A stretch of 64,000 bases of DNA from an uncultured bacterium (GTDB lineage: Bacteria > Bacillota > Clostridia > Oscillospirales > Oscillospiraceae), in the NCBI GenBank assembly GCA_949293245.1, contig CASFCS010000010.1:1-64000 (forward strand). Reading direction: 5' to 3'. The translations under genes were made by a program, and so were the position numbers. Shown one piece after another: positions 1 to 64,000 of the stretch (position 1 is its first letter; each line of letters opens with the position of its first letter). Under the pieces are notes generated by a model. That model did not search any database and was not told where the DNA came from. It saw only the letters and a program-made list of their open reading frames with translations.

Positions 1-104
1 TGTGGTAGGAGATTTGCACCAATCCACAGCATCCCTTACAGTGTAGCACACAGCCCTTGGAGAGGGGCTCTAATAACTACTACTCTATAATACAAGGAGT
101 TTCT

Positions 105-200
105 ATGAAAAACGTCGTCATCTTGCAAGGGGTGCCTATACTTGATAATAGGCACAGATTTCCTTCACGCTTCCAGAAGGGAGGGCGGCGCTATGCTTGA
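105..200 (+). CDS. possible 31-aa leader peptide upstream of rep
   Basis: A short frame begins with ATG at 105, about six bases after an AAGGAG ribosome binding site. It ends with TGA at 198-200, overlapping the preferred rep start at 193. The product (MKNVVILQGV...) resembles no family I know. The arrangement suggests translational coupling, in which ribosomes finishing this frame restart on rep. Its good ribosome binding site is the main support. It could equally be a chance frame. Confidence 0.35.
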   Translation: MKNVVILQGVPILDNRHRFPSRFQKGGRRYA

Positions 201-936
201 GTTCGCCCGCCGCCCAGCCTGTGGCATTTACACCAACGGGAAGGCGGAGTACTTCCCGAGCTTTACCCGGTTCACTGTGGCGGACGCACCCGTATTTCGG
301 GAGCCAGGTTGGGAGAGCGTAGAGTCCCGTCACAGGCTGCACAAGCCCCAGACTCCCGGCAGCATTCCCCAGAGCAGAAGCATTCGCAGAGCAAAGCGAA
401 AAATTTTTGATATTGCAGCTTTGAACCCTTTCGAGTATTTTGTGACCCTCACCCTGGACGCCAGGAAAATAGACCGCCAATCCCCTGAGGAAGTGGCCCA
501 AAAATTAAAGACCTTTTTGTCCAATCAGGTCAGGCGAAACAATATGTCTTACCTTATCATTCCAGAATATCACCGGGACAGAAAGAGCATTCATCTTCAC
601 GGCTTAGTCTCGGGACGCTTCCGCCTGGTAAACAGCGGGCACAGAACAAAGGACGGCAAGCCCGTCTATAATATGGAAAACTGGAGATATGGATTCAGTA
701 CCTGTATTGAGCTAACAGGCGACCAGGAGGCGGTGGCACGATATATCGCCAAATATATTACCAAGGACACCAAAAAAATCTTGGGAAACTTCTACTATGC
801 AGGAGGCAACATACAGCGCAAGCCCGAGACAGAATACATGAATCTGGCCTACGATCAGATGGAAGGAGTCCCCTACTACGTAGCAGACCTGGGCGTCAGC
901 TTTAAGTATGTCACGGTAAAGGGGGCTGCAAAATGA
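193..936 (+). CDS. HUH-type replication initiator (Rep) of an integrative element
   Basis: This 247-aa protein is a probable rolling-circle initiator that nicks and covalently joins one DNA strand. The visible motifs are FVTLTL (about residues 83-88), the metal-binding His-Leu-His pair (134-136) and YIAKYITK with candidate catalytic tyrosines 184 and 188. I prefer ATG 193, which has a GGAGGG ribosome binding site about seven bases upstream, over the TTG at 142. It overlaps the next gene by four bases (ATGA), so rep, xis and int form one translationally coupled unit. Such Rep proteins accompany integrases in small integrative or mobilisable elements. No relaxase or conjugation gene is visible, but the element continues left of the window. 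Confidence 0.8.
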   Translation: MLEFARRPACGIYTNGKAEYFPSFTRFTVADAPVFREPGWESVESRHRLHKPQTPGSIPQSRSIRRAKRKIFDIAALNPFEYFVTLTLDARKIDRQSPEEVAQKLKTFLSNQVRRNNMSYLIIPEYHRDRKSIHLHGLVSGRFRLVNSGHRTKDGKPVYNMENWRYGFSTCIELTGDQEAVARYIAKYITKDTKKILGNFYYAGGNIQRKPETEYMNLAYDQMEGVPYYVADLGVSFKYVTVKGAAK

Positions 937-1157
937 GCCAGATGTTTGAATCCTATCCCGACATGTTAACCGTGGAGCAGTTGGCCCAGGCGTTGAATAT
1001 CGGACGCACCCTAGCCTACCGGTTGGTACGGGCAGGTAAGGTTCACAGCGTTCGATTGGGCGCTGCCATTCGCATCCCGAAGCCTGCCCTGGTGTCCGCT
1101 TTGGCCCGCACAGAAGCAGCTGCGGGCCAAAGCGGAGGAGGGGGTGTGGTGGCATGA
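933..1157 (+). CDS. excisionase-like helix-turn-helix protein (Xis)
   Basis: This 74-aa DNA-binding protein is of the MerR-like/excisionase helix-turn-helix type. The segment MLTVEQLAQALNIGRTLAYRL followed by an IRIPK wing is the usual pattern (residues 11-50). Proteins of this kind bend DNA at attachment sites and steer the integrase towards excision. It overlaps rep by ATGA at its start and the integrase by ATGA at its end (1154-1157). The Gly-rich tail after residue 60 is probably disordered. A role in excision is inferred from position and size. Confidence 0.8.
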   Translation: MSQMFESYPDMLTVEQLAQALNIGRTLAYRLVRAGKVHSVRLGAAIRIPKPALVSALARTEAAAGQSGGGGVVA

Positions 1158-2302
1158 CTGGAAGTCTCAGAATAAAACGAGGCATCTGGCAGATGGTGTT
1201 TTCCTATAAGGACAGCACAGGGAAATGGCGCACCAAATCCGAGAGTACCGGATTGAAAGAAAAGGGAAACAAGCGCCGTGCAGCGGCCATGCTGGACGCC
1301 AGATTAAAAGAGCTCAGTCATACTTCGGATAAACTGCTCCAAAACAGTAAAGTTATGTTCTTGGATGCCATGGAACAGTGGCTTGAAGACGTCATGATAG
1401 GGCAGGTGCGTTATAATACTTTGGTACAGTACAAAAATGCTTTTGCATACAACATCAAAAGCTATCCTCCTTTTCAAAATGTCCGGCTGCAAAAGTTAAC
1501 CCCTGCGCTGCTCCAAAGCTTCTATAATGCCAAGGTCAAAGCCGGGCTCTCCCCCAATACGGTCCACAAGCTGCACGCCAACCTAAATAAATTTCTGAAT
1601 TACGCTGTGGCAATGGATATGATTCCGTCCAACCCTGCCCAACGGGTCACCCTTCCCCGAAAAGTACGGCCAAATGTTGGGAAGGCTTATACAGCCCAGC
1701 AGCTGCAAGAATTGCTCCACCTCCTGAAAGGCGATCCTCTCGAGTTGGTGGTATTTCTCACCGTTACTTATGGGCTGCGGAGAAGCGAAGTATGCGGCTT
1801 GCGCTGGTCCTCCGTAGATTTTAAAAGCAAACATCTGCGCATTGACCATACCGCCGTTGCGATCAATGGACAGGTCATCCGCGCCAACCAGACCAAAAGC
1901 GCCGCAAGCTGCCGTACTCTTCCCATGAGCCCGCAGATCTGCAAAGCGCTTGAGGCGGAATGGGCAGCCCAGGAAACGGCAGCCCGGACCCTCGGCAGCC
2001 TGTGGAAAGACTCGGGCTATGTTTGCGTCCGACCGGATGGTCTGCCATTAGACCCCACTTTTGTCTCCCATCACTTTGCCCGGGTGATAAAGAAAAGCGG
2101 CCTCCCCTATATTCGCTTTCACGATTTGCGCCATAGTGCAGCTACCCTGCTTCATAGCGGCGGATACGATCTGAAAGACATTCAGGGTTGGCTTGGACAT
2201 TCGGACATCTCTACCACCGGAAATATCTACTCCCACTTGGAAGAAAAACGGCTCACGGACATTGCGCAGACTATGGGGCGCACGTTACTGGCGGATGACT
2301 AG
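1154..2302 (+). CDS. int: tyrosine site-specific integrase
   Basis: This is a 382-aa phage/ICE-type tyrosine recombinase. An N-terminal arm-binding region (about 1-60) and a SAM-like core-binding domain (65-165) precede the catalytic domain. Visible catalytic residues are Arg209 (YGLRRSE), His323-x-x-Arg326 (HDLRH), His349 (LGHS) and the nucleophile Tyr359 (NIYSHL). Length and motif order are normal, so the enzyme looks intact. The gene ends 100 bp from the encoded CCA end of a tRNA-Val gene lying in the opposite orientation. This is the classic geometry of an element inserted at a tRNA 3' end. It is translationally coupled to xis. Confidence 0.93.
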   Translation: MTGSLRIKRGIWQMVFSYKDSTGKWRTKSESTGLKEKGNKRRAAAMLDARLKELSHTSDKLLQNSKVMFLDAMEQWLEDVMIGQVRYNTLVQYKNAFAYNIKSYPPFQNVRLQKLTPALLQSFYNAKVKAGLSPNTVHKLHANLNKFLNYAVAMDMIPSNPAQRVTLPRKVRPNVGKAYTAQQLQELLHLLKGDPLELVVFLTVTYGLRRSEVCGLRWSSVDFKSKHLRIDHTAVAINGQVIRANQTKSAASCRTLPMSPQICKALEAEWAAQETAARTLGSLWKDSGYVCVRPDGLPLDPTFVSHHFARVIKKSGLPYIRFHDLRHSAATLLHSGGYDLKDIQGWLGHSDISTTGNIYSHLEEKRLTDIAQTMGRTLLADD

Positions 2303-2365
2303 TCATTTTTAGGACATTTTAGGGACCCGGGATAAAAACGGGTGAATAAATTACTGAAAACAAAA

Positions 2366-2400
2366 AAACACCTGAAATCTTTCGATTTCAGGTGTTTTTT
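2366..2400. terminator. bidirectional terminator between int and the tRNA operon
   Basis: Two perfect 11-bp arms (CACCTGAAATC and its complement) enclose a TTTC loop. There is a T-run on the plus side and an A-run on the other, so the hairpin can end int transcription rightward and the tRNA operon leftward. Confidence 0.85.
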
Positions 2401-2402
2401 CC

Positions 2403-2478
2403 TGGTGGAGACAACAGAACTCGAATCTGTGACCCCTTGCGTGTGAAGCAAGTGCTCTACCGGCTGAGCTATGCCTCC
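2403..2478 (-). tRNA. tRNA-Val (anticodon CAC)
   Basis: This is a 76-nt cloverleaf. The acceptor stem GGAGGCA pairs with TGTCTCC and is followed by ACCA, so CCA is encoded. The D arm is AGCTCAGCCGGTAGAGC. The anticodon stem CTTGC/GCAAG holds loop TTCACAC, giving anticodon CAC. The T arm contains TTCGAGT. It is the last gene of the tRNA operon. Its 3' end faces the integrase and is the likely attachment site of the element to the left. Confidence 0.95.
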
Positions 2479-2501
2479 AGATGACTTCCACATGAGGAAG
2501 A

Positions 2502-2576
2502 TGGTGACCCGTACGGGAATCGAACCCGTGTTACCGCCGTGAAAGGGCGGTGTCTTAACCGCTTGACCAACGGGCC
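2502..2576 (-). tRNA. tRNA-Glu (anticodon TTC)
   Basis: This is a 75-nt cloverleaf with acceptor GGCCCGT/ACGGGTC plus encoded ACCA. The anticodon stem CCGCC/GGCGG carries loop CTTTCAC, giving anticodon TTC. It lies in the same leftward operon as the neighbouring tRNAs. A strong hairpin (CCTGCGGGA ... TCCCGCAGG, 2601-2627) sits between it and tRNA-Met and may be a processing signal. Confidence 0.95.
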
Positions 2577-2632
2577 ATGATAAGCGATATTGGTAAGGTT
2601 CCTGCGGGACGCGGGGCATCCCGCAGGAAGTC

Positions 2633-2709
2633 TGGTAGCGGCGACTGGATTCGAACCGGTGACAACTCGGGTATGAACCGAGTGCTCTAGCCAACTGAGC
2701 TACGCCGCC
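2633..2709 (-). tRNA. tRNA-Met (anticodon CAT, elongator type)
   Basis: This is a 77-nt cloverleaf with acceptor GGCGGCG/CGCCGCT and encoded ACCA. The anticodon stem CTCGG/CCGAG holds loop TTCATAC. The first pair is G-T rather than the C-A mismatch of initiator tRNA, and the D arm and anticodon stem fit elongator tRNA-Met. A tRNA-Ile2 whose CAT is modified to lysidine is the alternative, but is less likely. Confidence 0.93.
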
Positions 2710-2742
2710 AAACACGGTCCCGCTTTTCACAGGGCAAGAGTT

Positions 2743-2772
2743 ATTATAGCCGCGACACCCCCTGATTGTCAA
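2743..2772 (-). promoter_or_regulatory. promoter of the tRNA-Met/Glu/Val operon
   Basis: Reading leftward, TTGACA (2767-2772) and TATAAT (2743-2748) are both full consensus and are separated by 18 bp. Transcription would start about 25 bp before tRNA-Met. Confidence 0.85.
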
Positions 2773-2785
2773 GGGTTTTTTCAAA

Positions 2786-2828
2786 TTTTTTAAAAAATTC
2801 CGGAGGCCGGGGTGGCCGGCCTCCGGAA
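2786..2828 (-). terminator. terminator of the sigma/anti-sigma operon
   Basis: Arms TTCCGGAGGCCGG (2798-2810) and its complement (2816-2828) form a strong hairpin. Read leftward, it is followed by a T-rich tract. It lies 17 bp after the rsgI stop codon. Confidence 0.85.
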
Positions 2829-2844
2829 GGGGGGAAGGAGGATA

Positions 2845-4626
2845 TCAGCTGTGGCCGTGGCGGTGGCCGTCGTCGCAGTGGTCCTGCTCGCTGGAGTACA
2901 CCGCGCCGCTGGAGGCGTCGATCTCGTACTCGTACTCAGTGCCGTCGTAACAGAACTCCAGCTCGTAGCACCACCGGCCGTCGTCCTCATCCAGCTCGCA
3001 CTTGGTCCAGGTGACGCTGGCGCTGCTCACCCCGGCGTGGGTGCAGACGGCGCTCTTGGCCTGGTCGGCGGTGATGCGGGAGGAGGAGGCGGAGCCGGTA
3101 TTGGCCACATAGTCGTCGTCGGTGTCCATTTCGTAGGTGATCACCGCGCCGGTGACAGCGTCGATCTCGTACTCATACTCGGTGGCGCCGCACTGGAACT
3201 CGATCTCGTAGACCGCCCGGCCGTCATCCCAGTCAAAGTCGCTCTCCACGTCGAACACGTTGGAGGCGGACACCCCGGCATGGTCGTAGGCCTTCTGGAG
3301 GGCGGCGCTGGAGCCGATATAGTTGGTGCCGGAGCCGCCGTTGCCGTTGGTGGAGCCGCCGCCGTTGGAGCCGGTATTGCCGCCGGCATTGCCGCTGCTG
3401 ATGGTCTCGGACTCATATTTGACTACCGCGCCGGTGTAGGCGTCGATCTCGTACTCATACTTCACACCGGCGGCGTGGAACTCGATGTCGTACACGGCCC
3501 GGCCGTCGTCGTAGTCCCGCTTCATCTCCCGCACGGTGGCGGCAGAGGCGGACACGCCCGCGTGGTCATAGGCCTTCTGGAGGGCGGCGTCGCCGCCGAT
3601 GTCGGTGCCGGTGGCGCCGCCGGAGGAGGAGGCGCCGTGGTCATCCCGGCTGGACTTCACCACCGCGCCGGTGGTGGCATTGATATCATACTCATATTCC
3701 ACATTGCCCACATAGAACTCCAGCTCATAGACCATGGCTCCGTCCTCCCAGTCGAACTCGCACTTGTGGAGGGTGACGGAGGAGACGGACACCCCGGCGT
3801 GGGCGCAGGCCTTCTCCAGGGCTGCGTCCTGGCCGATATAGGACAGGTCGCTGGCGGAGCCGGTGGCGGACACGTCACCCAGGCTGCCCCCGGCGGAGGC
3901 CAGCAGGTTAAGCTCGTTGATGGTGCGGCCCACCAGGTCGGTGACGGTGTACTGGGGGTTGGCGGCCACCAGGTTCAGGATGAGCTGGGCCTTGCCCTGG
4001 GAGATGCCGTAGTCATTGGCCAGGTCCTGGACCTCCTGGGTGGCGGTGACGGTCTGGCTGAGGACAGCTCCGTCCACCGCGGCGTCGGAGAGGATGGTCT
4101 CCACCTCCTGGGTGAGACGCTGCTGGAGCTCGGCCCCCCGCTGGGCGTCGTCATTCTCTACAGAGATGAGGATGGAGTTGGCCAGCTCGTCAATATAGCC
4201 GTTGGTGACCATGGAGCCGATGATGGCGTGGACGGCCACATTCAGGTTGGACCCCTCCAGGTCCAGCCCGCTGAGAATCACCTGGGCGTCCTCGTTGAGG
4301 GCCTGGGCGGAGAGGACCCGCTCGGTCTGGCTCACTTCCAGCTCCACGCTGGGGTTGACATCCAGGGCAATGACAGAGTCCACGGCGTAGGCCTTCTGGT
4401 ACTGTCCGAATCCGAAGAAGCCACCGGCCACCAAAACCAGGGCGGCGGCGATGCCGGCCAGCGCGGGGACAAAACGGCGGTTCTTTTTGGTCTTGATCGT
4501 CGTCGTCATAGGAATAACCTTACCTTTCTGTTGTTGGGCACAGCCGGAGAGGATCCCTTCCCAGACATCGGGGGTGGCCCGCTCAAAGGATTCCTTCAGA
4601 CGGCGCTCCACATCGGTCTGTTTCAC
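2845..4626 (-). CDS. rsgI: RsgI-like transmembrane anti-sigma factor with four PepSY-like repeats
   Basis: This 593-aa single-pass membrane protein should hold the adjacent sigma factor inactive until an external signal arrives. Residues 1-50 form the short cytoplasmic sigma-binding part, 52-74 the membrane helix, and 82-100 contain VDSVIALDVNPSVELEV, the signature of RsgI ectodomains. In studied RsgI proteins the Asn-Pro bond here (91-92) is self-cleaved. After a conserved domain to about 260 come four repeats of about 65 residues with the pattern YELEF...EYEYEIDA.TGAVV, which resembles PepSY domains, separated by Ser/Gly/Thr linkers. The tail ends in a His-rich stretch (HCDDGHRHGHS), possibly metal binding. 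The start is GTG at 4626, overlapping the sigma stop (GTGA). Clostridial homologues usually carry carbohydrate-binding or glycosidase modules instead, so the ligand here is unclear. Confidence 0.87.
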   Translation of the reverse strand: MKQTDVERRLKESFERATPDVWEGILSGCAQQQKGKVIPMTTTIKTKKNRRFVPALAGIAAALVLVAGGFFGFGQYQKAYAVDSVIALDVNPSVELEVSQTERVLSAQALNEDAQVILSGLDLEGSNLNVAVHAIIGSMVTNGYIDELANSILISVENDDAQRGAELQQRLTQEVETILSDAAVDGAVLSQTVTATQEVQDLANDYGISQGKAQLILNLVAANPQYTVTDLVGRTINELNLLASAGGSLGDVSATGSASDLSYIGQDAALEKACAHAGVSVSSVTLHKCEFDWEDGAMVYELEFYVGNVEYEYDINATTGAVVKSSRDDHGASSSGGATGTDIGGDAALQKAYDHAGVSASAATVREMKRDYDDGRAVYDIEFHAAGVKYEYEIDAYTGAVVKYESETISSGNAGGNTGSNGGGSTNGNGGSGTNYIGSSAALQKAYDHAGVSASNVFDVESDFDWDDGRAVYEIEFQCGATEYEYEIDAVTGAVITYEMDTDDDYVANTGSASSSRITADQAKSAVCTHAGVSSASVTWTKCELDEDDGRWCYELEFCYDGTEYEYEIDASSGAVYSSEQDHCDDGHRHGHS

Positions 4627-5189
4627 TGTGATTCACTCTCCTTCCAGGCCTTTTGAAGGGCCTTGACTGCGCGGTGATATTTTGAGAGAACGGTGGGGAG
4701 GGGGAGGTCCAGCAGGGCGGCGATCTCACGGTGCTTCAGGCCGGACACGGCGTGGAGGGTGAGGATCTGCCGGGACTGGTCGGGCAGACGGTCCAGCAGG
4801 GCCTGGAGGAGGAGGCGGTCCTCCGTGGACAGGCCTTCCGGGGCAGGAAGCTGGGCGTCAGGGAGAAATTCAGTGGTTTTCTGCCCCTCCCGCAGGCGGG
4901 AGAGGGCCAGGTTGCGGGTGATCCGCAAAAGCCATGCCATGGGCTTGCCCTGGGGGCGGTACCCCTCAGAGGCGCCCCACAGCCGGATGTAGGTCTCCTG
5001 GAGCACATCCTCGGCGTCGTGGGCATTGCGCAAAATGGAGAACGCGAAGGCGTACACCGCGCTGCGTGTGGCCTGATACAGGGACTCCAGCGCCCCGGCG
5101 TCCCGGTGGGCGGCGCGGATCCAGTTCTCCAGTTGTGGGTCTGCCGCGGGGCGGGGCTGCCCCAGCGGCTTTAGATTGCCCCATTCCAT
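4623..5189 (-). CDS. ECF-family RNA polymerase sigma factor
   Basis: This 188-aa sigma-70 family protein has only regions 2 and 4. Region 2 includes AFSILRNAHDAEDVLQETYIRLW and the -10 binding segment ending near RNLALSRLR. Region 4 has the helix-turn-helix SGLKHREIAALLDLPLPTVLSKYHRAVKAL. The start at 5189 is chosen because an AGGGAGAG ribosome binding site lies about nine bases upstream, whereas the ATG at 5216 has none. It is coupled to rsgI by a GTGA overlap, so the pair is made in fixed ratio. Which promoters it reads cannot be told here. No clear ECF-type autoregulatory promoter was recognised in the 230 bp upstream. Confidence 0.88.
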   Translation of the reverse strand: MEWGNLKPLGQPRPAADPQLENWIRAAHRDAGALESLYQATRSAVYAFAFSILRNAHDAEDVLQETYIRLWGASEGYRPQGKPMAWLLRITRNLALSRLREGQKTTEFLPDAQLPAPEGLSTEDRLLLQALLDRLPDQSRQILTLHAVSGLKHREIAALLDLPLPTVLSKYHRAVKALQKAWKESESQ

Positions 5190-5362
5190 GTTCCATCTCT
5201 CCCTGCCCTCACCCATATAACGGGGGAGGGCGCCGTTTTATTGCGTCTCTCAAAAAATTTTTCCCAACTTTTTTTCAGAAAGGCTGCGGCGCTTTGCGCC
5301 ACCCCCAGTATACCAGATTTCCGGCAAAAAGCCAGCGGGCTTTTTGTCCTGGGGCGCAAAGG

Positions 5363-5391
5363 GCCCCGGGGACGCACATCGTCCCCGGGGC
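5363..5391 (-). terminator. GC-rich hairpin after the 5.4-6.1 kb gene
   Basis: Perfect arms GCCCCGGGGAC and GTCCCCGGGGC lie downstream of the leftward gene ending at 5421. The following T-run is weak. The stem sequence is nearly the same as that of the hairpin at 6289-6323. Confidence 0.6.
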
Positions 5392-5420
5392 GGGCAGTCT
5401 GTTTCCTGTGTTGTCAGCTG

Positions 5421-6107
5421 TTAATAGAAGGTGGACCCGGTGGTCCAGGAGTACTGCAAGTCCTCCATCATGGCGATGGCCTGCTCCCGGCTCCGGGCGG
5501 GCGCGGTGTAGAGCTCCAAATCGCCGCTGCTGACCATGGCCCCCGGCTCCTCCGCCAGGAAGAGGGAGACGGCGCTCATGGCCGGGTCGGAGATGAACAG
5601 GATACCCCGGATGGTGGACTGGGCGGCCTGGGTGCGGTGGATGTCGTTGGCCACCTTCTGTCCCCGGGCCTGATCCACGGTCCGCTGAAATTCGTCTCCC
5701 ACATAGATACCCCAGGAGTTGGCAAAGCGGGTGGTATTGGGGTGGCCCGGGGTAGCCCCGGACTTGTAACCGTACAGCATGGTGGCGCAGTCGGTGAGGA
5801 CGATGGGCTCCGGGCTCTCTTCACCGGGGGTGTCCAGGAAGGAGACGGTGATATCGCCCTGGAAGCTGCCCGGCCAGCACCAGGTCCCCTCCAGGTGAAT
5901 CATCACCCCACCGCTGACGGAGGGGTCGCCGTTTTTCCAGTGGACGCCCTGATAGACCCGGTCAATGGGCCGGCCGGTCACATAGAGTCCCCAGGCGTCC
6001 AGCCCGGCCAGCACCCCCAGCACTGCCACCAGGGCAGCCGCCAAAATCCAGCGCAGCGCCCTGGCGGCCCGGGTATCGCCCAGAAAAAGGGAAGCGATCG
6101 GATTCAT
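5421..6107 (-). CDS. hypothetical single-pass membrane protein
   Basis: I do not recognise the family. The 228-aa product has a short cytoplasmic start, one hydrophobic helix (about residues 19-42, LRWILAAALVAVLGVLAGLDAWGLY) and a roughly 185-residue extracytoplasmic part without obvious repeats. The start at 6107 has a GAGAGGTGG ribosome binding site. The gene stands alone, with a full-consensus promoter upstream and a hairpin downstream. The preceding sequence up to the next rightward ATG adds no plausible domain. It is likely a secreted-side structural or sensing protein, with no function assigned. Confidence 0.7.
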   Translation of the reverse strand: MNPIASLFLGDTRAARALRWILAAALVAVLGVLAGLDAWGLYVTGRPIDRVYQGVHWKNGDPSVSGGVMIHLEGTWCWPGSFQGDITVSFLDTPGEESPEPIVLTDCATMLYGYKSGATPGHPNTTRFANSWGIYVGDEFQRTVDQARGQKVANDIHRTQAAQSTIRGILFISDPAMSAVSLFLAEEPGAMVSSGDLELYTAPARSREQAIAMMEDLQYSWTTGSTFY

Positions 6108-6249
6108 AGGTACACCACCTCTCACAAGTCGCATCAAACAATGACAGGGGCAGCGCATCCGGCCGGAGTGCGCAAAATCAGACCGCGGAGCCCATGGGGT
6201 TCTCCTCCCTTCCGAGTTGTCAGGAAAATCATGTCATATATTCAATATT

Positions 6250-6278
6250 ATTATATCCCGGCGCAAGTTTTTTGTCAA
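6250..6278 (-). promoter_or_regulatory. consensus promoter for the 5.4-6.1 kb gene
   Basis: Leftward TTGACA (6273-6278) and TATAAT (6250-6255) are separated by exactly 17 bp, a perfect housekeeping promoter. The leader would be about 140 nt. Confidence 0.88.
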
Positions 6279-6288
6279 CGGGCAAAAG

Positions 6289-6323
6289 AAGGCCCCGGGG
6301 ACGCACAGCATCCCCGGGGCCTT
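6289..6323 (-). terminator. terminator of obg
   Basis: Arms AAGGCCCCGGGGA and TCCCCGGGGCCTT flank a nine-base loop. Read leftward, the stem is followed by CTTTT. It begins four bases after the obg stop codon. Confidence 0.85.
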
Positions 6324-6326
6324 GTG

Positions 6327-7607
6327 TCACCGCTGATATTCAAATTCCAGGTTGTACAGGCACACCGTGTCCCCGTCCTGGATGCCCATCTCCTCCAGGG
6401 TGTCGAAGAGGCCGGACTCCCGCAGCTTTTTGTCAAACCAGCTGCGGGACTCATAGTCTCCGAAGTTGACGTTGGCCATGAGCCGCTGGAGCCAGGGCCC
6501 GTCCACGAACCAGCGCCCGTCCTCGTGCTCGATCTGGAGGGGGGCGGAGGTGTCCACCTCCGGAGGCCGCTCCACATAGGTGGGCTCGTACACCGTCACC
6601 GGCGGCAGGTCCCCCAGCAGCCGGGCGGTGTGGGCCATGAGCTCCCGGGTGCCCTGGTGGGCGGCGGCGGAGATCTCAAAGAGCTCGTACCCCTTGCCCT
6701 CCACATGGGCGCGGAACTTGTCCAGCAGGGACTGGTCGGCCAGGATGTCCACCTTGTTGGCCGCCACGATCATGGGCCGGGCGGCCAGCTCCGGGGAGTA
6801 CTCCGCCAGCTCGGCGTTGATGGCCTCAAAGTCGGCGATGGGGTCCCGCCCCTCGCTGCCCGACACGTCCACCACATGGATCAGCAGGCGGCAGCGGTCT
6901 ACATGGCGCAGGAAGTCGTGGCCCAGGCCCGCCCCCTCGGCGGCCCCCTCAATGATGCCGGGGATGTCCGCCAGGACAAAGGAGGCCCCCTCGTCCACAA
7001 AGACCACCCCCAGGTTGGGCCACAGGGTGGTGAAGTGGTAGTTGGCGATCTTGGGGTTTGCCTTGGTCACCACGCTGAGCAGGGTGGACTTGCCCACGTT
7101 GGGGAAACCCACCAGCCCCACGTCCGCCAGGAGCTTGAGCTCCAGCACCACCTCCCGGGTACGGCCGGGGAGGCCCGCCTTGGCGAAGTTGGGCACCTGC
7201 CGGGTGGGGGTGGCGAAGTGCTTGTTGCCCCAGCCCCCGTTGCCCCCCCGGCACAAAACGAAGGACTCGGTCTGGGACATGTCGCAGATGATCTCGTTGG
7301 TGTCCGCGTCCCGGATGACGGTGCCCCGGGGGACCTTGATCACCAGGGGGGCGCCGTCCTTGCCGGAGCACCGCTTTCCCTGGCCGTTGCCGCCGTTCTC
7401 GGCGGTGTACTTGCGCTTGTAGCGGAAATCCATCAGGGTGGACATGTGGTCGTCGATGCGCACCACGATGTCGCCCCCCCGGCCGCCGTCCCCTCCGTCG
7501 GGGCCGCCGGCGGCCACATACTTCTCCCGGTGGAAGGACACCGCGCCGTTGCCCCCCGCGCCGGAGCGCACGGTGATGCGGGCGGTATCCACAAAGGCTG
7601 CTGCCAT
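6327..7607 (-). CDS. obg: Obg family GTPase (CgtA)
   Basis: This 426-aa essential GTPase acts in late 50S ribosome assembly and stress control. The N-terminal Gly-rich Obg fold (about 1-158, with repeated GG/GGDGGRGG turns) is followed by a G domain with GFPNVGKST (P-loop), DIPGIIEGA (switch II), NKVD (G4) and SAAAH (G5). A C-terminal OCT domain ends at FEYQR. The start at 7607 is preferred because AGGAGGT lies nine bases upstream, while the GTG at 7616 is too close to it. It follows rpmA with a terminator between, the usual rplU-prp-rpmA-obg order of Firmicutes. Length is typical of OCT-containing members. Confidence 0.97.
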   Translation of the reverse strand: MAAAFVDTARITVRSGAGGNGAVSFHREKYVAAGGPDGGDGGRGGDIVVRIDDHMSTLMDFRYKRKYTAENGGNGQGKRCSGKDGAPLVIKVPRGTVIRDADTNEIICDMSQTESFVLCRGGNGGWGNKHFATPTRQVPNFAKAGLPGRTREVVLELKLLADVGLVGFPNVGKSTLLSVVTKANPKIANYHFTTLWPNLGVVFVDEGASFVLADIPGIIEGAAEGAGLGHDFLRHVDRCRLLIHVVDVSGSEGRDPIADFEAINAELAEYSPELAARPMIVAANKVDILADQSLLDKFRAHVEGKGYELFEISAAAHQGTRELMAHTARLLGDLPPVTVYEPTYVERPPEVDTSAPLQIEHEDGRWFVDGPWLQRLMANVNFGDYESRSWFDKKLRESGLFDTLEEMGIQDGDTVCLYNLEFEYQR

Positions 7608-7675
7608 GCCGGGCACCTCCTGTCAGTGTGAAAATGGGGCTCTCACAATATTAGTATGCCCCGCAGAGAAACCAG

Positions 7676-7711
7676 AAAAAAGAAGCCGCAAACGAAATCG
7701 TTTGCGGCTTC
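7676..7711 (-). terminator. terminator of the rplU-prp-rpmA operon
   Basis: Arms GAAGCCGCAAACG (7682-7694) and its complement (7699-7711) form a hairpin that, read leftward, is followed by a run of T. It lies 35 bp after the rpmA stop codon, so obg is expressed by read-through or from its own promoter. Confidence 0.9.
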
Positions 7712-7745
7712 GTGTCAGCAAAACAATCGCCGGCTGGGGTGGGAC

Positions 7746-8030
7746 TTACTGGGCGATCTCCACGATGGAGACCTGCTTGCGGTCCCGGCCCAGGCGCTCG
7801 AACTTGACCTTGCCGTCCTTCAGGGCGAACAGGGTGTCGTCGCTGCCCTTGCCCACATTGACGCCGGGGTGAATGTGGGTGCCCCGCTGACGGACCAGCA
7901 CGTTGCCGGCCAGCACGAACTGACCGTCGCCCCGCTTGACGCCCAGGCGCTTGGCCTCGGAGTCACGGCCGTTCTTGGTGGAGCCGCCGCCCTTCTTGTG
8001 GGCGAAGAACTGAAGACCGATCTTCAACAT
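7746..8030 (-). CDS. rpmA: 50S ribosomal protein L27
   Basis: This 94-aa ribosomal protein lies near the peptidyl transferase centre. It begins [17 protein letters not shown]. The first nine residues are the Firmicute-type extension that the Prp protease removes between Phe9 and Ala10, exposing the mature AHKKGG tail. The gene for that protease lies five bases upstream in the same operon. The rest ([22 protein letters not shown]) is standard L27. Confidence 0.98.
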
Positions 8031-8035
8031 AGCGT

Positions 8036-8413
8036 TCAGCCATCCTTTCCTTGAGAGTGAGAGGAGGATTCCTCCTCCTCATCGTCCTCACAGAAGACGA
8101 TAATATGATCCGGATATTCCTCATGGAGGGCCTGCAGGTGGACCATCAGCGCAGCCAGAAGGGTCTGGCTGGTGGCTTCGGCGGTCTCGCCCAGCCCCGT
8201 GGGGAGGCGCAGGGAGATGGCCCCCTCCCTCGGCCGCACCCGGACAGGGGCCGCCAGACCCAGCACGTCGTTGAGGGCGCACTCGGTCAGGCGCACGGCG
8301 GAGGTGACGGCGGCGCAGACGATGTCGCTGCCCGCCGGGGCGTAGCCGCTGTGGCCCTCCACGTGGAAGGCACACAGCCGTCCCCCCTCGCTTCGGAAGG
8401 TGACGGAGGTCAT
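8036..8413 (-). CDS. prp: ribosomal-processing cysteine protease Prp
   Basis: This 125-aa enzyme of the YsxB/Prp family cleaves the N-terminal extension of L27. The catalytic pair is visible in [19 protein letters not shown] as His21 and Cys33, at the positions known for the Staphylococcus enzyme. It has an acidic Ser/Glu-rich C-terminal tail ([11 protein letters not shown]). It sits between rplU and rpmA with two- and five-base gaps, its usual place, and its substrate's cleavage motif is intact in the next gene. Confidence 0.95.
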
Positions 8414-8415
8414 GC

Positions 8416-8727
8416 TCAGGCCTTCACCGCGGTGATCTCCACCTTGGTGTAGGGCTGACGGTGACCCTGCTTCTTGTGGTAACCCTTCTTGGGCTTGTAC
8501 TTGTAGACAATGACCTTCTTGCCCTTGCCGTTCTTCACCACGTTGGCCTCCACGGCGGCGCCGGCCACCACGGGGGTGCCGAAGGTAGCCTCCTCGCCGT
8601 TGAGGACGGCCAGGACCTTGTCAAAGGTGACGGTCTCGCCGGCAGCGGCCTCCAGCTTCTCGATGTAGAGGGTGTCGCCCTCGGTCACCTTGTACTGCTT
8701 GCCGCCGGTCTCAATGATCGCGTACAT
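8416..8727 (-). CDS. rplU: 50S ribosomal protein L21
   Basis: This 103-aa 23S rRNA-binding ribosomal protein starts [25 protein letters not shown] and contains [19 protein letters not shown] near the end, the conserved L21 signature. It is the first gene of the operon, behind a leader of about 265 nt that contains a dispersed repeat unit. Confidence 0.98.
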
Positions 8728-8992
8728 TTCTCAGATTCAACTCCTTCATTTACGGGCTCGCTGTCGGGGGAGGAAGAAGCGGTGATGACCCGGGAGCAGG
8801 CGCACAGCGAACCACGCAGACCGGAAAACAGGCTGGCCGCAGGCCAGCGGCATTTCCGGCGGAGTGGTGAGCAATGTGCCGTTGCGGAGGGTCAGAACCG
8901 TGACAGGAATGTGGGTCCGCGGAGCTTTCGGTCCGTCCGAACCTCAATATCCCCGTCAGCCCCTCTTCACTTGCTGTCCCATTCAAAGCGGC
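8728..8992 (-). promoter_or_regulatory. long rplU 5' leader
   Basis: The only good leftward promoter starts transcription near 8992, giving a leader of about 265 nt before rplU. Its 3' end holds the ribosome binding site AAGGAG. A dispersed repeat unit (8787-8905) fills its middle. Firmicute L21 operons often carry an autoregulatory leader RNA. I could not recognise that fold here with confidence, so a regulatory role is inferred from length only. Confidence 0.45.
8787..8905. repeat. dispersed repeat unit B, single copy
   Basis: This stretch matches the units at 17097-17228 and 40772-40905 over almost its whole length. It has the same flanks (CCCGGGAGCAGG ... GCGGAGGG) and a variable central hairpin, here GCTGGCC/GGCCAGC. 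It is non-coding in my reading and lies in the rplU leader. Confidence 0.8.
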
Positions 8993-8998
8993 TTTGAT

Positions 8999-9027
8999 AG
9001 TATACCAGCGGCGAGCGGGAAAGTCAA
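8999..9027 (-). promoter_or_regulatory. promoter of rplU-prp-rpmA
   Basis: Leftward TTGACT (9022-9027) and TATACT (8999-9004) are spaced by 17 bp. It lies 270 bp before rplU in the divergent region with mfd. Confidence 0.8.
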
Positions 9028-9211
9028 GGCCGCGGGGGAATTTTTTTGCCCCTTCCGGGGGATTTCCGACACAACAGACTTTACAGCCTCCCCCTTTGGG
9101 AGTAAAATGGGAACCCAAGCGTCCCGCCCCCTCCGGGGGGCGGGCAGGCGCGATGTTATTATTTTAATGTACACCCCCGGCCCCCGGGCCGGGAAGGAGA
9201 GGAGGCACACC

Positions 9212-12200
9212 ATGAAGCTGCTCACCCAGATCCTGTCTGCCCTGCCGGAGTTCAGGAAGCTCGCCGCCGCCGTGGAGGGGGGCGCCTGTCCCGCGGCGGT
9301 GACGGGGCTCAGCCCGGTGCACCGCTCCCACTTCGCCGCCGCCCTCCGGCGGGAGACGGGCCGCCCCCTGGTGGTGGTGTGCGCCGACGAGGGGGAGGGG
9401 ATGCGGCTGGGGGAGGACCTGGCCGCCCTCACCGGGGAGCACCCCCTTCTTCTCCCCGCCCGGGAGTTCGTCTTTTACGAGGGCACCTCCAGCCGCCAGT
9501 GGGAGCACCGCCGCTTGGCCGCCTTTTGGGCCATGGAGCAGGGCAGGGCCCCCCTGGTGATCGCCACGGTGGAGGGCCTTCTCCAGCGCACGATGCCCCC
9601 CGCCCTCTTCGTCCAGGGGACTCTCACCCTGCGCCCGGGGGACCGGCACGACCTGGCGGATCTGGCCGACCGGCTCACCGCCCTAGGGTACAGCCGGTGC
9701 CAGCAGGTGGAGGGGGTGGGCCAGTTCGCCCTGCGGGGGGGCATCCTGGACGTGTTCTCCCCCGCCTACGAGCGCCCCGCCCGGGTGGACTTCTGGGACG
9801 AGGACGTGGACGCCATGGGCCTCTTCGACCCCGCCACCCAGCGGCGCACCGGCAATCTGGACGCCCTGGACATCCTGCCTGCGGCGGAGGTGCTGCCCGG
9901 CCTGGCCGGGGGGACCCCCGGCCGGGGGAGCGACCGGGAGCTGGGGCTGGTGTACCGGGAAATGGCCACCGGGGCGGACTACCTGCCCCCCGACGCCCTG
10001 GTGTGCTTCTCCGAGAGCGGCCGGGTGGCCGAGCGGGGGGAGCACTGGCTGTGGCAGCTGGGGGAGGACGTGAAATCCCTGCTGGAACAGGGGGTGCTCT
10101 CCGGCAAGGGGTGCGTCCTCAGCCGCACCATGGAGGAGCTGATGGACCGGCTGTCCGACTTCCCGGTGTGCTTCCTGGACTCCTTCGCCACCTCCGCCTG
10201 TCCCCTGCCCCCCAGGACGGTGCTGTCCGTCATGGCCAAGCAGCTGCCCTCCTTCGGCGCCAGCCTGGAGACCGCCGCGGCGGACCTGGCCCACTACCAG
10301 TCCGGGGGCACCCGGGTGGTGGTGCTGGTGTCCAGCCAGCAGCGGGCGGTGAACCTCCAGTCCATGCTGCGGGACAAAGGGCTGCGCCCGGCGGTGGACT
10401 TCGACCTTCACGACCTGCCCCAGCCCGGCCGGGTGACCATCGCCGTGGGGGGGCTGTCGGCGGGGTTTGAGTACCCCGGGGCCTCCTTCGCCCTGCTGAC
10501 CGAGGGCCGCGCCGGGGAGAAAAAGCGCCCCCGGCCCCGGAAGGACCCCACCAACCGGCAGAAGCTGGACTCCTACACCGACCTGTCCCCCGGGGACCTG
10601 GTGGTCCACGAGCACCACGGCATCGGCCGGTATGTGGGCATGGTGAAGATGCCGGTGGACGGCATTCAGAAGGACTATCTCAAGATCGCCTACGCCGGCA
10701 CCGACGTGCTCTACGTCCCCGCCACCCAGCTGGACCTGGTGAACAAGTACATCGGCGCCGGGGAGGACACGGAGCACAAGAAGCTCTCCAAGCTGGGGGG
10801 CGCCGACTGGGAGCGGGCCAAGAGCCGGGCCAAGGCCGCGGTGGCGGACCTGGCCAAGGGGCTCATCGAGCTCTACGCCCAGCGCCAGCGGCAGCCGGGG
10901 TACGCCTTCTCCCCGGACACCCCCTGGCAAAAGGAATTTGAGGACGCCTTTGAGTACGCCGAGACGGAGGACCAGCTCCGGGCGGCGGCGGAGATCAAGG
11001 GGGATATGGAGGCCCCCCGGCCCATGGACCGGCTGCTGTGCGGCGATGTGGGCTTCGGCAAGACGGAGGTGGCCTTCCGGGCCATTATGAAGTGCATCCT
11101 GGAGGGGAAGCAGGCCGCCATCCTGGTGCCCACCACGGTGCTGGCCCGGCAGCACTACCTCACCGCCCGGGCCCGCTTCGCCAAGTACCCGGTGGAGATC
11201 GACGCGGTGTCCCGCTTCCGCACCCCGGCCCAGATGAAAAAGGCCCTGGCGGGGGTAGCGGACGGGTCCACGGACCTGCTCATCGGCACCCACCGCCTGC
11301 TCCAGAAGGACATCAAATTCAAGGACCTGGGGCTGCTGGTGGTGGACGAGGAGCAGCGCTTCGGCGTCACCCACAAGGAGAAGCTCAAGGAGATCGCCCG
11401 GCAGGTGGATGTGCTCACCCTGTCCGCCACCCCCATCCCCCGGACGCTGAACATGGCCCTCAGCGGCATCCGGGACATGTCCACCCTGGAGGAGCCCCCC
11501 CAGGACCGCCAGCCGGTGCAGACCTATGTACTGGAGCACGACTGGGGGGTGCTGCGGGACGCCATGCTCCGGGAGCTGGAGCGGGGCGGCCAGGTGTACT
11601 ACCTCCACAACCGGGTGGACACCATCCAGCGCACCGCCGCCCGGGTGCAGGATTTGCTTGGGGAGGAGGCCCGGGTGGTGGTGGCCCACGGCAAGATGGC
11701 CGAGGAGGAGCTCAGCCGGGTGATGACCGCCATGACCGACGGGGAGGCCGACGTGCTGGTGTGCACCACCATCATCGAGACGGGCATCGACATCGCCAAC
11801 GTGAACACCCTCATCATCGAGGACGCGGACAAGATGGGCCTGGCCCAACTCCACCAGCTCCGGGGCCGGGTGGGCCGGTCCGCCCGGCGGGGGTATGCCT
11901 ACCTCACCTACCGCCAGGGGAAGGTGCTCAGCGAGGTGGCCGCCAAACGGCTGGGGGCCATCCGGGAGTTTGCGGAGTTCGGCTCGGGCTTCAAGATTGC
12001 CATGCGGGATCTGGAGATCCGGGGGGCGGGCAACATCCTGGGGCCCGAGCAGAGCGGCTTTCTCATGAGCGTGGGGTACGACCTCTATCTGAAGCTGCTG
12101 GAGGAGGCGGTGCTGCGGGAGCAGGGGCGGGAGCCCGAGATCCCCGCCGAGTGCTCTGCGGACCTGAGCGTGGCCGCCTCCATCCCGGACAAATACGTCC

Positions 12201-12604
12201 CCGCGGCGGAGCAGCGCATGGACCTCTACCGCCGCATTGCCCGCATCCGCACCGAGGCCGACGCGGACGACATGGTGGATGAGCTCATCGACCGGTACGG
12301 CGACCCGCCCCGGACGGTGAACAACCTCATCTCCATCGCCCTGCTCCGGGGCCGGGCGGCGGCGTGCGGCATCACCGAGATCACCCAGAAGGACGCCGCC
12401 GTGCGCTTTGAGCTGGGGCGGTACGACCTGCGGCAGGTGTCCGAGCTGGCGGGGAAGTACGCCCCCCGGCTGGTGTTTGCCCCCGGGGTGAACGCCAACC
12501 TCACCATCCGCCTCAAGCGGGGGGAGGACGTGCTGCGCCTCACCTCCCGGCTGGTGGAGGACTACTGGGAGATCGTGAACACCCTTTCGGAGGACGGGAA
12601 TTGA
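9212..12604 (+). CDS. mfd: transcription-repair coupling factor
   Basis: This 1130-aa ATP-driven translocase pushes stalled RNA polymerase off DNA and recruits UvrA to transcription-blocking lesions. An N-terminal UvrB-like module (to about 330) is followed by the polymerase-binding Tudor-like domain (near LSPGDLVVHEHHGIGRYVGM). The RecG-like helicase has GFGKTEV (Walker A, about 614), DEEQRFG (Walker B) and LSATPIPRTLNMALSGIRD. A C-terminal regulatory domain completes the normal layout. The start is ATG 9212 after GAGAGGAGG. The open frame running upstream to 8864 is read-through of the repeat and promoter region, not coding. Length is normal. Confidence 0.97.
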   Translation: MKLLTQILSALPEFRKLAAAVEGGACPAAVTGLSPVHRSHFAAALRRETGRPLVVVCADEGEGMRLGEDLAALTGEHPLLLPAREFVFYEGTSSRQWEHRRLAAFWAMEQGRAPLVIATVEGLLQRTMPPALFVQGTLTLRPGDRHDLADLADRLTALGYSRCQQVEGVGQFALRGGILDVFSPAYERPARVDFWDEDVDAMGLFDPATQRRTGNLDALDILPAAEVLPGLAGGTPGRGSDRELGLVYREMATGADYLPPDALVCFSESGRVAERGEHWLWQLGEDVKSLLEQGVLSGKGCVLSRTMEELMDRLSDFPVCFLDSFATSACPLPPRTVLSVMAKQLPSFGASLETAAADLAHYQSGGTRVVVLVSSQQRAVNLQSMLRDKGLRPAVDFDLHDLPQPGRVTIAVGGLSAGFEYPGASFALLTEGRAGEKKRPRPRKDPTNRQKLDSYTDLSPGDLVVHEHHGIGRYVGMVKMPVDGIQKDYLKIAYAGTDVLYVPATQLDLVNKYIGAGEDTEHKKLSKLGGADWERAKSRAKAAVADLAKGLIELYAQRQRQPGYAFSPDTPWQKEFEDAFEYAETEDQLRAAAEIKGDMEAPRPMDRLLCGDVGFGKTEVAFRAIMKCILEGKQAAILVPTTVLARQHYLTARARFAKYPVEIDAVSRFRTPAQMKKALAGVADGSTDLLIGTHRLLQKDIKFKDLGLLVVDEEQRFGVTHKEKLKEIARQVDVLTLSATPIPRTLNMALSGIRDMSTLEEPPQDRQPVQTYVLEHDWGVLRDAMLRELERGGQVYYLHNRVDTIQRTAARVQDLLGEEARVVVAHGKMAEEELSRVMTAMTDGEADVLVCTTIIETGIDIANVNTLIIEDADKMGLAQLHQLRGRVGRSARRGYAYLTYRQGKVLSEVAAKRLGAIREFAEFGSGFKIAMRDLEIRGAGNILGPEQSGFLMSVGYDLYLKLLEEAVLREQGREPEIPAECSADLSVAASIPDKYVPAAEQRMDLYRRIARIRTEADADDMVDELIDRYGDPPRTVNNLISIALLRGRAAACGITEITQKDAAVRFELGRYDLRQVSELAGKYAPRLVFAPGVNANLTIRLKRGEDVLRLTSRLVEDYWEIVNTLSEDGN

Positions 12605-12607
12605 CCG

Positions 12608-12636
12608 TTGTCACCGGAGGCACGATGTGATATAAT
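12608..12636 (+). promoter_or_regulatory. promoter of the PrsA-like gene
   Basis: TTGTCA (12608-12613), a 17-bp spacer and TATAAT (12631-12636) preceded by an extended -10 TGA. It begins four bases after the mfd stop codon, so the foldase gene is transcribed independently. Confidence 0.87.
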
Positions 12637-12707
12637 GCCATTTCAGGACAGCGCGCCCCGGCGCGCCAGCTTCCCGGGGAATCACCGGATGAATGAAGGA
12701 GAGCAGC

Positions 12708-13850
12708 ATGAAGATTTTCAAACGCCTGGCCAGCCTGGCCCTGTGCGGCGCCCTGGTATTTACCCTGGCCGCCTGCCAGAAGGATGAGGGGGAGGACCCC
12801 GTCAACAAGATGACCAACGCGGTGGCCGGCCTGGATGCCGACACGGTGATGGTCACCGTCAACGGGGAGGACGTGGACGCGGAGTACTACCTGTACTGGC
12901 TGGCCTACGACTGCAGCTACTGGGTCAACTACATGTCCCAGTACGGCGTAGCCCTGGACTGGGAGGAGACCTTCAGCGACGGCACCACCAACGCCCAGTT
13001 CCTGCGGCAGGACGCGGTGGACCTGGTGACCTACTACCTCACCGTGGAGCAGAAGGCCCGGGAGGAGGACTGCGGCCTCACTGAGGAGCAGGAGGAGCAG
13101 TTCCAGGCGGATCTGGCGGACTATATTGAGGAGAGCGGCGGCCAGGAGGCCTATCAGGCGGACCTGAACAGCTATGGCATCTCCCACGAGACCTTCCAGC
13201 GCATCAACCGCTTCAGCTATCTGTACAACAACCTGATGGATAAGCTGGTGGGCGAGGTGGACGAGGCCACCCTGAACGACTATATCGAGGCCAACGGGTA
13301 CTACAGCGCCAAGCACATCCTCCTCCTCACCACCGATCCCGCCACCGGGGAGTCCCTGGACGCGGACACCGTGGCCCAGAAGCAGGCCCAGGCCGACCAG
13401 CTCCTCACCCAGATCCAGTCCGCCGAGGACCCCATCGCCACCTTTGACGAGTTGATGAACGAGTACTCCGAGGACACGGGCCTGGCCTCTTACCCCGACG
13501 GCTATGTGACCTACTCCGGCCAGATGGTCAGCGAGTTTGAGGAGACCGCATTGTCCCTGGAGGTGGGGGAGATCTCCACCGTGGTGGAGAGCCCCTACGG
13601 CTACCACATCATCCTCCGCCAGGATATTCCCGAGGCGGACCTGGAGGACATCAAGGACTCCTGCCGCAGTGAGGAGATGCAGGCCCTGGTGCAGCAGTGG
13701 GTGGATGAGGCCGAGGTGACCACCAGCGAGCATGTGGACGCCCTGGACACCGAGACCTTCTACAACAACTACAGCCAGTACCAGCAAAACGGCGGCGAGA
13801 TGCCCCAGGAGACCACCAGCCCCGAGCCCTCCGCCTCCTCCGGCACCTGA
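12708..13850 (+). CDS. PrsA-like foldase lipoprotein (parvulin peptidyl-prolyl isomerase)
   Basis: This 380-aa membrane-anchored folding helper for exported proteins has a lipoprotein signal ending in LAAC (Cys23). An N-terminal SurA-like helical part (to about 190) precedes a parvulin domain at about 196-305 (AKHILLLT ... FDELMNEYSED ... GEISTVVESPYGYHIILRQ). A C-terminal helix and a Ser/Pro/Glu tail follow. A GAAGGAGAG ribosome binding site precedes ATG 12708. The gene has its own promoter and terminator. It could serve the many secreted hydrolases and lipoproteins encoded nearby, but this is inference. Confidence 0.9.
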   Translation: MKIFKRLASLALCGALVFTLAACQKDEGEDPVNKMTNAVAGLDADTVMVTVNGEDVDAEYYLYWLAYDCSYWVNYMSQYGVALDWEETFSDGTTNAQFLRQDAVDLVTYYLTVEQKAREEDCGLTEEQEEQFQADLADYIEESGGQEAYQADLNSYGISHETFQRINRFSYLYNNLMDKLVGEVDEATLNDYIEANGYYSAKHILLLTTDPATGESLDADTVAQKQAQADQLLTQIQSAEDPIATFDELMNEYSEDTGLASYPDGYVTYSGQMVSEFEETALSLEVGEISTVVESPYGYHIILRQDIPEADLEDIKDSCRSEEMQALVQQWVDEAEVTTSEHVDALDTETFYNNYSQYQQNGGEMPQETTSPEPSASSGT

Positions 13851-13874
13851 CGCCTCGATAAGCAAGCAGCAAAG

Positions 13875-13903
13875 AAACGGCCGCCTTTCGGCGGCCGTTT
13901 TTT
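13875..13903 (+). terminator. terminator of the foldase gene
   Basis: Arms AAACGGCCGCC and GGCGGCCGTTT around TTTC, followed by six T, a textbook intrinsic terminator 24 bp after the stop codon. It lies between convergent genes. Confidence 0.9.
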
Positions 13904-13922
13904 GCTGCTTCAGAAAAAAACA

Positions 13923-14588
13923 TTACCCGTTAAACCGGTACCCCACGCCCCACACGGTCTGGATCAGGTCTCCCCGGGGGGAGAGGGCCTGACGCAGCTG
14001 CTTGATGTGGGTGTCCAGGCTGCGGGGGCTCTGGCTCTCCCCCCACACCGCGTCCATCAGCTGCTGGCGGGTGACGGCCACCCCGGGCCGGGAGGCCAGG
14101 GCCAGCAGCAGGTGAAAGCCCTTGGGGCTCAGGGCCACGGGCTGCTCGTCCACATAGACCTGGTGGGCGGTGCGGTCAATCACCAGCCCGTCAAAAACCA
14201 GCAGCTCCTTCTCCTCCGCCGGAAGCGCCCCCCGCCGGAGAATGGCCGCCACCCGCAGCATCAGCTCCCGGGGGGAGAAGGGCTTTGCCATGTAGTCGTC
14301 CGCCCCGGCCTCCAGCCCCTTGATACGGTCGTAGGACTCGCTGCGGGCGGAGAGCATCAGTACCGGCGCGTCGGAGAACCGGCGCAGGCTGCGGCAGACG
14401 TGGAACCCGTCCCCGCCGGGAAGCATTACGTCCAGAATGACCAGGTCGAACTTCTCCCCCCGGCACAGGCGCAGGGCCTCCTGGCCGTCCATGGCCCGGG
14501 CTGTGTCGTACCCCTCCTGCCGGGCATACTTCTCAATAAGGGCACACACCCGCTCCTCGTCGTCCACGATCAGGATCCTCCGGGTCAC
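13923..14588 (-). CDS. OmpR-family response regulator without a visible kinase
   Basis: This 221-aa regulator has a receiver domain and a winged-helix domain. The receiver has the acidic pocket VDDEE, the phospho-acceptor Asp in LVILDVMLPGGDGF, Thr/Ser-type SARSE and the conserved Lys in AKPFSPRE. The C-terminal domain (about 125-220) has the OmpR DNA-binding signature ending TVWGVGYRF. The start is GTG 14588 after AAGGAGG and overlaps the stop of the WYL gene (GTGA). No histidine kinase adjoins it, which is unusual, because OmpR-type regulators normally pair with one. Confidence 0.9.
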   Translation of the reverse strand: MTRRILIVDDEERVCALIEKYARQEGYDTARAMDGQEALRLCRGEKFDLVILDVMLPGGDGFHVCRSLRRFSDAPVLMLSARSESYDRIKGLEAGADDYMAKPFSPRELMLRVAAILRRGALPAEEKELLVFDGLVIDRTAHQVYVDEQPVALSPKGFHLLLALASRPGVAVTRQQLMDAVWGESQSPRSLDTHIKQLRQALSPRGDLIQTVWGVGYRFNG

Positions 14589-15577
14589 AGGTTCTCCTCC
14601 TTTCCGCAGGCCTCCAGGGCCTGCTGCAGGCAGCGGCGGTACTCCGCCACCGCCCACTGGGGGGCGGCCACCCGCACGCCCTCCCCCAGAGCGAAGATCC
14701 ACCCCCAGAACTGGGGGGACACCACCACATCCACCGACACGGAGAAGTGCCCGTCCTCCCGGGGCACCAGCATGGCGTCCTGGCCGAAGCGGTCCAGCAC
14801 CACGCCGGCCAGCTCATCCCGGCACACCAGGGTCACCTGGGCAGGGCGGCCGGTGAACATGCCGAAGTGCCGCCGGCCGTACCCCGCCGGGTCAAACCCC
14901 TCGGGTATGCGCCGGGGGGCTCCGGTGAGGGCGATGTCCGCCATCTTGTCCACCCGGTAGTGGCGCACCTGGTCCAGGTCCTCGTCCAGCCCCGCCAGGT
15001 AGTAATTTTCGTTGTCCCACAGCAGCGCCAGGGGGGACACCCGGTACCGCCCCCCATCCCGGCGGAACACCCGCTCCTTCCGGGGGTTCTGGATGAAGTA
15101 GCGGAAGGTGACCATGTGGTCGTTGTGAATGGCGGTGTGGAGCTTGTCAATGTTGTAGTAGACGTGCTCGTTGGGGGCCTTCACCCGGCCGGACACATAG
15201 ACCTGCCGCTGGAGCTGCCGGGCCTGGTGGGCGCTCACCAGCGCCTCAAGCTTGCCGATGAGCTGTCCGCTCTTTTTGGCCGTAATGAAGCGGCAGGACT
15301 GCACCGCGTCCACCAGCAGCTTGAGCTCCGCCAGCTGGAAGGGCCGTTCCCCGATGAACCAGCCCCCCTGCCGCCCCCGGCGGCACTGTACATCCAGCCC
15401 CATCCAGCTCAGGGCCTCCAGATCGCTGTACACGCTCTTGCGCTCGGCCTGAATGCCCCGTTCCTCCAGGGCGGCAATGAGCTGGGCCATGGACATCGGG
15501 TGGTCCTCGTCCGTGCGGGACAGGAGGATCTGGCGCAAAACCAGGATCTTTGCCTTCTGATTGGCGCTGCGTGCCAT
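14585..15577 (-). CDS. WYL-domain transcriptional regulator
   Basis: This 330-aa regulator has an N-terminal winged helix-turn-helix (about 10-65, MSMAQLIAALEERGIQAERKSVYSDLEAL). Its C-terminal WYL ligand-sensing domain starts near 145 (AIHNDHMVTFRYF ... YRVSPLALLWDNENYYLAGLDED) and is followed by a WCX extension. WYL domains are thought to bind nucleic acid or small ligands. ATG 15577 has an AAGGGGATGG ribosome binding site. It is the first gene of a two-gene operon whose promoter spacer contains a 7-bp inverted repeat, a likely autoregulatory operator. Confidence 0.9.
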   Translation of the reverse strand: MARSANQKAKILVLRQILLSRTDEDHPMSMAQLIAALEERGIQAERKSVYSDLEALSWMGLDVQCRRGRQGGWFIGERPFQLAELKLLVDAVQSCRFITAKKSGQLIGKLEALVSAHQARQLQRQVYVSGRVKAPNEHVYYNIDKLHTAIHNDHMVTFRYFIQNPRKERVFRRDGGRYRVSPLALLWDNENYYLAGLDEDLDQVRHYRVDKMADIALTGAPRRIPEGFDPAGYGRRHFGMFTGRPAQVTLVCRDELAGVVLDRFGQDAMLVPREDGHFSVSVDVVVSPQFWGWIFALGEGVRVAAPQWAVAEYRRCLQQALEACGKEENL

Positions 15578-15643
15578 AGGAACCATCCCCTTTCCACCCC
15601 ATGCTAGCACAGGCCCGGTCCCTTAAACAGGACCTTTCTTTTC

Positions 15644-15672
15644 AGTGTACCATAGTTTGCCAACTATGCCAA
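15644..15672 (-). promoter_or_regulatory. promoter of the WYL operon with built-in operator
   Basis: Leftward TTGGCA (15667-15672) and TACACT (15644-15649) are spaced by 17 bp. The spacer contains the perfect inverted repeat CATAGTT-TGCC-AACTATG (15651-15668). A protein bound there would block RNA polymerase. The WYL protein itself is the obvious candidate. Confidence 0.78.
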
Positions 15673-15751
15673 CCTTTTTTGACACTTTGCAACTTTTTAA
15701 AACAAGGGCTGCATTTTTTCTCTCATCAGGCCGCTGCAGGGCGGACCACCC

Positions 15752-15780
15752 TTTACATCGGCAGTGTAGTGTGGTAAAAT
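15752..15780 (+). promoter_or_regulatory. promoter of the epimerase gene
   Basis: TTTACA (15752-15757), 17-bp spacer, TAAAAT (15775-15780), followed by a leader of about 95 nt. The 15-base string GGGCTGCATTTTTTC occurs both just upstream of this promoter (about 15707) and in the leader (about 15832). I cannot explain the duplication. Confidence 0.75.
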
Positions 15781-15881
15781 CACTTCAACTTGTACAGCCG
15801 CCTGTCCCGGCGTGCAGTGCCGGCACAGCCGGGCTGCATTTTTTCCCACGGGGGCGGCGGCTTTTCCCCGGAGGGATCGCC

Positions 15882-16970
15882 ATGAAAATTACGGATATTC
15901 AGGTGGGGGAGATCGCCCTCCCCCTGCGCACCCCCTTCAAGACCGCCCTGCGCACCGTGGACGCGGTGCGGGACGTGGTGGTGCGGGTGTGTACCGACCA
16001 GGGGGCGGTGGGGTACGGCGAGGCGCCTCCTACCGCTGTCATCACCGGGGACACCACCGGCTCCATCCTGTGCGCTGTGGAGGAGTACATCCGCCCCGCT
16101 CTGGTGGGCATGGATGTGATGGATCTGCCCGCCGTGATGGAGAAGCTGGCGGGCTGCCTGGTACATAACACCTCCCCCAAGGCCGCGGTGGACATGGCCC
16201 TGTACGACCTGTGGGCCCAGGCCCAGGGGAAGCCCCTGTTTGAGCTGCTGGGGGGCGCCCGGCAGTCTCTGGAGACCGACCTGACCATATCGGTCAACCC
16301 CATTGACCAGATGGTTGCCGACAGCGTGGACGCCGTGGCCCGGGGCTTTTCCATCTTAAAGATTAAGGTAGGCAAGGAGGGGCTGGCGGACGTGGAGCGC
16401 ATTGCCGCCATCCGGGAGGCAGTGGGTCCCCACGTGGCCCTGCGGGTGGACGCCAACCAGGGCTGGACCGCCGGGCAGTCGGTTCAGGTCATCCGGGCCA
16501 TGGAGGACCGGGGGCTGAACATCGACCTGGTGGAGCAGCCCGTCCCCGCCCGGGACTTCGCCGGGCTCAAGTTCGTCACCGGCCAGGTGGACACCCCCAT
16601 CCTGGCGGACGAGGCGGTGTTCTCCCCCGACGACGCGGTGAACATCATCCAGGCCAGGGCCGCCGACCTCATCAACATCAAGCTGATGAAGACCGGGGGC
16701 ATCTGGCAGGCTTTGAAGATCTGCCGGGTGGCGGAGCAGCAGGGCGTGGCGTGCATGATGGGCTGTATGCTGGAGTCCCGGCTGTCCGTGGCGGCGGCGG
16801 CCCACCTGGCCGCCGGCCAGGGGATCATCACCCGGGTGGACCTGGACGGGCCCGCTCTGTGCGCCGTGGACCCCTTCACCGGCGGGCCGGTGTTTGACGG
16901 CCCCGCCATTGTCATGACCGAGGACCCGGGCATCGGGGTGAAAAACATCCCGTGTGATAACTGGCGCTGA
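15882..16970 (+). CDS. L-Ala-D/L-Glu epimerase (muropeptide recycling)
   Basis: This 362-aa enolase-superfamily enzyme converts L-Ala-D-Glu released from peptidoglycan peptides into L-Ala-L-Glu, which ordinary peptidases can degrade. The family's residues are all present: Lys160/Lys162 in LKIKVG as the acid/base pair, metal ligands Asp190, Glu218 and Asp243, Lys267 opposite, and the substrate-specifying Asp320-x-Asp322 (VDLDGP). These fall one residue from the Bacillus YkfB numbering. ATG 15882 follows GGAGGG. The stop codon lies inside the first unit of a dispersed repeat. It heads, at some distance, the muropeptide transporter and peptidase genes on the same strand. Confidence 0.93.
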   Translation: MKITDIQVGEIALPLRTPFKTALRTVDAVRDVVVRVCTDQGAVGYGEAPPTAVITGDTTGSILCAVEEYIRPALVGMDVMDLPAVMEKLAGCLVHNTSPKAAVDMALYDLWAQAQGKPLFELLGGARQSLETDLTISVNPIDQMVADSVDAVARGFSILKIKVGKEGLADVERIAAIREAVGPHVALRVDANQGWTAGQSVQVIRAMEDRGLNIDLVEQPVPARDFAGLKFVTGQVDTPILADEAVFSPDDAVNIIQARAADLINIKLMKTGGIWQALKICRVAEQQGVACMMGCMLESRLSVAAAAHLAAGQGIITRVDLDGPALCAVDPFTGGPVFDGPAIVMTEDPGIGVKNIPCDNWR

Positions 16971-17397
16971 GCCGTCGTGAGCAGCCCGGATGGACCGGAG
17001 CGGATGGGCAGAGCCCAGGGACGGGCCGTGGCCCGGCCCGGGTCTGCCCGGAGTCGGAGGGAAGCCGGGCGTCGCGAACAGGCGAAGCGTGAAGAGCTGG
17101 CGCTGAGCGCCCGGGAGCAGGCGCACAGCGAACCACGCAGACCGGAAAACAGGCCAGGCGGAGCCCGGCGGCATTTCCGGCGGAGTGGTGAGCAGTGTGC
17201 CGTCGCGGAGGGCGCAAAGCGTGAAGAGCTGGCGCTGAGCCGTCGTGAGCAGCCCGGATGGACCGGAGCGGATGGGCAGAGCCCAGGGGCGGGCCGTGGC
17301 CCGGCCCGGGTCTGCCCGGAGCCGGAGGGAAGCCGGGGAAGCCGGGCGTCGCGAACAGGCAAAGCGTGAAGAACTGGCGCCCAGCGCCCGGGCCGCC
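16961..17397. repeat. tandem dispersed repeats, order A-B-A-(partial B)
   Basis: There are three full units of about 130-145 bp plus a partial one, joined at GTGAAGA(G/A)CTGGCGC. Unit A (16961-17096 and 17229-17373) has the hairpin arms GGGCAGA ... TCTGCCC. Unit B (17097-17228) is the same element as at 8787-8905. All start with a GCGCTGAGC-like motif and end with (A)AGCGTGAAGA. Open frames cross it but have no ribosome binding site and change with each copy, so I treat it as non-coding. Confidence 0.85.
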
Positions 17398-17404
17398 GTC
17401 TGCT

Positions 17405-17743
17405 ACCCTGTCATTGCGAGGGCCGCAGGCCCGCGGCAATCCGTTCTCTCCATTTGGAGACGAGGGGACGATGGTACTTTTCTTGCTCCCACAAGAAAAG
17501 TACCCAAAAGAATGGGCATAAGGGGGCGTTCCCCCTTATGAATCCCCCCGCCCGCTGCAATGCAAACTCCTATTTGCCGGCGCGTGGAAACTTTGTCGTG
17601 TCGAATCGTTGATCGACCGGCCTTCGGCGGCCTGACTTGGCAAACGAAATACCCTGTCTTTCTTGCAAGGGGCGCCTGGCCTGGCGATGTTGGGAAAGCC
17701 TGGCATGGCGGGGCGGTGAGGACACCGCCCCCTACGGACCGGG
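17405..17743. repeat. dispersed repeat C, copy 1
   Basis: A 339-bp element, clearly similar along its length to 41181-41523. It starts ACCCTGTCATTGCGAGG and ends CCTACGGACCGGGA. It contains hairpins: ATTGCGAGGGCC/GGCCCGCGGCAAT, GTACTTTTCTTG/CAAGAAAAGTAC and CATAAGGGGG/CCCCCTTATG. No convincing coding frame. The remaining 150 bp up to the next gene holds another small hairpin (CATTGC/GCAATG at about 17848-17864). Confidence 0.85.
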
Positions 17744-17892
17744 ACAACGGCCTGGCTTTATAAATCTTCGATAGGGGTGGTATGTGACCGCCTGCGCCCC
17801 GGTTTTCCCCGGCAGAGAAAACCGCCCCCTTCATGTAGTTGTCTTCATTGCGAGGAGCAATGGGCAAATATGGAAAGGAAAGAAGGATCGCT

Positions 17893-19848
17893 ATGAAATG
17901 GATGAAACGCATCACCGCCCTGGCTCTGGCCTGTGCTCTGGCCATGAGCCTGGCCGCCTGTACCCAGGAAGAGGATGAGGGGGACGGCTCCGCCGTCTAC
18001 CGTGAGCTCTACGCCAGTGAGATCTCCACCCTCAACTACCTGGTCACCGGCAACACCAACGACTTTCAGATCTGCGCCAACGTGGTGGACTGCCTGGTGG
18101 AGTACGACTCCCACGGCGTGATGCAGCCCGCCCTGGCCGAGAGCTGGGAGGCCAACGAGGACAACACCGTGTGGACCTTCCACATCCGGGAGGGTGTGAA
18201 GTGGGTGGACTCCACCGGCGCGGAGGTGGCTGACGTCACCGCCAACGACTGGGTCACTGCCGCCCAGTACGCCAACGACGCCGCCAACGACTCCGCCACC
18301 CAGTACATGTATGACGGCTACGTGCTCAACGCCGGTGCCTACTACAACTACACCGCCTACCTCCTGGCCCTGGAGAGCGCCACCGACGGCACCGACGAGA
18401 ACGGCAACCCCGTGAAGCTGGACGCCGACGGGGAGGTCATCGAGGAAGTGGCCGCCGTGGCCGCCGAGGACATCGGCGTGAAGGCCCTGGACGACTACAC
18501 CCTGGAGTACACCCTGGAGAAGTCCTGCCCCTACTTCCCCTCCCTGCTGTCCTACGCCTGCTACATGCCGGTGTACGGCCCCTTCCTGGAGGAGAAGGGC
18601 GACAGCTTCGGCGTGGCCAACGATGAGACCAGTCTGCTCTACTGCGGCGCTTTCATCCTGTCCGACTTCCAGCCCCAGGTCCAGCGGGTGCTCACCAAGA
18701 ACGCCACCTACTGGGACGCCGAGCACGTCTACCTGGACGAGGTGCGCTACACCTATAACTCCGAGGCCAGCTCCCTGTGGGCCAACATGTATCAGTCCGG
18801 CGAGACCGACTACGCGGAGATCTCCTCCTCTCTCCTCTCTGCCTACATGGCCGACGAGTCCACCGCTTCCACCATCCACTCCAAGCGGCCCGACGTGTCC
18901 TACTCCTACTTCTACCTCTTCAACTTTGACGCCAACTTTGACGCCGAGTACGAGCCGGAGAACTGGACCATCGCCGTGAACAACGAGAACTTCCGCCAGT
19001 CCATTCTCCACGCCCTGGACCGGACCAACGCCCTGTCCGTGTCTGACCCCTACAACGCCGCGGGCCTGCTGAACAACACCATTACCCCCGCCACCTTCGC
19101 CGTGGGCGACGGCCTGGACTTCACCCAGTATCCCGCTCTGAAGGACATCTCCGACGGGGACAGCTTTGACGCCGACCTGGCCCTGGAGTACAAGGAGAAG
19201 GCCGTGGAGGAGCTCACCGCCGCCGGGTGCACCTTCCCCGTGAAGGTCCTCATGCGCTACAACCCCTCCACCACCGACTGGGACAAGGAGTGCACCGTGG
19301 TGGAGCAGCAGCTGGAGAGCGTGCTGGGCGCCGACTACATCGACGTGATCATTGAGGCCGGCCCCGACACCAACTTCCTGGCGGAGGTCCGCCGCTCCGG
19401 CAACTACGCCTTCATGAAGTGCAACTGGGGCGCGGATTACGCCGACCCCGAGACCTGGACCGACCCCTTCTCCGACACCTCCAGCTACAGCTTCATCTAT
19501 GAGAGCCAGGACCCCAACACCCAGGCCCTGTACAGCCAGTACCTGGACCTGGTGGCTACCGCCAAGGCCATCACCGATGACGACAACGCCCGGTATACCG
19601 CCTTTGCCGAGGCGGAGGCCTTCCTCATTGAGCACGCCTTCGCCATTCCCTTCTCCGTGAACTCCCGGGTGTACATCTGCCAGAACCTGAACCCCTTCGA
19701 GGGGCAGTACGCCCCCTACGGCATGGCCAACCTGCGCTTCAAGGGCCAGTCCCTCCAGGAGACCTCCATGGGCATGGACGAGTTCAACACCGCCTATGAG
19801 ACCTGGCTGGACGAGTGCGCCGCCGCCCAGGAGTCCGCCGCCGACTAA
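17893..19848 (+). CDS. peptide-binding lipoprotein of an ABC importer (OppA/MppA type)
   Basis: This 651-aa extracellular solute-binding protein (family 5) would capture peptides for the permeases at 20.3-22.3 kb. The lipoprotein signal ends LAAC (Cys23), and the mature protein starts with acidic residues. Family hallmarks include the N-terminal LAESWEANEDNTVWTFHIREGVKWVD motif. ATG 17893 has an AAAGAAGGATCG ribosome binding site. With an epimerase upstream and muropeptide-trimming enzymes downstream, I infer that murein tripeptides or related cell-wall peptides are the cargo, as for MppA. Substrate choice cannot be read from the sequence. Confidence 0.9.
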   Translation: MKWMKRITALALACALAMSLAACTQEEDEGDGSAVYRELYASEISTLNYLVTGNTNDFQICANVVDCLVEYDSHGVMQPALAESWEANEDNTVWTFHIREGVKWVDSTGAEVADVTANDWVTAAQYANDAANDSATQYMYDGYVLNAGAYYNYTAYLLALESATDGTDENGNPVKLDADGEVIEEVAAVAAEDIGVKALDDYTLEYTLEKSCPYFPSLLSYACYMPVYGPFLEEKGDSFGVANDETSLLYCGAFILSDFQPQVQRVLTKNATYWDAEHVYLDEVRYTYNSEASSLWANMYQSGETDYAEISSSLLSAYMADESTASTIHSKRPDVSYSYFYLFNFDANFDAEYEPENWTIAVNNENFRQSILHALDRTNALSVSDPYNAAGLLNNTITPATFAVGDGLDFTQYPALKDISDGDSFDADLALEYKEKAVEELTAAGCTFPVKVLMRYNPSTTDWDKECTVVEQQLESVLGADYIDVIIEAGPDTNFLAEVRRSGNYAFMKCNWGADYADPETWTDPFSDTSSYSFIYESQDPNTQALYSQYLDLVATAKAITDDDNARYTAFAEAEAFLIEHAFAIPFSVNSRVYICQNLNPFEGQYAPYGMANLRFKGQSLQETSMGMDEFNTAYETWLDECAAAQESAAD

Positions 19849-19868
19849 GTTTTCCCAGACGCCAAGTG

Positions 19869-20230
19869 CCCCCGCCCTCCGCCGGAGGGCGGGGGACGGG
19901 CTATCCAAAAAGCCAAAGGCCACAATGAAGAGGCTGACAGTCTCTTGTAAGCAAAAAGCCCTCGGCAGAGTTTTGCCGGCGCGTAGCCGGCAAAATGGTT
20001 GTTGCCCCTGACGAAATGCTATCCTCGCGGCATAGCCGCTCGGCCTACGCTAAAAATGTGCCGCCGGCACATTTTCTTCACGCTGCGGCCTCGGAAAAAC
20101 ACTTCTCATCCCGCAAGCGTGCGCGCTTTGCGCGTGCGACGCAGCGGGCTGCATCCCATCAAAAAAATGCTGGCATTTTTTTGAGATTTGCTACACGCCG
20201 GGTCAAAAGGCGGGCAGAGCCCGCCTTTTG
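19869..20230. repeat. array of palindromes between substrate-binding protein and permease genes
   Basis: The 490-bp gap has no gene but at least six hairpins: a GC terminator-like stem (19869-19895), TTTTGCCGGC/GCCGGCAAAA (19971-19995), GCGGC/GCCGC (20027-20039), AAAATGTGCCG/CGGCACATTTT (20053-20075), AAAAAAATGC/GCATTTTTTT (20161-20182) and CAAAAGGCGGGC/GCCCGCCTTTTG (20204-20230). The first stem could reduce transcription after the abundant binding protein. The rest suggests a structured RNA or a palindromic mobile repeat. Confidence 0.7.
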
Positions 20231-20340
20231 GCCTGCCTTTGCCCCACCGCCGCGCGGGAGAGCGCGGCCAGCTGCCCCCCGGAGGACCGGGAGTCGGCTG
20301 GACGCGCTCTCACCCTGCTATCTGCAAGGAGGTCCGACCT

Positions 20341-21291
20341 GTGGCCAAGTACATCATCAAACGACTGGTGCGCTCCCTGATTACACTGTTCATCATCATC
20401 ACCATCGTCTTTTCCCTGCTGCGCCTGATGCCCATCGAGGGCTACTTCAACAACTTCGACAAGCTCACCGAGACCCAGATCCAGGTGAAGCTCAACTCCC
20501 TGGGGCTCAACGACCCCCTGCCCGTGCAGCTCCTCCACTTCTATCAGGGGGTGTTCCAGGGGGACCTGGGCACCTCCAACAAGTACCGGGAGGGGGCGGA
20601 CAACCTCCACATTATCCTGGAGAAGATCCCCATCTCCCTGACCCTGGGGCTTATCGCCCTGGCCATCGCCCTGGTGGTGGGCCTGCCCCTGGGCATCCTC
20701 ATGGCCCGCAGCAGCCGCACCCGCTGGAAGATCGGGGACCGGCTGGGGACGGTGCTGGTGGTGCTCATCCAGGCGGTGCCCGCGGCGGTGTACCACATCC
20801 TGATCCAGTTTTTCGGCTCGGAGTACTTAAACTTCCCCATGCTCTTCAGCCAGGGGAAGGCCATCTCCTGGGTGCTGCCCATCTTCTCCCTGTCCCTGGG
20901 CAACATCGCCTACTACGCCATGTGGCTGCGGCGGTACATGGTGGATGAGGCCAACAAGGACTACATCCGCCTGGCCCGGGCCAAGGGCGTGCCGGGGTCG
21001 GCCATCTCCCGGCGGCACATCTTCCGCAACGCCATGGTCCCCCTGATCCAGTACCTGCCCAACTCCATTTTGTTCACCCTGATGGGCTCGCTGTACGTGG
21101 AGTCCCTGTACTCCGTGCCCGGCATGGGCGGACTGCTGGTGAACGTCATCAAGGTCCAGGATAACACCCTGGTCCAGGCCCTGGTGCTCATCTACGCCGC
21201 CATCTCCATCCTGGGGCTGCTGCTGGGCGACATTCTCATGGCCATTCTGGATCCCCGCATCAGCTTTTCCAAAAAGGAGGGCGCCCGGTAA
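20341..21291 (+). CDS. oligopeptide ABC transporter permease (OppB type)
   Basis: This 316-aa inner-membrane subunit has about six hydrophobic segments, starting with AKYIIKRLVRSLITLFIIITIVFSLLRLMP. The EAA-type coupling loop (DYIRLARAKGVPGSAISRRHIFRNAMVPLI, about 215-245) contacts the ATPases. The start is GTG 20341, seven bases after GGAGGT. The frame open upstream runs through the palindrome array and is not coding. It overlaps oppC by TAATG. Part of the muropeptide-type importer. Confidence 0.93.
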   Translation: MAKYIIKRLVRSLITLFIIITIVFSLLRLMPIEGYFNNFDKLTETQIQVKLNSLGLNDPLPVQLLHFYQGVFQGDLGTSNKYREGADNLHIILEKIPISLTLGLIALAIALVVGLPLGILMARSSRTRWKIGDRLGTVLVVLIQAVPAAVYHILIQFFGSEYLNFPMLFSQGKAISWVLPIFSLSLGNIAYYAMWLRRYMVDEANKDYIRLARAKGVPGSAISRRHIFRNAMVPLIQYLPNSILFTLMGSLYVESLYSVPGMGGLLVNVIKVQDNTLVQALVLIYAAISILGLLLGDILMAILDPRISFSKKEGAR

Positions 21292-22301
21292 TGAAAACCT
21301 ACCGCAATCACAAGACCCAGCAGCTGGGCAAGGCCCTGGAGGAGCACCAGGAGCGCCGCCTGGAGGAGATGAGCGAGGAGGAGCTCTTCTCCCCGGCCCA
21401 GTTCGACCGCACCGCCGCCGAGCGGGGCGGGTACTCCAACTACTCCTACTGGGGCTCCACCCTGCGCTCCTTCCTGAAAAACAAGGTGGCGGTGTTCTTC
21501 CTGTGCGTGGTGGCCCTGACGCTGCTGTTCACCTTTATCCAGCCCCTCCTCCCGGGCCAGCGGGACCCCAACCTGGTCAACTACAACGAAAACGGCTCCT
21601 TCGTCATGAACCTGCCTCCCTGCGAGGAGTACTGGTTCGGCACCAACTCCATCGGCCAGGACCTGTGGGCCCGGATCTGGTCGGGCACCCGCACGTCCCT
21701 GTTCATCGGCTTCTCCGTGGCCTGCGTGGAGGCCATTCTGGGTATCCTGGTGGGCACCCTGTGGGGCTATGTGCGCAAGCTGGACTTCGTGTTCACCGAG
21801 CTCTACAACGTCTTTGACAACGTGCCCCAGACCCTGGTGCTCATTCTCATCTCCTACATCCTCAAGCCCGGGGTGTCCACCATCATCTTCGCTTTGTGCC
21901 TTACGGGCTGGCTCCAGACCGCCCGGTTCATCCGCAACCAGATCGTCATCATCCGGGACCGGGACTACAACCTGGCCTCCCGCTGCCTGGGCACCCCCAC
22001 CTTCCGGCTGGTGATGCGCAACCTGCTGCCCTATCTGGTGAGCGTCATCACCCTGCGCATGGCCCTGGCCATCCCCACCGCCATCGGCAACGAGGTGTTC
22101 GTCACCTATATCGGCATCGGCCTCCCCTCGGAGATCCCCTCCCTGGGCAACCTGATCCAGGTGGGCCGGGAGCTCATGAAGGTGCCCGCCCTGCGCTACC
22201 AGCTCTTCTTCCCCGTCACCGTGCTGGCCATCATTACCATCTCCTTCTACGTCATCGGCAACGCCTTTGCCGACGCCGCCGACCCCAAAAACCACATCTG
22301 A
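21291..22301 (+). CDS. oligopeptide ABC transporter permease (OppC type)
   Basis: This 336-aa second permease subunit has a long cytoplasmic N-terminus (about 60 residues, rich in Glu/Arg) before the first membrane helix. WFGTNSIGQDLWARIWSGTRTSLFIGF is the usual OppC/DppC signature. The EAA loop is RDYNLASRCLGTPTFRLVMRNLLP. It is coupled to oppB by a one-base start/stop overlap and is followed 22 bases later by oppD. Confidence 0.93.
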   Translation: MKTYRNHKTQQLGKALEEHQERRLEEMSEEELFSPAQFDRTAAERGGYSNYSYWGSTLRSFLKNKVAVFFLCVVALTLLFTFIQPLLPGQRDPNLVNYNENGSFVMNLPPCEEYWFGTNSIGQDLWARIWSGTRTSLFIGFSVACVEAILGILVGTLWGYVRKLDFVFTELYNVFDNVPQTLVLILISYILKPGVSTIIFALCLTGWLQTARFIRNQIVIIRDRDYNLASRCLGTPTFRLVMRNLLPYLVSVITLRMALAIPTAIGNEVFVTYIGIGLPSEIPSLGNLIQVGRELMKVPALRYQLFFPVTVLAIITISFYVIGNAFADAADPKNHI

Positions 22302-22323
22302 CAAAAGAGGACGGGATACGACT

Positions 22324-23285
22324 ATGAATCAAGACGGCAGCATCCTCTCCGTCCGGGACCTGGACATCCGCTTCGAGCTGCGGGGGCAGAGCCTCCACGC
22401 CATCCGGGGGGTCTCCCTGGAGGTACAGCCCGGGGAGAGCCTGGCCATCGTGGGGGAGTCGGGCTCGGGCAAGTCCGTGTTCGTCAAGAGCTTTATGGGC
22501 CTTCTGGACCAGAACGGCTCCATCCAGGCGGGAGAGATCCTGTATAACGGCCAGGACCTGGCCAAATTCACCACGGAAAAGCAGTGGCTCACCATCCGGG
22601 GCCGGGAGATCGCCATGGTCCTCCAGGACCCCATGACCTCCCTCAACCCCCTCAAGACCATCGGCGCCCAGATCCAGGAGGCCATTACCCTCCACCGGGG
22701 GCTCAAGGGGCCCCAGGCCCGCCAGGCCACCCTGGAGATCCTCTCCGACGTGGGCATCGACCAGCCGGAGAAGCGCTACAAGCAGTACCCCCACGAGTTC
22801 TCCGGCGGCATGCGCCAGCGGGTGGTCATCGCCATCGCCGTGGCCTGCCGGCCCAAGATCCTCATCTGCGACGAGCCCACCACTGCCCTGGACGTGACCA
22901 TCCAGGCCCAGATCCTGGAGCTCATCAAGGCCATGCAGAAAAAGTACAACCTGACCACCATCTACATCACCCACGACCTGGGGCCCGGCACCCCTACACC
23001 TGGGCCCTCCTCTCCTCCCTGCCCCAGCTGGGGGTGAAGGGGCAGCCCCTCTACTCCATCCAGGGCACGCCCCCCAACCTGTTCCAGGAGATCCGGGGAG
23101 ACGCCTTCGCCCCCCGGAATCCCCAGGCACTGAACATCGACTTTGTCCGCCGGCCCCCCTTCTTCCAGGTGAGCCCCACCCACAAGGCCCGCACCTGGCT
23201 GCTGGACCCCAGGGCCCCCCAGGTGGAGCCGCCGGAGCACATCTTGCAGCTGAGACGAAAGGGGGCGCAGGGACATGAGTGCTGA
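22324..23285 (+). pseudogene. OppD-type ATP-binding subunit, broken by internal deletion and frameshift
   Basis: The first frame (22324-23037) encodes a normal peptide-importer ATPase up to the switch histidine: GESGSGKS (Walker A), FSGGMRQR (signature), LICDEPTTALD (Walker B), TIYITHDLG. It then runs into 14 unrelated residues and stops. The expected C-terminal part (HPYTWALLSSLPQLGVKGQ ... ILQLRRKG) continues in another frame from about 22989 to TGA 23285, overlapping oppF as intact oppD genes do. Compared with the paralogue at 30672-31718, about 30 residues after the H-loop are missing at the junction (22981-22989). It is either a genuine recent mutation or an assembly error. If real, the ATPase pair would be impaired. 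Confidence 0.85.
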
Positions 23286-24207
23286 GCGGGAAAAGCTCAT
23301 TGAAGTACAGGACATGAGCGTCACCTTCGGCTCCCGCCGCCACCCCTTCACCGCGGTGGACAAGGTGTCCTTCCACATCTACAAGGGGGAGACCTTCGGC
23401 CTGGTGGGGGAGTCGGGCTCGGGCAAGACCACCATCGGCCGGGCCATCATCCGCATCAACCCCGTCTCCTCCGGCCGGGTGCTCTTCCACGGCCAGACCA
23501 TCAGCGGGCGCATCCCCCGGGCCCTTGACCGGGAGGTCACCCGCAAGATCCAGATGATCTTCCAGGACCCCATGGCCTCCCTGAACGAGCGGGCCAAGGT
23601 GGACTACATCGTCTCCGAGGGGCTCTACTCCAACGGCAGCCGCCTGTCCGACGCCCAGCGCCGGGAGAAGGTGGCCAAGGCTCTGAGCGACGTGGGGCTC
23701 CTGCCCGAGTTCGCCGACCGGTTCCCCCACGAGTTCTCCGGCGGCCAGCGCCAGCGCATCGGCATCGCCCGGGCCCTGATCCTGGAGCCCGAGTTCATCA
23801 TCGCCGACGAGCCCATCTCCGCCCTGGACGTGTCCATCCGGGCCCAGGTGCTCAACCTCCTCTCCGCCCTCCAGAAGGAGCGGGGCCTCACCTACCTCTT
23901 TGTGGCCCACGACCTGAGCGTGGTGCGCTTCATCTGCGACCGCATCGCCGTGATCCACAAGGGGAAGATCGTGGAGCTCGCGGACAGCGAGCAGCTCTTC
24001 GCCCACCCCCTCCACCCCTATACCCGGGCCCTCCTCTCCGCCATCCCCCAGCCCGACCCCATCGCCGAGCGGAGCAAGCAGCTCCTCTCCTACGACCCCG
24101 CCTGCCACGACTACTCCGTGGACAAGCCGGTGTGGACCGAGCTGGAGCCCGGCCACTTTGTCCTGGGCAACCAGAAGGAGCTGGAGGAGTACCGCCGGAT
24201 GCTGTGA
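23275..24207 (+). CDS. oligopeptide ABC transporter ATP-binding subunit (OppF type)
   Basis: This 310-aa ATPase powers peptide import. It has GESGSGKT (Walker A), FQDPMASLN (Q-loop), [15 protein letters not shown] (signature), [11 protein letters not shown] (Walker B) and VAHDLS (switch His). The C-terminal region [19 protein letters not shown] is that of peptide transporters, but it lacks the Cys-rich iron-sulphur motif seen in many Opp ATPases. The start overlaps the tail of the broken oppD. The next gene, an LD-carboxypeptidase, begins 25 bases after the stop, so uptake and trimming are co-transcribed. Confidence 0.93.
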
Positions 24208-24232
24208 CCTTTTGAGAAAGGACTGACCTTCC

Positions 24233-25150
24233 ATGCGCAAACCCGCTCCCCTCTACCCCGGCGCCCGGGTGGCCCTGGTGTGCGCCAGCAGCGCCGTCCC
24301 CGCCGACCGGCTGGAGAGCGCCGTGGCCGCCGTGAAGGAGCTGATGCTCCAGCCGGTGGTGTACCCCACCTGCCGCTTCGACAGCCGCCACGGCTACTTC
24401 GCCGGCAGCGACGCCCAGCGCTCCGCGGACCTGAACGCCGCCTTTGCCGACGACTCCATCGACGGCATTCTGGCCATCCGGGGGGGCTACGGAGCAAACC
24501 GCATTCTCCCCCTGCTGGACTGGGACACCATCCGGGCCCACCCCAAGTTCTTCGCCGGGTACAGCGACGTCACCGCCCTGCACATCGCCTTCAACCAGAC
24601 GGGGGACTTCATGACCTACCACACCATCATGCCCTCCACGGAGTACTATGAGCCGGTGGACGGCTACTCCCGGGACTACCTGCTCCGGGCCCTCTACGGG
24701 CGGCTCACCGGCCCCCTGGAGAACCCGCCGGACCAGAGCATGGTGACCCTGGTGCCCGGCCAGGCCGCCGGGCGGCTGTGCGGGGGCAACCTCTCCCTGG
24801 TGCGGGACAGCCTGGGCACCCCCTGGGAGATCGACACCCGGGGCAAGCTCCTCTTCCTGGAGGACATCGGGGAAAAGACCTACCGGGTGGACGGCATGCT
24901 CACCCAGCTGCGCAACGCCGGCAAGCTGGACCAGTGCGCCGGCATCCTGCTGGGGGCCTGGACCGACTGCACCCCCGAGTACCCCGACCGCTGCCTGGAG
25001 CTGCGGGAGATCTTTGAGGAGCTCATTGTCCCGGCGGGCAAGCCCGCGGTGATGAACCTGGCCTGCGGCCACGCCCTGCCCTCCATGTCCCTCCCCCTGG
25101 GGGCCTCCGCCTTTCTGGACGCCGGGGCCCACCTGCTGGAGGTGCGCTGA
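24233..25150 (+). CDS. LD-carboxypeptidase, peptidase family S66
   Basis: This 305-aa LdcA/YkfA-type serine peptidase should remove the terminal D-Ala from murein tetrapeptides between L- and D-residues. The catalytic triad is visible as Ser111 (GYSDVT), Glu210 (FLEDIGE) and His280 (CGHALPS). There is no signal peptide, so it acts in the cytoplasm on imported peptides. It lies in the opp operon and overlaps the next gene by one base (TGATG). MccF-like detoxifying homologues of S66 are the alternative, but the cluster favours muropeptide recycling. Confidence 0.92.
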   Translation: MRKPAPLYPGARVALVCASSAVPADRLESAVAAVKELMLQPVVYPTCRFDSRHGYFAGSDAQRSADLNAAFADDSIDGILAIRGGYGANRILPLLDWDTIRAHPKFFAGYSDVTALHIAFNQTGDFMTYHTIMPSTEYYEPVDGYSRDYLLRALYGRLTGPLENPPDQSMVTLVPGQAAGRLCGGNLSLVRDSLGTPWEIDTRGKLLFLEDIGEKTYRVDGMLTQLRNAGKLDQCAGILLGAWTDCTPEYPDRCLELREIFEELIVPAGKPAVMNLACGHALPSMSLPLGASAFLDAGAHLLEVR

Positions 25151-25956
25151 TGGACGGCGCGGTGCGCTCCGCCCTGGAGGAGGAGATCCGGGCCTTCCCC
25201 GGCCAGGCGGCGGTGCTCCTCACCCGGATGCCGGGTGAGGAGGTGATCTTTGCCCACCGGGGGGAGGAGCGGGTGGTGTCCGCCTCCACGGTAAAGGTGG
25301 CCATTTTGTGCGCCGTCCTGGAGGCGTGCGACAAAGGGGAGCTCTCCCCCCAGGCCCTGATTGCCATCCCGGAGGGGGACATCTGCCCGGACACCCGGGT
25401 TTTTGAGCCGGGAAACCGGCGCCCCGGGTACCCTCTGTGGGAGCTTTTGTACTGGATGACCGCCCTGAGCGACAACACCGCCACCAACGCGGTGATCGGT
25501 CTGGTGGGCTGTGAGGCGGTCAACCGCTGGTGCACCGCACACGGGCTGAAGGACACCCTGCTCCAGCGGAAGATGCTGGACTGGGACGCCATTGCCGCCG
25601 GGCGCAACAACTACACCTCCCCCGCCGACCAGTGCCGGCTGTACGGCCTGCTCTGCCGGGGGGAGATCCTCACCCCCTCCTCCCGGGAGATGGCCCTGGA
25701 CTTCCTGGGCCGCCAGCGCCACCAGGACAGCCTGCTGCGCTACCTGCCCGACCCGGTGGCGGTGGCCCACAAGGGGGGCTGCCTGGATTATCTGGAGCAC
25801 GACGCCGGCGTCTTTTTCCTGGAGGGAAACCCCTACTTTCTGGGGGTATTCACCTGGGATGGCCCCTCCCCCGAGGGGGACCCCAGGCAGCGGCAGTTCA
25901 TCGGGCGGCTCTCCCGGGCCGTCTACTGCGCCATGTGTCAGGAGGTGGCCCCATGA
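25150..25956 (+). CDS. beta-lactamase-like serine hydrolase
   Basis: This 268-aa class-A beta-lactamase-fold protein has Ser46-x-x-Lys49 (STVK), Ser107-Asp108-Asn109 (SDN) and HKGG in place of the KTG box. No signal peptide is visible, so it probably works inside the cell, which argues against antibiotic defence. Position between LD-carboxypeptidase and NlpC/P60 genes with overlapping codons suggests a D-amino-acid peptidase or amidase acting on imported muropeptides. It has no counterpart in the Bacillus ykf operon. The specific reaction is unknown. Confidence 0.8.
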   Translation: MDGAVRSALEEEIRAFPGQAAVLLTRMPGEEVIFAHRGEERVVSASTVKVAILCAVLEACDKGELSPQALIAIPEGDICPDTRVFEPGNRRPGYPLWELLYWMTALSDNTATNAVIGLVGCEAVNRWCTAHGLKDTLLQRKMLDWDAIAAGRNNYTSPADQCRLYGLLCRGEILTPSSREMALDFLGRQRHQDSLLRYLPDPVAVAHKGGCLDYLEHDAGVFFLEGNPYFLGVFTWDGPSPEGDPRQRQFIGRLSRAVYCAMCQEVAP

Positions 25957-26768
25957 AAAAGGCCATTGTAAATGTTCCCATCTGCCCCCTCTATCTCCGC
26001 CCCGACCCCCACAGTGAGCTGGCCGACGAGGCCCTGTACGGCATGGTGGTGGAGGTGCTGGAGGAGCCCGCCCCCGGCTGGCGCCGGGTGCGCACCCACT
26101 ACCGGTACGAGGGGTACGCCTCCGCCTCCTGTCTGCTGTACCAGGGGGCCGAAAAGTGGGAGGCCCTGAACCAGCAGGTGATCTTCTATAAAAATACCTG
26201 CGGCGTCCTGTCCGAGCCCTCGGTGCGGGGGTATACCCGGCTGCTCCTGCCCAGAGGGGCCCGGGTGGCCCCGGCGGGAGAGCCCCGGGACGGATGGCAG
26301 AGCGTCATCCTGGCCGACGGCAGCCGGGGCTATATGCAGCGCAGTGTTCTGGGCCCCCTGTACACCGCCCCCTCCCACACGGAGGAGGCCCCCCTGCGCC
26401 GGGCCCTGGTGGACACCGCCATGCTCTACGCCGGCACCCACTACCGCTGGGGGGGCAAGACCCCCCTGGGCATCGACTGCTCGGGGCTGGTGTCCATGGC
26501 CTACATGCTCAACGGCATCCTCATCTACCGGGACGCCCACATCCGCCCCGACTTCCCCATCCGGGAGATCCCCCGGGAGAATATGGCCCCCGGGGACCTG
26601 CTGTTCTTCCCCGGCCACGTGGCCATGTACCTGGGAGAGGGGCGCTACTGCCACTCCACTGGCCGCGCCGGGGACGACGGGTTCGCCGTCAACAGCCTGG
26701 ACCCCGCCGCGCCGGACTACCGCTCCGACCTGGCGGACAGCCTCACCCAGGTAGGCAGTCTCTTTTGA
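25953..26768 (+). CDS. NlpC/P60 endopeptidase with two SH3-like domains (YkfC-like)
   Basis: This 271-aa probable gamma-D-glutamyl-L-diamino acid endopeptidase would free L-Ala-D-Glu for the epimerase at 15.9 kb. Two bacterial SH3-like domains (about 1-62 and 75-135) precede the NlpC/P60 domain with Cys176 (GIDCSGLVSMAY), His222 (FPGHVAMYLG) and His234 (YCHSTGR). It has no signal peptide, like cytoplasmic YkfC. ATG 25953 overlaps the preceding stop (ATGA). It is the last gene of the operon. Confidence 0.92.
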   Translation: MKKAIVNVPICPLYLRPDPHSELADEALYGMVVEVLEEPAPGWRRVRTHYRYEGYASASCLLYQGAEKWEALNQQVIFYKNTCGVLSEPSVRGYTRLLLPRGARVAPAGEPRDGWQSVILADGSRGYMQRSVLGPLYTAPSHTEEAPLRRALVDTAMLYAGTHYRWGGKTPLGIDCSGLVSMAYMLNGILIYRDAHIRPDFPIREIPRENMAPGDLLFFPGHVAMYLGEGRYCHSTGRAGDDGFAVNSLDPAAPDYRSDLADSLTQVGSLF

Positions 26769-26792
26769 CAATTTCAAGATAAAATGGCAGAG

Positions 26793-26827
26793 AAGCTCTG
26801 TATCCGGCAGGGATACAGAGCTTTTTT
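26793..26827 (+). terminator. terminator of the muropeptide operon
   Basis: Arms AAGCTCTGTATCC and GGATACAGAGCTT with a GGCA loop and T-run. It ends the operon cleanly 25 bp after the last stop. Confidence 0.9.
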
Positions 26828-26958
26828 GCCACTATTTTAAAGAAAATACATTTTAAAAGGGGGGTATTTTATGGAAAGATTGACCAAGATACTTCTAGAA
26901 AGCCAAGGGTAAAATAGTGCGTATTGCACATATTACAAGGAAAAAGTTGTGAGTTATG

Positions 26959-26987
26959 TTGTATGGTTACCTGTAACATCATATGAT
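26959..26987 (+). promoter_or_regulatory. promoter of the second peptide transporter operon
   Basis: TTGTAT (26959-26964), 17 bp, TATGAT (26982-26987) in an AT-rich stretch unlike its surroundings. The spacer contains GTTAC-CT-GTAAC (26966-26977), and ATGATATCAT (26983-26992) overlaps the -10. Both are small palindromes that could be operators. Confidence 0.65.
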
Positions 26988-27063
26988 ATCATAATAACAT
27001 AATGGGAAAGGGGGGAGCTTTTGTCCCTTTCCAACATGAATGAGGAAAAAAGGAGAATTGTCT

Positions 27064-28647
27064 ATGAAAAAATTGATCGCTCTTGCCCTCGCGCTGGCCA
27101 TGGTATTTACCTTGGCAGCCTGCACCAACCCCGATTCGGGCGACTCCCAGAACCCCAATCCCAGCGGCAGCACCCCCGGCGGCACCAGCGACACCCTGCG
27201 CCTGGCCCTGTCCACCAACGACGGCTCCACCACTGACGACAAGGTCCCCACCCCCTGGTACAACCGGAACATGGCCACCAACCTGATGTTCCGCAGCCTG
27301 TTCATCGCCGACAGCAGCCTCTCCTCCGTGTCCCCCGACCTGGCGGAGAGCTATACCATCAGCGATGACGGTCTGACCTACACCATCACCCTGAAGGACG
27401 GCCTGAAGTGGTCCGACGGCGAGGCTCTCACCGTGGACGACGTGATCTGGTCCATCGAGACCGCCCAGGCCACCGCCATGATCAACGCCATCTACACCTC
27501 CGCCTTCGCCAAGATCGACACCATCAGCGCCGAGGGCAACGTGATCACCATGACCCTCACCGAGCCCTACTCCGCCATGCTGGACGTGCTGGGCCAGTTC
27601 GCCATCCTGCCCAAGCACTGCCTGGAGGGCGTGGATCCCCTGAACCTGGACACCAACGAGTTCTGGCAGAACCCCGTGACCAACGGCTACTTCGCCATGG
27701 GCGAGCTGAACGTGGGCAACTACTTCACCCTGGTGGTCAACCCCAACTATGAGGGCACCGCTCCCAAGATCCAGAAAGTCACCGTCTCCTTTGTCAACGA
27801 CTTCCTCACCGCCGCCCAGTCCAGCAGCGTGGACTACCTGTACGGCAACGCCACCGACCTGGTGGAGGGCATGGAGTCCCTGACCAACTACACCTCCTAC
27901 GAGGTGGAGGTCCTCTTCTACAAGTACTTCATCTTCAACATGGCCGGCACCGACGGCAAGACCAACGAGGCCATGCAGAATGTGGAAGTGCGCAAGGCCC
28001 TCATCGAGGCCATTGACCGGGCCACCCTGGCCACCCTGTATCCCAGCGCCACCGTCCTCAACTCCGGCGTGCCCAACGAGCACGAGGCCTACAACGGCTT
28101 TGAGTACACCTTCGACGCCGAGAAGGCCAAGGCCGACATCCAGGCTTCCGGCTACGACATGAGCCGCACCCTGCGCATCTGCTACTACAACAACGACCAG
28201 ACCTCCGTGGACCTGATCAACACCATCGTCTACTACCTGCAGCAGGCCGGCCTCACCGTGGAGGCCACCCTCTCCAACGACGGCACCACCGACCTGTTCA
28301 CCACCCGTGAGTACGACATCGGCTTCAAGGGCAAGAGCTCCTTCTCCATCGACGAGTGGTACACCGAGTACGCCAGCGATGACGCCCTGTTCCAGATGAT
28401 CTTCAACGGCGACACCGACTTTGATCCCCTGCTGGCTGAGCTCTCCTCCGCCACCGACACCGCCTCCCGCAACGCCGCTCTGGAGAAGCTCCAGGCTCTG
28501 GAGCAGGAGAAGGTCTACAAGGTGCCCCTGTTCACCGTTGGCAACTACGTATTCATGAGCAACAACGTCAAGCTCCCCGCCGGCACCGAGTTCTGCAACC
28601 CCCTGTACAACTGCGACGTGGACTTCGCCAACTGGGAGCTGGCCTGA
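27064..28647 (+). CDS. peptide-binding lipoprotein of the second ABC importer
   Basis: This 527-aa family-5 solute-binding protein has a lipoprotein signal ending LAAC (Cys20), followed by a Ser/Asn/Pro/Gly linker. The fold signature is LAESYTISDDGLTYTITLKDGLKWSDGEALTVDDVIWS. ATG 27064 is used. It starts the five-gene importer operon. A hairpin with T-run after it should raise its level relative to the permeases. The ligand (di- or oligopeptide, or other) cannot be read from the sequence. Confidence 0.92.
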   Translation: MKKLIALALALAMVFTLAACTNPDSGDSQNPNPSGSTPGGTSDTLRLALSTNDGSTTDDKVPTPWYNRNMATNLMFRSLFIADSSLSSVSPDLAESYTISDDGLTYTITLKDGLKWSDGEALTVDDVIWSIETAQATAMINAIYTSAFAKIDTISAEGNVITMTLTEPYSAMLDVLGQFAILPKHCLEGVDPLNLDTNEFWQNPVTNGYFAMGELNVGNYFTLVVNPNYEGTAPKIQKVTVSFVNDFLTAAQSSSVDYLYGNATDLVEGMESLTNYTSYEVEVLFYKYFIFNMAGTDGKTNEAMQNVEVRKALIEAIDRATLATLYPSATVLNSGVPNEHEAYNGFEYTFDAEKAKADIQASGYDMSRTLRICYYNNDQTSVDLINTIVYYLQQAGLTVEATLSNDGTTDLFTTREYDIGFKGKSSFSIDEWYTEYASDDALFQMIFNGDTDFDPLLAELSSATDTASRNAALEKLQALEQEKVYKVPLFTVGNYVFMSNNVKLPAGTEFCNPLYNCDVDFANWELA

Positions 28648-28707
28648 TCACACTCCCGGCTGACCGGACGGATCCTTTGACTCCCCGGTAGTCTATGCAA
28701 CCACAAT

Positions 28708-28752
28708 GGGGGAGAGACGTGGGTTTGTCCCTGCGTCTCTCCCCGTTTTTCT
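28708..28752 (+). terminator. partial terminator between binding protein and permease
   Basis: Arms GGGGAGAGACG and CGTCTCTCCCC around a 14-base loop, followed by GTTTTT. It lies inside the operon and probably attenuates transcription after the binding-protein gene. Confidence 0.8.
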
Positions 28753-28788
28753 TCTCCTGTGATTTAAGATTGGAGTGAGAGTGAGAGA

Positions 28789-29748
28789 ATGCTGAAGTTT
28801 ATTTTGAAGAAACTCCTTCTGATGATCCCCATGCTGATCGTCATCAGCTTTATCGTGTATTTCGGTCTCCAGCTGACCGGCATCGACCCCATCAACAGCA
28901 TGGTCAGCCCCGAGGTCCTCTCCGCCAACGCCGACCGCATCGACGAGCTGCGGGAGGAGCTGGGCCTTAACGACCCCCTCATCGTCCAGTACGGCCGGTG
29001 GCTGGGAGGCATCCTCACCGGTGACCTGGGCTACGGCCTGGACGGCACCCCCATCGCCCGCACCATCGCCACCCGCCTGCCCTATACCCTTGAGCTGGCG
29101 GGGTACTCCCTGATCCTGTCGGCCATCATCGGCATCGGCATCGGCATCATCTCCGCCATCCGGCAAAACGGCGTCATCGACTACGTGGGCCGGGTGCTGG
29201 CGGTGCTGGGTCAGGCGGTGCCCCAGTTCCTGGTGGGCATTTTGATGATCTGGATCTTTTCCATCAAGCTGGGCTGGTTCCCCGCCAGCAACCGGGTGGA
29301 CCCCATGGCCACCAACGCCTTTGTGGACGCCTTCCTCCACCTGTTTTTGCCCGTGGCCACCCTGACCATCGGCATGGTGGCCGTCCTGATGCGCTACGCC
29401 CGCAACACCATGCTGGACGTGCTCAACTCCGACTACATCAAGACCGCCCGCTCCAAGGGCATCCCCGAGTGGAAGGTCTACCTCAAGCACGGCTTCCGCA
29501 ACGCCATGAAGCCCGTGCTGGTGATTTTGATGTTCCGTATCCCCACCCTCATCGGCGGCTCCGTGGTCATTGAGAGCGTGTTCTCCTACCCCGGCATCGG
29601 CACCACCATGACCAACGCCATCACCTCCAATGACTACCCGGTGGTCATGGTGACCACCCTGATCATCGCCGCCACCATGCTGGTGTGCTCCTTCATGGTG
29701 GACGTGCTCAACGCCCTGCTGGACCCCCGGGTCCGCCTTGGCGAATAA
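28789..29748 (+). CDS. dipeptide/oligopeptide ABC permease (DppB type)
   Basis: This 319-aa integral membrane subunit starts MLKFILKKLLLMIPMLIVISFIVYFGLQLTG. The EAA loop is DYIKTARSKGIPEWKVYLKHGFRNAMKPVL, with the GGSVVIESVFSYPGIG segment typical of DppB. It is followed 18 bases later by its partner permease. No irregularity seen. Confidence 0.94.
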   Translation: MLKFILKKLLLMIPMLIVISFIVYFGLQLTGIDPINSMVSPEVLSANADRIDELREELGLNDPLIVQYGRWLGGILTGDLGYGLDGTPIARTIATRLPYTLELAGYSLILSAIIGIGIGIISAIRQNGVIDYVGRVLAVLGQAVPQFLVGILMIWIFSIKLGWFPASNRVDPMATNAFVDAFLHLFLPVATLTIGMVAVLMRYARNTMLDVLNSDYIKTARSKGIPEWKVYLKHGFRNAMKPVLVILMFRIPTLIGGSVVIESVFSYPGIGTTMTNAITSNDYPVVMVTTLIIAATMLVCSFMVDVLNALLDPRVRLGE

Positions 29749-29766
29749 TCGGGAGGAGGACTGAAT

Positions 29767-30660
29767 ATGGGCAATCAAGCGACAGTAAGCATCAAGGAAC
29801 AAAACAAGAGCGCGGCCTCCTCTCTGCTGAAGAAGAATATCCGCAAGTTCCTCAACAACAAGCTGGCCGTTCTGGGTCTGCTGGTGGTGGTCATCATGCT
29901 GGTGGCCTGCGTGGTGGGGGCCATCATCGGCGTGGACTTCAGCACCCCCCATCTGGACCAGATGAAGAGCGCCCCCAGCGGCACCTATCTCTTCGGCACC
30001 GACACCATCGGCCGGGACCTTTTGTCCCGGGTACTCATCGGCGGATGCTACTCCATCTTCATCGGCGTGTTCTGCGCGGTGGTGTCCTCCGTCATCGGGG
30101 CGGCCCTGGGGGCCGTGGCGGGCTACTTCGGCGGCAAGGTTGACGCGGTGATCGTCCGCATCTCCGAGCTGTTCCAGGCCTTCCCCCAGCTGGTGCTGGT
30201 GATGATGCTGGTGGCCATCCTGAACCAGCGGGGCCTTGGCAATCTGCTGTTCATCTTCGTGGTCACCGGCTGGATGACCACCTTCCGCATGGTGCGCAAC
30301 GAGTACATGTCCCTGAAGAATGAGACCTACGTCAAGGTGTGCGAGGCCTTCGGCATGAGCCGGAGCAACGTGATGTTCAAGCAGATCCTGCCCAACGTCA
30401 TGAGCCCCATCATCGTCTCCACCACCACCAACGTGGCCTACTTCATCCTGCAGGAGGCCTCCCTGTCCTTCATCGGCCTGGGCGTTCAGGACAGCACCCC
30501 CACCTGGGGCAACATCCTCAACGCCGCCAAGTCGCTCCAGGTGGTCACCGAGTCCTGGTGGATCTGGGTGTTCCCCGGCCTGGCGATCACCCTGTTCGTG
30601 CTGGCCATCAACTTCCTGGGCGACGGCCTGCGGGACGTGCTGGACGCCAAGCAGCAGTAA
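29767..30660 (+). CDS. dipeptide/oligopeptide ABC permease (DppC type)
   Basis: This 297-aa partner permease has one N-terminal helix (about 37-57). It carries the YLFGTDTIGRDLLSRVLIGG motif and the EAA loop NETYVKVCEAFGMSRSNVMFKQILPNV, and ends with LSFIGLGVQDSTPTWGNILNAAKS, standard for DppC. The ATPase gene follows after 11 bases. Confidence 0.94.
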   Translation: MGNQATVSIKEQNKSAASSLLKKNIRKFLNNKLAVLGLLVVVIMLVACVVGAIIGVDFSTPHLDQMKSAPSGTYLFGTDTIGRDLLSRVLIGGCYSIFIGVFCAVVSSVIGAALGAVAGYFGGKVDAVIVRISELFQAFPQLVLVMMLVAILNQRGLGNLLFIFVVTGWMTTFRMVRNEYMSLKNETYVKVCEAFGMSRSNVMFKQILPNVMSPIIVSTTTNVAYFILQEASLSFIGLGVQDSTPTWGNILNAAKSLQVVTESWWIWVFPGLAITLFVLAINFLGDGLRDVLDAKQQ

Positions 30661-30671
30661 GGAGGGGCAGT

Positions 30672-31718
30672 ATGGATAACAAAGAAATCATTCTGGACGT
30701 AAAAAATCTGTGTACCACCTTTGTCTCCGACCAGAAGGAGATCCGCATTGTAAAGAACGTGTCCTTCCAGCTCAAGCGGGGCAGCGCCCTGGCAGTGGTG
30801 GGCGAGTCGGGCTGCGGCAAGAGCGTCACCATGAACTCCATCATGCGTTTCCTGGGCCGCAACGCCCGGGTCACCGCCGACAGCATCCAGTACAACGCCC
30901 TGCGGGACGGCAAGGTCACCGAGTACCACCTGGAGAGCATCAAGAAGCCCCACGGGCCCGAGATGCGCTCCCTCCGGGGCCCCGAGATGAGCATGGTGTT
31001 CCAGGACCCCATGTCCTCCCTGAACCCGGTGTACAAGGTGGGGGATCAGGTGGCTGAGAGCCTGATCCAGCACTTCCACCTGAAGAAGGCCGAGGCCCGC
31101 CAGCGGGTGCTGGAGATGTTCCGCAAGCTGGGCATCCCCGACCCCGAGGAGCGCATCGACTGCTACCCCCACCAGTTCTCCGGCGGCATGAAGCAGCGGG
31201 TGGTCATCGCCATCGCCATGATCTGCAACCCGGAGCTCATCATCTGCGACGAGCCCACCACCGCCCTGGACGTGACCATCCAGGCCCAGATCATGGAGCT
31301 GCTCAAGGACATGCAGGTGAAGGACGGCAAGAGCATCATCCTCATCACCCACAACATGGGCCTGGTGGCCGAGATGGCCGACGAGGTGTGCGTCATGTAC
31401 ATGGGCCGGGTGGTGGAGTTCGGCTCCCTGGAGGACGTGTTCGACCGCACCTCCCACCCCTACACCAAGGCCCTGCTGCGCTCGGTGCCGGTGCTGGGCC
31501 TGGCCGACGGCCAGAAGCTGGAGACCATCCCCGGCTCCACCCCCAACCCGGCGGATCTGAAGCCCGGGTGCGAGTTCGCCGACCGGTGCGAGTTCGCCTG
31601 TGACAAGTGCCGCGGCAAGGACATTCCGGCCTACGAGATCAGCCCGGGCCACCGGGTGCGCTGCGTGCTCTACGATACATATCCCCGGGCGGCCGGAGAA
31701 GAGGAGGTGGGCATCTGA
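30672..31718 (+). CDS. peptide ABC transporter ATP-binding subunit (DppD type)
   Basis: This 348-aa ATPase has GESGCGKS, VFQDPMSSLNP, FSGGMKQRVVIAIA, LIICDEPTTALD and ITHNMG, followed by the intact segment that is missing in the paralogue at 22.3 kb. The C-terminal Cys cluster (CEFADRCEFACDKCRGK) is the four-Cys motif that in peptide-importer ATPases can hold an iron-sulphur cluster. It overlaps the next ATPase by TGATG. This copy is complete and may serve as partner for the broken system. Confidence 0.94.
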   Translation: MDNKEIILDVKNLCTTFVSDQKEIRIVKNVSFQLKRGSALAVVGESGCGKSVTMNSIMRFLGRNARVTADSIQYNALRDGKVTEYHLESIKKPHGPEMRSLRGPEMSMVFQDPMSSLNPVYKVGDQVAESLIQHFHLKKAEARQRVLEMFRKLGIPDPEERIDCYPHQFSGGMKQRVVIAIAMICNPELIICDEPTTALDVTIQAQIMELLKDMQVKDGKSIILITHNMGLVAEMADEVCVMYMGRVVEFGSLEDVFDRTSHPYTKALLRSVPVLGLADGQKLETIPGSTPNPADLKPGCEFADRCEFACDKCRGKDIPAYEISPGHRVRCVLYDTYPRAAGEEEVGI

Positions 31719-32746
31719 TGAGTGAGAGCAAGGAGATGATCTTTCAGGTCAGAGGCCTGAAGACCTGGTTCCCCATCACCAAGGGCATGTTCAAGAAGGT
31801 GGTGGGCCACGTGAAGGCCGTGGACGACGTGAGCCTGGACGTGTACCGGGGGGAGACCCTGGGCATCGTGGGCGAGTCGGGCTGCGGCAAATCCACCCTG
31901 GGCAAGACCATGATGATGCTGGAGCGGGCCACCGGCGGCCAGGTCATGTTTAACTACGGCGGCGAGTTCCGGGATATCACCAAGTTCAACGCCCGGGAGA
32001 TGTTCGAGTTCCGGCGGAAGGTGCAGATGGTGTTCCAGGACCCCTACTCCGCCCTCAACCCCCAGAAGAAGATCTACACCTCCTTTGAGGAGCCTTTGAA
32101 GGTCCACGGCATCAAGAGCGAGGCCGAGCGGGAGGCCGTCATGCAGAAGGTGCTCAAGATGGTCAACATCCAGCCCGACTACCTGATGCGCTACCCCCAC
32201 GAGTTCTCCGGCGGCCAGCGCCAGCGCCTGTGTATCGCCCGGGCCCTGGAGGTCATGCCCGAGGTGCTCATCTGCGACGAGCCCGTGTCCGCCCTGGACG
32301 TGTCCATCCAGGCCCAGGTGCTCAACCTGATGAAGGACATCCAGAAGGAGCTCAACCTGACCTACCTGTTCATTGCCCACGACCTGAGCGTGGTGCAGTA
32401 TATGTCCGACCGCATCGTGGTGATGTATCTGGGCAAGATCGTGGAGATCGCGGACTCCCGCGCCCTGTACGACGAGCCTCTCCACCCCTACACCCGGGCG
32501 CTGCTGTCCGCCATTCCCGTGCCGGACATCCACAACACCAAGAAGCGCCAGGTGCTGGAGGGCGAGGTGCCCAGCCCCATCCACAAGCCCAGCGGCTGCG
32601 CGTTCCACAACCGCTGCCCCCACTGCATGGAGATCTGCAAGAGCGTGGACCCCGCCATCGTGCACCACGGGGCCGAGGGCCACATGGTGGCCTGCCACCT
32701 CTACCAGCAGGAGGGCGCCCCGGCCGCCGCGGCCGCTGAGGCATGA
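31718..32746 (+). CDS. peptide ABC transporter ATP-binding subunit (DppF type)
   Basis: This 342-aa ATPase has [45 protein letters not shown] and IAHDLS. It has a C-terminal Cys motif (CAFHNRCPHCMEIC) and an Ala-rich tail. The stop overlaps the start of the flavoprotein gene (ATGA), so transport and that redox enzyme are translated as one unit. Confidence 0.94.
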   Translation: MSESKEMIFQVRGLKTWFPITKGMFKKVVGHVKAVDDVSLDVYRGETLGIVGESGCGKSTLGKTMMMLERATGGQVMFNYGGEFRDITKFNAREMFEFRRKVQMVFQDPYSALNPQKKIYTSFEEPLKVHGIKSEAEREAVMQKVLKMVNIQPDYLMRYPHEFSGGQRQRLCIARALEVMPEVLICDEPVSALDVSIQAQVLNLMKDIQKELNLTYLFIAHDLSVVQYMSDRIVVMYLGKIVEIADSRALYDEPLHPYTRALLSAIPVPDIHNTKKRQVLEGEVPSPIHKPSGCAFHNRCPHCMEICKSVDPAIVHHGAEGHMVACHLYQQEGAPAAAAAEA

Positions 32747-34368
32747 TCCCTGAAATAAGACCGCAATGGCCGGTGTCCTGTGACGTCCTCGTGGCAGGCG
32801 CCGGCATTGCCGGTATTATGGCCGCTCTCGCCGCCGCCCGGGCAGGGCGGTCGGTGGTGCTGGCCAGCGCGGGGGACACCCTGTCGGGCTCCAGCTTCTA
32901 CCCGGGCACCTGGGGGCTGGGCCTCATCGGCCCGGCGGATGAGGCCGACCGGGCGGACCTGGCGGCCACCATTTTGTCCGTGGGCTGCGACATGGCCGAC
33001 CCCGCCCTGGTGGAGCGCTTCGTGGCGGGGATCACCCCCGCCATCCAGGGCATCCGGGACCTGGGGGTGGAGCTCAAAACCGCCCGGGACGGAGACGGGC
33101 GGGACTTTATCCCCTGTTTCGACCACAAGCACCGGGCCTGGAACGGCCTGCTCTTTCCCAGCATGCGCCAGGTACTGCCCAGGCGCCTGGAGGAGCTGGG
33201 GGTGCGCACTCTGCCGGGGGCGGCCCTTCTCTCCCTCCACCGGCACGAGGGGCGGGTGTGCGGTGGGGCCCTCTACAGTCCCCGCCGGGGGCTCATCTCC
33301 GTCTCGGCGGGGGCGGTGGTGCTGGCCACCGGGGGGTGCGGCGGTCTCTTCGCCCACCGGCTCACCACCGGGGACGTGATCTCCACCGGCCACAGCCTGG
33401 CGGTGGAGCAGGGGGCCTCCCTCATCAACCTGGAGTTTATGCAGATGATGCCCGGCTATGTCGCCCCCTGCCCCGGCACCATCTTCAACGAGCGCACCTT
33501 CCGCTATGCCATTTTGCGGGGGCCCGACGGACGGGACCGGCTGGCCCACCGGCCGGACCGGGCGGCCCTGCTGGACCAGCGCTCCGCCCACGGCCCCTTC
33601 ACCAGCCGGCTGGACAGCCGGGCGGTGGACCTGGCCCTGGCGGAGGGGGGGCTGGAGGGCACCCTGGTGGAGTACGACCCCAGCCTGGAGGCGGACATGC
33701 CCGAATTTATCCGCACCTATTTCGACTGGCTGGCCCGGGAAAAGGGGCTCACCCCCCGCCACCCCATCCGCATCGCCCTCTTTGCCCACGCCTCCAACGG
33801 CGGGGTGTACATCCACGGGCCGGGGGAGACCGGCGTGCCCGGGCTGTACGCCTGCGGGGAGGTCACCGGCGGCATGCACGGGGCGGACCGCATCGGCGGG
33901 CTGTCCACCGCCAACGGCCTGGTGTTCGGCGGCCAGGCGGGGGCAGCGGCGGCGGAGTTTGCCGCCGGCTGCGGCGGGGGAGAGGCCCCGGGGCTGGCCC
34001 TGTGGACCATCCCGGATGCGGCCCGGGTCCAGCGGGACCTGCGGGCGCTGATGAGCAGCCGGGCCATGGTGATCCGCCGGGGGCCCCAGCTGGAGGAGGC
34101 CGCCGCCCAGGTGGAGGCCTGGCTGGCCCTGCCCCGGCAGGGGACGGAGGACCTGGCCGCCGCGGCCCTGTCCCGCCAGGTGTACGCCCAGCTGGAGCTG
34201 AGCCTGTGGATGCTGCGTGCCCAGCTCCTCCGGCGGGAAAGCCGGGGGTCCCACTACCGGGCGGACTTCCCCCGGGAGGAAGGGGCCCTGGCCCGACCCA
34301 TTCTGGTAACCAATCACCACGGGGAGGTCCGGGTGGCCCCCGGCGCTCCCTTTGCCAATCCAATGTGA
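32743..34368 (+). CDS. FAD-dependent oxidoreductase of the fumarate reductase/L-aspartate oxidase family
   Basis: This 541-aa flavoprotein has the dinucleotide motif GAGIAG (18-23). It also has the ATGGCGGLF loop, GVYIHGPGETGVPGLYACGEV and GADRIGGLSTANGLVFGGQAG, all typical of SdhA/FrdA/NadB. The helical domain contains RRESRGSHYRADFP, matching the region of the catalytic arginines. No iron-sulphur partner is nearby, so a soluble L-aspartate-oxidase-like or unsaturated-acid reductase activity is possible. No nadA or nadC gene lies adjacent, so NAD synthesis is not supported. Overlap with dppF suggests it acts on an imported compound. Confidence 0.82.
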   Translation: MIPEIRPQWPVSCDVLVAGAGIAGIMAALAAARAGRSVVLASAGDTLSGSSFYPGTWGLGLIGPADEADRADLAATILSVGCDMADPALVERFVAGITPAIQGIRDLGVELKTARDGDGRDFIPCFDHKHRAWNGLLFPSMRQVLPRRLEELGVRTLPGAALLSLHRHEGRVCGGALYSPRRGLISVSAGAVVLATGGCGGLFAHRLTTGDVISTGHSLAVEQGASLINLEFMQMMPGYVAPCPGTIFNERTFRYAILRGPDGRDRLAHRPDRAALLDQRSAHGPFTSRLDSRAVDLALAEGGLEGTLVEYDPSLEADMPEFIRTYFDWLAREKGLTPRHPIRIALFAHASNGGVYIHGPGETGVPGLYACGEVTGGMHGADRIGGLSTANGLVFGGQAGAAAAEFAAGCGGGEAPGLALWTIPDAARVQRDLRALMSSRAMVIRRGPQLEEAAAQVEAWLALPRQGTEDLAAAALSRQVYAQLELSLWMLRAQLLRRESRGSHYRADFPREEGALARPILVTNHHGEVRVAPGAPFANPM

Positions 34369-34379
34369 GGTGTTTTTGT

Positions 34380-36282
<1,903 letters not shown>

Positions 36283-36332
36283 GTGGAGAGAGGGCGGCCG
36301 GCAGTGCCGGCCGCCCCTGTCTGGAGGAGAAT

Positions 36333-37421
36333 ATGGGAGAGTATACCGTATGGGTCTACGCCATCTGCCGGGACGAGGCCCCCTTTGTCCCCCCGTGGAT
36401 GGCCTCCATGGGGGAGGCGGACGGCATCGCCGTGCTGGACACCGGCTCCCGGGACACCACGGCGGAGGATCTGGCGGCCCTGGGGGCCCGGGTGACAAAG
36501 GAGGTCATCTCCCCATGGCGCTTTGACGCCGCCCGCAGCCGCTCCCTGGAGCTGGTGCCGGAGGAGGCGGACATCTGCGTATGCACCGACCTGGACGAGG
36601 TGTTCCGCCCCGGCTGGCGGCAGGCCCTGGAGGCGGCCTGGGCACCGGATGTAAAGCAGCTGCGCTACCCCTACATCTGGAGCTTCAACCCCGACGGCAC
36701 CCCGGGCAGCCAGTTCTGGCAGGAGAAGGTCCACAGCCGTCGGGGCTGGACCTGGGCCGGGGCAGTCCACGAGTGCCTGAAGTGGCAGGGGGAGGGGGAG
36801 CCCCGCCGGGGCTGGGCCCCGGGGGCCCTGCTGGAGCACCACCCCGACCCCCGCAAGTCCCGGGGGCAGTACCTCCCCCTGCTGGAGGTGGCGGCGGCGG
36901 AGGCCCCGGAGGACGACCGCCTGGCCCACTACCTGGGCCGGGAGTACTTCTTTTACGGCCGGTGGGCGGACTGCGTGGGGGAGCTCACACGCCACTTGGC
37001 CCTCCCCCGGGCGGTGTGGGCGGATGAGCGGGCGGCCTCCATGGACTACCTGGCCCGGGCCTGCGCCGCCCTGGGGCGGGAGGAGGAGGCCCGGGGCTGG
37101 TTTCTCCAGGCCATGGCCCAGGCCCCCCACCTGCGGGAGCCCCTGGTGGACTTGGCCTCCTTCCTCATGGAGCGGGGCGAGTGGGACGGGGTGGTGTGGC
37201 TGTGCCGCCGGGCCCTGGCCCTCACCCAGCGGCCCCGGAGCTACCTGTGCCGGGCGGACGCCTGGGGCTGGGCCCCCCATGACCTTTTGAGCCTGGGCCT
37301 CTTTTACACCGGGCGGCGGCGGGAAGCCCTGGAGGAGGCGGAGCGGGCCGCCGCCCTGGCCCCCTGGGACCCCCGGCTGAGGGACAATGTCTCCGTGATC
37401 CGCGCCCGGCTGGAGGGATAA
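36333..37421 (+). CDS. family-2-like glycosyltransferase with TPR-type C-terminus
   Basis: This 362-aa protein has an N-terminal GT-A domain with [25 protein letters not shown] and the metal-binding DLDEVF (about 86-91). The C-terminal half has helical repeats resembling tetratricopeptides ([33 protein letters not shown]). There is no signal or membrane helix. It begins 50 bases after the collagen-like gene, behind a GC hairpin (36292-36317). I infer that it glycosylates the collagen-like protein, as seen for other clostridial and Bacillus collagen-like glycoproteins. Confidence 0.83.
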
Positions 37422-37424
37422 AAA

Positions 37425-37466
37425 ACGCTCCCCCCGGAACAGCGGCCGCTGTTCCGGGGGGAGCGT
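37425..37466. terminator. bidirectional terminator
   Basis: A perfect 21-bp inverted repeat beginning ACGCTCCCCCCGG lies between two convergent genes, with A/T-rich flanks on both sides. Confidence 0.85.
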
Positions 37467-37492
37467 ATCCTGTTTTACGGAGAGGGCGGCGC

Positions 37493-38560
37493 TCACTCCA
37501 CGGGCACGATCCAGCCGAAGGGATCGGGCTGGGTGCCCCACTGGATGCCGGTGAGGGTGTCGTAGAGCTTCTGGGTCAGGGGGCCGATCTGGCCGCCGTT
37601 GATGGTGACCTTCTGCTCCCCCCAGGCCAGCTCCCCGATGGGGGAAACCACGGCGGCGGTGCCGGAGCCCCAGGCCTCCTCCAGCTTGCCCGCCTGGGCG
37701 GCGTCAAAGAGCTCCTGGGCGGTGATGAGCCGCTCCTCCACGGGGACGCCCCAGCTCTTGAGCAGCTCCAGGCAGCTCTTGCGGGTGATGCCGGGCAGCA
37801 CGGAGCCGGTGAGCTTGGGGGTGATGACGGCGCCGTCCACCTTGAACAGCACGTTCATGGCCCCCACTTCCTCGATGTACTTGCGCTCCACGCCGTCCAG
37901 CCAGAGGACCTGAGAGTAGCCCTGCTCCTCCGCCCGCTCGCCGGCCCGGATGGAGGCGGCGTAGTTGCCGCCGCACTTGGTGTACCCGGTGCCGCCCCGG
38001 ACGGCCCGGACGTCCTCGTTCTCCACGTAGATCTTCACGGGGTTGATGCCCTCGGGGTAGTAGGCCCCCACGGGGCAGCAGATGATGCAGAAGATATAGC
38101 TGTGGGAGGCATGGACCCCCAGAGAGGCGTCGGCGGCAAAGACGAAGGGCCGGATGTACAGGGAGGTGCCCAGCTGGTCGGGCACCCAGCTCTCGTCCAC
38201 CTGCACCAGGGCCTTCACCGCGGCCACAAAGTCCTCCTCGGGGATGGCGGGGATGCACAGCCGCTCGCAGGAGGCGTTGATGCGCCGAGCGTTCTCATAG
38301 GGCCGGAAGAGCTGCACCTTCCCCTCGGGGGTGCGGTAGGCCTTCATCCCCTCAAAGACCTCCTGGGCGTAATGAAAGACCATGGACGAGGGGTCCAGCG
38401 CCAGAGGGCCGTAGGGGACGATGCGGGGGTCGTGCCAGCCCTGGCCGGTGTGGTAGTCCATGAGGAACATGTGGTCTGTAAAGGTCTTGCCGAACACCAG
38501 CGTCTCGGGAGCCGGGTGGGGCTTGAGTTCGGCGGCTTTTGTGATCTTGATGGTTTCCAT
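37493..38560 (-). CDS. ilvE: branched-chain amino acid aminotransferase
   Basis: This 355-aa fold-type IV PLP enzyme transfers amino groups between glutamate and the keto acids of leucine, isoleucine and valine. It has FEGMKAYR, YIRPFVFA, the PLP lysine in GGTGYTKCGGNYA and SGTAAVVSPIG. Length and motifs match group II enzymes. ATG 38560 follows GGGAGG. It is a single-gene unit with a near-consensus promoter 30 bp upstream and no leader long enough for a T-box or attenuator. Confidence 0.95.
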   Translation of the reverse strand: METIKITKAAELKPHPAPETLVFGKTFTDHMFLMDYHTGQGWHDPRIVPYGPLALDPSSMVFHYAQEVFEGMKAYRTPEGKVQLFRPYENARRINASCERLCIPAIPEEDFVAAVKALVQVDESWVPDQLGTSLYIRPFVFAADASLGVHASHSYIFCIICCPVGAYYPEGINPVKIYVENEDVRAVRGGTGYTKCGGNYAASIRAGERAEEQGYSQVLWLDGVERKYIEEVGAMNVLFKVDGAVITPKLTGSVLPGITRKSCLELLKSWGVPVEERLITAQELFDAAQAGKLEEAWGSGTAAVVSPIGELAWGEQKVTINGGQIGPLTQKLYDTLTGIQWGTQPDPFGWIVPVE

Positions 38561-38592
38561 TGCGGAACGCCTCCCGTTTCAAACTGTATGTA

Positions 38593-38621
38593 ATTATAGC
38601 AGGCCCACCTCCGGGGTGCAA
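38593..38621 (-). promoter_or_regulatory. promoter of ilvE
   Basis: Leftward TTGCAC (38616-38621), 17 bp, TATAAT (38593-38598). The predicted leader is only about 25 nt. Confidence 0.8.
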
Positions 38622-38686
38622 CGGGGTTTCCCCCTTAAATTGCCGCATTAGCGTGAAAAAGTCAGAAAAATTTCTCCTCCTCCCCC

Positions 38687-38740
38687 TTGACAGCCGGCAT
38701 ATCCGTGTCTATACTGTACATATAGTATATATACAGTATA
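38687..38740 (+). promoter_or_regulatory. promoter and operator of the GntR-ABC operon
   Basis: TTGACA (38687-38692), 17 bp, TATACT (38710-38715). The inverted repeat TATACTGTA ... TACAGTATA (38710-38718 and 38732-38740) starts at the -10 box and covers the transcription start. It is the expected place for the GntR regulator to bind its own promoter. Confidence 0.85.
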
Positions 38741-38753
38741 ACAGAGGTGCACC

Positions 38754-39128
38754 ATGGACATCATCATCCGCAATTCCGGCGGCGTGCCCATTTACGACCA
38801 GATCACCCGGCAGATGAAGGGCCTCATCCTTCGGGGGGAGCTGCAGGAGGGGGAGGCCCTCCCCTCCATGCGGCTGCTGGCCAGGGAGCTGCGCATTTCC
38901 GTCATCACCACCAAGCGGGCCTACGAGGAGCTGGAGCGGGAGGGGTTTATCACCACCGTGCCGGGGAAGGGGTGCTTTGTGGCCCCCCGGAATCTGGAGC
39001 TGGTCCACGAGGAGACCCTCCGCCGGGCGGAGGAGCACCTGGCCCGGGCGGTGGAGGTGGCCCGCACCGGCGGGGTCACCCTTTCCGAGCTCACCGAGAC
39101 GCTGAACCTTCTGTATGGAGAGGAGTAA
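38754..39128 (+). CDS. GntR-family regulator, YtrA subfamily
   Basis: This 124-aa short repressor has the winged helix of GntR proteins (PIYDQITRQMKGLILRGELQEGEALPSMRLLARELRISVITTKRAYEELEREGFITTVPGKGCFV) and only a short dimerisation tail, the YtrA type. It is the first gene of an operon with an ABC exporter. YtrA-type operons in Firmicutes respond to cell-wall-active compounds. The palindrome over its own promoter supports autorepression. Confidence 0.92.
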   Translation: MDIIIRNSGGVPIYDQITRQMKGLILRGELQEGEALPSMRLLARELRISVITTKRAYEELEREGFITTVPGKGCFVAPRNLELVHEETLRRAEEHLARAVEVARTGGVTLSELTETLNLLYGEE

Positions 39129-39129
39129 C

Positions 39130-39990
39130 ATGAAAAACGCACTGGAAGTATCCCATCTGACCAAGGACTACGGCTCCTTCAAGCTGGACGACGTGTCCTT
39201 CACCATTCCGGGAGGCACCATCATGGGCCTCATCGGGGAGAACGGGGCGGGCAAATCCACCACCATCAAGTGCATCCTGAACCTGATCCGCCGGGACGGG
39301 GGCGCCATCACCGTCTTTGGCCGGGACAACCTCCGGGAGGAGCGGGCGGTGAAGGAGGAGATCGGCGTGGTGCTGGACGAGGTGCTCTTCCACGACATGC
39401 TCCGCCCCCGGCAGGTGGGGAAGATCCTGTCCGGCCTCTACCCCAGCTGGGACGGGGCGCTGTTTGAGCACTACCTGAAGCAGTTCGGCCTGACGGGAAA
39501 GCAGGTGGTGCGGGAGTTCTCCCGGGGCATGAAGATGAAGCTGTCCATCGCGGCGGCCTTCGCCGCCCGGCCCCGGCTTCTCATCCTGGACGAGGCCACC
39601 TCCGGCCTGGACCCGGTGGTGCGGGACGAGATTTTGGATGAGCTGCTGGCCTTCATCCGGGACGAGGACCACGCCGTCCTGATCTCCAGCCACATCACCA
39701 GCGACCTGGAGAAGGCGGCGGACTACATCACCTATCTCCACAAGGGAAAGGTGGCGGTGTGGGGGGCCAAGGACGAGCTGCTGGACACCTACGGCAAGGT
39801 GGTGTGCGGCCGGGGGGACCTGGAGAAAGTGGACCGGAAGCTGCTGGTGGGCAGCCGGGTGGGGCAGTTTGGCTGCGAGGCCCTGGTGAAGGACCGGCGG
39901 GCCCTGGCCAAAGCCCACCCCCACCTGGCGGTGGAGCCCGCCACCCTGGAGGATATCATGGTCTTTACGGGAAAGGGGGATGCCCAATGA
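39130..39990 (+). CDS. ABC transporter ATP-binding protein
   Basis: This 286-aa drug/lantibiotic-exporter-like ATPase has GENGAGKST (Walker A), FSRGMKMKLSIAAAF (a divergent signature, SRGMK, usual for this group), LLILDEATSGLDP (Walker B) and ISSHI (switch His). The start follows GGAGAGGAG. It overlaps the permease gene by ATGA. It is most like the YtrB/EcsA-type half of a two-component exporter. Confidence 0.92.
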   Translation: MKNALEVSHLTKDYGSFKLDDVSFTIPGGTIMGLIGENGAGKSTTIKCILNLIRRDGGAITVFGRDNLREERAVKEEIGVVLDEVLFHDMLRPRQVGKILSGLYPSWDGALFEHYLKQFGLTGKQVVREFSRGMKMKLSIAAAFAARPRLLILDEATSGLDPVVRDEILDELLAFIRDEDHAVLISSHITSDLEKAADYITYLHKGKVAVWGAKDELLDTYGKVVCGRGDLEKVDRKLLVGSRVGQFGCEALVKDRRALAKAHPHLAVEPATLEDIMVFTGKGDAQ

Positions 39991-40631
39991 GGGGGCTTAT
40001 TTATAAGGACCTGGCGGTGCTGAAAAAGCAGATGTCCACCCTGCTGATGTTCCTGGTGGTATACGGGGGCTTCTGCGTGGCGGGGGTGTTCGACTTCTCC
40101 ATCCTGGGGGCCCTGGTGGCGGTGTTCGGCCTCACCGTGCCCATGTCCTCGGTGGCCATGGATGACAGCGCCCACTGGGACCGGTACGCTGTGGCCACCC
40201 CCGCCGGCCGGCGGGGGGTGGTGGCGGGGAAGTACCTCTTTACCCTGCTGGTGATCGGGGTGAGCACCCTGGCAGCGGCGCTGGGGATGGCGGCGCTGTC
40301 CCTGGCGGGCCTCACGGAGGAGGGGGTGGCGGATCTCATGGCCATCGCGGTGTCCTGCGGCGTGACGGTTGTGCTGCTGGACGCCATCCTGCTGCCCTTC
40401 CTGCTGAAATACGGAGCGGAGAAGGCCCGGCTCATCAGTATGATCACCTTTGTGGTCATTTTCGGCGGGGCCATTTTGCTGGGGGGCGGGCTGAGCAGCG
40501 GCGCACCCCTGCCCACGGTGCCGGAGTGGGTGCTCACCGCCCTGCCCGTTTTGCTGGTGATCCTGGCGGCGGGGGGCTACGGGGTGTCCTACGCCGTAGC
40601 CCAGGGGATCTATGCCAGGAAGGAGTTCTAA
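39987..40631 (+). CDS. ABC-2 type permease
   Basis: This 214-aa membrane protein has about six hydrophobic helices (for example MSTLLMFLVVYGGFCVAGVFDF and FTLLVIGVSTLAAALGMAAL). The MRGLIYKDLAVLKKQ start and SSVAMDDSAHWDRYAVATPAGR loop are typical of the ABC2 family found with YtrA operons. It ends directly before the second repeat cassette, which starts four bases after the stop codon. Confidence 0.88.
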   Translation: MRGLIYKDLAVLKKQMSTLLMFLVVYGGFCVAGVFDFSILGALVAVFGLTVPMSSVAMDDSAHWDRYAVATPAGRRGVVAGKYLFTLLVIGVSTLAAALGMAALSLAGLTEEGVADLMAIAVSCGVTVVLLDAILLPFLLKYGAEKARLISMITFVVIFGGAILLGGGLSSGAPLPTVPEWVLTALPVLLVILAAGGYGVSYAVAQGIYARKEF

Positions 40632-40634
40632 AAG

Positions 40635-41040
40635 AAGCGCTGAGCCGTCGTGAGCAGCCCGGATGGACCGGAGCGGATGGGCAGAGCCCAGGGGCGGGCC
40701 TCGGCCCGGCCCGGGTCTGCCCGGAGTCGGAGGGAAGCCGGGCGTCGCGAACAGGCGAAGCGTGACAGAGAAGCGCGGAGCGCCCGGGAGCAGGCACACA
40801 GCGAACCACGCAGGCCGGAAAACAGGCGGCCGGAGGCCGCGGCATTTCCGGCGGAGTGGTGAGCAGTGTGCCGTCGCGGAGGGCGCGTAGCGTGACAGAG
40901 AAGCGCTGAGTGCCCGGGAGCAGGTGACTAAGACCGGAGCGGAGCAGAAAGCCCAGGCGGGGCCAACGTGCCCTGTCTGGGCTTTCTGTGCAGTCGCAGG
41001 GCTTAGGCACCGTCGCGGAGGGTGCGAGGCGTGACATCGT
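40635..41040. repeat. tandem dispersed repeats, order A-B-B'
   Basis: Unit A (about 40635-40771) and unit B (about 40772-40905) match those at 17 kb. A diverged unit (about 40906-41040) keeps the start CCCGGGAGCAGG and end GTCGCGGAGGGTGCGAGGCGTGAC but has a different central hairpin (AGAAAGCCCAG/CTGGGCTTTCT). The junctions here read GTGACAGAGAAGCGC, different from the 17-kb locus. The following 140 bp (41041-41180) shows no gene. Confidence 0.85.
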
Positions 41041-41180
41041 CGACACAAGCTCCATATCCCTCGCTTCCCCCTGCGGGGAAAGCTCGTTCATTGCGCTGCG
41101 TCTCCTCCCCCCACCCGACCCGCTGACGCTGGGCTCGGGCGGGGGCCCCATTATGCTGCGCGCCCGGGCCTCATCCACCC

Positions 41181-41523
41181 ACCCTGTCATTGCGAGGGCC
41201 CAACGGGCCCGCAGCAATCCGTTTCCTCTTTTCTGGACGAGGGAGACGTTGGTACTTTTCTTGCACCCACAAGAAAAGTACCCAAAAGAATGGGCATAAG
41301 GGGGTATTCCCCCTTATGTATCCCCCCTCGGCACTGTGGTGCCTGCTCCTCTTAACCGGCGCTCCGAAACTTTGTCGTGTCGAATCGTTGTACCACCGGC
41401 CTTCAGCGGCCTGACCTGGCAGTTGAAATACCCTGTCCTTCTCGCAAGGGGCGCCTGGCCGGGTGGTGTTTGGTGGACTTTGCATCACGGCACCGGTGGG
41501 GACACCGCCCCCTACGGACCGGG
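41181..41523. repeat. dispersed repeat C, copy 2
   Basis: A 343-bp partner of 17405-17743 with the same start, end and hairpins. Stems are kept by paired changes, for example GAGGGCCcaacGGGCCCGC here against GAGGGCCgcaGGCCCGCG there, which supports selection or constraint on structure rather than on protein sequence. Confidence 0.85.
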
Positions 41524-41802
41524 AGGGGCAGTCAATGCGCTTCAGTGGGCTCGGGCTGATCGGGGCAGCCTGCCCACGGGCGGCTTTTAGCCACCCCTAC
41601 GAACCGGGACAAACCCTGGCACGGTTCCACATTCCCCGGCAAGTCCCGTTATCCTGGAGCGCGGGCGGCCACAGGCCTCCCTTACGGTGTGGTCGGAACT
41701 GCCTGCACAAATTGGGACGCACCCAGCCCCATCCTTGCGTAGGGGCGGGTCCCAGACCCGCCCGTGGGCCAAAGCAGCGGGGACACCCCCGCAACACACC
41801 CA
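41524..41802. other. GC-rich non-coding stretch
   Basis: No frame here has a ribosome binding site or recognisable product. Short palindromes are seen, such as GGCGGGTC-CCA-GACCCGCC (about 41747-41764). It may be the decayed continuation of repeat C. Confidence 0.5.
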
Positions 41803-41847
41803 CAAAAAACGCGCCCGTGCCTCCGGCTGAGCCGGAGGTACGGGCGC
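41803..41847 (-). terminator. terminator of the DUF3783 gene
   Basis: A 17-bp stem (41811-41827 with 41831-41847) with one mismatch and a TGA loop. Read leftward it ends in a run of T. It lies 23 bp after the stop codon. Confidence 0.88.
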
Positions 41848-41870
41848 TTCCTGATCCCGCAAAAGCCCCC

Positions 41871-42278
41871 TCAGGTGGCGGGGGCGTCATGGGACTCCCG
41901 CTGCCCTTTGGCGATGGCTTCCCGCTCCCGGGAGAGCTCCCGCCACAGCTGGTGAAGGGTCCAGCCGGCGTTGTCCGGGGTGAGCACCGCTTTGAAAACC
42001 CCCCGGGGCACCCCCTGCCGCTGGAGGGCCAGCAGCAGGGCCTGGAGCCGGGCGGAGGTGAAGCCGGAGAGCACCAGGATGGGGTCCGGCACCGGCTCCC
42101 CGGGCGGCGCGGGCTCCTCCCCCTTGCCGGCAAACAGGGCGCCGATGGTCCTGCCGGTGTCCTCCGGGCCCGCCGGGCGCACCCTCACTTTCATGGCCGC
42201 CAGGGCCCGCCGGGCGGCGGCGGCCTCCGGCGCACCGGTCCGAGGCCAGTAGCACAGGGCCTGTTCAGTTTGACGCAT
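41871..42278 (-). CDS. DUF3783 domain protein
   Basis: This 135-aa protein of unknown function has the DUF3783 pattern at about residues 62-118 (ILVLSGFTSARLQALLLALQRQGVPRGVFKAVLTPDNAGWTLHQL). The start at 42278 follows AAGGAGG. The longer frame to 42317 has no such site. It is common in clostridia as a single gene. It diverges from the XRE regulator gene across a 314-bp AT-rich region. Confidence 0.82.
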   Translation of the reverse strand: MRQTEQALCYWPRTGAPEAAAARRALAAMKVRVRPAGPEDTGRTIGALFAGKGEEPAPPGEPVPDPILVLSGFTSARLQALLLALQRQGVPRGVFKAVLTPDNAGWTLHQLWRELSREREAIAKGQRESHDAPAT

Positions 42279-42388
42279 AACAGGAGACCTCCTTGTGGAG
42301 AAACGTAGTTCCGTCAACAGAAACCTGCCCCATGGGGCGGAAAAAAACGGCGGAACAAAGATAGTTTTGAAAGAGATATATCATCCTA

Positions 42389-42416
42389 TCAAATTTAACG
42401 TAAGCCTTAAATTTGA
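42389..42416. promoter_or_regulatory. inverted repeat, probable operator
   Basis: A perfect 10-bp inverted repeat, TCAAATTTAA and TTAAATTTGA with 8 bases between, in the divergent region 21 bp before the -35 box of the XRE gene. Its size suits a dimeric XRE repressor. Confidence 0.65.
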
Positions 42417-42436
42417 CAAAAAAACTGTTGGTTTTC

Positions 42437-42465
42437 TTGCAATGGGAAAACCTTTTGGATATAAT
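42437..42465 (+). promoter_or_regulatory. promoter of the XRE regulator gene
   Basis: TTGCAA (42437-42442), 17 bp, TATAAT (42460-42465), giving a leader of about 120 nt before the gene. Confidence 0.82.
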
Positions 42466-42592
42466 AAAATCTGTTGAACGCACCGATTCACGGTTTATCT
42501 GCAAGGGTAGCCGGGGAACGGCGCTACGGGAAACGGCGCGGAAGAAAGGGACCTGGAGTGCTGCTTTCTGCGGGCCCCACAGGGGGGAGATC

Positions 42593-42940
42593 ATGATCAA
42601 GACAGTTGAGATCGGAAGAAACGTAAAGAAGTACCGCAAGCAGAAGGGGCTGACCCAGGTGGAACTGGCCAAGCGGGTGGGCATCTCCAAGATCCACATG
42701 TCCCATGTGGAGAGCGGCGTGGTCTCCATGTCCATGGAGTGCATGCTGCGCCTGTGCGAGCAGCTGAACATCACCCCCAACCATCTGCTGCTGGCGGACC
42801 ACCAGATCCAGCAGGACAGGGTGATCCTCCGGGAGGCCATGGACGGCCTGACCGCCGACGAGATCGGCTATGTGGTCAAGACCATCGACCTGCTCAAGGC
42901 CATGAAGATCAACCGCAAGGAGCCCCAGAAGGGGGAGTGA
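42593..42940 (+). CDS. XRE-family transcriptional regulator
   Basis: This 115-aa DNA-binding protein has helix-turn-helix residues about 9-60: IGRNVKKYRKQKGLTQVELAKRVGISKIHMSHVESG. A C-terminal helical part follows. ATG 42593 follows GGGGGGAG. The frame upstream crosses the promoter and is not coding. It probably regulates its own gene and the divergent DUF3783 gene through the 10-bp inverted repeat. Confidence 0.88.
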   Translation: MIKTVEIGRNVKKYRKQKGLTQVELAKRVGISKIHMSHVESGVVSMSMECMLRLCEQLNITPNHLLLADHQIQQDRVILREAMDGLTADEIGYVVKTIDLLKAMKINRKEPQKGE

Positions 42941-43014
42941 CCGCGCGCCGGATCGTGTCCGGCACGGGCCGGCAGGCTGCTTTGCACGTGAGGGGCAGCC
43001 TGCGGCGCCGGTGG

Positions 43015-43050
43015 GAGCGTATCGTCAATGGAGACGATACGCTCATTTTG
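43015..43050 (+). terminator. terminator of the XRE gene
   Basis: 12-bp perfect stem (GAGCGTATCGTC and complement) with a six-base loop, followed by ATTTTGTTTG. The T-rich part lies within the 3' end of the convergent trmO. Confidence 0.82.
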
Positions 43051-43738
43051 TTTGTTCCGGCTCCACCCGGCACACGGTGAGCACCCCGTCCTCCACCCGG
43101 AAGCCCACCTCCAGCCCGGCAAAGACAAAGCCGTACACCCGCTGGGGGTCGTGCTGGTAGGAGGGGCGGGGGTCCTGGGCCAGCACCTCCGTCAGGGGGG
43201 CCAGGAGGGGGGGCGGCACTACCTCCCGCCAGGGGGAGGGGATGTCCACCGCCAGGGTTGGCCGGGGGCAGGCGTCGGTAAAGCCCCCGGTGGCCTCCAG
43301 GGCGTCGGCGTAGGGCAGGTAGGGCTTGATGTCCAGAATGGGGGTGCCGTCCATCAGGTCCGCCCCGGACACCCGCAGCACCGGCCCCAGGTCGGGGCGG
43401 CGCTCCACCCCCTCCAGCTTCACCGCCGACAGGGCGATGGGGTTGGGCCGGAAGGGGGAGCGGGTGGCGAACACCCCCAGCCGGGCATTCCCCCCCAGCC
43501 GGGGGGGACGCACCGTGGGGGACCACCCCGCCCGGGCCGCCTGGGAAAACACCCAGATGAGCCAGATGTGAGAAAACTCCTCCAGCCCCCGCAGGGCGTC
43601 CGGGTTGCGGTAGGGTGGCTCAAAGACCACCAGGGACTCCAGAGAGGGAGCCAGGCCGCTCTGCCGGGGCACGCCGAACTTGGTGGAGAAGGGGCTGCGG
43701 ATGTGTGCCACCACCTCCATGGAGTAGGGCCCGTCCAT
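43043..43738 (-). CDS. trmO: tRNA N6-threonylcarbamoyladenosine-37 methyltransferase TrmO (TsaA family)
   Basis: This 231-aa enzyme adds a methyl group from SAM to t6A37 in tRNAs reading ACY codons. It has the TsaA beta-barrel motifs IRSPFSTKFGVPRQSGL, VFEPPYRNPDALRGLEEFSHIWLIWVF, the SPFRPNPIALS loop and LDIKPYLPYAD, all diagnostic. The start (43738) shares one base with the ddh stop (TGATG) and has no ribosome binding site of its own, so translation depends on coupling to ddh. Confidence 0.92.
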   Translation of the reverse strand: MDGPYSMEVVAHIRSPFSTKFGVPRQSGLAPSLESLVVFEPPYRNPDALRGLEEFSHIWLIWVFSQAARAGWSPTVRPPRLGGNARLGVFATRSPFRPNPIALSAVKLEGVERRPDLGPVLRVSGADLMDGTPILDIKPYLPYADALEATGGFTDACPRPTLAVDIPSPWREVVPPPLLAPLTEVLAQDPRPSYQHDPQRVYGFVFAGLEVGFRVEDGVLTVCRVEPEQTK

Positions 43739-44724
43739 CACAGCAGGGTACGGCGGAGGGTGTCGGGGTCCTGGGGACACAGGAGGGCAGGGGGGATGTC
43801 CAGCATGGTGCGGCACCCCGTCTGGCCGTCCCGAGCCATGCGCCAGGCCGCCCGGGCGCAGGCCACCAGCACCGAGGCGGTGAACTGGGGGTTGGAGGAC
43901 AGGCTGAGGCTGTAGGAAATGACGTGGTGCTCCTCCCCGTTCCAGCCGGTGACCCCCGAGCGGATCACCTGGCCCCCGTGGGGCAGGGCGCTGTGGTCCC
44001 GGTGCAGCTCCTCCAGGGAGACGAAGTGGACGGTGGTGTCGTACTGGTCGAAGTAGTTGGGCATGGTCTTGATGGCGGTCTCGATGGCGGCCAGGTCGGC
44101 CCCCTCCTCCGCCGCCACGTAGCACACCCGGGTGTGCTTGTCCCGGGTGGTGAGCTGGGGGTTCTCCCCGGCCTTCACCGCCGCCACCGCCGCCTCTACG
44201 GGCACGGTGTACTGCCGGGCGTCGGCCACCCCGGGGATGCGCCGGATGGCGTCGGAATGGCCCTGGCTCACCCCGGGGCCCCAGAAGGTGTAGTCCGCCC
44301 CGTCGGGGAGGATGGCCTGGCCGTAGGCCCGGTTCAGGGAGAAGAGGCCCGGGTCCCACCCGGCGGAGATCACCGCCAGGCGCCCGGCGGCCTTGGCGGC
44401 CTTGTCCACGGCGGCGAAGTGCTCGGGGATGCGGGCGTGGGTGTCAAAGCTGTCCACCACGTGGAAGTGGGCCGCCATCTGGGGGGTCTGCACCGGCAGG
44501 TCCGTGGCGCTGCCGCCGCACAGGATCATCACGTCTATGTCCCCCTCCATGGCGGGGGCCCGCCCGGCCTCGTACACCGGCACATCGGGGGAGAGGATGG
44601 ACACCTGGGCGGGGTCACGCCGGGTGAACACCCCCGCCAGGGTCATATCCGGGGCGCGGCGCACAGCGCACTCCACCCCCCGGCCCAGGTTGCCGTAGCC
44701 GTAGATGCCAACTCGAATGGTCAT
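43738..44724 (-). CDS. ddh: meso-diaminopimelate dehydrogenase
   Basis: This 328-aa NADPH enzyme makes meso-DAP in one step from tetrahydrodipicolinate, supplying lysine and peptidoglycan. The N-terminal Rossmann motif is GIYGYGNLGRGVE. The middle has VDSFDTHARIPEHFAAVD and SAGWDPGLFSLNRAYG with WGPGVSQGHSDAIRRI, the substrate-binding signature of Ddh. ATG 44724 follows AAGGAG. It shares the window's cell-wall peptide theme and is coupled to trmO. Confidence 0.95.
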   Translation of the reverse strand: MTIRVGIYGYGNLGRGVECAVRRAPDMTLAGVFTRRDPAQVSILSPDVPVYEAGRAPAMEGDIDVMILCGGSATDLPVQTPQMAAHFHVVDSFDTHARIPEHFAAVDKAAKAAGRLAVISAGWDPGLFSLNRAYGQAILPDGADYTFWGPGVSQGHSDAIRRIPGVADARQYTVPVEAAVAAVKAGENPQLTTRDKHTRVCYVAAEEGADLAAIETAIKTMPNYFDQYDTTVHFVSLEELHRDHSALPHGGQVIRSGVTGWNGEEHHVISYSLSLSSNPQFTASVLVACARAAWRMARDGQTGCRTMLDIPPALLCPQDPDTLRRTLL

Positions 44725-44762
44725 AGTTTTCTCGCTCCTTATGTGAAAAAATGAAAGATCTC

Positions 44763-45737
44763 TCAGTTTGCCCGGCGGATGGGCTGCTCCGTCTCCAGGG
44801 GGAACTCCAGCAGCTTTGTCCCCTCCAGGTCCTCCCGGTTCATGTCCACCGCGGTGAGGCGGCTGTTGCCGTAGGTCTTGTAGTAGTAAACCCCCCGGGC
44901 GGCGTCGGCGCAGCAGGCGTACCGGGTGATGTCGCACGCCCCCTGGGGGGTGATGACGCACCCCCGCACCATGGACACGCTGTCCAGGATGTGGAAAAAC
45001 TCCGTCACCGCCGCCCCCTCCTCCGGGGGACACTGGGAGTTGGCCCGGCCGAAGGCCGCCCGCACGAAGCGGGAGGCGGGGGAGGCGTCCCCCGGCAGGC
45101 CCAGGGCTCCCATGCCCTGGCCGTAAGGGGTAAGGGACAGCGCCCCCCCGAAGCGGCAGGTGGGGGGCTGAGGGGTGAGGTTGAGAAAGCCGCGCAGGTA
45201 TGTCATGTGGTAGGGGAAGGGGGGCTCGTTGGTGAGGACCCCGGCGGGGTTGTCGTACACCTTCAGCCCCTCCGCCACGGACTCCACCACCAGGCAGTCC
45301 CTGCCGTCGGCCACCATCCAGTGGAGGGGGGCCAGGGGCAGCTTCCCCAGGGGGAGGGCCGCCACCTCCAAATCGGGCAGCACCCGGCGCACCTGTTCCA
45401 CGGTGTCAAACTGGCCCAGCAGCCAGGGGATGAGCTCGTAGGGGGCCAGGTGGGTCATGCCGGGGGTGAGGGTCTCCCGGTAGACGGCGCTCTCGGGGAA
45501 GTAGAGCCCCGCCATGCCCAGCCCCTTCTCGTTCACCGCCTCGGCAAAGAGGGGAAACCCCTCCGCCGCGCTGGCCATGCCGATCATGGCGTGGTGCCGG
45601 GTGAGGGGGGGCTGCCGCCGGAACGTGAGGGGCAGCGCCCGGGGGGCGATGATCACCCGCTGGTCAAAGTCGTACTCCAGGTCCAGGGTGCGGCCGAAGT
45701 AGTGGCCGCCGCGGTTCATGGTGACACAGGTACACAT
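44763..45737 (-). CDS. choloylglycine hydrolase family enzyme (bile salt hydrolase or penicillin V acylase type)
   Basis: This 324-aa Ntn-hydrolase should self-process to expose Cys2 (MCTCV) as nucleophile. Conserved Arg16 and Asp19 (GRTLDLEY) and the NEKGLGMAGLYFPES loop are seen. In classical bile salt hydrolases the position of Tyr79 in AGLYFP is usually Asn, while Tyr is typical of penicillin V acylases, so bile salt activity is uncertain. There is no signal peptide, so the enzyme is cytoplasmic. ATG 45737 follows GGAGG, and it has its own promoter. Confidence 0.87.
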   Translation of the reverse strand: MCTCVTMNRGGHYFGRTLDLEYDFDQRVIIAPRALPLTFRRQPPLTRHHAMIGMASAAEGFPLFAEAVNEKGLGMAGLYFPESAVYRETLTPGMTHLAPYELIPWLLGQFDTVEQVRRVLPDLEVAALPLGKLPLAPLHWMVADGRDCLVVESVAEGLKVYDNPAGVLTNEPPFPYHMTYLRGFLNLTPQPPTCRFGGALSLTPYGQGMGALGLPGDASPASRFVRAAFGRANSQCPPEEGAAVTEFFHILDSVSMVRGCVITPQGACDITRYACCADAARGVYYYKTYGNSRLTAVDMNREDLEGTKLLEFPLETEQPIRRAN

Positions 45738-45830
45738 ACGCGCGCCTCCTTCAAAGGCCCATTTGGGGGCCCGGTTGTGCCTACAGTATGCCCCGGCGGG
45801 GCAAAAGCTCCCGCGGATGAAACCCCACCC

Positions 45831-45859
45831 AGTATACCATTTTTTGTCCCGCCCGTCCA
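45831..45859 (-). promoter_or_regulatory. promoter of the choloylglycine hydrolase-like gene
   Basis: Leftward TGGACG (45854-45859), 17 bp, TATACT (45831-45836). The -35 box is imperfect. Confidence 0.6.
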
Positions 45860-45904
45860 CAAAAAGCGGGGACGGTCCTGCGCCCCGGGACAAAAACAAC
45901 GGCG

Positions 45905-45936
45905 GACGCCCCTCCGGCCTTGGGCCGGAGGGGCGT
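45905..45936 (-). terminator. terminator of the first GH3 gene
   Basis: Arms GACGCCCCTCCGGCC and complement with a short loop. Read leftward it is followed by GTTGTTTTTG. Confidence 0.85.
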
Positions 45937-45971
45937 CTGCACAGCGTAGTATATGGAAGAGGAATAGGACC

Positions 45972-48900
45972 TTAGTCCTTTTTCTTGCCGCCCTTCACGG
46001 CGGTGACGGCGGCCCAGGCCACGCTGGCGGCCAGGAGCACGCCGGAGGCAATGTCCACAGCCAGCAGGGTCTTGTGCCACCAGGGCATGACCGACACGAT
46101 CTGGGTGCCGGCGGCGATGCCGTTCATGGCGTTGGAGTGGGCCACGGCGTAGCAGATGCGCTTGGCGGCGGTGCGCATGGCCCAGGCCATCTGGGCGTAG
46201 TCGCCGGTGCCGTCACTGCCGGGCCGGTAGGCGTCGAACTGGGCCTCGTGGCCGGAGCCGTCGGGGATGTCGCACCCGCCGGTGTACACGCCGTAGGCCA
46301 GCTCAAAGTAGGGGGAGTTGTCTTGGGCGCCGTTCATGTCGGTGTACATATCGGTGACGATGATGCCCTGCATCCCGCACTCGCCCCGGAGGAAGTCCTG
46401 GCCCAGCACCCCGTCGGAGGGGCCGGCCATGGTGCCCAGGCGGGCGAAGGAGGCCATGGTGTTGAAGGCGCCGCCCAGGGTGATGGGCAGCTCGAAGGCC
46501 CGGAGGTAGATCTCACGGAGGGCCTGCTCGTTGACCCACACGCCCACGCCGTGGCGGGCGGTCTCCTGGTCGTTGATGACGCAGTGCTTGTTGTACACGT
46601 GGACGCCCTTCTCCTCAATGCCCTTGCACTCGGAGGCGGCCATCAGGCCGGTGAGGGTGCCGCACTCGCTGTAGTACTCGGCGGTCCGGCCCAGGTAGGG
46701 GCTGCGGTGGATGTTGGCGCCGATGCCGTACAGGCCGGCGCAGCCGCACCAGATGCCGTTGTTGCCGATGATGTTGCCCACCCGGTAGGCGATGTCCCGG
46801 TTGAAGGTGGCGGCGATGATGCCGTTGGCGGGGAAGGCGGTGGTCTTCAGGTTGGCGTTGGGGTCGGCGTCCTCGGTGAGGTTGCCCTCGCTGTCCACGT
46901 GGCCGGCGGCCTCCTCAGCCCGGTAGGCCAGGCCCTCCTTCTGGGCGCCGTACTTCAGGTTGAAGCCGTTGGGGCCGTTCTCGTCGTTGGTCTCGGGCTT
47001 GTTGATGGACTCCACCAGGGCGGTGTTGTGGTAGCCGGTGCTCACCAGGGTGGCGATCTCATCCCAGGTCAGCTGGTCCATGAAGGTGTCCCACAGGGGG
47101 TCGTCGATGTCGATGGGGTTGCCCTCGCTGTCCACCCGCATGTCCACCAGGCTCAGCCCGGCGTCCTGGCCGTAGGTGGGGTACTCCTGGGCGGTCTCAT
47201 CGGTGGGCAGGGGAATGCCGTACTCCACAGGGCACTGCTTGAGGATGTCCTGGGCCATCTGCTCGGTGGCGGAGATGACGGGGCGGCCGTTCTCCCGGTC
47301 CAGGGACACGGTACCCGCCCAGTTGGCGCGGTCGTAGTAGGTGACGGAGTTGTCCCCCCGGCCCTCATAGCGGTTGATGTCGGCGTAGCCGAACATGGCG
47401 GTGATGGGGCTGCCGGTGGCGTCGGAGAAGGCGTACTTCTCGGTGTTCAGGTCCATGGTGACCTTGTACACCAGGTCGCTGGTACCCTGGCCCACCATGC
47501 GGCTCTCGTCGGCGCCCTTGGCCATGAGGATGTTGTTTACGGCGTCGTGGGCGTTGGCGGCGGCGGTGAGGTAGTAGTCCCCGGGCATGAGCACGTAGGT
47601 GCCCGCGCCGTACACGTCGAAGGAGGCGAAGTACTTCTCATCCACGTTGATGGTGAGGGTCTCGGTCTGGCCGGGGGCCAGGGCGGAGGTCTTGCCGAAC
47701 TCCACCAGCTCCACGGAGGGGACCTGGATCTGGTTCTGGATGGCGTAGTCGCCGTAGGGCTTGGAGACGTAGATCTGGACGGACTCCTTGCCGGAGTAGG
47801 TGTCGCCGGTGTTGGTCACGTCCAGGGACACCTGGTAGGTGCGCTCGTCGGTCTTGGTGACCTGGAAGTTGCTGTACTCGAAGGTGGTGTAGGACAGGCC
47901 GTAGCCGAAGGGGAAGGCCACCACTTCGCTGTAGTCGTAGTCGCCCACGTTCTCGGCCCCCATCACCGCGTCCTCATAGCGGGTCTCGGTGTAGCGGTAG
48001 CCCAGGTACATGCCCTCCTGGTAGACGGTGTAGGCGTGGAGGGTGGGCTCGGGCACAAACATGTTGCCCTGCTTGCTGAGGATGCCGAACTCGTCGGCGT
48101 TGGCGTACTCGTCGTAGCCGTAGTTCACGTTGACGGGGTTCATCTCGTGGCTCATCCAGAAGGTGTCGGACAGCTTGCCGGAGGGCACATACTCGCCGGT
48201 GAGGATCTTGCCCACGGCGGTGGCGCCGTTCTGGCCCAGGGTGCCCACCCACAGCGCCGCGTCAATGCCGTACTGGGGGTCGCTGATGAAGTCGGCGGAG
48301 AGCATGCTGGCGCCGTTGTAGATGAAGATGATCTTGCTGAACACCCCCTGGTCCTTCAGGGCCTTCAGGCCAATGAGGGTGTCCATCTCCCGCTGGGTCA
48401 GGTGGAGGAAGTCGCCGTTGTAGCCGTCGGCGGTGCTGTCCATGGACAGGTCGGAGCCCTCGCCGCCCACACGGCCGGTGATGTAGATGGCGGCGTCGCC
48501 GTAGGCGGCAAAGGTGTCCCCGGCAGCGGCAGTGACCATGTCAAAGGGCACGCCGCCGATGTACACGCCGCCGCTGCCGGCCCAGCCCAGGGTGGCCCGG
48601 CGGTAGTGGATGGAGGCGTCGTACTCCCCGGCGCCCTCGCCCATCCAGTTGCCCGGATCGGGGGCGGTGTACCAGGTGGTGAGATAGTTGTCCTTCAGGG
48701 TGGGGTTGAGCACCAGGCCGGCGGCCTCAAAGGCGTCGTAGAAGTTCACGGCCATGGTGGTGTCCACGCTGCCCGAGCCGGTGCCGCCGTAGATGGGGTC
48801 GGCACTGGTGACGCCAAAGACGCTCACGTTCTGGCCGGAGGCCAGGGGCAGGGCGTTGTTGTCGTTTTTCAGCAGCACGGCCCCCTCGGACATGACCTCC

Positions 48901-49145
48901 TCGGTCATATCCGCGCCGGCCTGGACCAGGTCGGCCAGCTGGGTGAAGTCGGACTTGTAGTACTCGGTGTCCTGATTGGCGGCGTCCTCGCTGACCACGG
49001 TCTCAAAGGAGGATGTTCCCAGGGCACTGTTGATGGCGTTGGCGTTCTCCAGAGCGATGACGGTGCCCATGGAGGAGAAGCCGAACACCAGGGTGAGAAG
49101 CACGATGACGATCTTCTGCAGCAGCTGCAGCCCTTTCTTCTTCAT
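45972..49145 (-). CDS. membrane-anchored GH3 beta-glucosidase with swapped domain order
   Basis: This 1057-aa glycoside hydrolase would release glucose from beta-linked oligosaccharides outside the cell. The order is unusual: the alpha/beta sandwich domain comes first (SEGAVLLKND near residue 90), then a fibronectin-like domain (AFPFGYGLSYTTFEYSNF ... VTNTGDTYSGKESVQIYVSKP), then the TIM-barrel catalytic domain last, with the candidate nucleophile Asp in GIIVTDMYTD (about 930). Hydrophobic helices at both ends (about 10-35 and the last 35 residues) would anchor both termini. ATG 49145 is chosen for spacing to AAGGAGG. The GTG at 49154 is too close. Confidence 0.9.
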   Translation of the reverse strand: MKKKGLQLLQKIVIVLLTLVFGFSSMGTVIALENANAINSALGTSSFETVVSEDAANQDTEYYKSDFTQLADLVQAGADMTEEVMSEGAVLLKNDNNALPLASGQNVSVFGVTSADPIYGGTGSGSVDTTMAVNFYDAFEAAGLVLNPTLKDNYLTTWYTAPDPGNWMGEGAGEYDASIHYRRATLGWAGSGGVYIGGVPFDMVTAAAGDTFAAYGDAAIYITGRVGGEGSDLSMDSTADGYNGDFLHLTQREMDTLIGLKALKDQGVFSKIIFIYNGASMLSADFISDPQYGIDAALWVGTLGQNGATAVGKILTGEYVPSGKLSDTFWMSHEMNPVNVNYGYDEYANADEFGILSKQGNMFVPEPTLHAYTVYQEGMYLGYRYTETRYEDAVMGAENVGDYDYSEVVAFPFGYGLSYTTFEYSNFQVTKTDERTYQVSLDVTNTGDTYSGKESVQIYVSKPYGDYAIQNQIQVPSVELVEFGKTSALAPGQTETLTINVDEKYFASFDVYGAGTYVLMPGDYYLTAAANAHDAVNNILMAKGADESRMVGQGTSDLVYKVTMDLNTEKYAFSDATGSPITAMFGYADINRYEGRGDNSVTYYDRANWAGTVSLDRENGRPVISATEQMAQDILKQCPVEYGIPLPTDETAQEYPTYGQDAGLSLVDMRVDSEGNPIDIDDPLWDTFMDQLTWDEIATLVSTGYHNTALVESINKPETNDENGPNGFNLKYGAQKEGLAYRAEEAAGHVDSEGNLTEDADPNANLKTTAFPANGIIAATFNRDIAYRVGNIIGNNGIWCGCAGLYGIGANIHRSPYLGRTAEYYSECGTLTGLMAASECKGIEEKGVHVYNKHCVINDQETARHGVGVWVNEQALREIYLRAFELPITLGGAFNTMASFARLGTMAGPSDGVLGQDFLRGECGMQGIIVTDMYTDMNGAQDNSPYFELAYGVYTGGCDIPDGSGHEAQFDAYRPGSDGTGDYAQMAWAMRTAAKRICYAVAHSNAMNGIAAGTQIVSVMPWWHKTLLAVDIASGVLLAASVAWAAVTAVKGGKKKD

Positions 49146-49150
49146 GGTAT

Positions 49151-49624
49151 TCACGCCTCCTTATCCTTGACCTGCTTGAGAAATACGTTCACCAGGTTGA
49201 GCACCAGCATGGCCACAAAGAGCACGGTGCACAGCTGGAACTGCCAGTTGAAGGTGGACGCCTGAATGCCCACCATTACCACGGACACATAGAAGTAGAT
49301 GCCATAGATGTAAAAGAGCAGTCCCACAAAATTGGCCAGGGCCAGCACCGCGCAGGCCCACTTGGCCTGGGGGGTGAGGGCCAGCACCAGGGAGAGGGCC
49401 GCGCCCACCAGCATCACCGCCATGGCCGTCCAGGACATGTAGCGGGAGCTGTGGTAGAGGGCGGTGTACACCAGGGCCACCGCCACGGTGGCGGCGATGA
49501 GCACCAGCGTCACATAAAAGCCGTAGCTCTTATTGCGCAAAACGCGATTTCCCGTTTCCAACCTTGATTCCTCCTCGATCTGTTTTGGGAGGGGATTGGG
49601 GGACTTTTTCCACATTTCTCTCAT
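49151..49624 (-). CDS. hypothetical four-helix membrane protein upstream of GH3
   Basis: I do not recognise this 157-aa protein. After about 38 polar residues (EMWKKSPNPLPKQIEEESRLETG) it has four hydrophobic segments ending at NLVNVFLKQVKDKEA. ATG 49624 follows GGAAAGGAGAGG. It ends six bases before the GH3 start, so the two are co-transcribed and perhaps physically linked in the membrane. It is preceded by the terminator of the kinase gene. Confidence 0.78.
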   Translation of the reverse strand: MREMWKKSPNPLPKQIEEESRLETGNRVLRNKSYGFYVTLVLIAATVAVALVYTALYHSSRYMSWTAMAVMLVGAALSLVLALTPQAKWACAVLALANFVGLLFYIYGIYFYVSVVMVGIQASTFNWQFQLCTVLFVAMLVLNLVNVFLKQVKDKEA

Positions 49625-49681
49625 TTCCTCTCCTTTCCAGTCATGTTTCCCTCTGTTCCCCTCGGTTGCCTGGACCATAAC

Positions 49682-49714
49682 AAAAAAATGCGGCTTCCAC
49701 AATGGAAACCGCAT
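49682..49714 (-). terminator. terminator after the first sensor kinase gene
   Basis: In the leftward RNA the arms ATGCGGTTTCCA and TGGAAGCCGCAT pair (one G-U) and are followed by seven T. Confidence 0.87.
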
Positions 49715-49749
49715 AGTTGGTTTAATTCTTATCATATCTGACATATGGC

Positions 49750-51048
49750 CTACCCGGCGCAGGCCAGCAGCAGCACGTCCAGCCGGAACATATTTCCACT
49801 GCTCTCCACCGCCAGGGACCCGTGGTACTTGTCCGCCACCCGCTGCATGCTGCGCATGCCAAAGCCGTGGTACCGGGGGTCCCGGGCACTCTGGGGCAGG
49901 CCGCCCCGGAGCTCCACCTCCTGACAGCAGGGGTTTTCCATGTGGATGGCCACCATGTCCCCCTCCCGCTTCACGGTGAGGGTGATGAACCGCTCCCCCT
50001 GGGGCAGCTGGCTCACCGCCTCGATGGCGTTGTTCAGGGCGTTGTTGAACAGACTGTAGAGGTCCAGCTCCTCCACAAAGTCCAGCCCCGCCCCGTCGGC
50101 ATAGCAGGTGAGGGGGATGCCCCGCTGGTGGCACAGCCCCCGCTTCTCGCTGAGGACCACGTCCAGCACGTCGCTGCCGGTGTGGACAAAGTCCTCGTAG
50201 GTGCTGATGCTCTCCTCCAGCTTCTCCAGCTGTTCGGCGGACACCTGGCCCCGGAAGGTCACCAGCAGCTGCTTGAGGTCGTGGTACTTTTCGTTCACCA
50301 GCTCGGCGCTCTCCTTGCTGGCCTGGTACTGGGCGTACTGCTGGTGGGCCAGCTCCGCCAGGGCCTCCGCCCGCTGGGCCAGGCGGTTGCGGTCCATGAC
50401 GCCGTACTGCACCAGCAGGACAAACACGTCGCTGAGCAGCCGGTAGAGGGTGAGGGCCAGGAGCACCCGGGTACTGTGGCCCGAGCCGTCCCGGGCAATG
50501 CGGGTGAGCCCTGCGCACAGCAGCAGCACCACCAGGGAAAACACCACCTTGGTGCGGCTGGTAAAGCTCTCCGCCCCCCGGCGGGTGAAGGCCCGGAAGC
50601 AGAAGTAGGCCAGCAGGTAGATCCCCCCGTAGCACACCGCGTCCAGCAGCAGCACCCCCGGGGTGGTGGATGCCATCTCCTGGGTCAGGGGAAAAAACGG
50701 GTAGCGCAAAATGGTCTTCACGCCGCTGGCCAGGTCCTGGGTGACATAGCCCGAGGCCACCACAAACAGCACCGTCCACAGGGACTCCCGGTAACACAGC
50801 ACGGTGATGCCAATGAGCATGAGGTAGAGCAGGGCAATGGTGGCAAACTGCCCCACCTGCCCCCGGTTGTACAGCAGCCGGGTGATGAGCTCCACCGCCC
50901 CCATTCCCACCGCCAGGGACACAAGGAGCCGGGGGATAAACCTCTCCCGCCGCTCCAGGGCGTAGCTGAACACCAGCACCCCCGCCATGGCCTGAAAGAG
51001 CAGCAGGGCCTGCCAGTGGTCGTCATACCATACGGGCAATCCGGCCAT
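49750..51048 (-). CDS. sensor histidine kinase, AgrC-like GHKL type
   Basis: This 432-aa kinase has an N-terminal membrane region of about six helices (to about 215), a coiled-coil segment with the phospho-acceptor His in NEKYHDLKQLL, and a GHKL ATPase domain (LFNNALNNAIEAVSQLPQ as N-box; YHGFGMRSMQRVADKYHG as G-box). It shares one base with the upstream regulator gene (TGATG). It resembles peptide- or membrane-sensing kinases of the AgrC/LytS group. Position next to the GH3 operon suggests control of glycan use. Confidence 0.88.
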   Translation of the reverse strand: MAGLPVWYDDHWQALLLFQAMAGVLVFSYALERRERFIPRLLVSLAVGMGAVELITRLLYNRGQVGQFATIALLYLMLIGITVLCYRESLWTVLFVVASGYVTQDLASGVKTILRYPFFPLTQEMASTTPGVLLLDAVCYGGIYLLAYFCFRAFTRRGAESFTSRTKVVFSLVVLLLCAGLTRIARDGSGHSTRVLLALTLYRLLSDVFVLLVQYGVMDRNRLAQRAEALAELAHQQYAQYQASKESAELVNEKYHDLKQLLVTFRGQVSAEQLEKLEESISTYEDFVHTGSDVLDVVLSEKRGLCHQRGIPLTCYADGAGLDFVEELDLYSLFNNALNNAIEAVSQLPQGERFITLTVKREGDMVAIHMENPCCQEVELRGGLPQSARDPRYHGFGMRSMQRVADKYHGSLAVESSGNMFRLDVLLLACAG

Positions 51049-51758
51049 CAGAGACTTCCCCCTTTGTACTGGGCCAGGGCCTGTAAAAACTCCTTCCGGC
51101 GGGTGCGGGAGATGGTGAGGGCGGCGTCCCCCACCAGCACCTGCCCCTTCTGGATGCCGGTGACATACTTGAGGTTCACCAGGTAGCAGGTGGAGCACCG
51201 GGCGAAATGGGCCCCCCGCAGCAGCTCCTCATACTTGGAGAGGGTGCCCCACTGCCTGATGGTCTCCGTACTGGTGTGGAGGTACAGGTCGTGGGCGGAG
51301 ACCTCGATGTAGGTCAGGCTGTCCGCCGGGATGCGCCGCTGCCCCTCCCGGGTCTTCAGGTCCAGCATAAGGCCGCTCTCCCGGTAGGACAGGGCCCGCA
51401 GGGCCCGCTGGAGCTTGTTGGAAAAGGAGACGTAGTTGAGGGGCTTGAGGATATAGTCAAAGGCGTTGACCGAGTAGCCGTCGATGGCGTACTGGGCCAG
51501 GTTGGTCACAAAGATAATCATCACCTTTTCGTCCATCTGGCGGATGCGTCGGGCGGCCTCGATGCCCAGCATGTCGGGCACCCGGATGTCCAGCAGCGCC
51601 AGGTCCGTGTCCTGGCTGTAGGCGTCCAGCAGCTTATAGGCCCGGTCGTACACCTCCAGCACGCAGGAGAAGTCCGGGTTCTCCCGCTGGTAGGTGTGAA
51701 AAAACTCCGTCAGCTGCCTGGCCTGGCCCTCCTCGTCCTCCAGAATACAGATTTTCAT
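51048..51758 (-). CDS. LytTR-family response regulator
   Basis: This 236-aa regulator has a receiver domain (EDEE pocket, phospho-Asp in LALLDIRVPDM, Lys in ILKPLN) and a C-terminal LytTR DNA-binding domain (IPADSLTYIEVSAHDLYLHT ... GAHFARCSTCYLVNLKYVTGI). LytTR regulators bind direct repeats upstream of target promoters. First gene of a regulator-kinase operon with a near-consensus promoter. Confidence 0.92.
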   Translation of the reverse strand: MKICILEDEEGQARQLTEFFHTYQRENPDFSCVLEVYDRAYKLLDAYSQDTDLALLDIRVPDMLGIEAARRIRQMDEKVMIIFVTNLAQYAIDGYSVNAFDYILKPLNYVSFSNKLQRALRALSYRESGLMLDLKTREGQRRIPADSLTYIEVSAHDLYLHTSTETIRQWGTLSKYEELLRGAHFARCSTCYLVNLKYVTGIQKGQVLVGDAALTISRTRRKEFLQALAQYKGGSL

Positions 51759-51797
51759 CCTCTCACCCCCTGCCCTTTCTTAACTTGCTTTAAGCAA

Positions 51798-51826
51798 ATT
51801 ATACAGGATGAAGCAGCCTTTGACAA
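51798..51826 (-). promoter_or_regulatory. promoter of the first LytTR operon
   Basis: Leftward TTGTCA (51821-51826), 17 bp, TATAAT (51798-51803). About 110 bp further upstream the nonamer TTGTATAAA occurs twice, 11 bp apart (51938-51946 and 51949-51957). Confidence 0.83.
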
Positions 51827-51957
51827 CGGCTCTTCCCCCACTCTTTGGCCCGTGCCGTACGGGGTAGCGATATTGCAGTTTTGTTTTTATTTTATCCTTT
51901 TTGATATTTTTGTAATGCCGCTGAGATTTCATACATTTTGTATAAAGATTGTATAAA

Positions 51958-51992
51958 AAAACTATGGCGCCGCCTGATGGCGGCGCCATAGT
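51958..51992. terminator. terminator of the iron alcohol dehydrogenase gene
   Basis: 14-bp perfect stem ACTATGGCGCCGCC with TGAT loop, flanked by A-run on the left and T-run on the right. Confidence 0.88.
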
Positions 51993-52020
51993 TTTGATTT
52001 CTTTTTTTCCGGGAAGGACC

Positions 52021-53178
52021 TTACATGGCCTTGCGGAACAGGGCGATGATATCGTCCTTGGTGCCCTTTCTGGGGTTGGAGAAGGCGTTGCCGTCCTTGA
52101 GGGCGTTGGTGGCCATGAGCTCGAAGTCCTCCTCCTTCACGCCCATCTGGGCCAGGCCGCTGGGGATGCCCACATCCTCGGCCAGCTCCCGCATGGCGTC
52201 GATGGCGGCGTGGGCCGCGTCCATCAGGGACAGGCCGTCCACCTTCTTGCCCATGAAAATGGCGATATCTCTGAACTTCTCCGGGTTGGCCACCAGGTTG
52301 TACTCCTCCACGGTGGGCAGCAGCATGGCGTTGGCCACGCCGTGGGCCATGTCGTACTGGCCGCCCAGCTGGTGGGCCATGGCGTGGACGTAGCCCAGGT
52401 TACCGTTGTTGAAGGCCAGGCCCGCCAGGTAGGAGGCGTAAGCCATATTCTCCCGGGCAGTCAGGTTGCTGCCGTTGGCCACGGCCTGGCGCAGGTTGTT
52501 GGACACCAGCTTGATGGCCTGGATGGCCGCCGCGTCGGTGACGGGGTTGGCATCCACGGAGACATAGGCCTCAATGGCGTGGGTCAGGGCGTCCATGCCG
52601 GTGGCGGCGGTGAGGCCCCGGGGAATGCCCAGCATCATCAGGGGATCATTGAAGGACACCAGGGGCATGTTGCGCCAGCTGACGATGACGAACTTCAGCT
52701 TGGTGGCCCGGTCGGTGAGCACGCAGTGGCGGGTGACCTCGCTGGCGGTGCCGGCGGTGGTGTTCACGGCGATGATGGGGGGCAGGGGATTGGGCAGGGT
52801 CTCGATGCCGGCGTAGCTGGCCAGAGGAGCATCATGGGTGGCAGCGATGCCGATGCCCTTGCCGCAGTCGTGGGAGGAGCCGCCGCCGATGGTGATGATG
52901 GAGTCGCAGTGGTTGAACTGGTATACCTTGAGTCCCTCGTAGCAGTTCTCGATCTTGGGGTTGGGCTCCACACCGGTGAAGATCACGGCCTGAATGCCCT
53001 TGGCCTTCAGAGACGCCACGCTGAGGGCCACGGGGCCGTCCTCCAGTCCAGCCAGGAAGGAGTCGGTGACGATGAGCGGCTTTTTCATCTTCAAAAGCTC
53101 GCACCGGTGCCCCAGCTCCTTGATACAGCCGGGCCCCATGAAGTTGACAGACGGATTGAGAAAATCATAGTACTTCAT
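52021..53178 (-). CDS. iron-containing alcohol dehydrogenase
   Basis: This 385-aa NAD(P)-dependent enzyme of the Fe-ADH family has the cofactor motif IGGGSSHDCGKG, the loop NTTAGTASEVTRHCVLTD, and metal ligands Asp and His in the segments MDALTHAIEAYVS and YVHAMAHQLGGQYDMAHGVANA. It is similar to 1,3-propanediol and ethanol dehydrogenases. The aldehyde substrate is not deducible. GGAGG precedes ATG 53178. A single-gene unit, presumably fermentative. Confidence 0.94.
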   Translation of the reverse strand: MKYYDFLNPSVNFMGPGCIKELGHRCELLKMKKPLIVTDSFLAGLEDGPVALSVASLKAKGIQAVIFTGVEPNPKIENCYEGLKVYQFNHCDSIITIGGGSSHDCGKGIGIAATHDAPLASYAGIETLPNPLPPIIAVNTTAGTASEVTRHCVLTDRATKLKFVIVSWRNMPLVSFNDPLMMLGIPRGLTAATGMDALTHAIEAYVSVDANPVTDAAAIQAIKLVSNNLRQAVANGSNLTARENMAYASYLAGLAFNNGNLGYVHAMAHQLGGQYDMAHGVANAMLLPTVEEYNLVANPEKFRDIAIFMGKKVDGLSLMDAAHAAIDAMRELAEDVGIPSGLAQMGVKEEDFELMATNALKDGNAFSNPRKGTKDDIIALFRKAM

Positions 53179-53225
53179 GTGTATACCTCCACAAAATCAA
53201 TAACTGGCAAGAGACAGAATATACC

Positions 53226-53266
53226 TACTATGGTTCTATAGTAAATATAAATCAAAAAACCGTCAA
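53226..53266 (-). promoter_or_regulatory. promoter and palindrome of the alcohol dehydrogenase gene
   Basis: Leftward TTGACG (53261-53266), 17 bp, TACTAT (53238-53243). The inverted repeat TACTAT-GGTTCT-ATAGTA (53226-53243) covers the -10 box and start point, a possible repressor site. It does not match the Rex consensus. The rest of the gap to 53470 is AT-rich with no gene. Confidence 0.7.
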
Positions 53267-53473
53267 CCTGTCCCCACTGTTTTCTGCATTTTTATTGATC
53301 AGAGTGGAAAAAGAACCGGGGAAAAGGACTTGCCCGGCCATTTTATTCCCTGAATGGGGTCTCCACCCCAAAATGCCGCATGAATGTTGCACAAAACAGT
53401 CCCTATATGTTAGGCTTCTATTGACGAAATGGCTAAAATGTACCCTTTTACATAAAAAATTACCCGTCATAGC

Positions 53474-53510
53474 AAAAAGAGACGGCTGCCACCGGCAGCC
53501 GTCTCTTTTT
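53474..53510. terminator. terminator of the GTPase-nuclease gene
   Basis: AAAAAGAGACGGCTGCC and its complement around ACC: a long stem with A-run and T-run, able to act in both directions. Confidence 0.88.
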
Positions 53511-53548
53511 GCCGTCCCTTCCCCCTCCGCGCCCGGCGGAGCGGGGTG

Positions 53549-56212
53549 TTATGTCTCCTTCTCCGGCGCCCGGGGGACCACCCGGGCGGTGTGGCGCAGC
53601 TTGTCCATGCCTGTGTTTTTCCGGTTGTGGGCCTGGATGAGGCGGGTGAGCTCCCCCCGACTCTCCTCCACCTCCTGTCGGAAGGCCCGGGCGGACAGCC
53701 GCAGGGCCCCGTGGCCCAGGATGATGAGCTGCTCCAGATAGTCCGAGGTGGCCACCCGCACCCGGTGGTCCTTGCCCAGATCGTAGGTGGCCTTCTCGAT
53801 ATAGGCGTCGGCGGTCTCCGCCTCCCGGGTGTACACCACGTACAGCCCCTTGCGCCGCTCCACACTGCCGGGGTTGCCTTTCACCTTGTAGGCGTCAAAC
53901 ACCAAAATTACCTGGCACCCCCGCTGGCTTCGGTAGTCCGCCAGGATATCCGTCAGGGCCTCCCGGGCGGCATCCACGTCCTGGGCCGCCAGGGCCCGCA
54001 GGTCCTCCCAGGCCCAGATGATGTTGTATCCGTCCACCAGCAGGTACTCCGGCCCGGTCTTTTCTTGCCGGATGTGGTACTTCCTGTCGTCCAGGCTGGT
54101 GCGGGCGGGCTTTTTCTGGGGCTGGAAGGCCCGGCGCTCCACCTTGCCGTAGGTCCGCTCGAAGATGGCCTGGAGCTCCTTGTCCTGGTCAAAGCCCCCG
54201 GCCTCCCGGCGGGGCCGGGGGGCGGGGGCGGGGTCAGGGTCCGACCCGTCCTCCCGGGGGACATAGGCCCAGGGCAGGTGCATGTGGGCCTCCACCTGGT
54301 CCCACTCCACGGCGTGGCCCGCCCCGTGGCTGCAAAACACCGAGCCGCAGGGGTGGGCGGTGTCCCGGTCGGGGTCGTACCCCGCCGCCTCCACCACCTC
54401 CGGGGTGTTGTGGCAGGGGAGGTACCCCCCGAAGGCGCAGCTCAGCCGCCCCTGTCCCCTGGTGTAGGCCGTCACTTCCCGCTGGTAGTCCCCCAGGACT
54501 GCCGCCGGGGCGCTGCCCGAAAAGACCATGTCCATCCCCCGGCTGACGGGGCCCTCCCCCTGGGCCCCCAGGCGCTGCAGGTCCGCCATGGCCCGGCCCG
54601 CAGTATCGGCGGGCACCTCCAGGGTGAAGGTGTACCAGGGCTCCAGCAGCACGCTCTCCCCCCGGCGCAGGCCGTGGCGCACCGCCCGGTAGGTGGCCTG
54701 GCGGAAGTCGCCCCCCTCGGTGTGCTTCTCGTGGGCCCGGCCGGAGAGGAGGGTGATGCGCACATCGGTGAGGGGGGCGCCGGTGAGGACCCCCCGGTGG
54801 GTGCGCTCGGTGAGGTGGGTGAGGATGAGCCGCTGCCAGTTCCCGGCGAGGACCTCCTGGGGGCAGGCGGCCGCCACGGTGACGCCGCTGCCCGGCTCCC
54901 CGGGCTCCAGCAGCAGGTGGACTTCCGCGTAGTGCCGCAGGGGCTCGAAGTGGCCCACCCCCTCAACCGGGGCGGCTATGGTCTCCTTGTACAGGACGCC
55001 CGGGGGGCCGAAGGTGACGGCGAAGCCGAACCGCTCCCGGATCTTGTCCTCCAGCACCTCCAGCTGCACCGCCCCCATGACCTGGAGGCGCAGCTCCCCC
55101 AGCTCCTGGTCCCACAGCACCCGCAGCTGGGGGTCCTCCTCCTCCAGCTGGCGCAGCTTTTCCAGGGCGGTGTGGGGGGCAAGGCCCTCGGGCAGCTCCA
55201 CCCGGCAGCACCACGCCCCCTCCAGCATGGCCCGGCGGCCCTCCGCCGCTTCCCCCAGCCCCTGGCCGGGGCGGGTGTGGCTCAGACCGGCGACGGCGCA
55301 CACCGTGCCGGCGGGGGCCTCCTCCAGGGGGCGGAACTTCTCCCCGGAGTAGAGGCGCAGCTGGTCCGCCTTCTCCTCCCAGCCCTCCCCCCGGATCAGG
55401 TCCTTCACCCGCAGCACCCCACCGGTGACCCGCAGGTGGGTCAGCCGCTGGCCCTGGGGGTCCCGGGTGATCTTAAATACCCGGGCGGAGAACGCCTCCG
55501 GCCAGGCGGGGGCGGGCAGAAGGGCGGGCAGCCGGGTGAGGAGGTCCTCCACCCCCTCCAGCTTCAAAGCGGAGCCGAAAAAGCAGGGGAACACCTTCCG
55601 CGCCCCCACCAGGGCGGCCACGTCCCCCTCTCCTGGGGGCATGCCCTCCAGATAGGCCTCCAGCAGCCCCTCGTCCCGGAGGGCCAGCTCCTCCGCCAGG
55701 GCGTCGGGGGAGAGGTGGGTGAAGTCCACGAAGCCCTCCCCCAGGCCCCCCAGGGCCTCCAGCACCGCCCCGGGGTCCGCCCCCGCCAGGTCCATCTTGT
55801 TGACAAAGAGCACCGTGGGCACGGCGTAGCGCTCCAGCAGCCGCCAGAGGGTGCGGGTGTGGCCCTGGACCGGGTCGGTGCCGCTGACCACCAGCACGGC
55901 GCAGTCCAGCACCTGGAGGACCCGCTCGGCCTCGGCGGCAAAGTCGGCGTGACCAGGGGTGTCCAGCAGGGTGAGGACCGCCCCCTCCACCTCCGCCACT
56001 GCCTGCTTGGAGAAGATGGTGATGCCCCGCCGGCGCTCCATGGGGTCCGTGTCCAGAAAGGCGTCGGCGTGGTCCACCCGGCCCAGCCTGCGCACCGCCC
56101 CGGCGGTGTACAGCAGCCCCTCCGCCAGGGTGGTCTTGCCCGCGTCCACGTGGGCCATCAGGCCCACGCAGATGCGCCGCTTTTCTCTTGTCCCTTCCGC
56201 CTGTCGGCCCAT
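53549..56212 (-). CDS. TetM-like translational GTPase fused to a Rae1/YacP-type NYN ribonuclease
   Basis: This 887-aa fusion begins with an EF-G/TetM-like part (about 1-650) with AHVDAGKTTL (P-loop), RGITI, DTPGH, NKMD and domains II-V as in ribosomal protection proteins. A Pro/Arg linker follows. From about 718 a domain very like YacP/Rae1, the ribosome-associated A-site endonuclease of Bacillus, is seen: LLVDGYNIIWAW, VILVFDAYKVKG, YTREAETADAYIEK, VATSDYLEQLIILGHGALRLSAR. The acidic metal-binding residues are kept. I infer that the GTPase part delivers the nuclease to ribosomes. ATG 56212 follows a GGGAGAGGGAGA site. Simple tetracycline resistance is the alternative role for the N-terminal part. 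Confidence 0.9.
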   Translation of the reverse strand: MGRQAEGTREKRRICVGLMAHVDAGKTTLAEGLLYTAGAVRRLGRVDHADAFLDTDPMERRRGITIFSKQAVAEVEGAVLTLLDTPGHADFAAEAERVLQVLDCAVLVVSGTDPVQGHTRTLWRLLERYAVPTVLFVNKMDLAGADPGAVLEALGGLGEGFVDFTHLSPDALAEELALRDEGLLEAYLEGMPPGEGDVAALVGARKVFPCFFGSALKLEGVEDLLTRLPALLPAPAWPEAFSARVFKITRDPQGQRLTHLRVTGGVLRVKDLIRGEGWEEKADQLRLYSGEKFRPLEEAPAGTVCAVAGLSHTRPGQGLGEAAEGRRAMLEGAWCCRVELPEGLAPHTALEKLRQLEEEDPQLRVLWDQELGELRLQVMGAVQLEVLEDKIRERFGFAVTFGPPGVLYKETIAAPVEGVGHFEPLRHYAEVHLLLEPGEPGSGVTVAAACPQEVLAGNWQRLILTHLTERTHRGVLTGAPLTDVRITLLSGRAHEKHTEGGDFRQATYRAVRHGLRRGESVLLEPWYTFTLEVPADTAGRAMADLQRLGAQGEGPVSRGMDMVFSGSAPAAVLGDYQREVTAYTRGQGRLSCAFGGYLPCHNTPEVVEAAGYDPDRDTAHPCGSVFCSHGAGHAVEWDQVEAHMHLPWAYVPREDGSDPDPAPAPRPRREAGGFDQDKELQAIFERTYGKVERRAFQPQKKPARTSLDDRKYHIRQEKTGPEYLLVDGYNIIWAWEDLRALAAQDVDAAREALTDILADYRSQRGCQVILVFDAYKVKGNPGSVERRKGLYVVYTREAETADAYIEKATYDLGKDHRVRVATSDYLEQLIILGHGALRLSARAFRQEVEESRGELTRLIQAHNRKNTGMDKLRHTARVVPRAPEKET

Positions 56213-56302
56213 GGTCGTCTCCCTCTCCCGGTTTTGATGTATTGTAGTAGTATACCACACTCCCGTCCCCCCGTCGAGACGGCCCTTTCCCCCTCTCTCC
56301 CA

Positions 56303-56343
56303 TAAAAAGGCGCCGGGCCGGGTACAAGACCCGGCCCGGCGCC
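56303..56343 (-). terminator. terminator of the second GH3 gene
   Basis: 15-bp stem GGCGCCGGGCCGGGT with ACAAG loop. Read leftward it is followed by five T. Confidence 0.88.
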
Positions 56344-56398
56344 CTCAAAAGGGAAGAAATGGAATGGAAGAGAATGTCGATCGTTTTGGGAGAAAGGA

Positions 56399-59300
56399 TC
56401 AGTTCCCCTTCTTCTCCTGCTTCCAGCGGCGCACGATGGCCACCACGCCCCAGATGATCAGGGCGGCCGCCACCACGCCCTCACCGATGAGGATGAAGTA
56501 GTAGTTGGCGAAGGGCAGCTCGTTGATGACGGTGCCGTGGACAATGCCGTTCATGGCGTTGGAGTTGACGGTGGTGTACAGGATGTGCTTGATGGCCTGA
56601 CGGGCAAAGTACTGGGAGGCGGGGTTGGTGATGTCCAGAGGCGCGTCCACCGCGTAGCCGGTGAGCTTCAGGTCGCCGCCGGCCCGGATGCACTGCTCGG
56701 TATCCATGACGCCGCCGTTGTCGTAGTCGGTGATGATGGTGCCGTCAAAGCCCCACTCGTTGCGTAGCACGCCGGTGAGCAGGTTGTAGTTGCCGCCGGC
56801 CCACACGCAGCCCACCCGGTTGAAGGAGGACATGACGGCCATGACGGCGGGGATCTGGGCGGTGGTCTCGGTGTAGGTGCCGGTGGACTCGTCGTACTCC
56901 TGGACCTTGATCTCGGTCATGGGCCGCTCCTCGATGCAGGTCTGGAAGGGCTTGAGGTAGATCTCCCGGATGGCCTGCTCGTTGGCGAAGGTGGCCACGT
57001 GGCTGCGGTGATCCTCCTGGTCGTTCAGGGCGAAGTGCTTGATGTAGGCGTACACGCCCTTCTCGGCGCAGGCGGAGGCGGCCTGGAGGGCCAGCTCGCC
57101 GGAGATGAAGCCGTCCTCGGAGTAGTACTCGAAGTTACGGCCGGCGAAGGGGGTGCGGTGGATGTTCATAGCGGGGGCGTACCAGCCGGTAATCAGGCCG
57201 ATGTAGGTGTGGTCGCCCCAGTTGCCGTCGGCGGCCAGGGCGTCCTCGCCCACATAGTAGCCGTGGAGGTAGGAGTTCTCACGGTCCCAGCTGTTGGCCA
57301 GGTTGGTGGCGCAGGGGTAGGTGATGGAATAGGGCTCGTGGGTGATGCCGCCCTCGTTCAGGCCGGAGGGGCCGTCGTAGTCGATGGCTCTGGGCTTGCC
57401 GATGTTGGAGGAGGCCAGGGTCTGGTAGCCGCCGTTGCGGATGATGGACTCCAGCTCCTCCACGTCCATCTGGTCGATGAGGGCATCCCAGCCGCCCTCG
57501 GCCTCCACCTCGTCATAGTCCCGGCCGCGGAAGTCGATGAGCTCCAGGTCGCCCGCCTGGCTGTAGCTGCCCGCCATGGCGGCGGCCTCGTCCTCGGTCA
57601 TGGGGTTCATGGAGGCCCCCACGCCCTTGGCCTTGATCGTGTCCTTCATCTCATCGGAGATCTCCACCTCCCAGGTGTAGCCGTTCTTCTCGCTGAACTC
57701 GCTCTTGCGCTGGCTGTCCTGGTCGCCGTGGGTGGTGGGGAAGGTGCCCACCCAGTCCTGCCGGGTGAGGTACTCCTCCCGGGGGGTGAGCTCGTCCCAC
57801 ACGGCGTGGTCGAACTGGTTGGTGATCTCGGCGCCGGCGGCGGAGACGGAGTAGGTGACATTGTCAACCCCGTTGTTCTCGGAGTAGACATAGGTCCACT
57901 TGCCCACGAAGCTGGCGTCGGGCTGGCCGAACAGGCCGTCGTTGGCCACGCCGTTGTAGGCCAGGAAGTTGTTGTTGGCGGCGTGGACGTTCTGGGCGGC
58001 GGTGAGGAGGTAGTCCCCGGCCTCCAGGATGTAGGTCTTGGCGTTCACGTCGTCGTAGGAGATGAAGTCCTTCTGGTTGACGGTGACGGTGACGGTCTCG
58101 GACTGGCCGGGCTGGATGTCGCCGGTCTTCTCAAAGCCCACCAGGGCGGAGGAGGCCTTCTCCACGAAGTTGGCCTTGTCGTAGTCGGTGTAGGGGGCGT
58201 TCAGGTAGACCTGGACCACGTCCTTGCCGGCCACGTCGCCGGTGTTGGTGACGGTGACCTGGATCTGGATGTCGCCGTTGGCGTCCATGTCGCTCATGGT
58301 GAAGTCGGACCACTCAAAGGTGGTGTAGCTCAGGCCGTAGCCAAAGGGATACTGCACCACGTCGCCGTAGGTGTAGTCCCCGGCGTTGCCCTGGTTCATG
58401 GCCTTGTCAAAGTAGCGGGTCTCGTAGTACTTGTAGCCCACGTAGATGCCCTCGTCGTAGAACACGCCGGCCTCCACGTCCTCGCCGTTGTTGACCAGCA
58501 TCATGTCGCCCATGTTCTGCATGGCGGGGGAGGAGAAGGCGTCATAGGCAAAGGTGTCCACCAGATGGCCGGAAGGGTTGACCTTTCCGCTGAGCACGTC
58601 GGCGATGGAGCGGCAGGTGTCGCCGCCGGCGCCGGGGGCCCAGAGCACCGCGGTGATGTTCTCATAGTCGGACACCCAGCCCAGCTCAAAGGCGTTGTTG
58701 GTGTTGACCACAATGATCACGTTGTCAAAGTTGTCGTTCAGGTAGCTGATGACCCCCAGCTCCACGGAGTCGGGCTCCAGGTAGTGCTTGTCCTTGTCCT
58801 CTTCAATGTCGGTCCAGTCGCCCATGTAGCGGCCCAGGTCCCGGCCCTCGCCGCCGGTGCGGGCGAGGAAGAACACGGGGATGGTGTCCACCGCCTCAGT
58901 CTTGGCCTCATCGGGGATGGCGGAGATGGGGGCCTCGTTAATGGACCAGTCCTCGGCGCCGCCGTACATGATGGCGCCGCCGCCCCGGGTGTAGGTGTCG
59001 TGGTTGTCGCTGTAGAAGTCCCACAGAGACTCATTGATGCTGAAGCCCTGCTCGGTGAGGGCGGTGCGCATGTCGCTGGAGATGGTGCTCACGCCGGAGC
59101 CGGTACCGCCGGCCAGCAGGTCCACGGAGGAGGCGGAGAACAGGCTCAGCTTGGAGCCCGCCGCCACAGGCAGGCCCTTGCCGTCCTGGGTGTTGTTGTA
59201 CAGCAGCACGAAGCCCTCGGCGCCGGCCTTGCGGGTGTAGGCCTGCTCCGCCGCCTGGAGCTCGTCAGAGTCGGTGATGTCCCGGGTATAGTAGGTGGCA

Positions 59301-59488
59301 TCCACCCCGTCAGGACCGGAGCTGGTTTCAAACTCGGTCTCACCAAAGATGTCCCGGAGCACCAGGTCGAACATGGACGTGGTTACCGTGGACAGCACGA
59401 TGGAGAATGCCAGCAGGATGGCCAGCAGCGGCGCCACGATCATGGTAAATGTCTTGGCGCTGAGCTTTTTCTTCTTTTCCTTTGCCAT
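56399..59488 (-). CDS. second membrane-anchored, domain-swapped GH3 glycosidase
   Basis: This 1029-aa enzyme has the same layout as the GH3 at 46 kb: N-terminal membrane helix (about 14-38), sandwich domain (GTGSGVSTISSDMRTAL; RTGGEGRDLGRYMGDW), fibronectin-like domain (VQYPFGYGLSYTTFEWSDF ... VTNTGDVAGKDVVQVYLNAPY). The barrel comes last, with KHFALNDQEDHRSHVATFANEQAIREIYLKPF and candidate nucleophile GTIITDYDNGG (about 918). A final membrane helix and basic tail follow. The two copies differ throughout, so the duplication is old or they have different specificities. It lies 137 bp after the GH16 gene on the same strand and may share its transcript. Confidence 0.9.
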   Translation of the reverse strand: MAKEKKKKLSAKTFTMIVAPLLAILLAFSIVLSTVTTSMFDLVLRDIFGETEFETSSGPDGVDATYYTRDITDSDELQAAEQAYTRKAGAEGFVLLYNNTQDGKGLPVAAGSKLSLFSASSVDLLAGGTGSGVSTISSDMRTALTEQGFSINESLWDFYSDNHDTYTRGGGAIMYGGAEDWSINEAPISAIPDEAKTEAVDTIPVFFLARTGGEGRDLGRYMGDWTDIEEDKDKHYLEPDSVELGVISYLNDNFDNVIIVVNTNNAFELGWVSDYENITAVLWAPGAGGDTCRSIADVLSGKVNPSGHLVDTFAYDAFSSPAMQNMGDMMLVNNGEDVEAGVFYDEGIYVGYKYYETRYFDKAMNQGNAGDYTYGDVVQYPFGYGLSYTTFEWSDFTMSDMDANGDIQIQVTVTNTGDVAGKDVVQVYLNAPYTDYDKANFVEKASSALVGFEKTGDIQPGQSETVTVTVNQKDFISYDDVNAKTYILEAGDYLLTAAQNVHAANNNFLAYNGVANDGLFGQPDASFVGKWTYVYSENNGVDNVTYSVSAAGAEITNQFDHAVWDELTPREEYLTRQDWVGTFPTTHGDQDSQRKSEFSEKNGYTWEVEISDEMKDTIKAKGVGASMNPMTEDEAAAMAGSYSQAGDLELIDFRGRDYDEVEAEGGWDALIDQMDVEELESIIRNGGYQTLASSNIGKPRAIDYDGPSGLNEGGITHEPYSITYPCATNLANSWDRENSYLHGYYVGEDALAADGNWGDHTYIGLITGWYAPAMNIHRTPFAGRNFEYYSEDGFISGELALQAASACAEKGVYAYIKHFALNDQEDHRSHVATFANEQAIREIYLKPFQTCIEERPMTEIKVQEYDESTGTYTETTAQIPAVMAVMSSFNRVGCVWAGGNYNLLTGVLRNEWGFDGTIITDYDNGGVMDTEQCIRAGGDLKLTGYAVDAPLDITNPASQYFARQAIKHILYTTVNSNAMNGIVHGTVINELPFANYYFILIGEGVVAAALIIWGVVAIVRRWKQEKKGN

Positions 59489-59625
59489 GATAATGAATTC
59501 CCTCCAAATGGTGATGATGATTCACACGCTTGGGTTCCTCTTTCCACGGGCCGGCAGGGCCGGCCAAACATAAGGGGGGTATCAGATGGGGAAGCTGTGC
59601 CACGCTCCCCCACCTCTGGGGACAA

Positions 59626-60501
59626 TCAACCCTCGGCGGGGGCGGTCTCAAACACCTCGCCCACGGCGCTGGTCTTGACCCACTGGTAGTCCGCCTGGCT
59701 GGTGCCGGCGGTGTAGGCCCCCATCCAGCCCTCGGCGTCGGGGGTGCCGCACCAGAAGTTCATCAGGATGCGGCCGGGGGTAGAGGGCATGGGGCCGTTG
59801 TCCTGGGCGTTGACGCTGTACACGGCCTCGCCGTCCACAAACCAGGTGATGGAGTCCTCGGTCCAGCGGAAGCCGTACTCGTGGAACTCCTCGGAGGCGT
59901 CAAAGCCCAGCTCGTACCAGTACTCGTGGCCGCCCACGCCGTCCACATAGTAGTTGAACTGCACGCCGGTGGTGTCCTTGCCCAGGAACTCGATGTCGAT
60001 CTCGTCCCAGGGGTTGGCCTCGCCGTCCACGTTCACGTCGTAGGGGCCGGTGCAGGTGAAGAAGGTGCTGGCGGTGCCCGCGTCCTTGGAGGGCTTCATG
60101 CTGACGGAGTAGTCGCCGTAGCCGTAGTACAGACCGGTGCGCATCTCGCCGCCATAGTAGTCCTGCTCCACGTCATCCCCGGCGGGGCTGATGTGGAGCT
60201 GCATCTGGCCGTCGTTGTAGGTGACATGGTCCCCGGCCCACCACACATTGAACACGCTGCCGTTGGACCAGCCGTCGGAGGGGAACATGGCCTCCACGGC
60301 GCCGTTGGAGAAGTCGGCCAGCACCTCGCCGCCCAGGGGCTCCACCTCGGGGGTCTGGCTGTCCTGGGGCTGGCTCTCCTGGGGCTGACTGGCGGAGGGG
60401 CTGCCGGAGGGGGACGGGCTCTCCTGGGGCTCTTCACCGCAGGCGGCCAGGGCCAGGGTCATGGCCACGGCCAGACCCAGCGCGAGGATCTTCTTTTTCA
60501 T
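59626..60501 (-). CDS. GH16 endo-beta-1,3(4)-glucanase lipoprotein (lichenase-like)
   Basis: This 291-aa secreted lipoprotein has a signal ending LAAC (Cys21), a Ser/Pro/Gln/Glu linker (22-55) and a GH16 domain. The catalytic motif DEIDIEFLG (about residue 166) has both glutamates of the retaining mechanism. Flanking aromatic motifs (GWSNGSVFNVWWAGDHV, FHEYGFRWTEDSITWFVDG) match lichenases. It would cut mixed-linkage or 1,3-beta-glucans at the cell surface into oligosaccharides for the GH3 enzymes. ATG 60501 follows AGGGAGAG. Confidence 0.92.
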   Translation of the reverse strand: MKKKILALGLAVAMTLALAACGEEPQESPSPSGSPSASQPQESQPQDSQTPEVEPLGGEVLADFSNGAVEAMFPSDGWSNGSVFNVWWAGDHVTYNDGQMQLHISPAGDDVEQDYYGGEMRTGLYYGYGDYSVSMKPSKDAGTASTFFTCTGPYDVNVDGEANPWDEIDIEFLGKDTTGVQFNYYVDGVGGHEYWYELGFDASEEFHEYGFRWTEDSITWFVDGEAVYSVNAQDNGPMPSTPGRILMNFWCGTPDAEGWMGAYTAGTSQADYQWVKTSAVGEVFETAPAEG

Positions 60502-60612
60502 TTCTGTTCTCTCCCTTTCAATGTAATCTTGACCGGGCGCCCGGACCCCTGTGGACTGGCACACATCCATAAAATAAGCCCGCGGCCACCGGTCTTCCGC
60601 GGGCAATATAGC

Positions 60613-60645
60613 AAAAGGAACACCCATTGACAATAGGTGTTCCTT
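60613..60645 (-). terminator. terminator of the second sensor kinase operon
   Basis: AAGGAACACC and GGTGTTCCTT arms with an extra inner ATTG/CAAT pairing. Read leftward it ends in TTTTG. It lies 38 bp after the kinase stop. Confidence 0.8.
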
Positions 60646-60682
60646 AAACTGCACGTTTTTTTCGTATTCTGCAAATTTCCCT

Positions 60683-62059
60683 TCAGCTATGGCCCGCAGG
60701 GCTGCCGCTGAAGAGGATGTTCAGATGAAACACGTCCCCGCTGATATAGGTGGTAAGCTCCCCCTCGTACTTGTGGACGATCATGCGGATGCTGCGCATG
60801 CCGAAGCCGTGGTACCCCTTATCCTCCTTGGTGGTGACGGGCAGGCCGTCCTGGAAGGTGAGGGAGCCGTCGAAGTAGTTGTCCGCCTGGATGATCAGCA
60901 TGTCCCCCCGGCTCTTCACCACCAGGTTGATGACCCGCCGCTCCCGCTGGCCGATGGCCTTCACCGCCTCCAGGGCGTTGTCCAGCACGTTGCCGAACAG
61001 ACAGTACAGGTCGCTGCCCTCCATAAAGTCCAGCTTCTCCCCGTCGGCCATGCAGGAGAGGTTGATGCCGTTTTGCTCGCAGTAGAGGCTCTTCTCCGTA
61101 AGGAGCACGTCCAGCAGCTGGTTGCCTGTCTCAATCCTGGCGTCGTAGATGGAGATGCTCTCCTGCAGGTCCGCCATAGCGTCTCCCTCCAGGGCACCCC
61201 CCTGGGCGGCCAGGGTGCCCAGCTTGTAGCGAATGTCGTGGCACTTGATGTTGATGAGCTCAATGGTGTCCCGGGAGATCTCATACTGCCGCTCGCTCTG
61301 GCGGATGGCGTGCTGGAGGTACTCCACCTCCTGCTTGAGCTCCCGCTGCTCCACGGTGCGGGAGGCCAGCAGCAGCACAATAGAGCAGCACGCCACGGAG
61401 AAGAGGTTCCCCGTCTGCCGCAGCACGCCGTACTCCGGCCGGTCAAACACGTTCTCCGCCCCCACGCTGAGCTTGGCAAAGTAGATGTCCTCGATGGAGC
61501 ACAAAATCACCGTGATGATCAGGGTGATCACCGAGATGGCCAGCAGCCGGTAATCCATCCTCCAGCTGGATATGTGGCGCACCTGGGGCCGGATAAAGAG
61601 GAAGTACACCGCCGCCGCCACGGCGGCAAAAAAGATGTAGTACAGGATGCGGTAATACAGGTTGAAGTTGGCCCCCCAGCTTTCGTACAGGCGGAACGCC
61701 AGCCCCAGGCACCAGGCCATCAGGTGGAACTTGTAGCACAGGTTCTGGGCGGCGTAGGCCACGGAGCAGCAGAAGAGCACCGTGGAAAAGGGCTCCTCAA
61801 AGCACAGCCACACATGGACCATGGTGGCCGCGAAGAGGAAGAGGTACACCCCGATGCGGCCCACAACCGTCTGTCCGCACAGCTGGTACACCGCCGCCAC
61901 CCCGAAGGCCAGGATCAAAATCACCGCCAGGCCCCCGATGGCCCGGTGCCAGAACCGGGAGGCCCGGTTGAGCTTCCAGGTGATAAGGGTGTAAAACACA
62001 TACAGCTCAAAGAGAAACTCCAGGATGATGTCCTTGTATGTAAAGATCAGCCCTTCCAT
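60683..62059 (-). CDS. second sensor histidine kinase, AgrC-like GHKL type
   Basis: This 458-aa kinase has about six membrane helices (to about 235) and a coiled coil (EQRELKQEVEYLQHAIRQSERQYEIS). The phospho-acceptor region is NIKCHDIRYKLGTL and the GHKL ATPase domain has LFGNVLDNALEAVKAIGQ and YHGFGMRSIRMIVHKYEG. It has the same architecture as the kinase at 50 kb, so the two systems are paralogous. ATG 62059 is used. The GTG at 62065 overlaps the regulator stop and is an alternative. Confidence 0.88.
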   Translation of the reverse strand: MEGLIFTYKDIILEFLFELYVFYTLITWKLNRASRFWHRAIGGLAVILILAFGVAAVYQLCGQTVVGRIGVYLFLFAATMVHVWLCFEEPFSTVLFCCSVAYAAQNLCYKFHLMAWCLGLAFRLYESWGANFNLYYRILYYIFFAAVAAAVYFLFIRPQVRHISSWRMDYRLLAISVITLIITVILCSIEDIYFAKLSVGAENVFDRPEYGVLRQTGNLFSVACCSIVLLLASRTVEQRELKQEVEYLQHAIRQSERQYEISRDTIELINIKCHDIRYKLGTLAAQGGALEGDAMADLQESISIYDARIETGNQLLDVLLTEKSLYCEQNGINLSCMADGEKLDFMEGSDLYCLFGNVLDNALEAVKAIGQRERRVINLVVKSRGDMLIIQADNYFDGSLTFQDGLPVTTKEDKGYHGFGMRSIRMIVHKYEGELTTYISGDVFHLNILFSGSPAGHS

Positions 62060-62061
62060 AC

Positions 62062-62778
62062 TCACTGCCCCCCTATGGACCCGGCGTACCAGTTGGCCAG
62101 CTCCGCCATAAAGGCCGCCCGCCGGGGGCGGCTGATCTGGAGGACGTTGTCCCCCACCTGCACGGTGCACCCCTTCACCTTCACGATGAACTTGGGGTTG
62201 ACCAGATAGCACTTGTTGCACCGGAGAAAGCCGAAGGCGCTCAGCTCCTGCTCCACACCGGACAAAGCGCCGGTGCGCTCGATGACGTCGTCAATCAGGT
62301 GGTAAAAGAGGCGGTGGTTCATGATTTCCACATACATGAGCTTGTCTGTGGAAATGCGGCACAGACCCCCCGCGGAGCTGACGGTAAAGCTGCGGTCCTC
62401 GTTCATGATGTAGATGTCCAGGGCCTTTTTAAATTTCAGGGAGAAGTCGTAGTAGCTCACGGGCTTTACCAGGAAGCTCACGGCGTCCACCTCGTACCCC
62501 CGCAGGGCGTACTGCACCAGATTGGTGATAAAGATGATGGACACGTTCTTGTCCTGCCGGCGCAGCTCCACCGCCGCCTCCATGCCGTCCTTTTTGGGCA
62601 TCTGGATATCCAGAAATACCACAGCATAGGCGGGCTTATAGTCCCGCAGGAATTCCTCCCCATCCCGAAACCGGGTGATGCGGAACTCCTGCCCGAACTG
62701 GGCCGCGTACTGCTCCACATATCCCTCCAGCCGCCGGGCCGCGTTGTCCTCGTCCTCCACAATGGCAATATTTCTCAC
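62062..62778 (-). CDS. second LytTR-family response regulator
   Basis: This 238-aa regulator has a receiver domain (EDED pocket, phospho-Asp in VVFLDIQMPKKDG, Lys in LVKPVS) and LytTR domain (STDKLMYVEIMNHRLFYHLID ... AFGFLRCNKCYLVNPKFIVKV). The start is GTG 62778 after GGAGGGG. It precedes its kinase in the same operon. The GH16 gene follows that operon on the same strand and is a likely target. Confidence 0.92.
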   Translation of the reverse strand: MRNIAIVEDEDNAARRLEGYVEQYAAQFGQEFRITRFRDGEEFLRDYKPAYAVVFLDIQMPKKDGMEAAVELRRQDKNVSIIFITNLVQYALRGYEVDAVSFLVKPVSYYDFSLKFKKALDIYIMNEDRSFTVSSAGGLCRISTDKLMYVEIMNHRLFYHLIDDVIERTGALSGVEQELSAFGFLRCNKCYLVNPKFIVKVKGCTVQVGDNVLQISRPRRAAFMAELANWYAGSIGGQ

Positions 62779-62870
62779 GGCTTCCCCTCCCTCGCTCAGC
62801 GATCCAGCACACTACCTGCCAGGGCCCACTTCCTTCCCCCGGAGCCTTGGAAAGGAGAGGCGGTTGTTTT

Positions 62871-62879
62871 ATTATATCA
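62871..62879 (-). promoter_or_regulatory. extended -10 promoter of the second LytTR operon
   Basis: Leftward TATAAT preceded by TGA (an extended -10). The 17-bp-spaced -35 hexamer TGGAAA is poor, so an activator may be needed. Confidence 0.6.
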
Positions 62880-62938
62880 CACAGCCCCTTCCTTTTCCAG
62901 CCGCTTGCCCCGGCCCGTCCCTTCTGTTTTTCATTTCC

Positions 62939-62966
62939 TTGTTTTCCGTCGAATTTCTGCTATAAT
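62939..62966 (+). promoter_or_regulatory. promoter of the GGDEF gene
   Basis: TTGTTT (62939-62944), 16 bp, TATAAT (62961-62966), with a leader of about 50 nt. Confidence 0.72.
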
Positions 62967-63020
62967 GCAAACCAGATGGTTTATTCCACCCGGAAAGGGC
63001 AAAAAGGGAGGGGGCATGTC

Positions 63021-64000
63021 ATGAGTGCTCTGTTTCCGTGGGGCGGGGAGCGGGACTCCTATCTGAATATCCTGCGGTTTTTGAATGAGAGCTCGGACGA
63101 CTACTTTTTCCTGTGGGAGTTCCAGTCGGACCGGCTCTATTTTTCCGGCTCCATTGCCCGGCGGTACGATCTGCCCCTGGGGCCGGAGGGATGGTGCGCC
63201 GTGGCCGACTGGTGCGCCATCGTCTATGACAAGGACCTGCCCGCTCTGGCGGAGGAGCTGGACAAGGTGCGCCGGGGGATCCTGCCCGACCACAACATGG
63301 AGTACCGCCTGCTGGACCGGGAGGGGAACCGGGTGTGGATCAACTGCCGGGGCAAGAGCCAGCTGGGGGCGGATGGGGCCCCCCTGCTTATGGTGGGCCG
63401 GGTGTCCGACTCCGCCCTGGTGCGCAAGGCCGACCCCCTTACCGGGGCCTTTAACGCCCTGAAGCTCACAGAGGATATGGACGCCCTCATTGCAGGGGGG
63501 GCGCCCCACTACCTGCTGCTGCTGGGGGTAGACAATCTGAAGGCCATCAACATCAAGCACGGCCGCCCCCACGGCAACCGGCTTTTGAAGCTGGTGGCGG
63601 AGACCCTGGAGGACGTGACCGACATGGCCCGGGTATACCGCCTGGGGGGAGACTGCTTTGCCGTGAACCTGCCCACGGGCAGCCGGGAGGAGGTGGAGGA
63701 GGTCTACCGCCAGGTGCGGGAGCACCTGGCAGACCACTGCACTGTGTCCGCCGGGGCAGTATCCTACCAGGAGTGCCTGTCGGGAGACGGGGGCGCTCTG
63801 TTCCAGTACGCCGAGGAGGCCCTGGACAAGGCCAAGCGCACGGGGAAGGACACTCTGGCCTTTTTCTCCGCGGCGGACTATGAGCGCACCCTGTCCACCC
63901 TGGAGCTCCAGGAGGAGCTGCAGCGCAGCGTGCAAAACGGTTTCGGGGGCTTTTCCCTTCACTACCAGCCCCAGCTGCGGTTGGGGCACCACCAGATCTT
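63021..64000 (+). CDS. PAS-GGDEF-EAL protein, 3' end outside the window
   Basis: At least 326 residues are encoded before the window ends. The start is ATG 63021, 12 bases after GGGAGGGG. Residues about 20-130 form a PAS/PAC-like sensor (NMEYRLLDREGNRVWINCRG). About 140-300 form a GGDEF domain whose active site reads RLGGDCFAV instead of GGDEF, so cyclase activity is doubtful. From about 305 an EAL domain begins (LQEELQRSVQNGF, HYQPQLRLG). It is probably a cyclic-di-GMP phosphodiesterase or receptor. EAL catalytic residues are not yet reached. Confidence 0.88.
   Translation, partial: MSALFPWGGERDSYLNILRFLNESSDDYFFLWEFQSDRLYFSGSIARRYDLPLGPEGWCAVADWCAIVYDKDLPALAEELDKVRRGILPDHNMEYRLLDREGNRVWINCRGKSQLGADGAPLLMVGRVSDSALVRKADPLTGAFNALKLTEDMDALIAGGAPHYLLLLGVDNLKAINIKHGRPHGNRLLKLVAETLEDVTDMARVYRLGGDCFAVNLPTGSREEVEEVYRQVREHLADHCTVSAGAVSYQECLSGDGGALFQYAEEALDKAKRTGKDTLAFFSAADYERTLSTLELQEELQRSVQNGFGGFSLHYQPQLRLGHHQI

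Follow-up and report, generated by a model that had tools for sequence, protein, structure and literature searches.

A widespread clostridial fusion of an EF-G/Tet-type GTPase to a Rae1-type nuclease, and the loss of the free Rae1 tail from its fused copies

The 64,000-nucleotide stretch of DNA analysed here (the window), from an uncultured bacterium of the Oscillospiraceae, carries a gene that joins an EF-G/Tet-type ribosome-binding GTPase to a Rae1-type nuclease in one chain, an assignment that is secure by homology. The explanation that best covers all of the evidence, and which we rate at slightly better than even, is that the product acts as a ribosome-directed endoribonuclease. The architecture itself, described in an earlier note on this DNA, was already known: in 2015 ten clostridial species were reported to have Tet-like proteins carrying an NYN domain of the YacP type, and that work classes these Clostridiales proteins as Tet proteins with a possible role in resistance (Atkinson 2015, PMC4342817). 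They have the same architecture and come from the same bacterial group, and the window protein fits the set as described there. Added here, relative to that account, are a far wider distribution, domain trees that point to one origin, a clade of its own for the GTPase with its own tip motif and a Cys/His extension, and the loss of a C-terminal tail in the fused copies. The tail difference is the most useful lead of the analysis, and we know of no earlier report of such a difference between free and fused Rae1. Experimental study of the fusion was not found in the literature searched.

The gene lies on the minus strand, with its ATG at 56212 and its stop at 53549 (888 codons including the stop), and translates to 887 amino acids. 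The earlier note had read one frame joining a TetM/EF-G-like factor to a YacP/Rae1 domain, without giving the strand; the single 887-aa frame and the Pfam matches confirm both this reading and the domain names used for it (five EF-G-type domains plus NYN_YacP). The features of the gene are:

53549..56212, minus strand: whole coding sequence, 887 aa, an EF-G/Tet-like translational GTPase, a linker and a Rae1/YacP NYN nuclease (translation, Pfam, AF2)
55514..56179, minus strand: G domain, residues 12-233, with AHVDAGKT, DTPGH and NKMD intact (Pfam GTP_EFTU, 1e-44; invariant in 98 fusions)
55265..55492, minus strand: domain II, residues 241-316 (Pfam EF-G_D2)
55007..55162, minus strand: domain III, residues 351-402 (Pfam EFG_III)
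54662..55003, minus strand: domain IV, residues 404-517 (Pfam EFG_IV)
54701..54745, minus strand: tip loop of domain IV, residues 490-504, SGRAHEKHTEGGDFR (53 subfamily GTPases aligned to TetM/S/O)
54404..54652, minus strand: domain V, residues 521-603 (Pfam EFG_C)
54278..54427, minus strand: Cys/His extension, residues 596-645, with C600, C627, H645 and usually also H629
54047..54277, minus strand: flexible linker, residues 646-722, holding a conserved short helix (AF2 pLDDT, conservation)
53600..54043, minus strand: Rae1-type NYN nuclease domain, residues 724-871, lacking the LxxxRR tail that ends free Rae1 (Pfam NYN_YacP, 4e-47)

All six Pfam domains (GTP_EFTU, EF-G_D2, EFG_III, EFG_IV, EFG_C and NYN_YacP) exceed their curated cut-offs, NYN_YacP with 160.7 bits against 24.6, and the GTPase part has the G motifs and the full EF-G domain order I-V that place it in the translational GTPase superfamily. 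In the AF2 model of the whole protein (mean pLDDT 78, pTM 0.58), residues 6-616 align with ribosome-bound EF-G at a Z score of 39.7. A fold search with the whole model returned the GTPase part alone, so the NYN domain was folded separately; its nearest structure was then Rae1 (Foldseek to 5mq9, 2e-12, probability 1.00). By sequence it matches Bacillus subtilis Rae1/YacP (5mq8, 5mq9) at 4e-27, with 40-42% identity over the aligned fold and with the NYN fold and acidic residues shared. The plus strand holds a 919-aa open frame (53546-56305) opposite the whole fusion gene, with a comparable long frame at related loci; it is a GC-rich shadow frame and may mislead gene finders.

Between the two catalytic parts lie two conserved elements. 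The Cys/His extension adds 50 residues after domain V, in which C600 and C627 are present in 98/98 fusions, H645 in 97/98 and H629 in 83/98; it is common to the unfused GTPase relatives, and those without H629 often have a Cys directly after H645. From this pattern C600, C627 and H645, usually with H629, form a putative metal site. In alignment the extension occupies the position of the TetM C-terminal helix, which is reported to be important for TetM function (PMC4750697). The linker contains a short helix at about residues 673-689, ELQAIFERTYG (consensus ELxAIFERTYG), with T687 in 92 and Y/F688 in all 98 of 98 fusions. AF2 gives this helix a pLDDT of about 55-67 and the residues on either side less than 50, and with this low-pLDDT linker and the pTM of 0.58 there is no confident placement of the NYN domain on the GTPase. 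Docking of the helix on the NYN domain was considered and rejected, since the model has no confident contact between them.

Conservation across relatives argues that both halves are under selection: GTPase residues H21, D23, K26, H88, N138, K139 and D141 and NYN residues D727, N730, D773, D802, E806, S823 and D824 are each kept in 97-98 of 98 fusions. The catalytic residues of the nuclease are thus intact, as the earlier note had supposed, the acidic ones being retained across homologues, and D727, D773, D802 and D824 are matched also in the alignment with Rae1 from the PDB. Frameshifts or stops between the halves are absent from 71 near-full-length, single-frame relatives found in named genomes of the Oscillospiraceae and Lachnospiraceae. 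Split genes in relatives were considered for four short NYN frames from the order-level search and rejected, all four lying near contig ends. Judged from these sequences, the fusion is a maintained protein and a real join rather than an accident of assembly.

The fusion is widespread in gut Clostridia, with a core-like distribution over many families, usually in single copy and chromosomal. At class level about 134 of 391 genomes have it, nearly all without another Rae1; this figure combines 124 genomes with a GTPase frame of at least 780 aa, every one of which (124/124) also has NYN_YacP, with about ten fusions interrupted by contig ends. In the same sample NYN_YacP occurs in 249/391 genomes and the GTPase extension in 164/391; 93 genomes have NYN_YacP without the GTPase, 8 have the GTPase without NYN, and some encode an unfused GTPase alongside a separate gene for free Rae1 (e.g. 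G407, G502, G532, G600, G448, G479 and G497). The order-level search found NYN_YacP in 78/245 genomes, in frames that almost always measured 830-1000 aa; two thirds of the genomes in the order are without any. The eight GTPase-only genomes, together with these two thirds, indicate that the GTPase has a role that needs no nuclease and that the whole is dispensable, which counts against the ribosome-directed endoribonuclease. Plasmid carriage is rare: among 1322 plasmid records with a match, just two span 80% of the gene at a single location, and one of these is a Monoglobus replicon of 518 kb.

The earlier note had implied that the host has no separate yacP, and this proved right, the fusion being the sole NYN_YacP in its own genome; in the class sample a second NYN_YacP match occurs in only 5 of about 134 fused genomes (G374, G377, G439, G478 and G561). 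Both matches in G374, a genome 61% complete, are fusions, on different contigs. In G561 the free Rae1 sits in the canonical order mrnC-rlmB-rae1-sigH, the names being given by reading of the sequences. The window's own genome has mrnC and rlmB on different contigs and its sole NYN gene on a third.

Both domain trees are most simply read as one ancient fusion with rare separations. In the GTPase tree the fused copies form one clade (SH-aLRT 100) and the unfused copies lie outside it, save that of Bifidobacterium aemilianum; in the NYN tree the fused copies are all on one side (SH-aLRT 98), where the two free copies of G479 and G497 also fall, and strict monophyly of the fused NYN domains is not rejected (p-AU 0.08). 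The B. aemilianum gene (L103, 5980-8103), from an actinobacterium, encodes a GTPase without NYN nested among fused clostridial copies, likely because the gene was transferred horizontally and its nuclease part was then lost. The free Rae1 copies of G479 (L149) and G497 (L152) keep an LxxxRR-like tail, with the GTPase gene elsewhere, and would either come from a fusion that split and regained its tail or be remnants of the lineage that donated the domain.

That tail separates free Rae1 from most fused copies. Rae1 of B. subtilis stands alone as a protein of some 170 aa that ends in the LxxxRR tail, and in a motif search 19/19 free copies ended in L-x-x-[hydrophobic]-R-[R/K/L]; the GTPase-tethered NYN domain of the window's protein is without it, as are 92/97 fused copies in all (about 95%), and the five that match the motif are probably chance matches. 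The last Arg of the motif aligns with residue 166 of B. subtilis Rae1, and a suppressor screen in that species yielded R166P, treated as a Rae1 loss-of-function allele (PMC6613710). Of the two crystal structures of Rae1 (5mq8, 5mq9), one is by its title that of a W164L mutant, a change that also lies in the tail. Since R166P is treated as inactivating B. subtilis Rae1 and fused copies mostly have no tail, the GTPase may replace the tail as ribosome anchor: the tail would assist free Rae1 in its action on the ribosome and would have become dispensable once the nuclease was tethered.

The gene has a promoter-like site of its own and terminator-like hairpins on both sides:

56249..56277, minus strand: promoter-like TCGACG-17-TATACT with an extended -10 TG, about 37 bases 5' of the ATG (consensus scan)
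56312..56335, minus strand: terminator-like hairpin that belongs to the upstream GH3 gene and keeps the two transcripts apart
53481..53493, minus strand: weak terminator-like hairpin 3' of the fusion gene

The promoter scan of the region found 3 sites against 0.2 expected. A leader peptide was not seen 5' of the gene, unlike at the tetM locus examined for comparison, nor was a mobile-element or resistance-gene context seen around it. Across 80 loci, the gene and shadow frames aside, widely conserved neighbours are absent, the top neighbour family occurring in only about 17-18; an operon or defence-island context was rejected on this ground. The promoter-like site, the flanking terminator-like sites and the want of conserved neighbours or mobile context favour a housekeeping role in quality control or mRNA decay over acquired resistance, and the antibiotic trigger raised in the earlier note finds no support in such a locus.

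How the two halves might work together can be set out from their homologues. B. subtilis Rae1 is described in two reports as a translation-dependent endonuclease of the ribosomal A site (PMC6613710; PMC10100781). By homology, the GTPase in its GTP state would dock at the factor site of the ribosome with domain IV reaching the decoding centre, presumably preferring ribosomes whose A site is open because they are paused or stalled, and would anchor the nuclease there, a part played in free Rae1 by its basic C-terminal tail. That the GTPase binds the same site as Rae1 had been offered as an argument for this arrangement, which it is, but it is equally a difficulty, as domain IV and the Rae1 domain would compete for the A site; as they cannot fill it together, they would act in turn. 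Upon GTP hydrolysis domain IV would withdraw and the NYN domain, tethered by about 75 residues of linker, could enter the vacated A site, or alternatively meet the mRNA at the entry side, and would then cut it; the truncated complex could be freed by tmRNA/SmpB, both of which are present in the window's own genome. Ribosome targeting by the fusion is well supported; A-site cleavage by the fused nuclease we infer. The earlier proposal of a ribosome-targeted, mRNA-cutting enzyme fits the evidence and is strengthened by the missing free-Rae1 tail, although the joint function is likewise one that we infer. The most specific version, a GTP-driven mRNA-cutting factor whose GTPase delivers its own nuclease to the A site, having replaced the docking tail of Rae1, is tentative and in our estimate less likely than not. 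If true, bacteria would have a GTP-controlled step by which to cut mRNA on selected ribosomes, and the unfused GTPase would be a partner of Rae1 in Clostridia that keep separate genes. An old, natural and widespread fusion to an A-site GTPase is a testable hint on how Rae1 finds paused ribosomes, and the tail loss points to the piece that the GTPase may replace.

Atkinson 2015 suggested a protein that protects against tetracycline or another A-site antibiotic and that gained the nuclease as a further means of resistance; this has to be weighed against the reading above, and we regard it as improbable. The best NCBIfam match is indeed tet_protect (NF012153), at 360.1 bits and so below the family cut-off of 775. 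In the wider GTPase tree the subfamily and Tet (TetM, TetO and TetS only) form separate clades, each with 100/100 support, with Tet as a weak sister (88/82) on long branches. The likeness to TetM named in the earlier note is only distant: the five-domain GTPase is shared, with 27-30% identity to TetM/TetO. The domain IV tip reads [KQ]HT[EDQS]GGD[FM]R in 53/53 members of the subfamily, whereas TetM, TetS and TetO have SPVSTPADFR, so that the fusion has no SPVSTP loop III; Pro509 of that loop is located at C1054 in the drug site (PMC8161019). The tip loop is equal in length to that of TetM, and the TetM triple mutant S508A P509A V510A can be active (PMC4750697), so the tip sequence alone does not exclude drug release. 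The replaced C-terminal helix region, the missing leader peptide, the lack of any sign of mobility and the old, chromosomal, usually single-copy presence over many families all weigh against resistance, and we advise caution in annotating these fused proteins, abundant in the gut, as tetracycline resistance genes; NCBI annotates the Monoglobus orthologue as 'translation factor GTPase family protein'. With elongation factor G the fusion shares domain order and fold, and its tip keeps an EF-G-like histidine, H494; it is not the translocase, because the genome also encodes a canonical EF-G as well as another protein resembling EF-G.

A fusion that merely ensures co-expression of two independent activities, with the GTPase freeing or resetting paused ribosomes and the NYN domain processing mRNA, tRNA or rRNA outside the A site, would account for halves that are found apart in other genomes and for a linker that is long and disordered in the AF2 model, and NYN domains were once proposed for tRNA/rRNA maturation (cited in PMC4342817). 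We consider this rather unlikely, though the likeliest of the alternatives, because a single fusion kept over dozens of families, the near-exclusion of a separate Rae1 and the lost tail suggest mutual dependence between the halves. A role in stress or defence, in which the GTPase senses ribosomes damaged by drugs or phage and the nuclease shuts down translation, has a precedent in ribosome-dependent nucleases such as RelE, which act in stress (PMC2807027); with its core-like distribution, no toxin-antitoxin layout, no widely conserved neighbours and a weak PADLOC match at the level of the GTPase only (LeoA, 5e-5), we give this very little credence. A ribosome-directed endoribonuclease is the reading that we retain.

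Two fusion-bearing records labelled 'Bacteriophage sp.' (MT835563.1, L203, and MT835514.1, L204) led us to consider a phage origin, which was rejected: both are marked UNVERIFIED, housekeeping genes of bacterial type flank the fusion (among them those for MraW, FeoB, Sir2 and a tRNA synthetase of the glutamyl type), and the records resemble mislabelled bacterial contigs. Elsewhere in the window, the minus strand holds two similar blocks (44751-51758 and 56399-62221), each with a large GH3-type beta-glucosidase (1060 and 1029 aa, with membrane segments) near a GHKL-type sensor kinase; in the first a LytTR-type regulator adjoins the kinase, and the second includes a GH16-like lipoprotein, all of these names being given by eye from translated sequence. 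The two are possibly duplicated sensor-plus-hydrolase modules.
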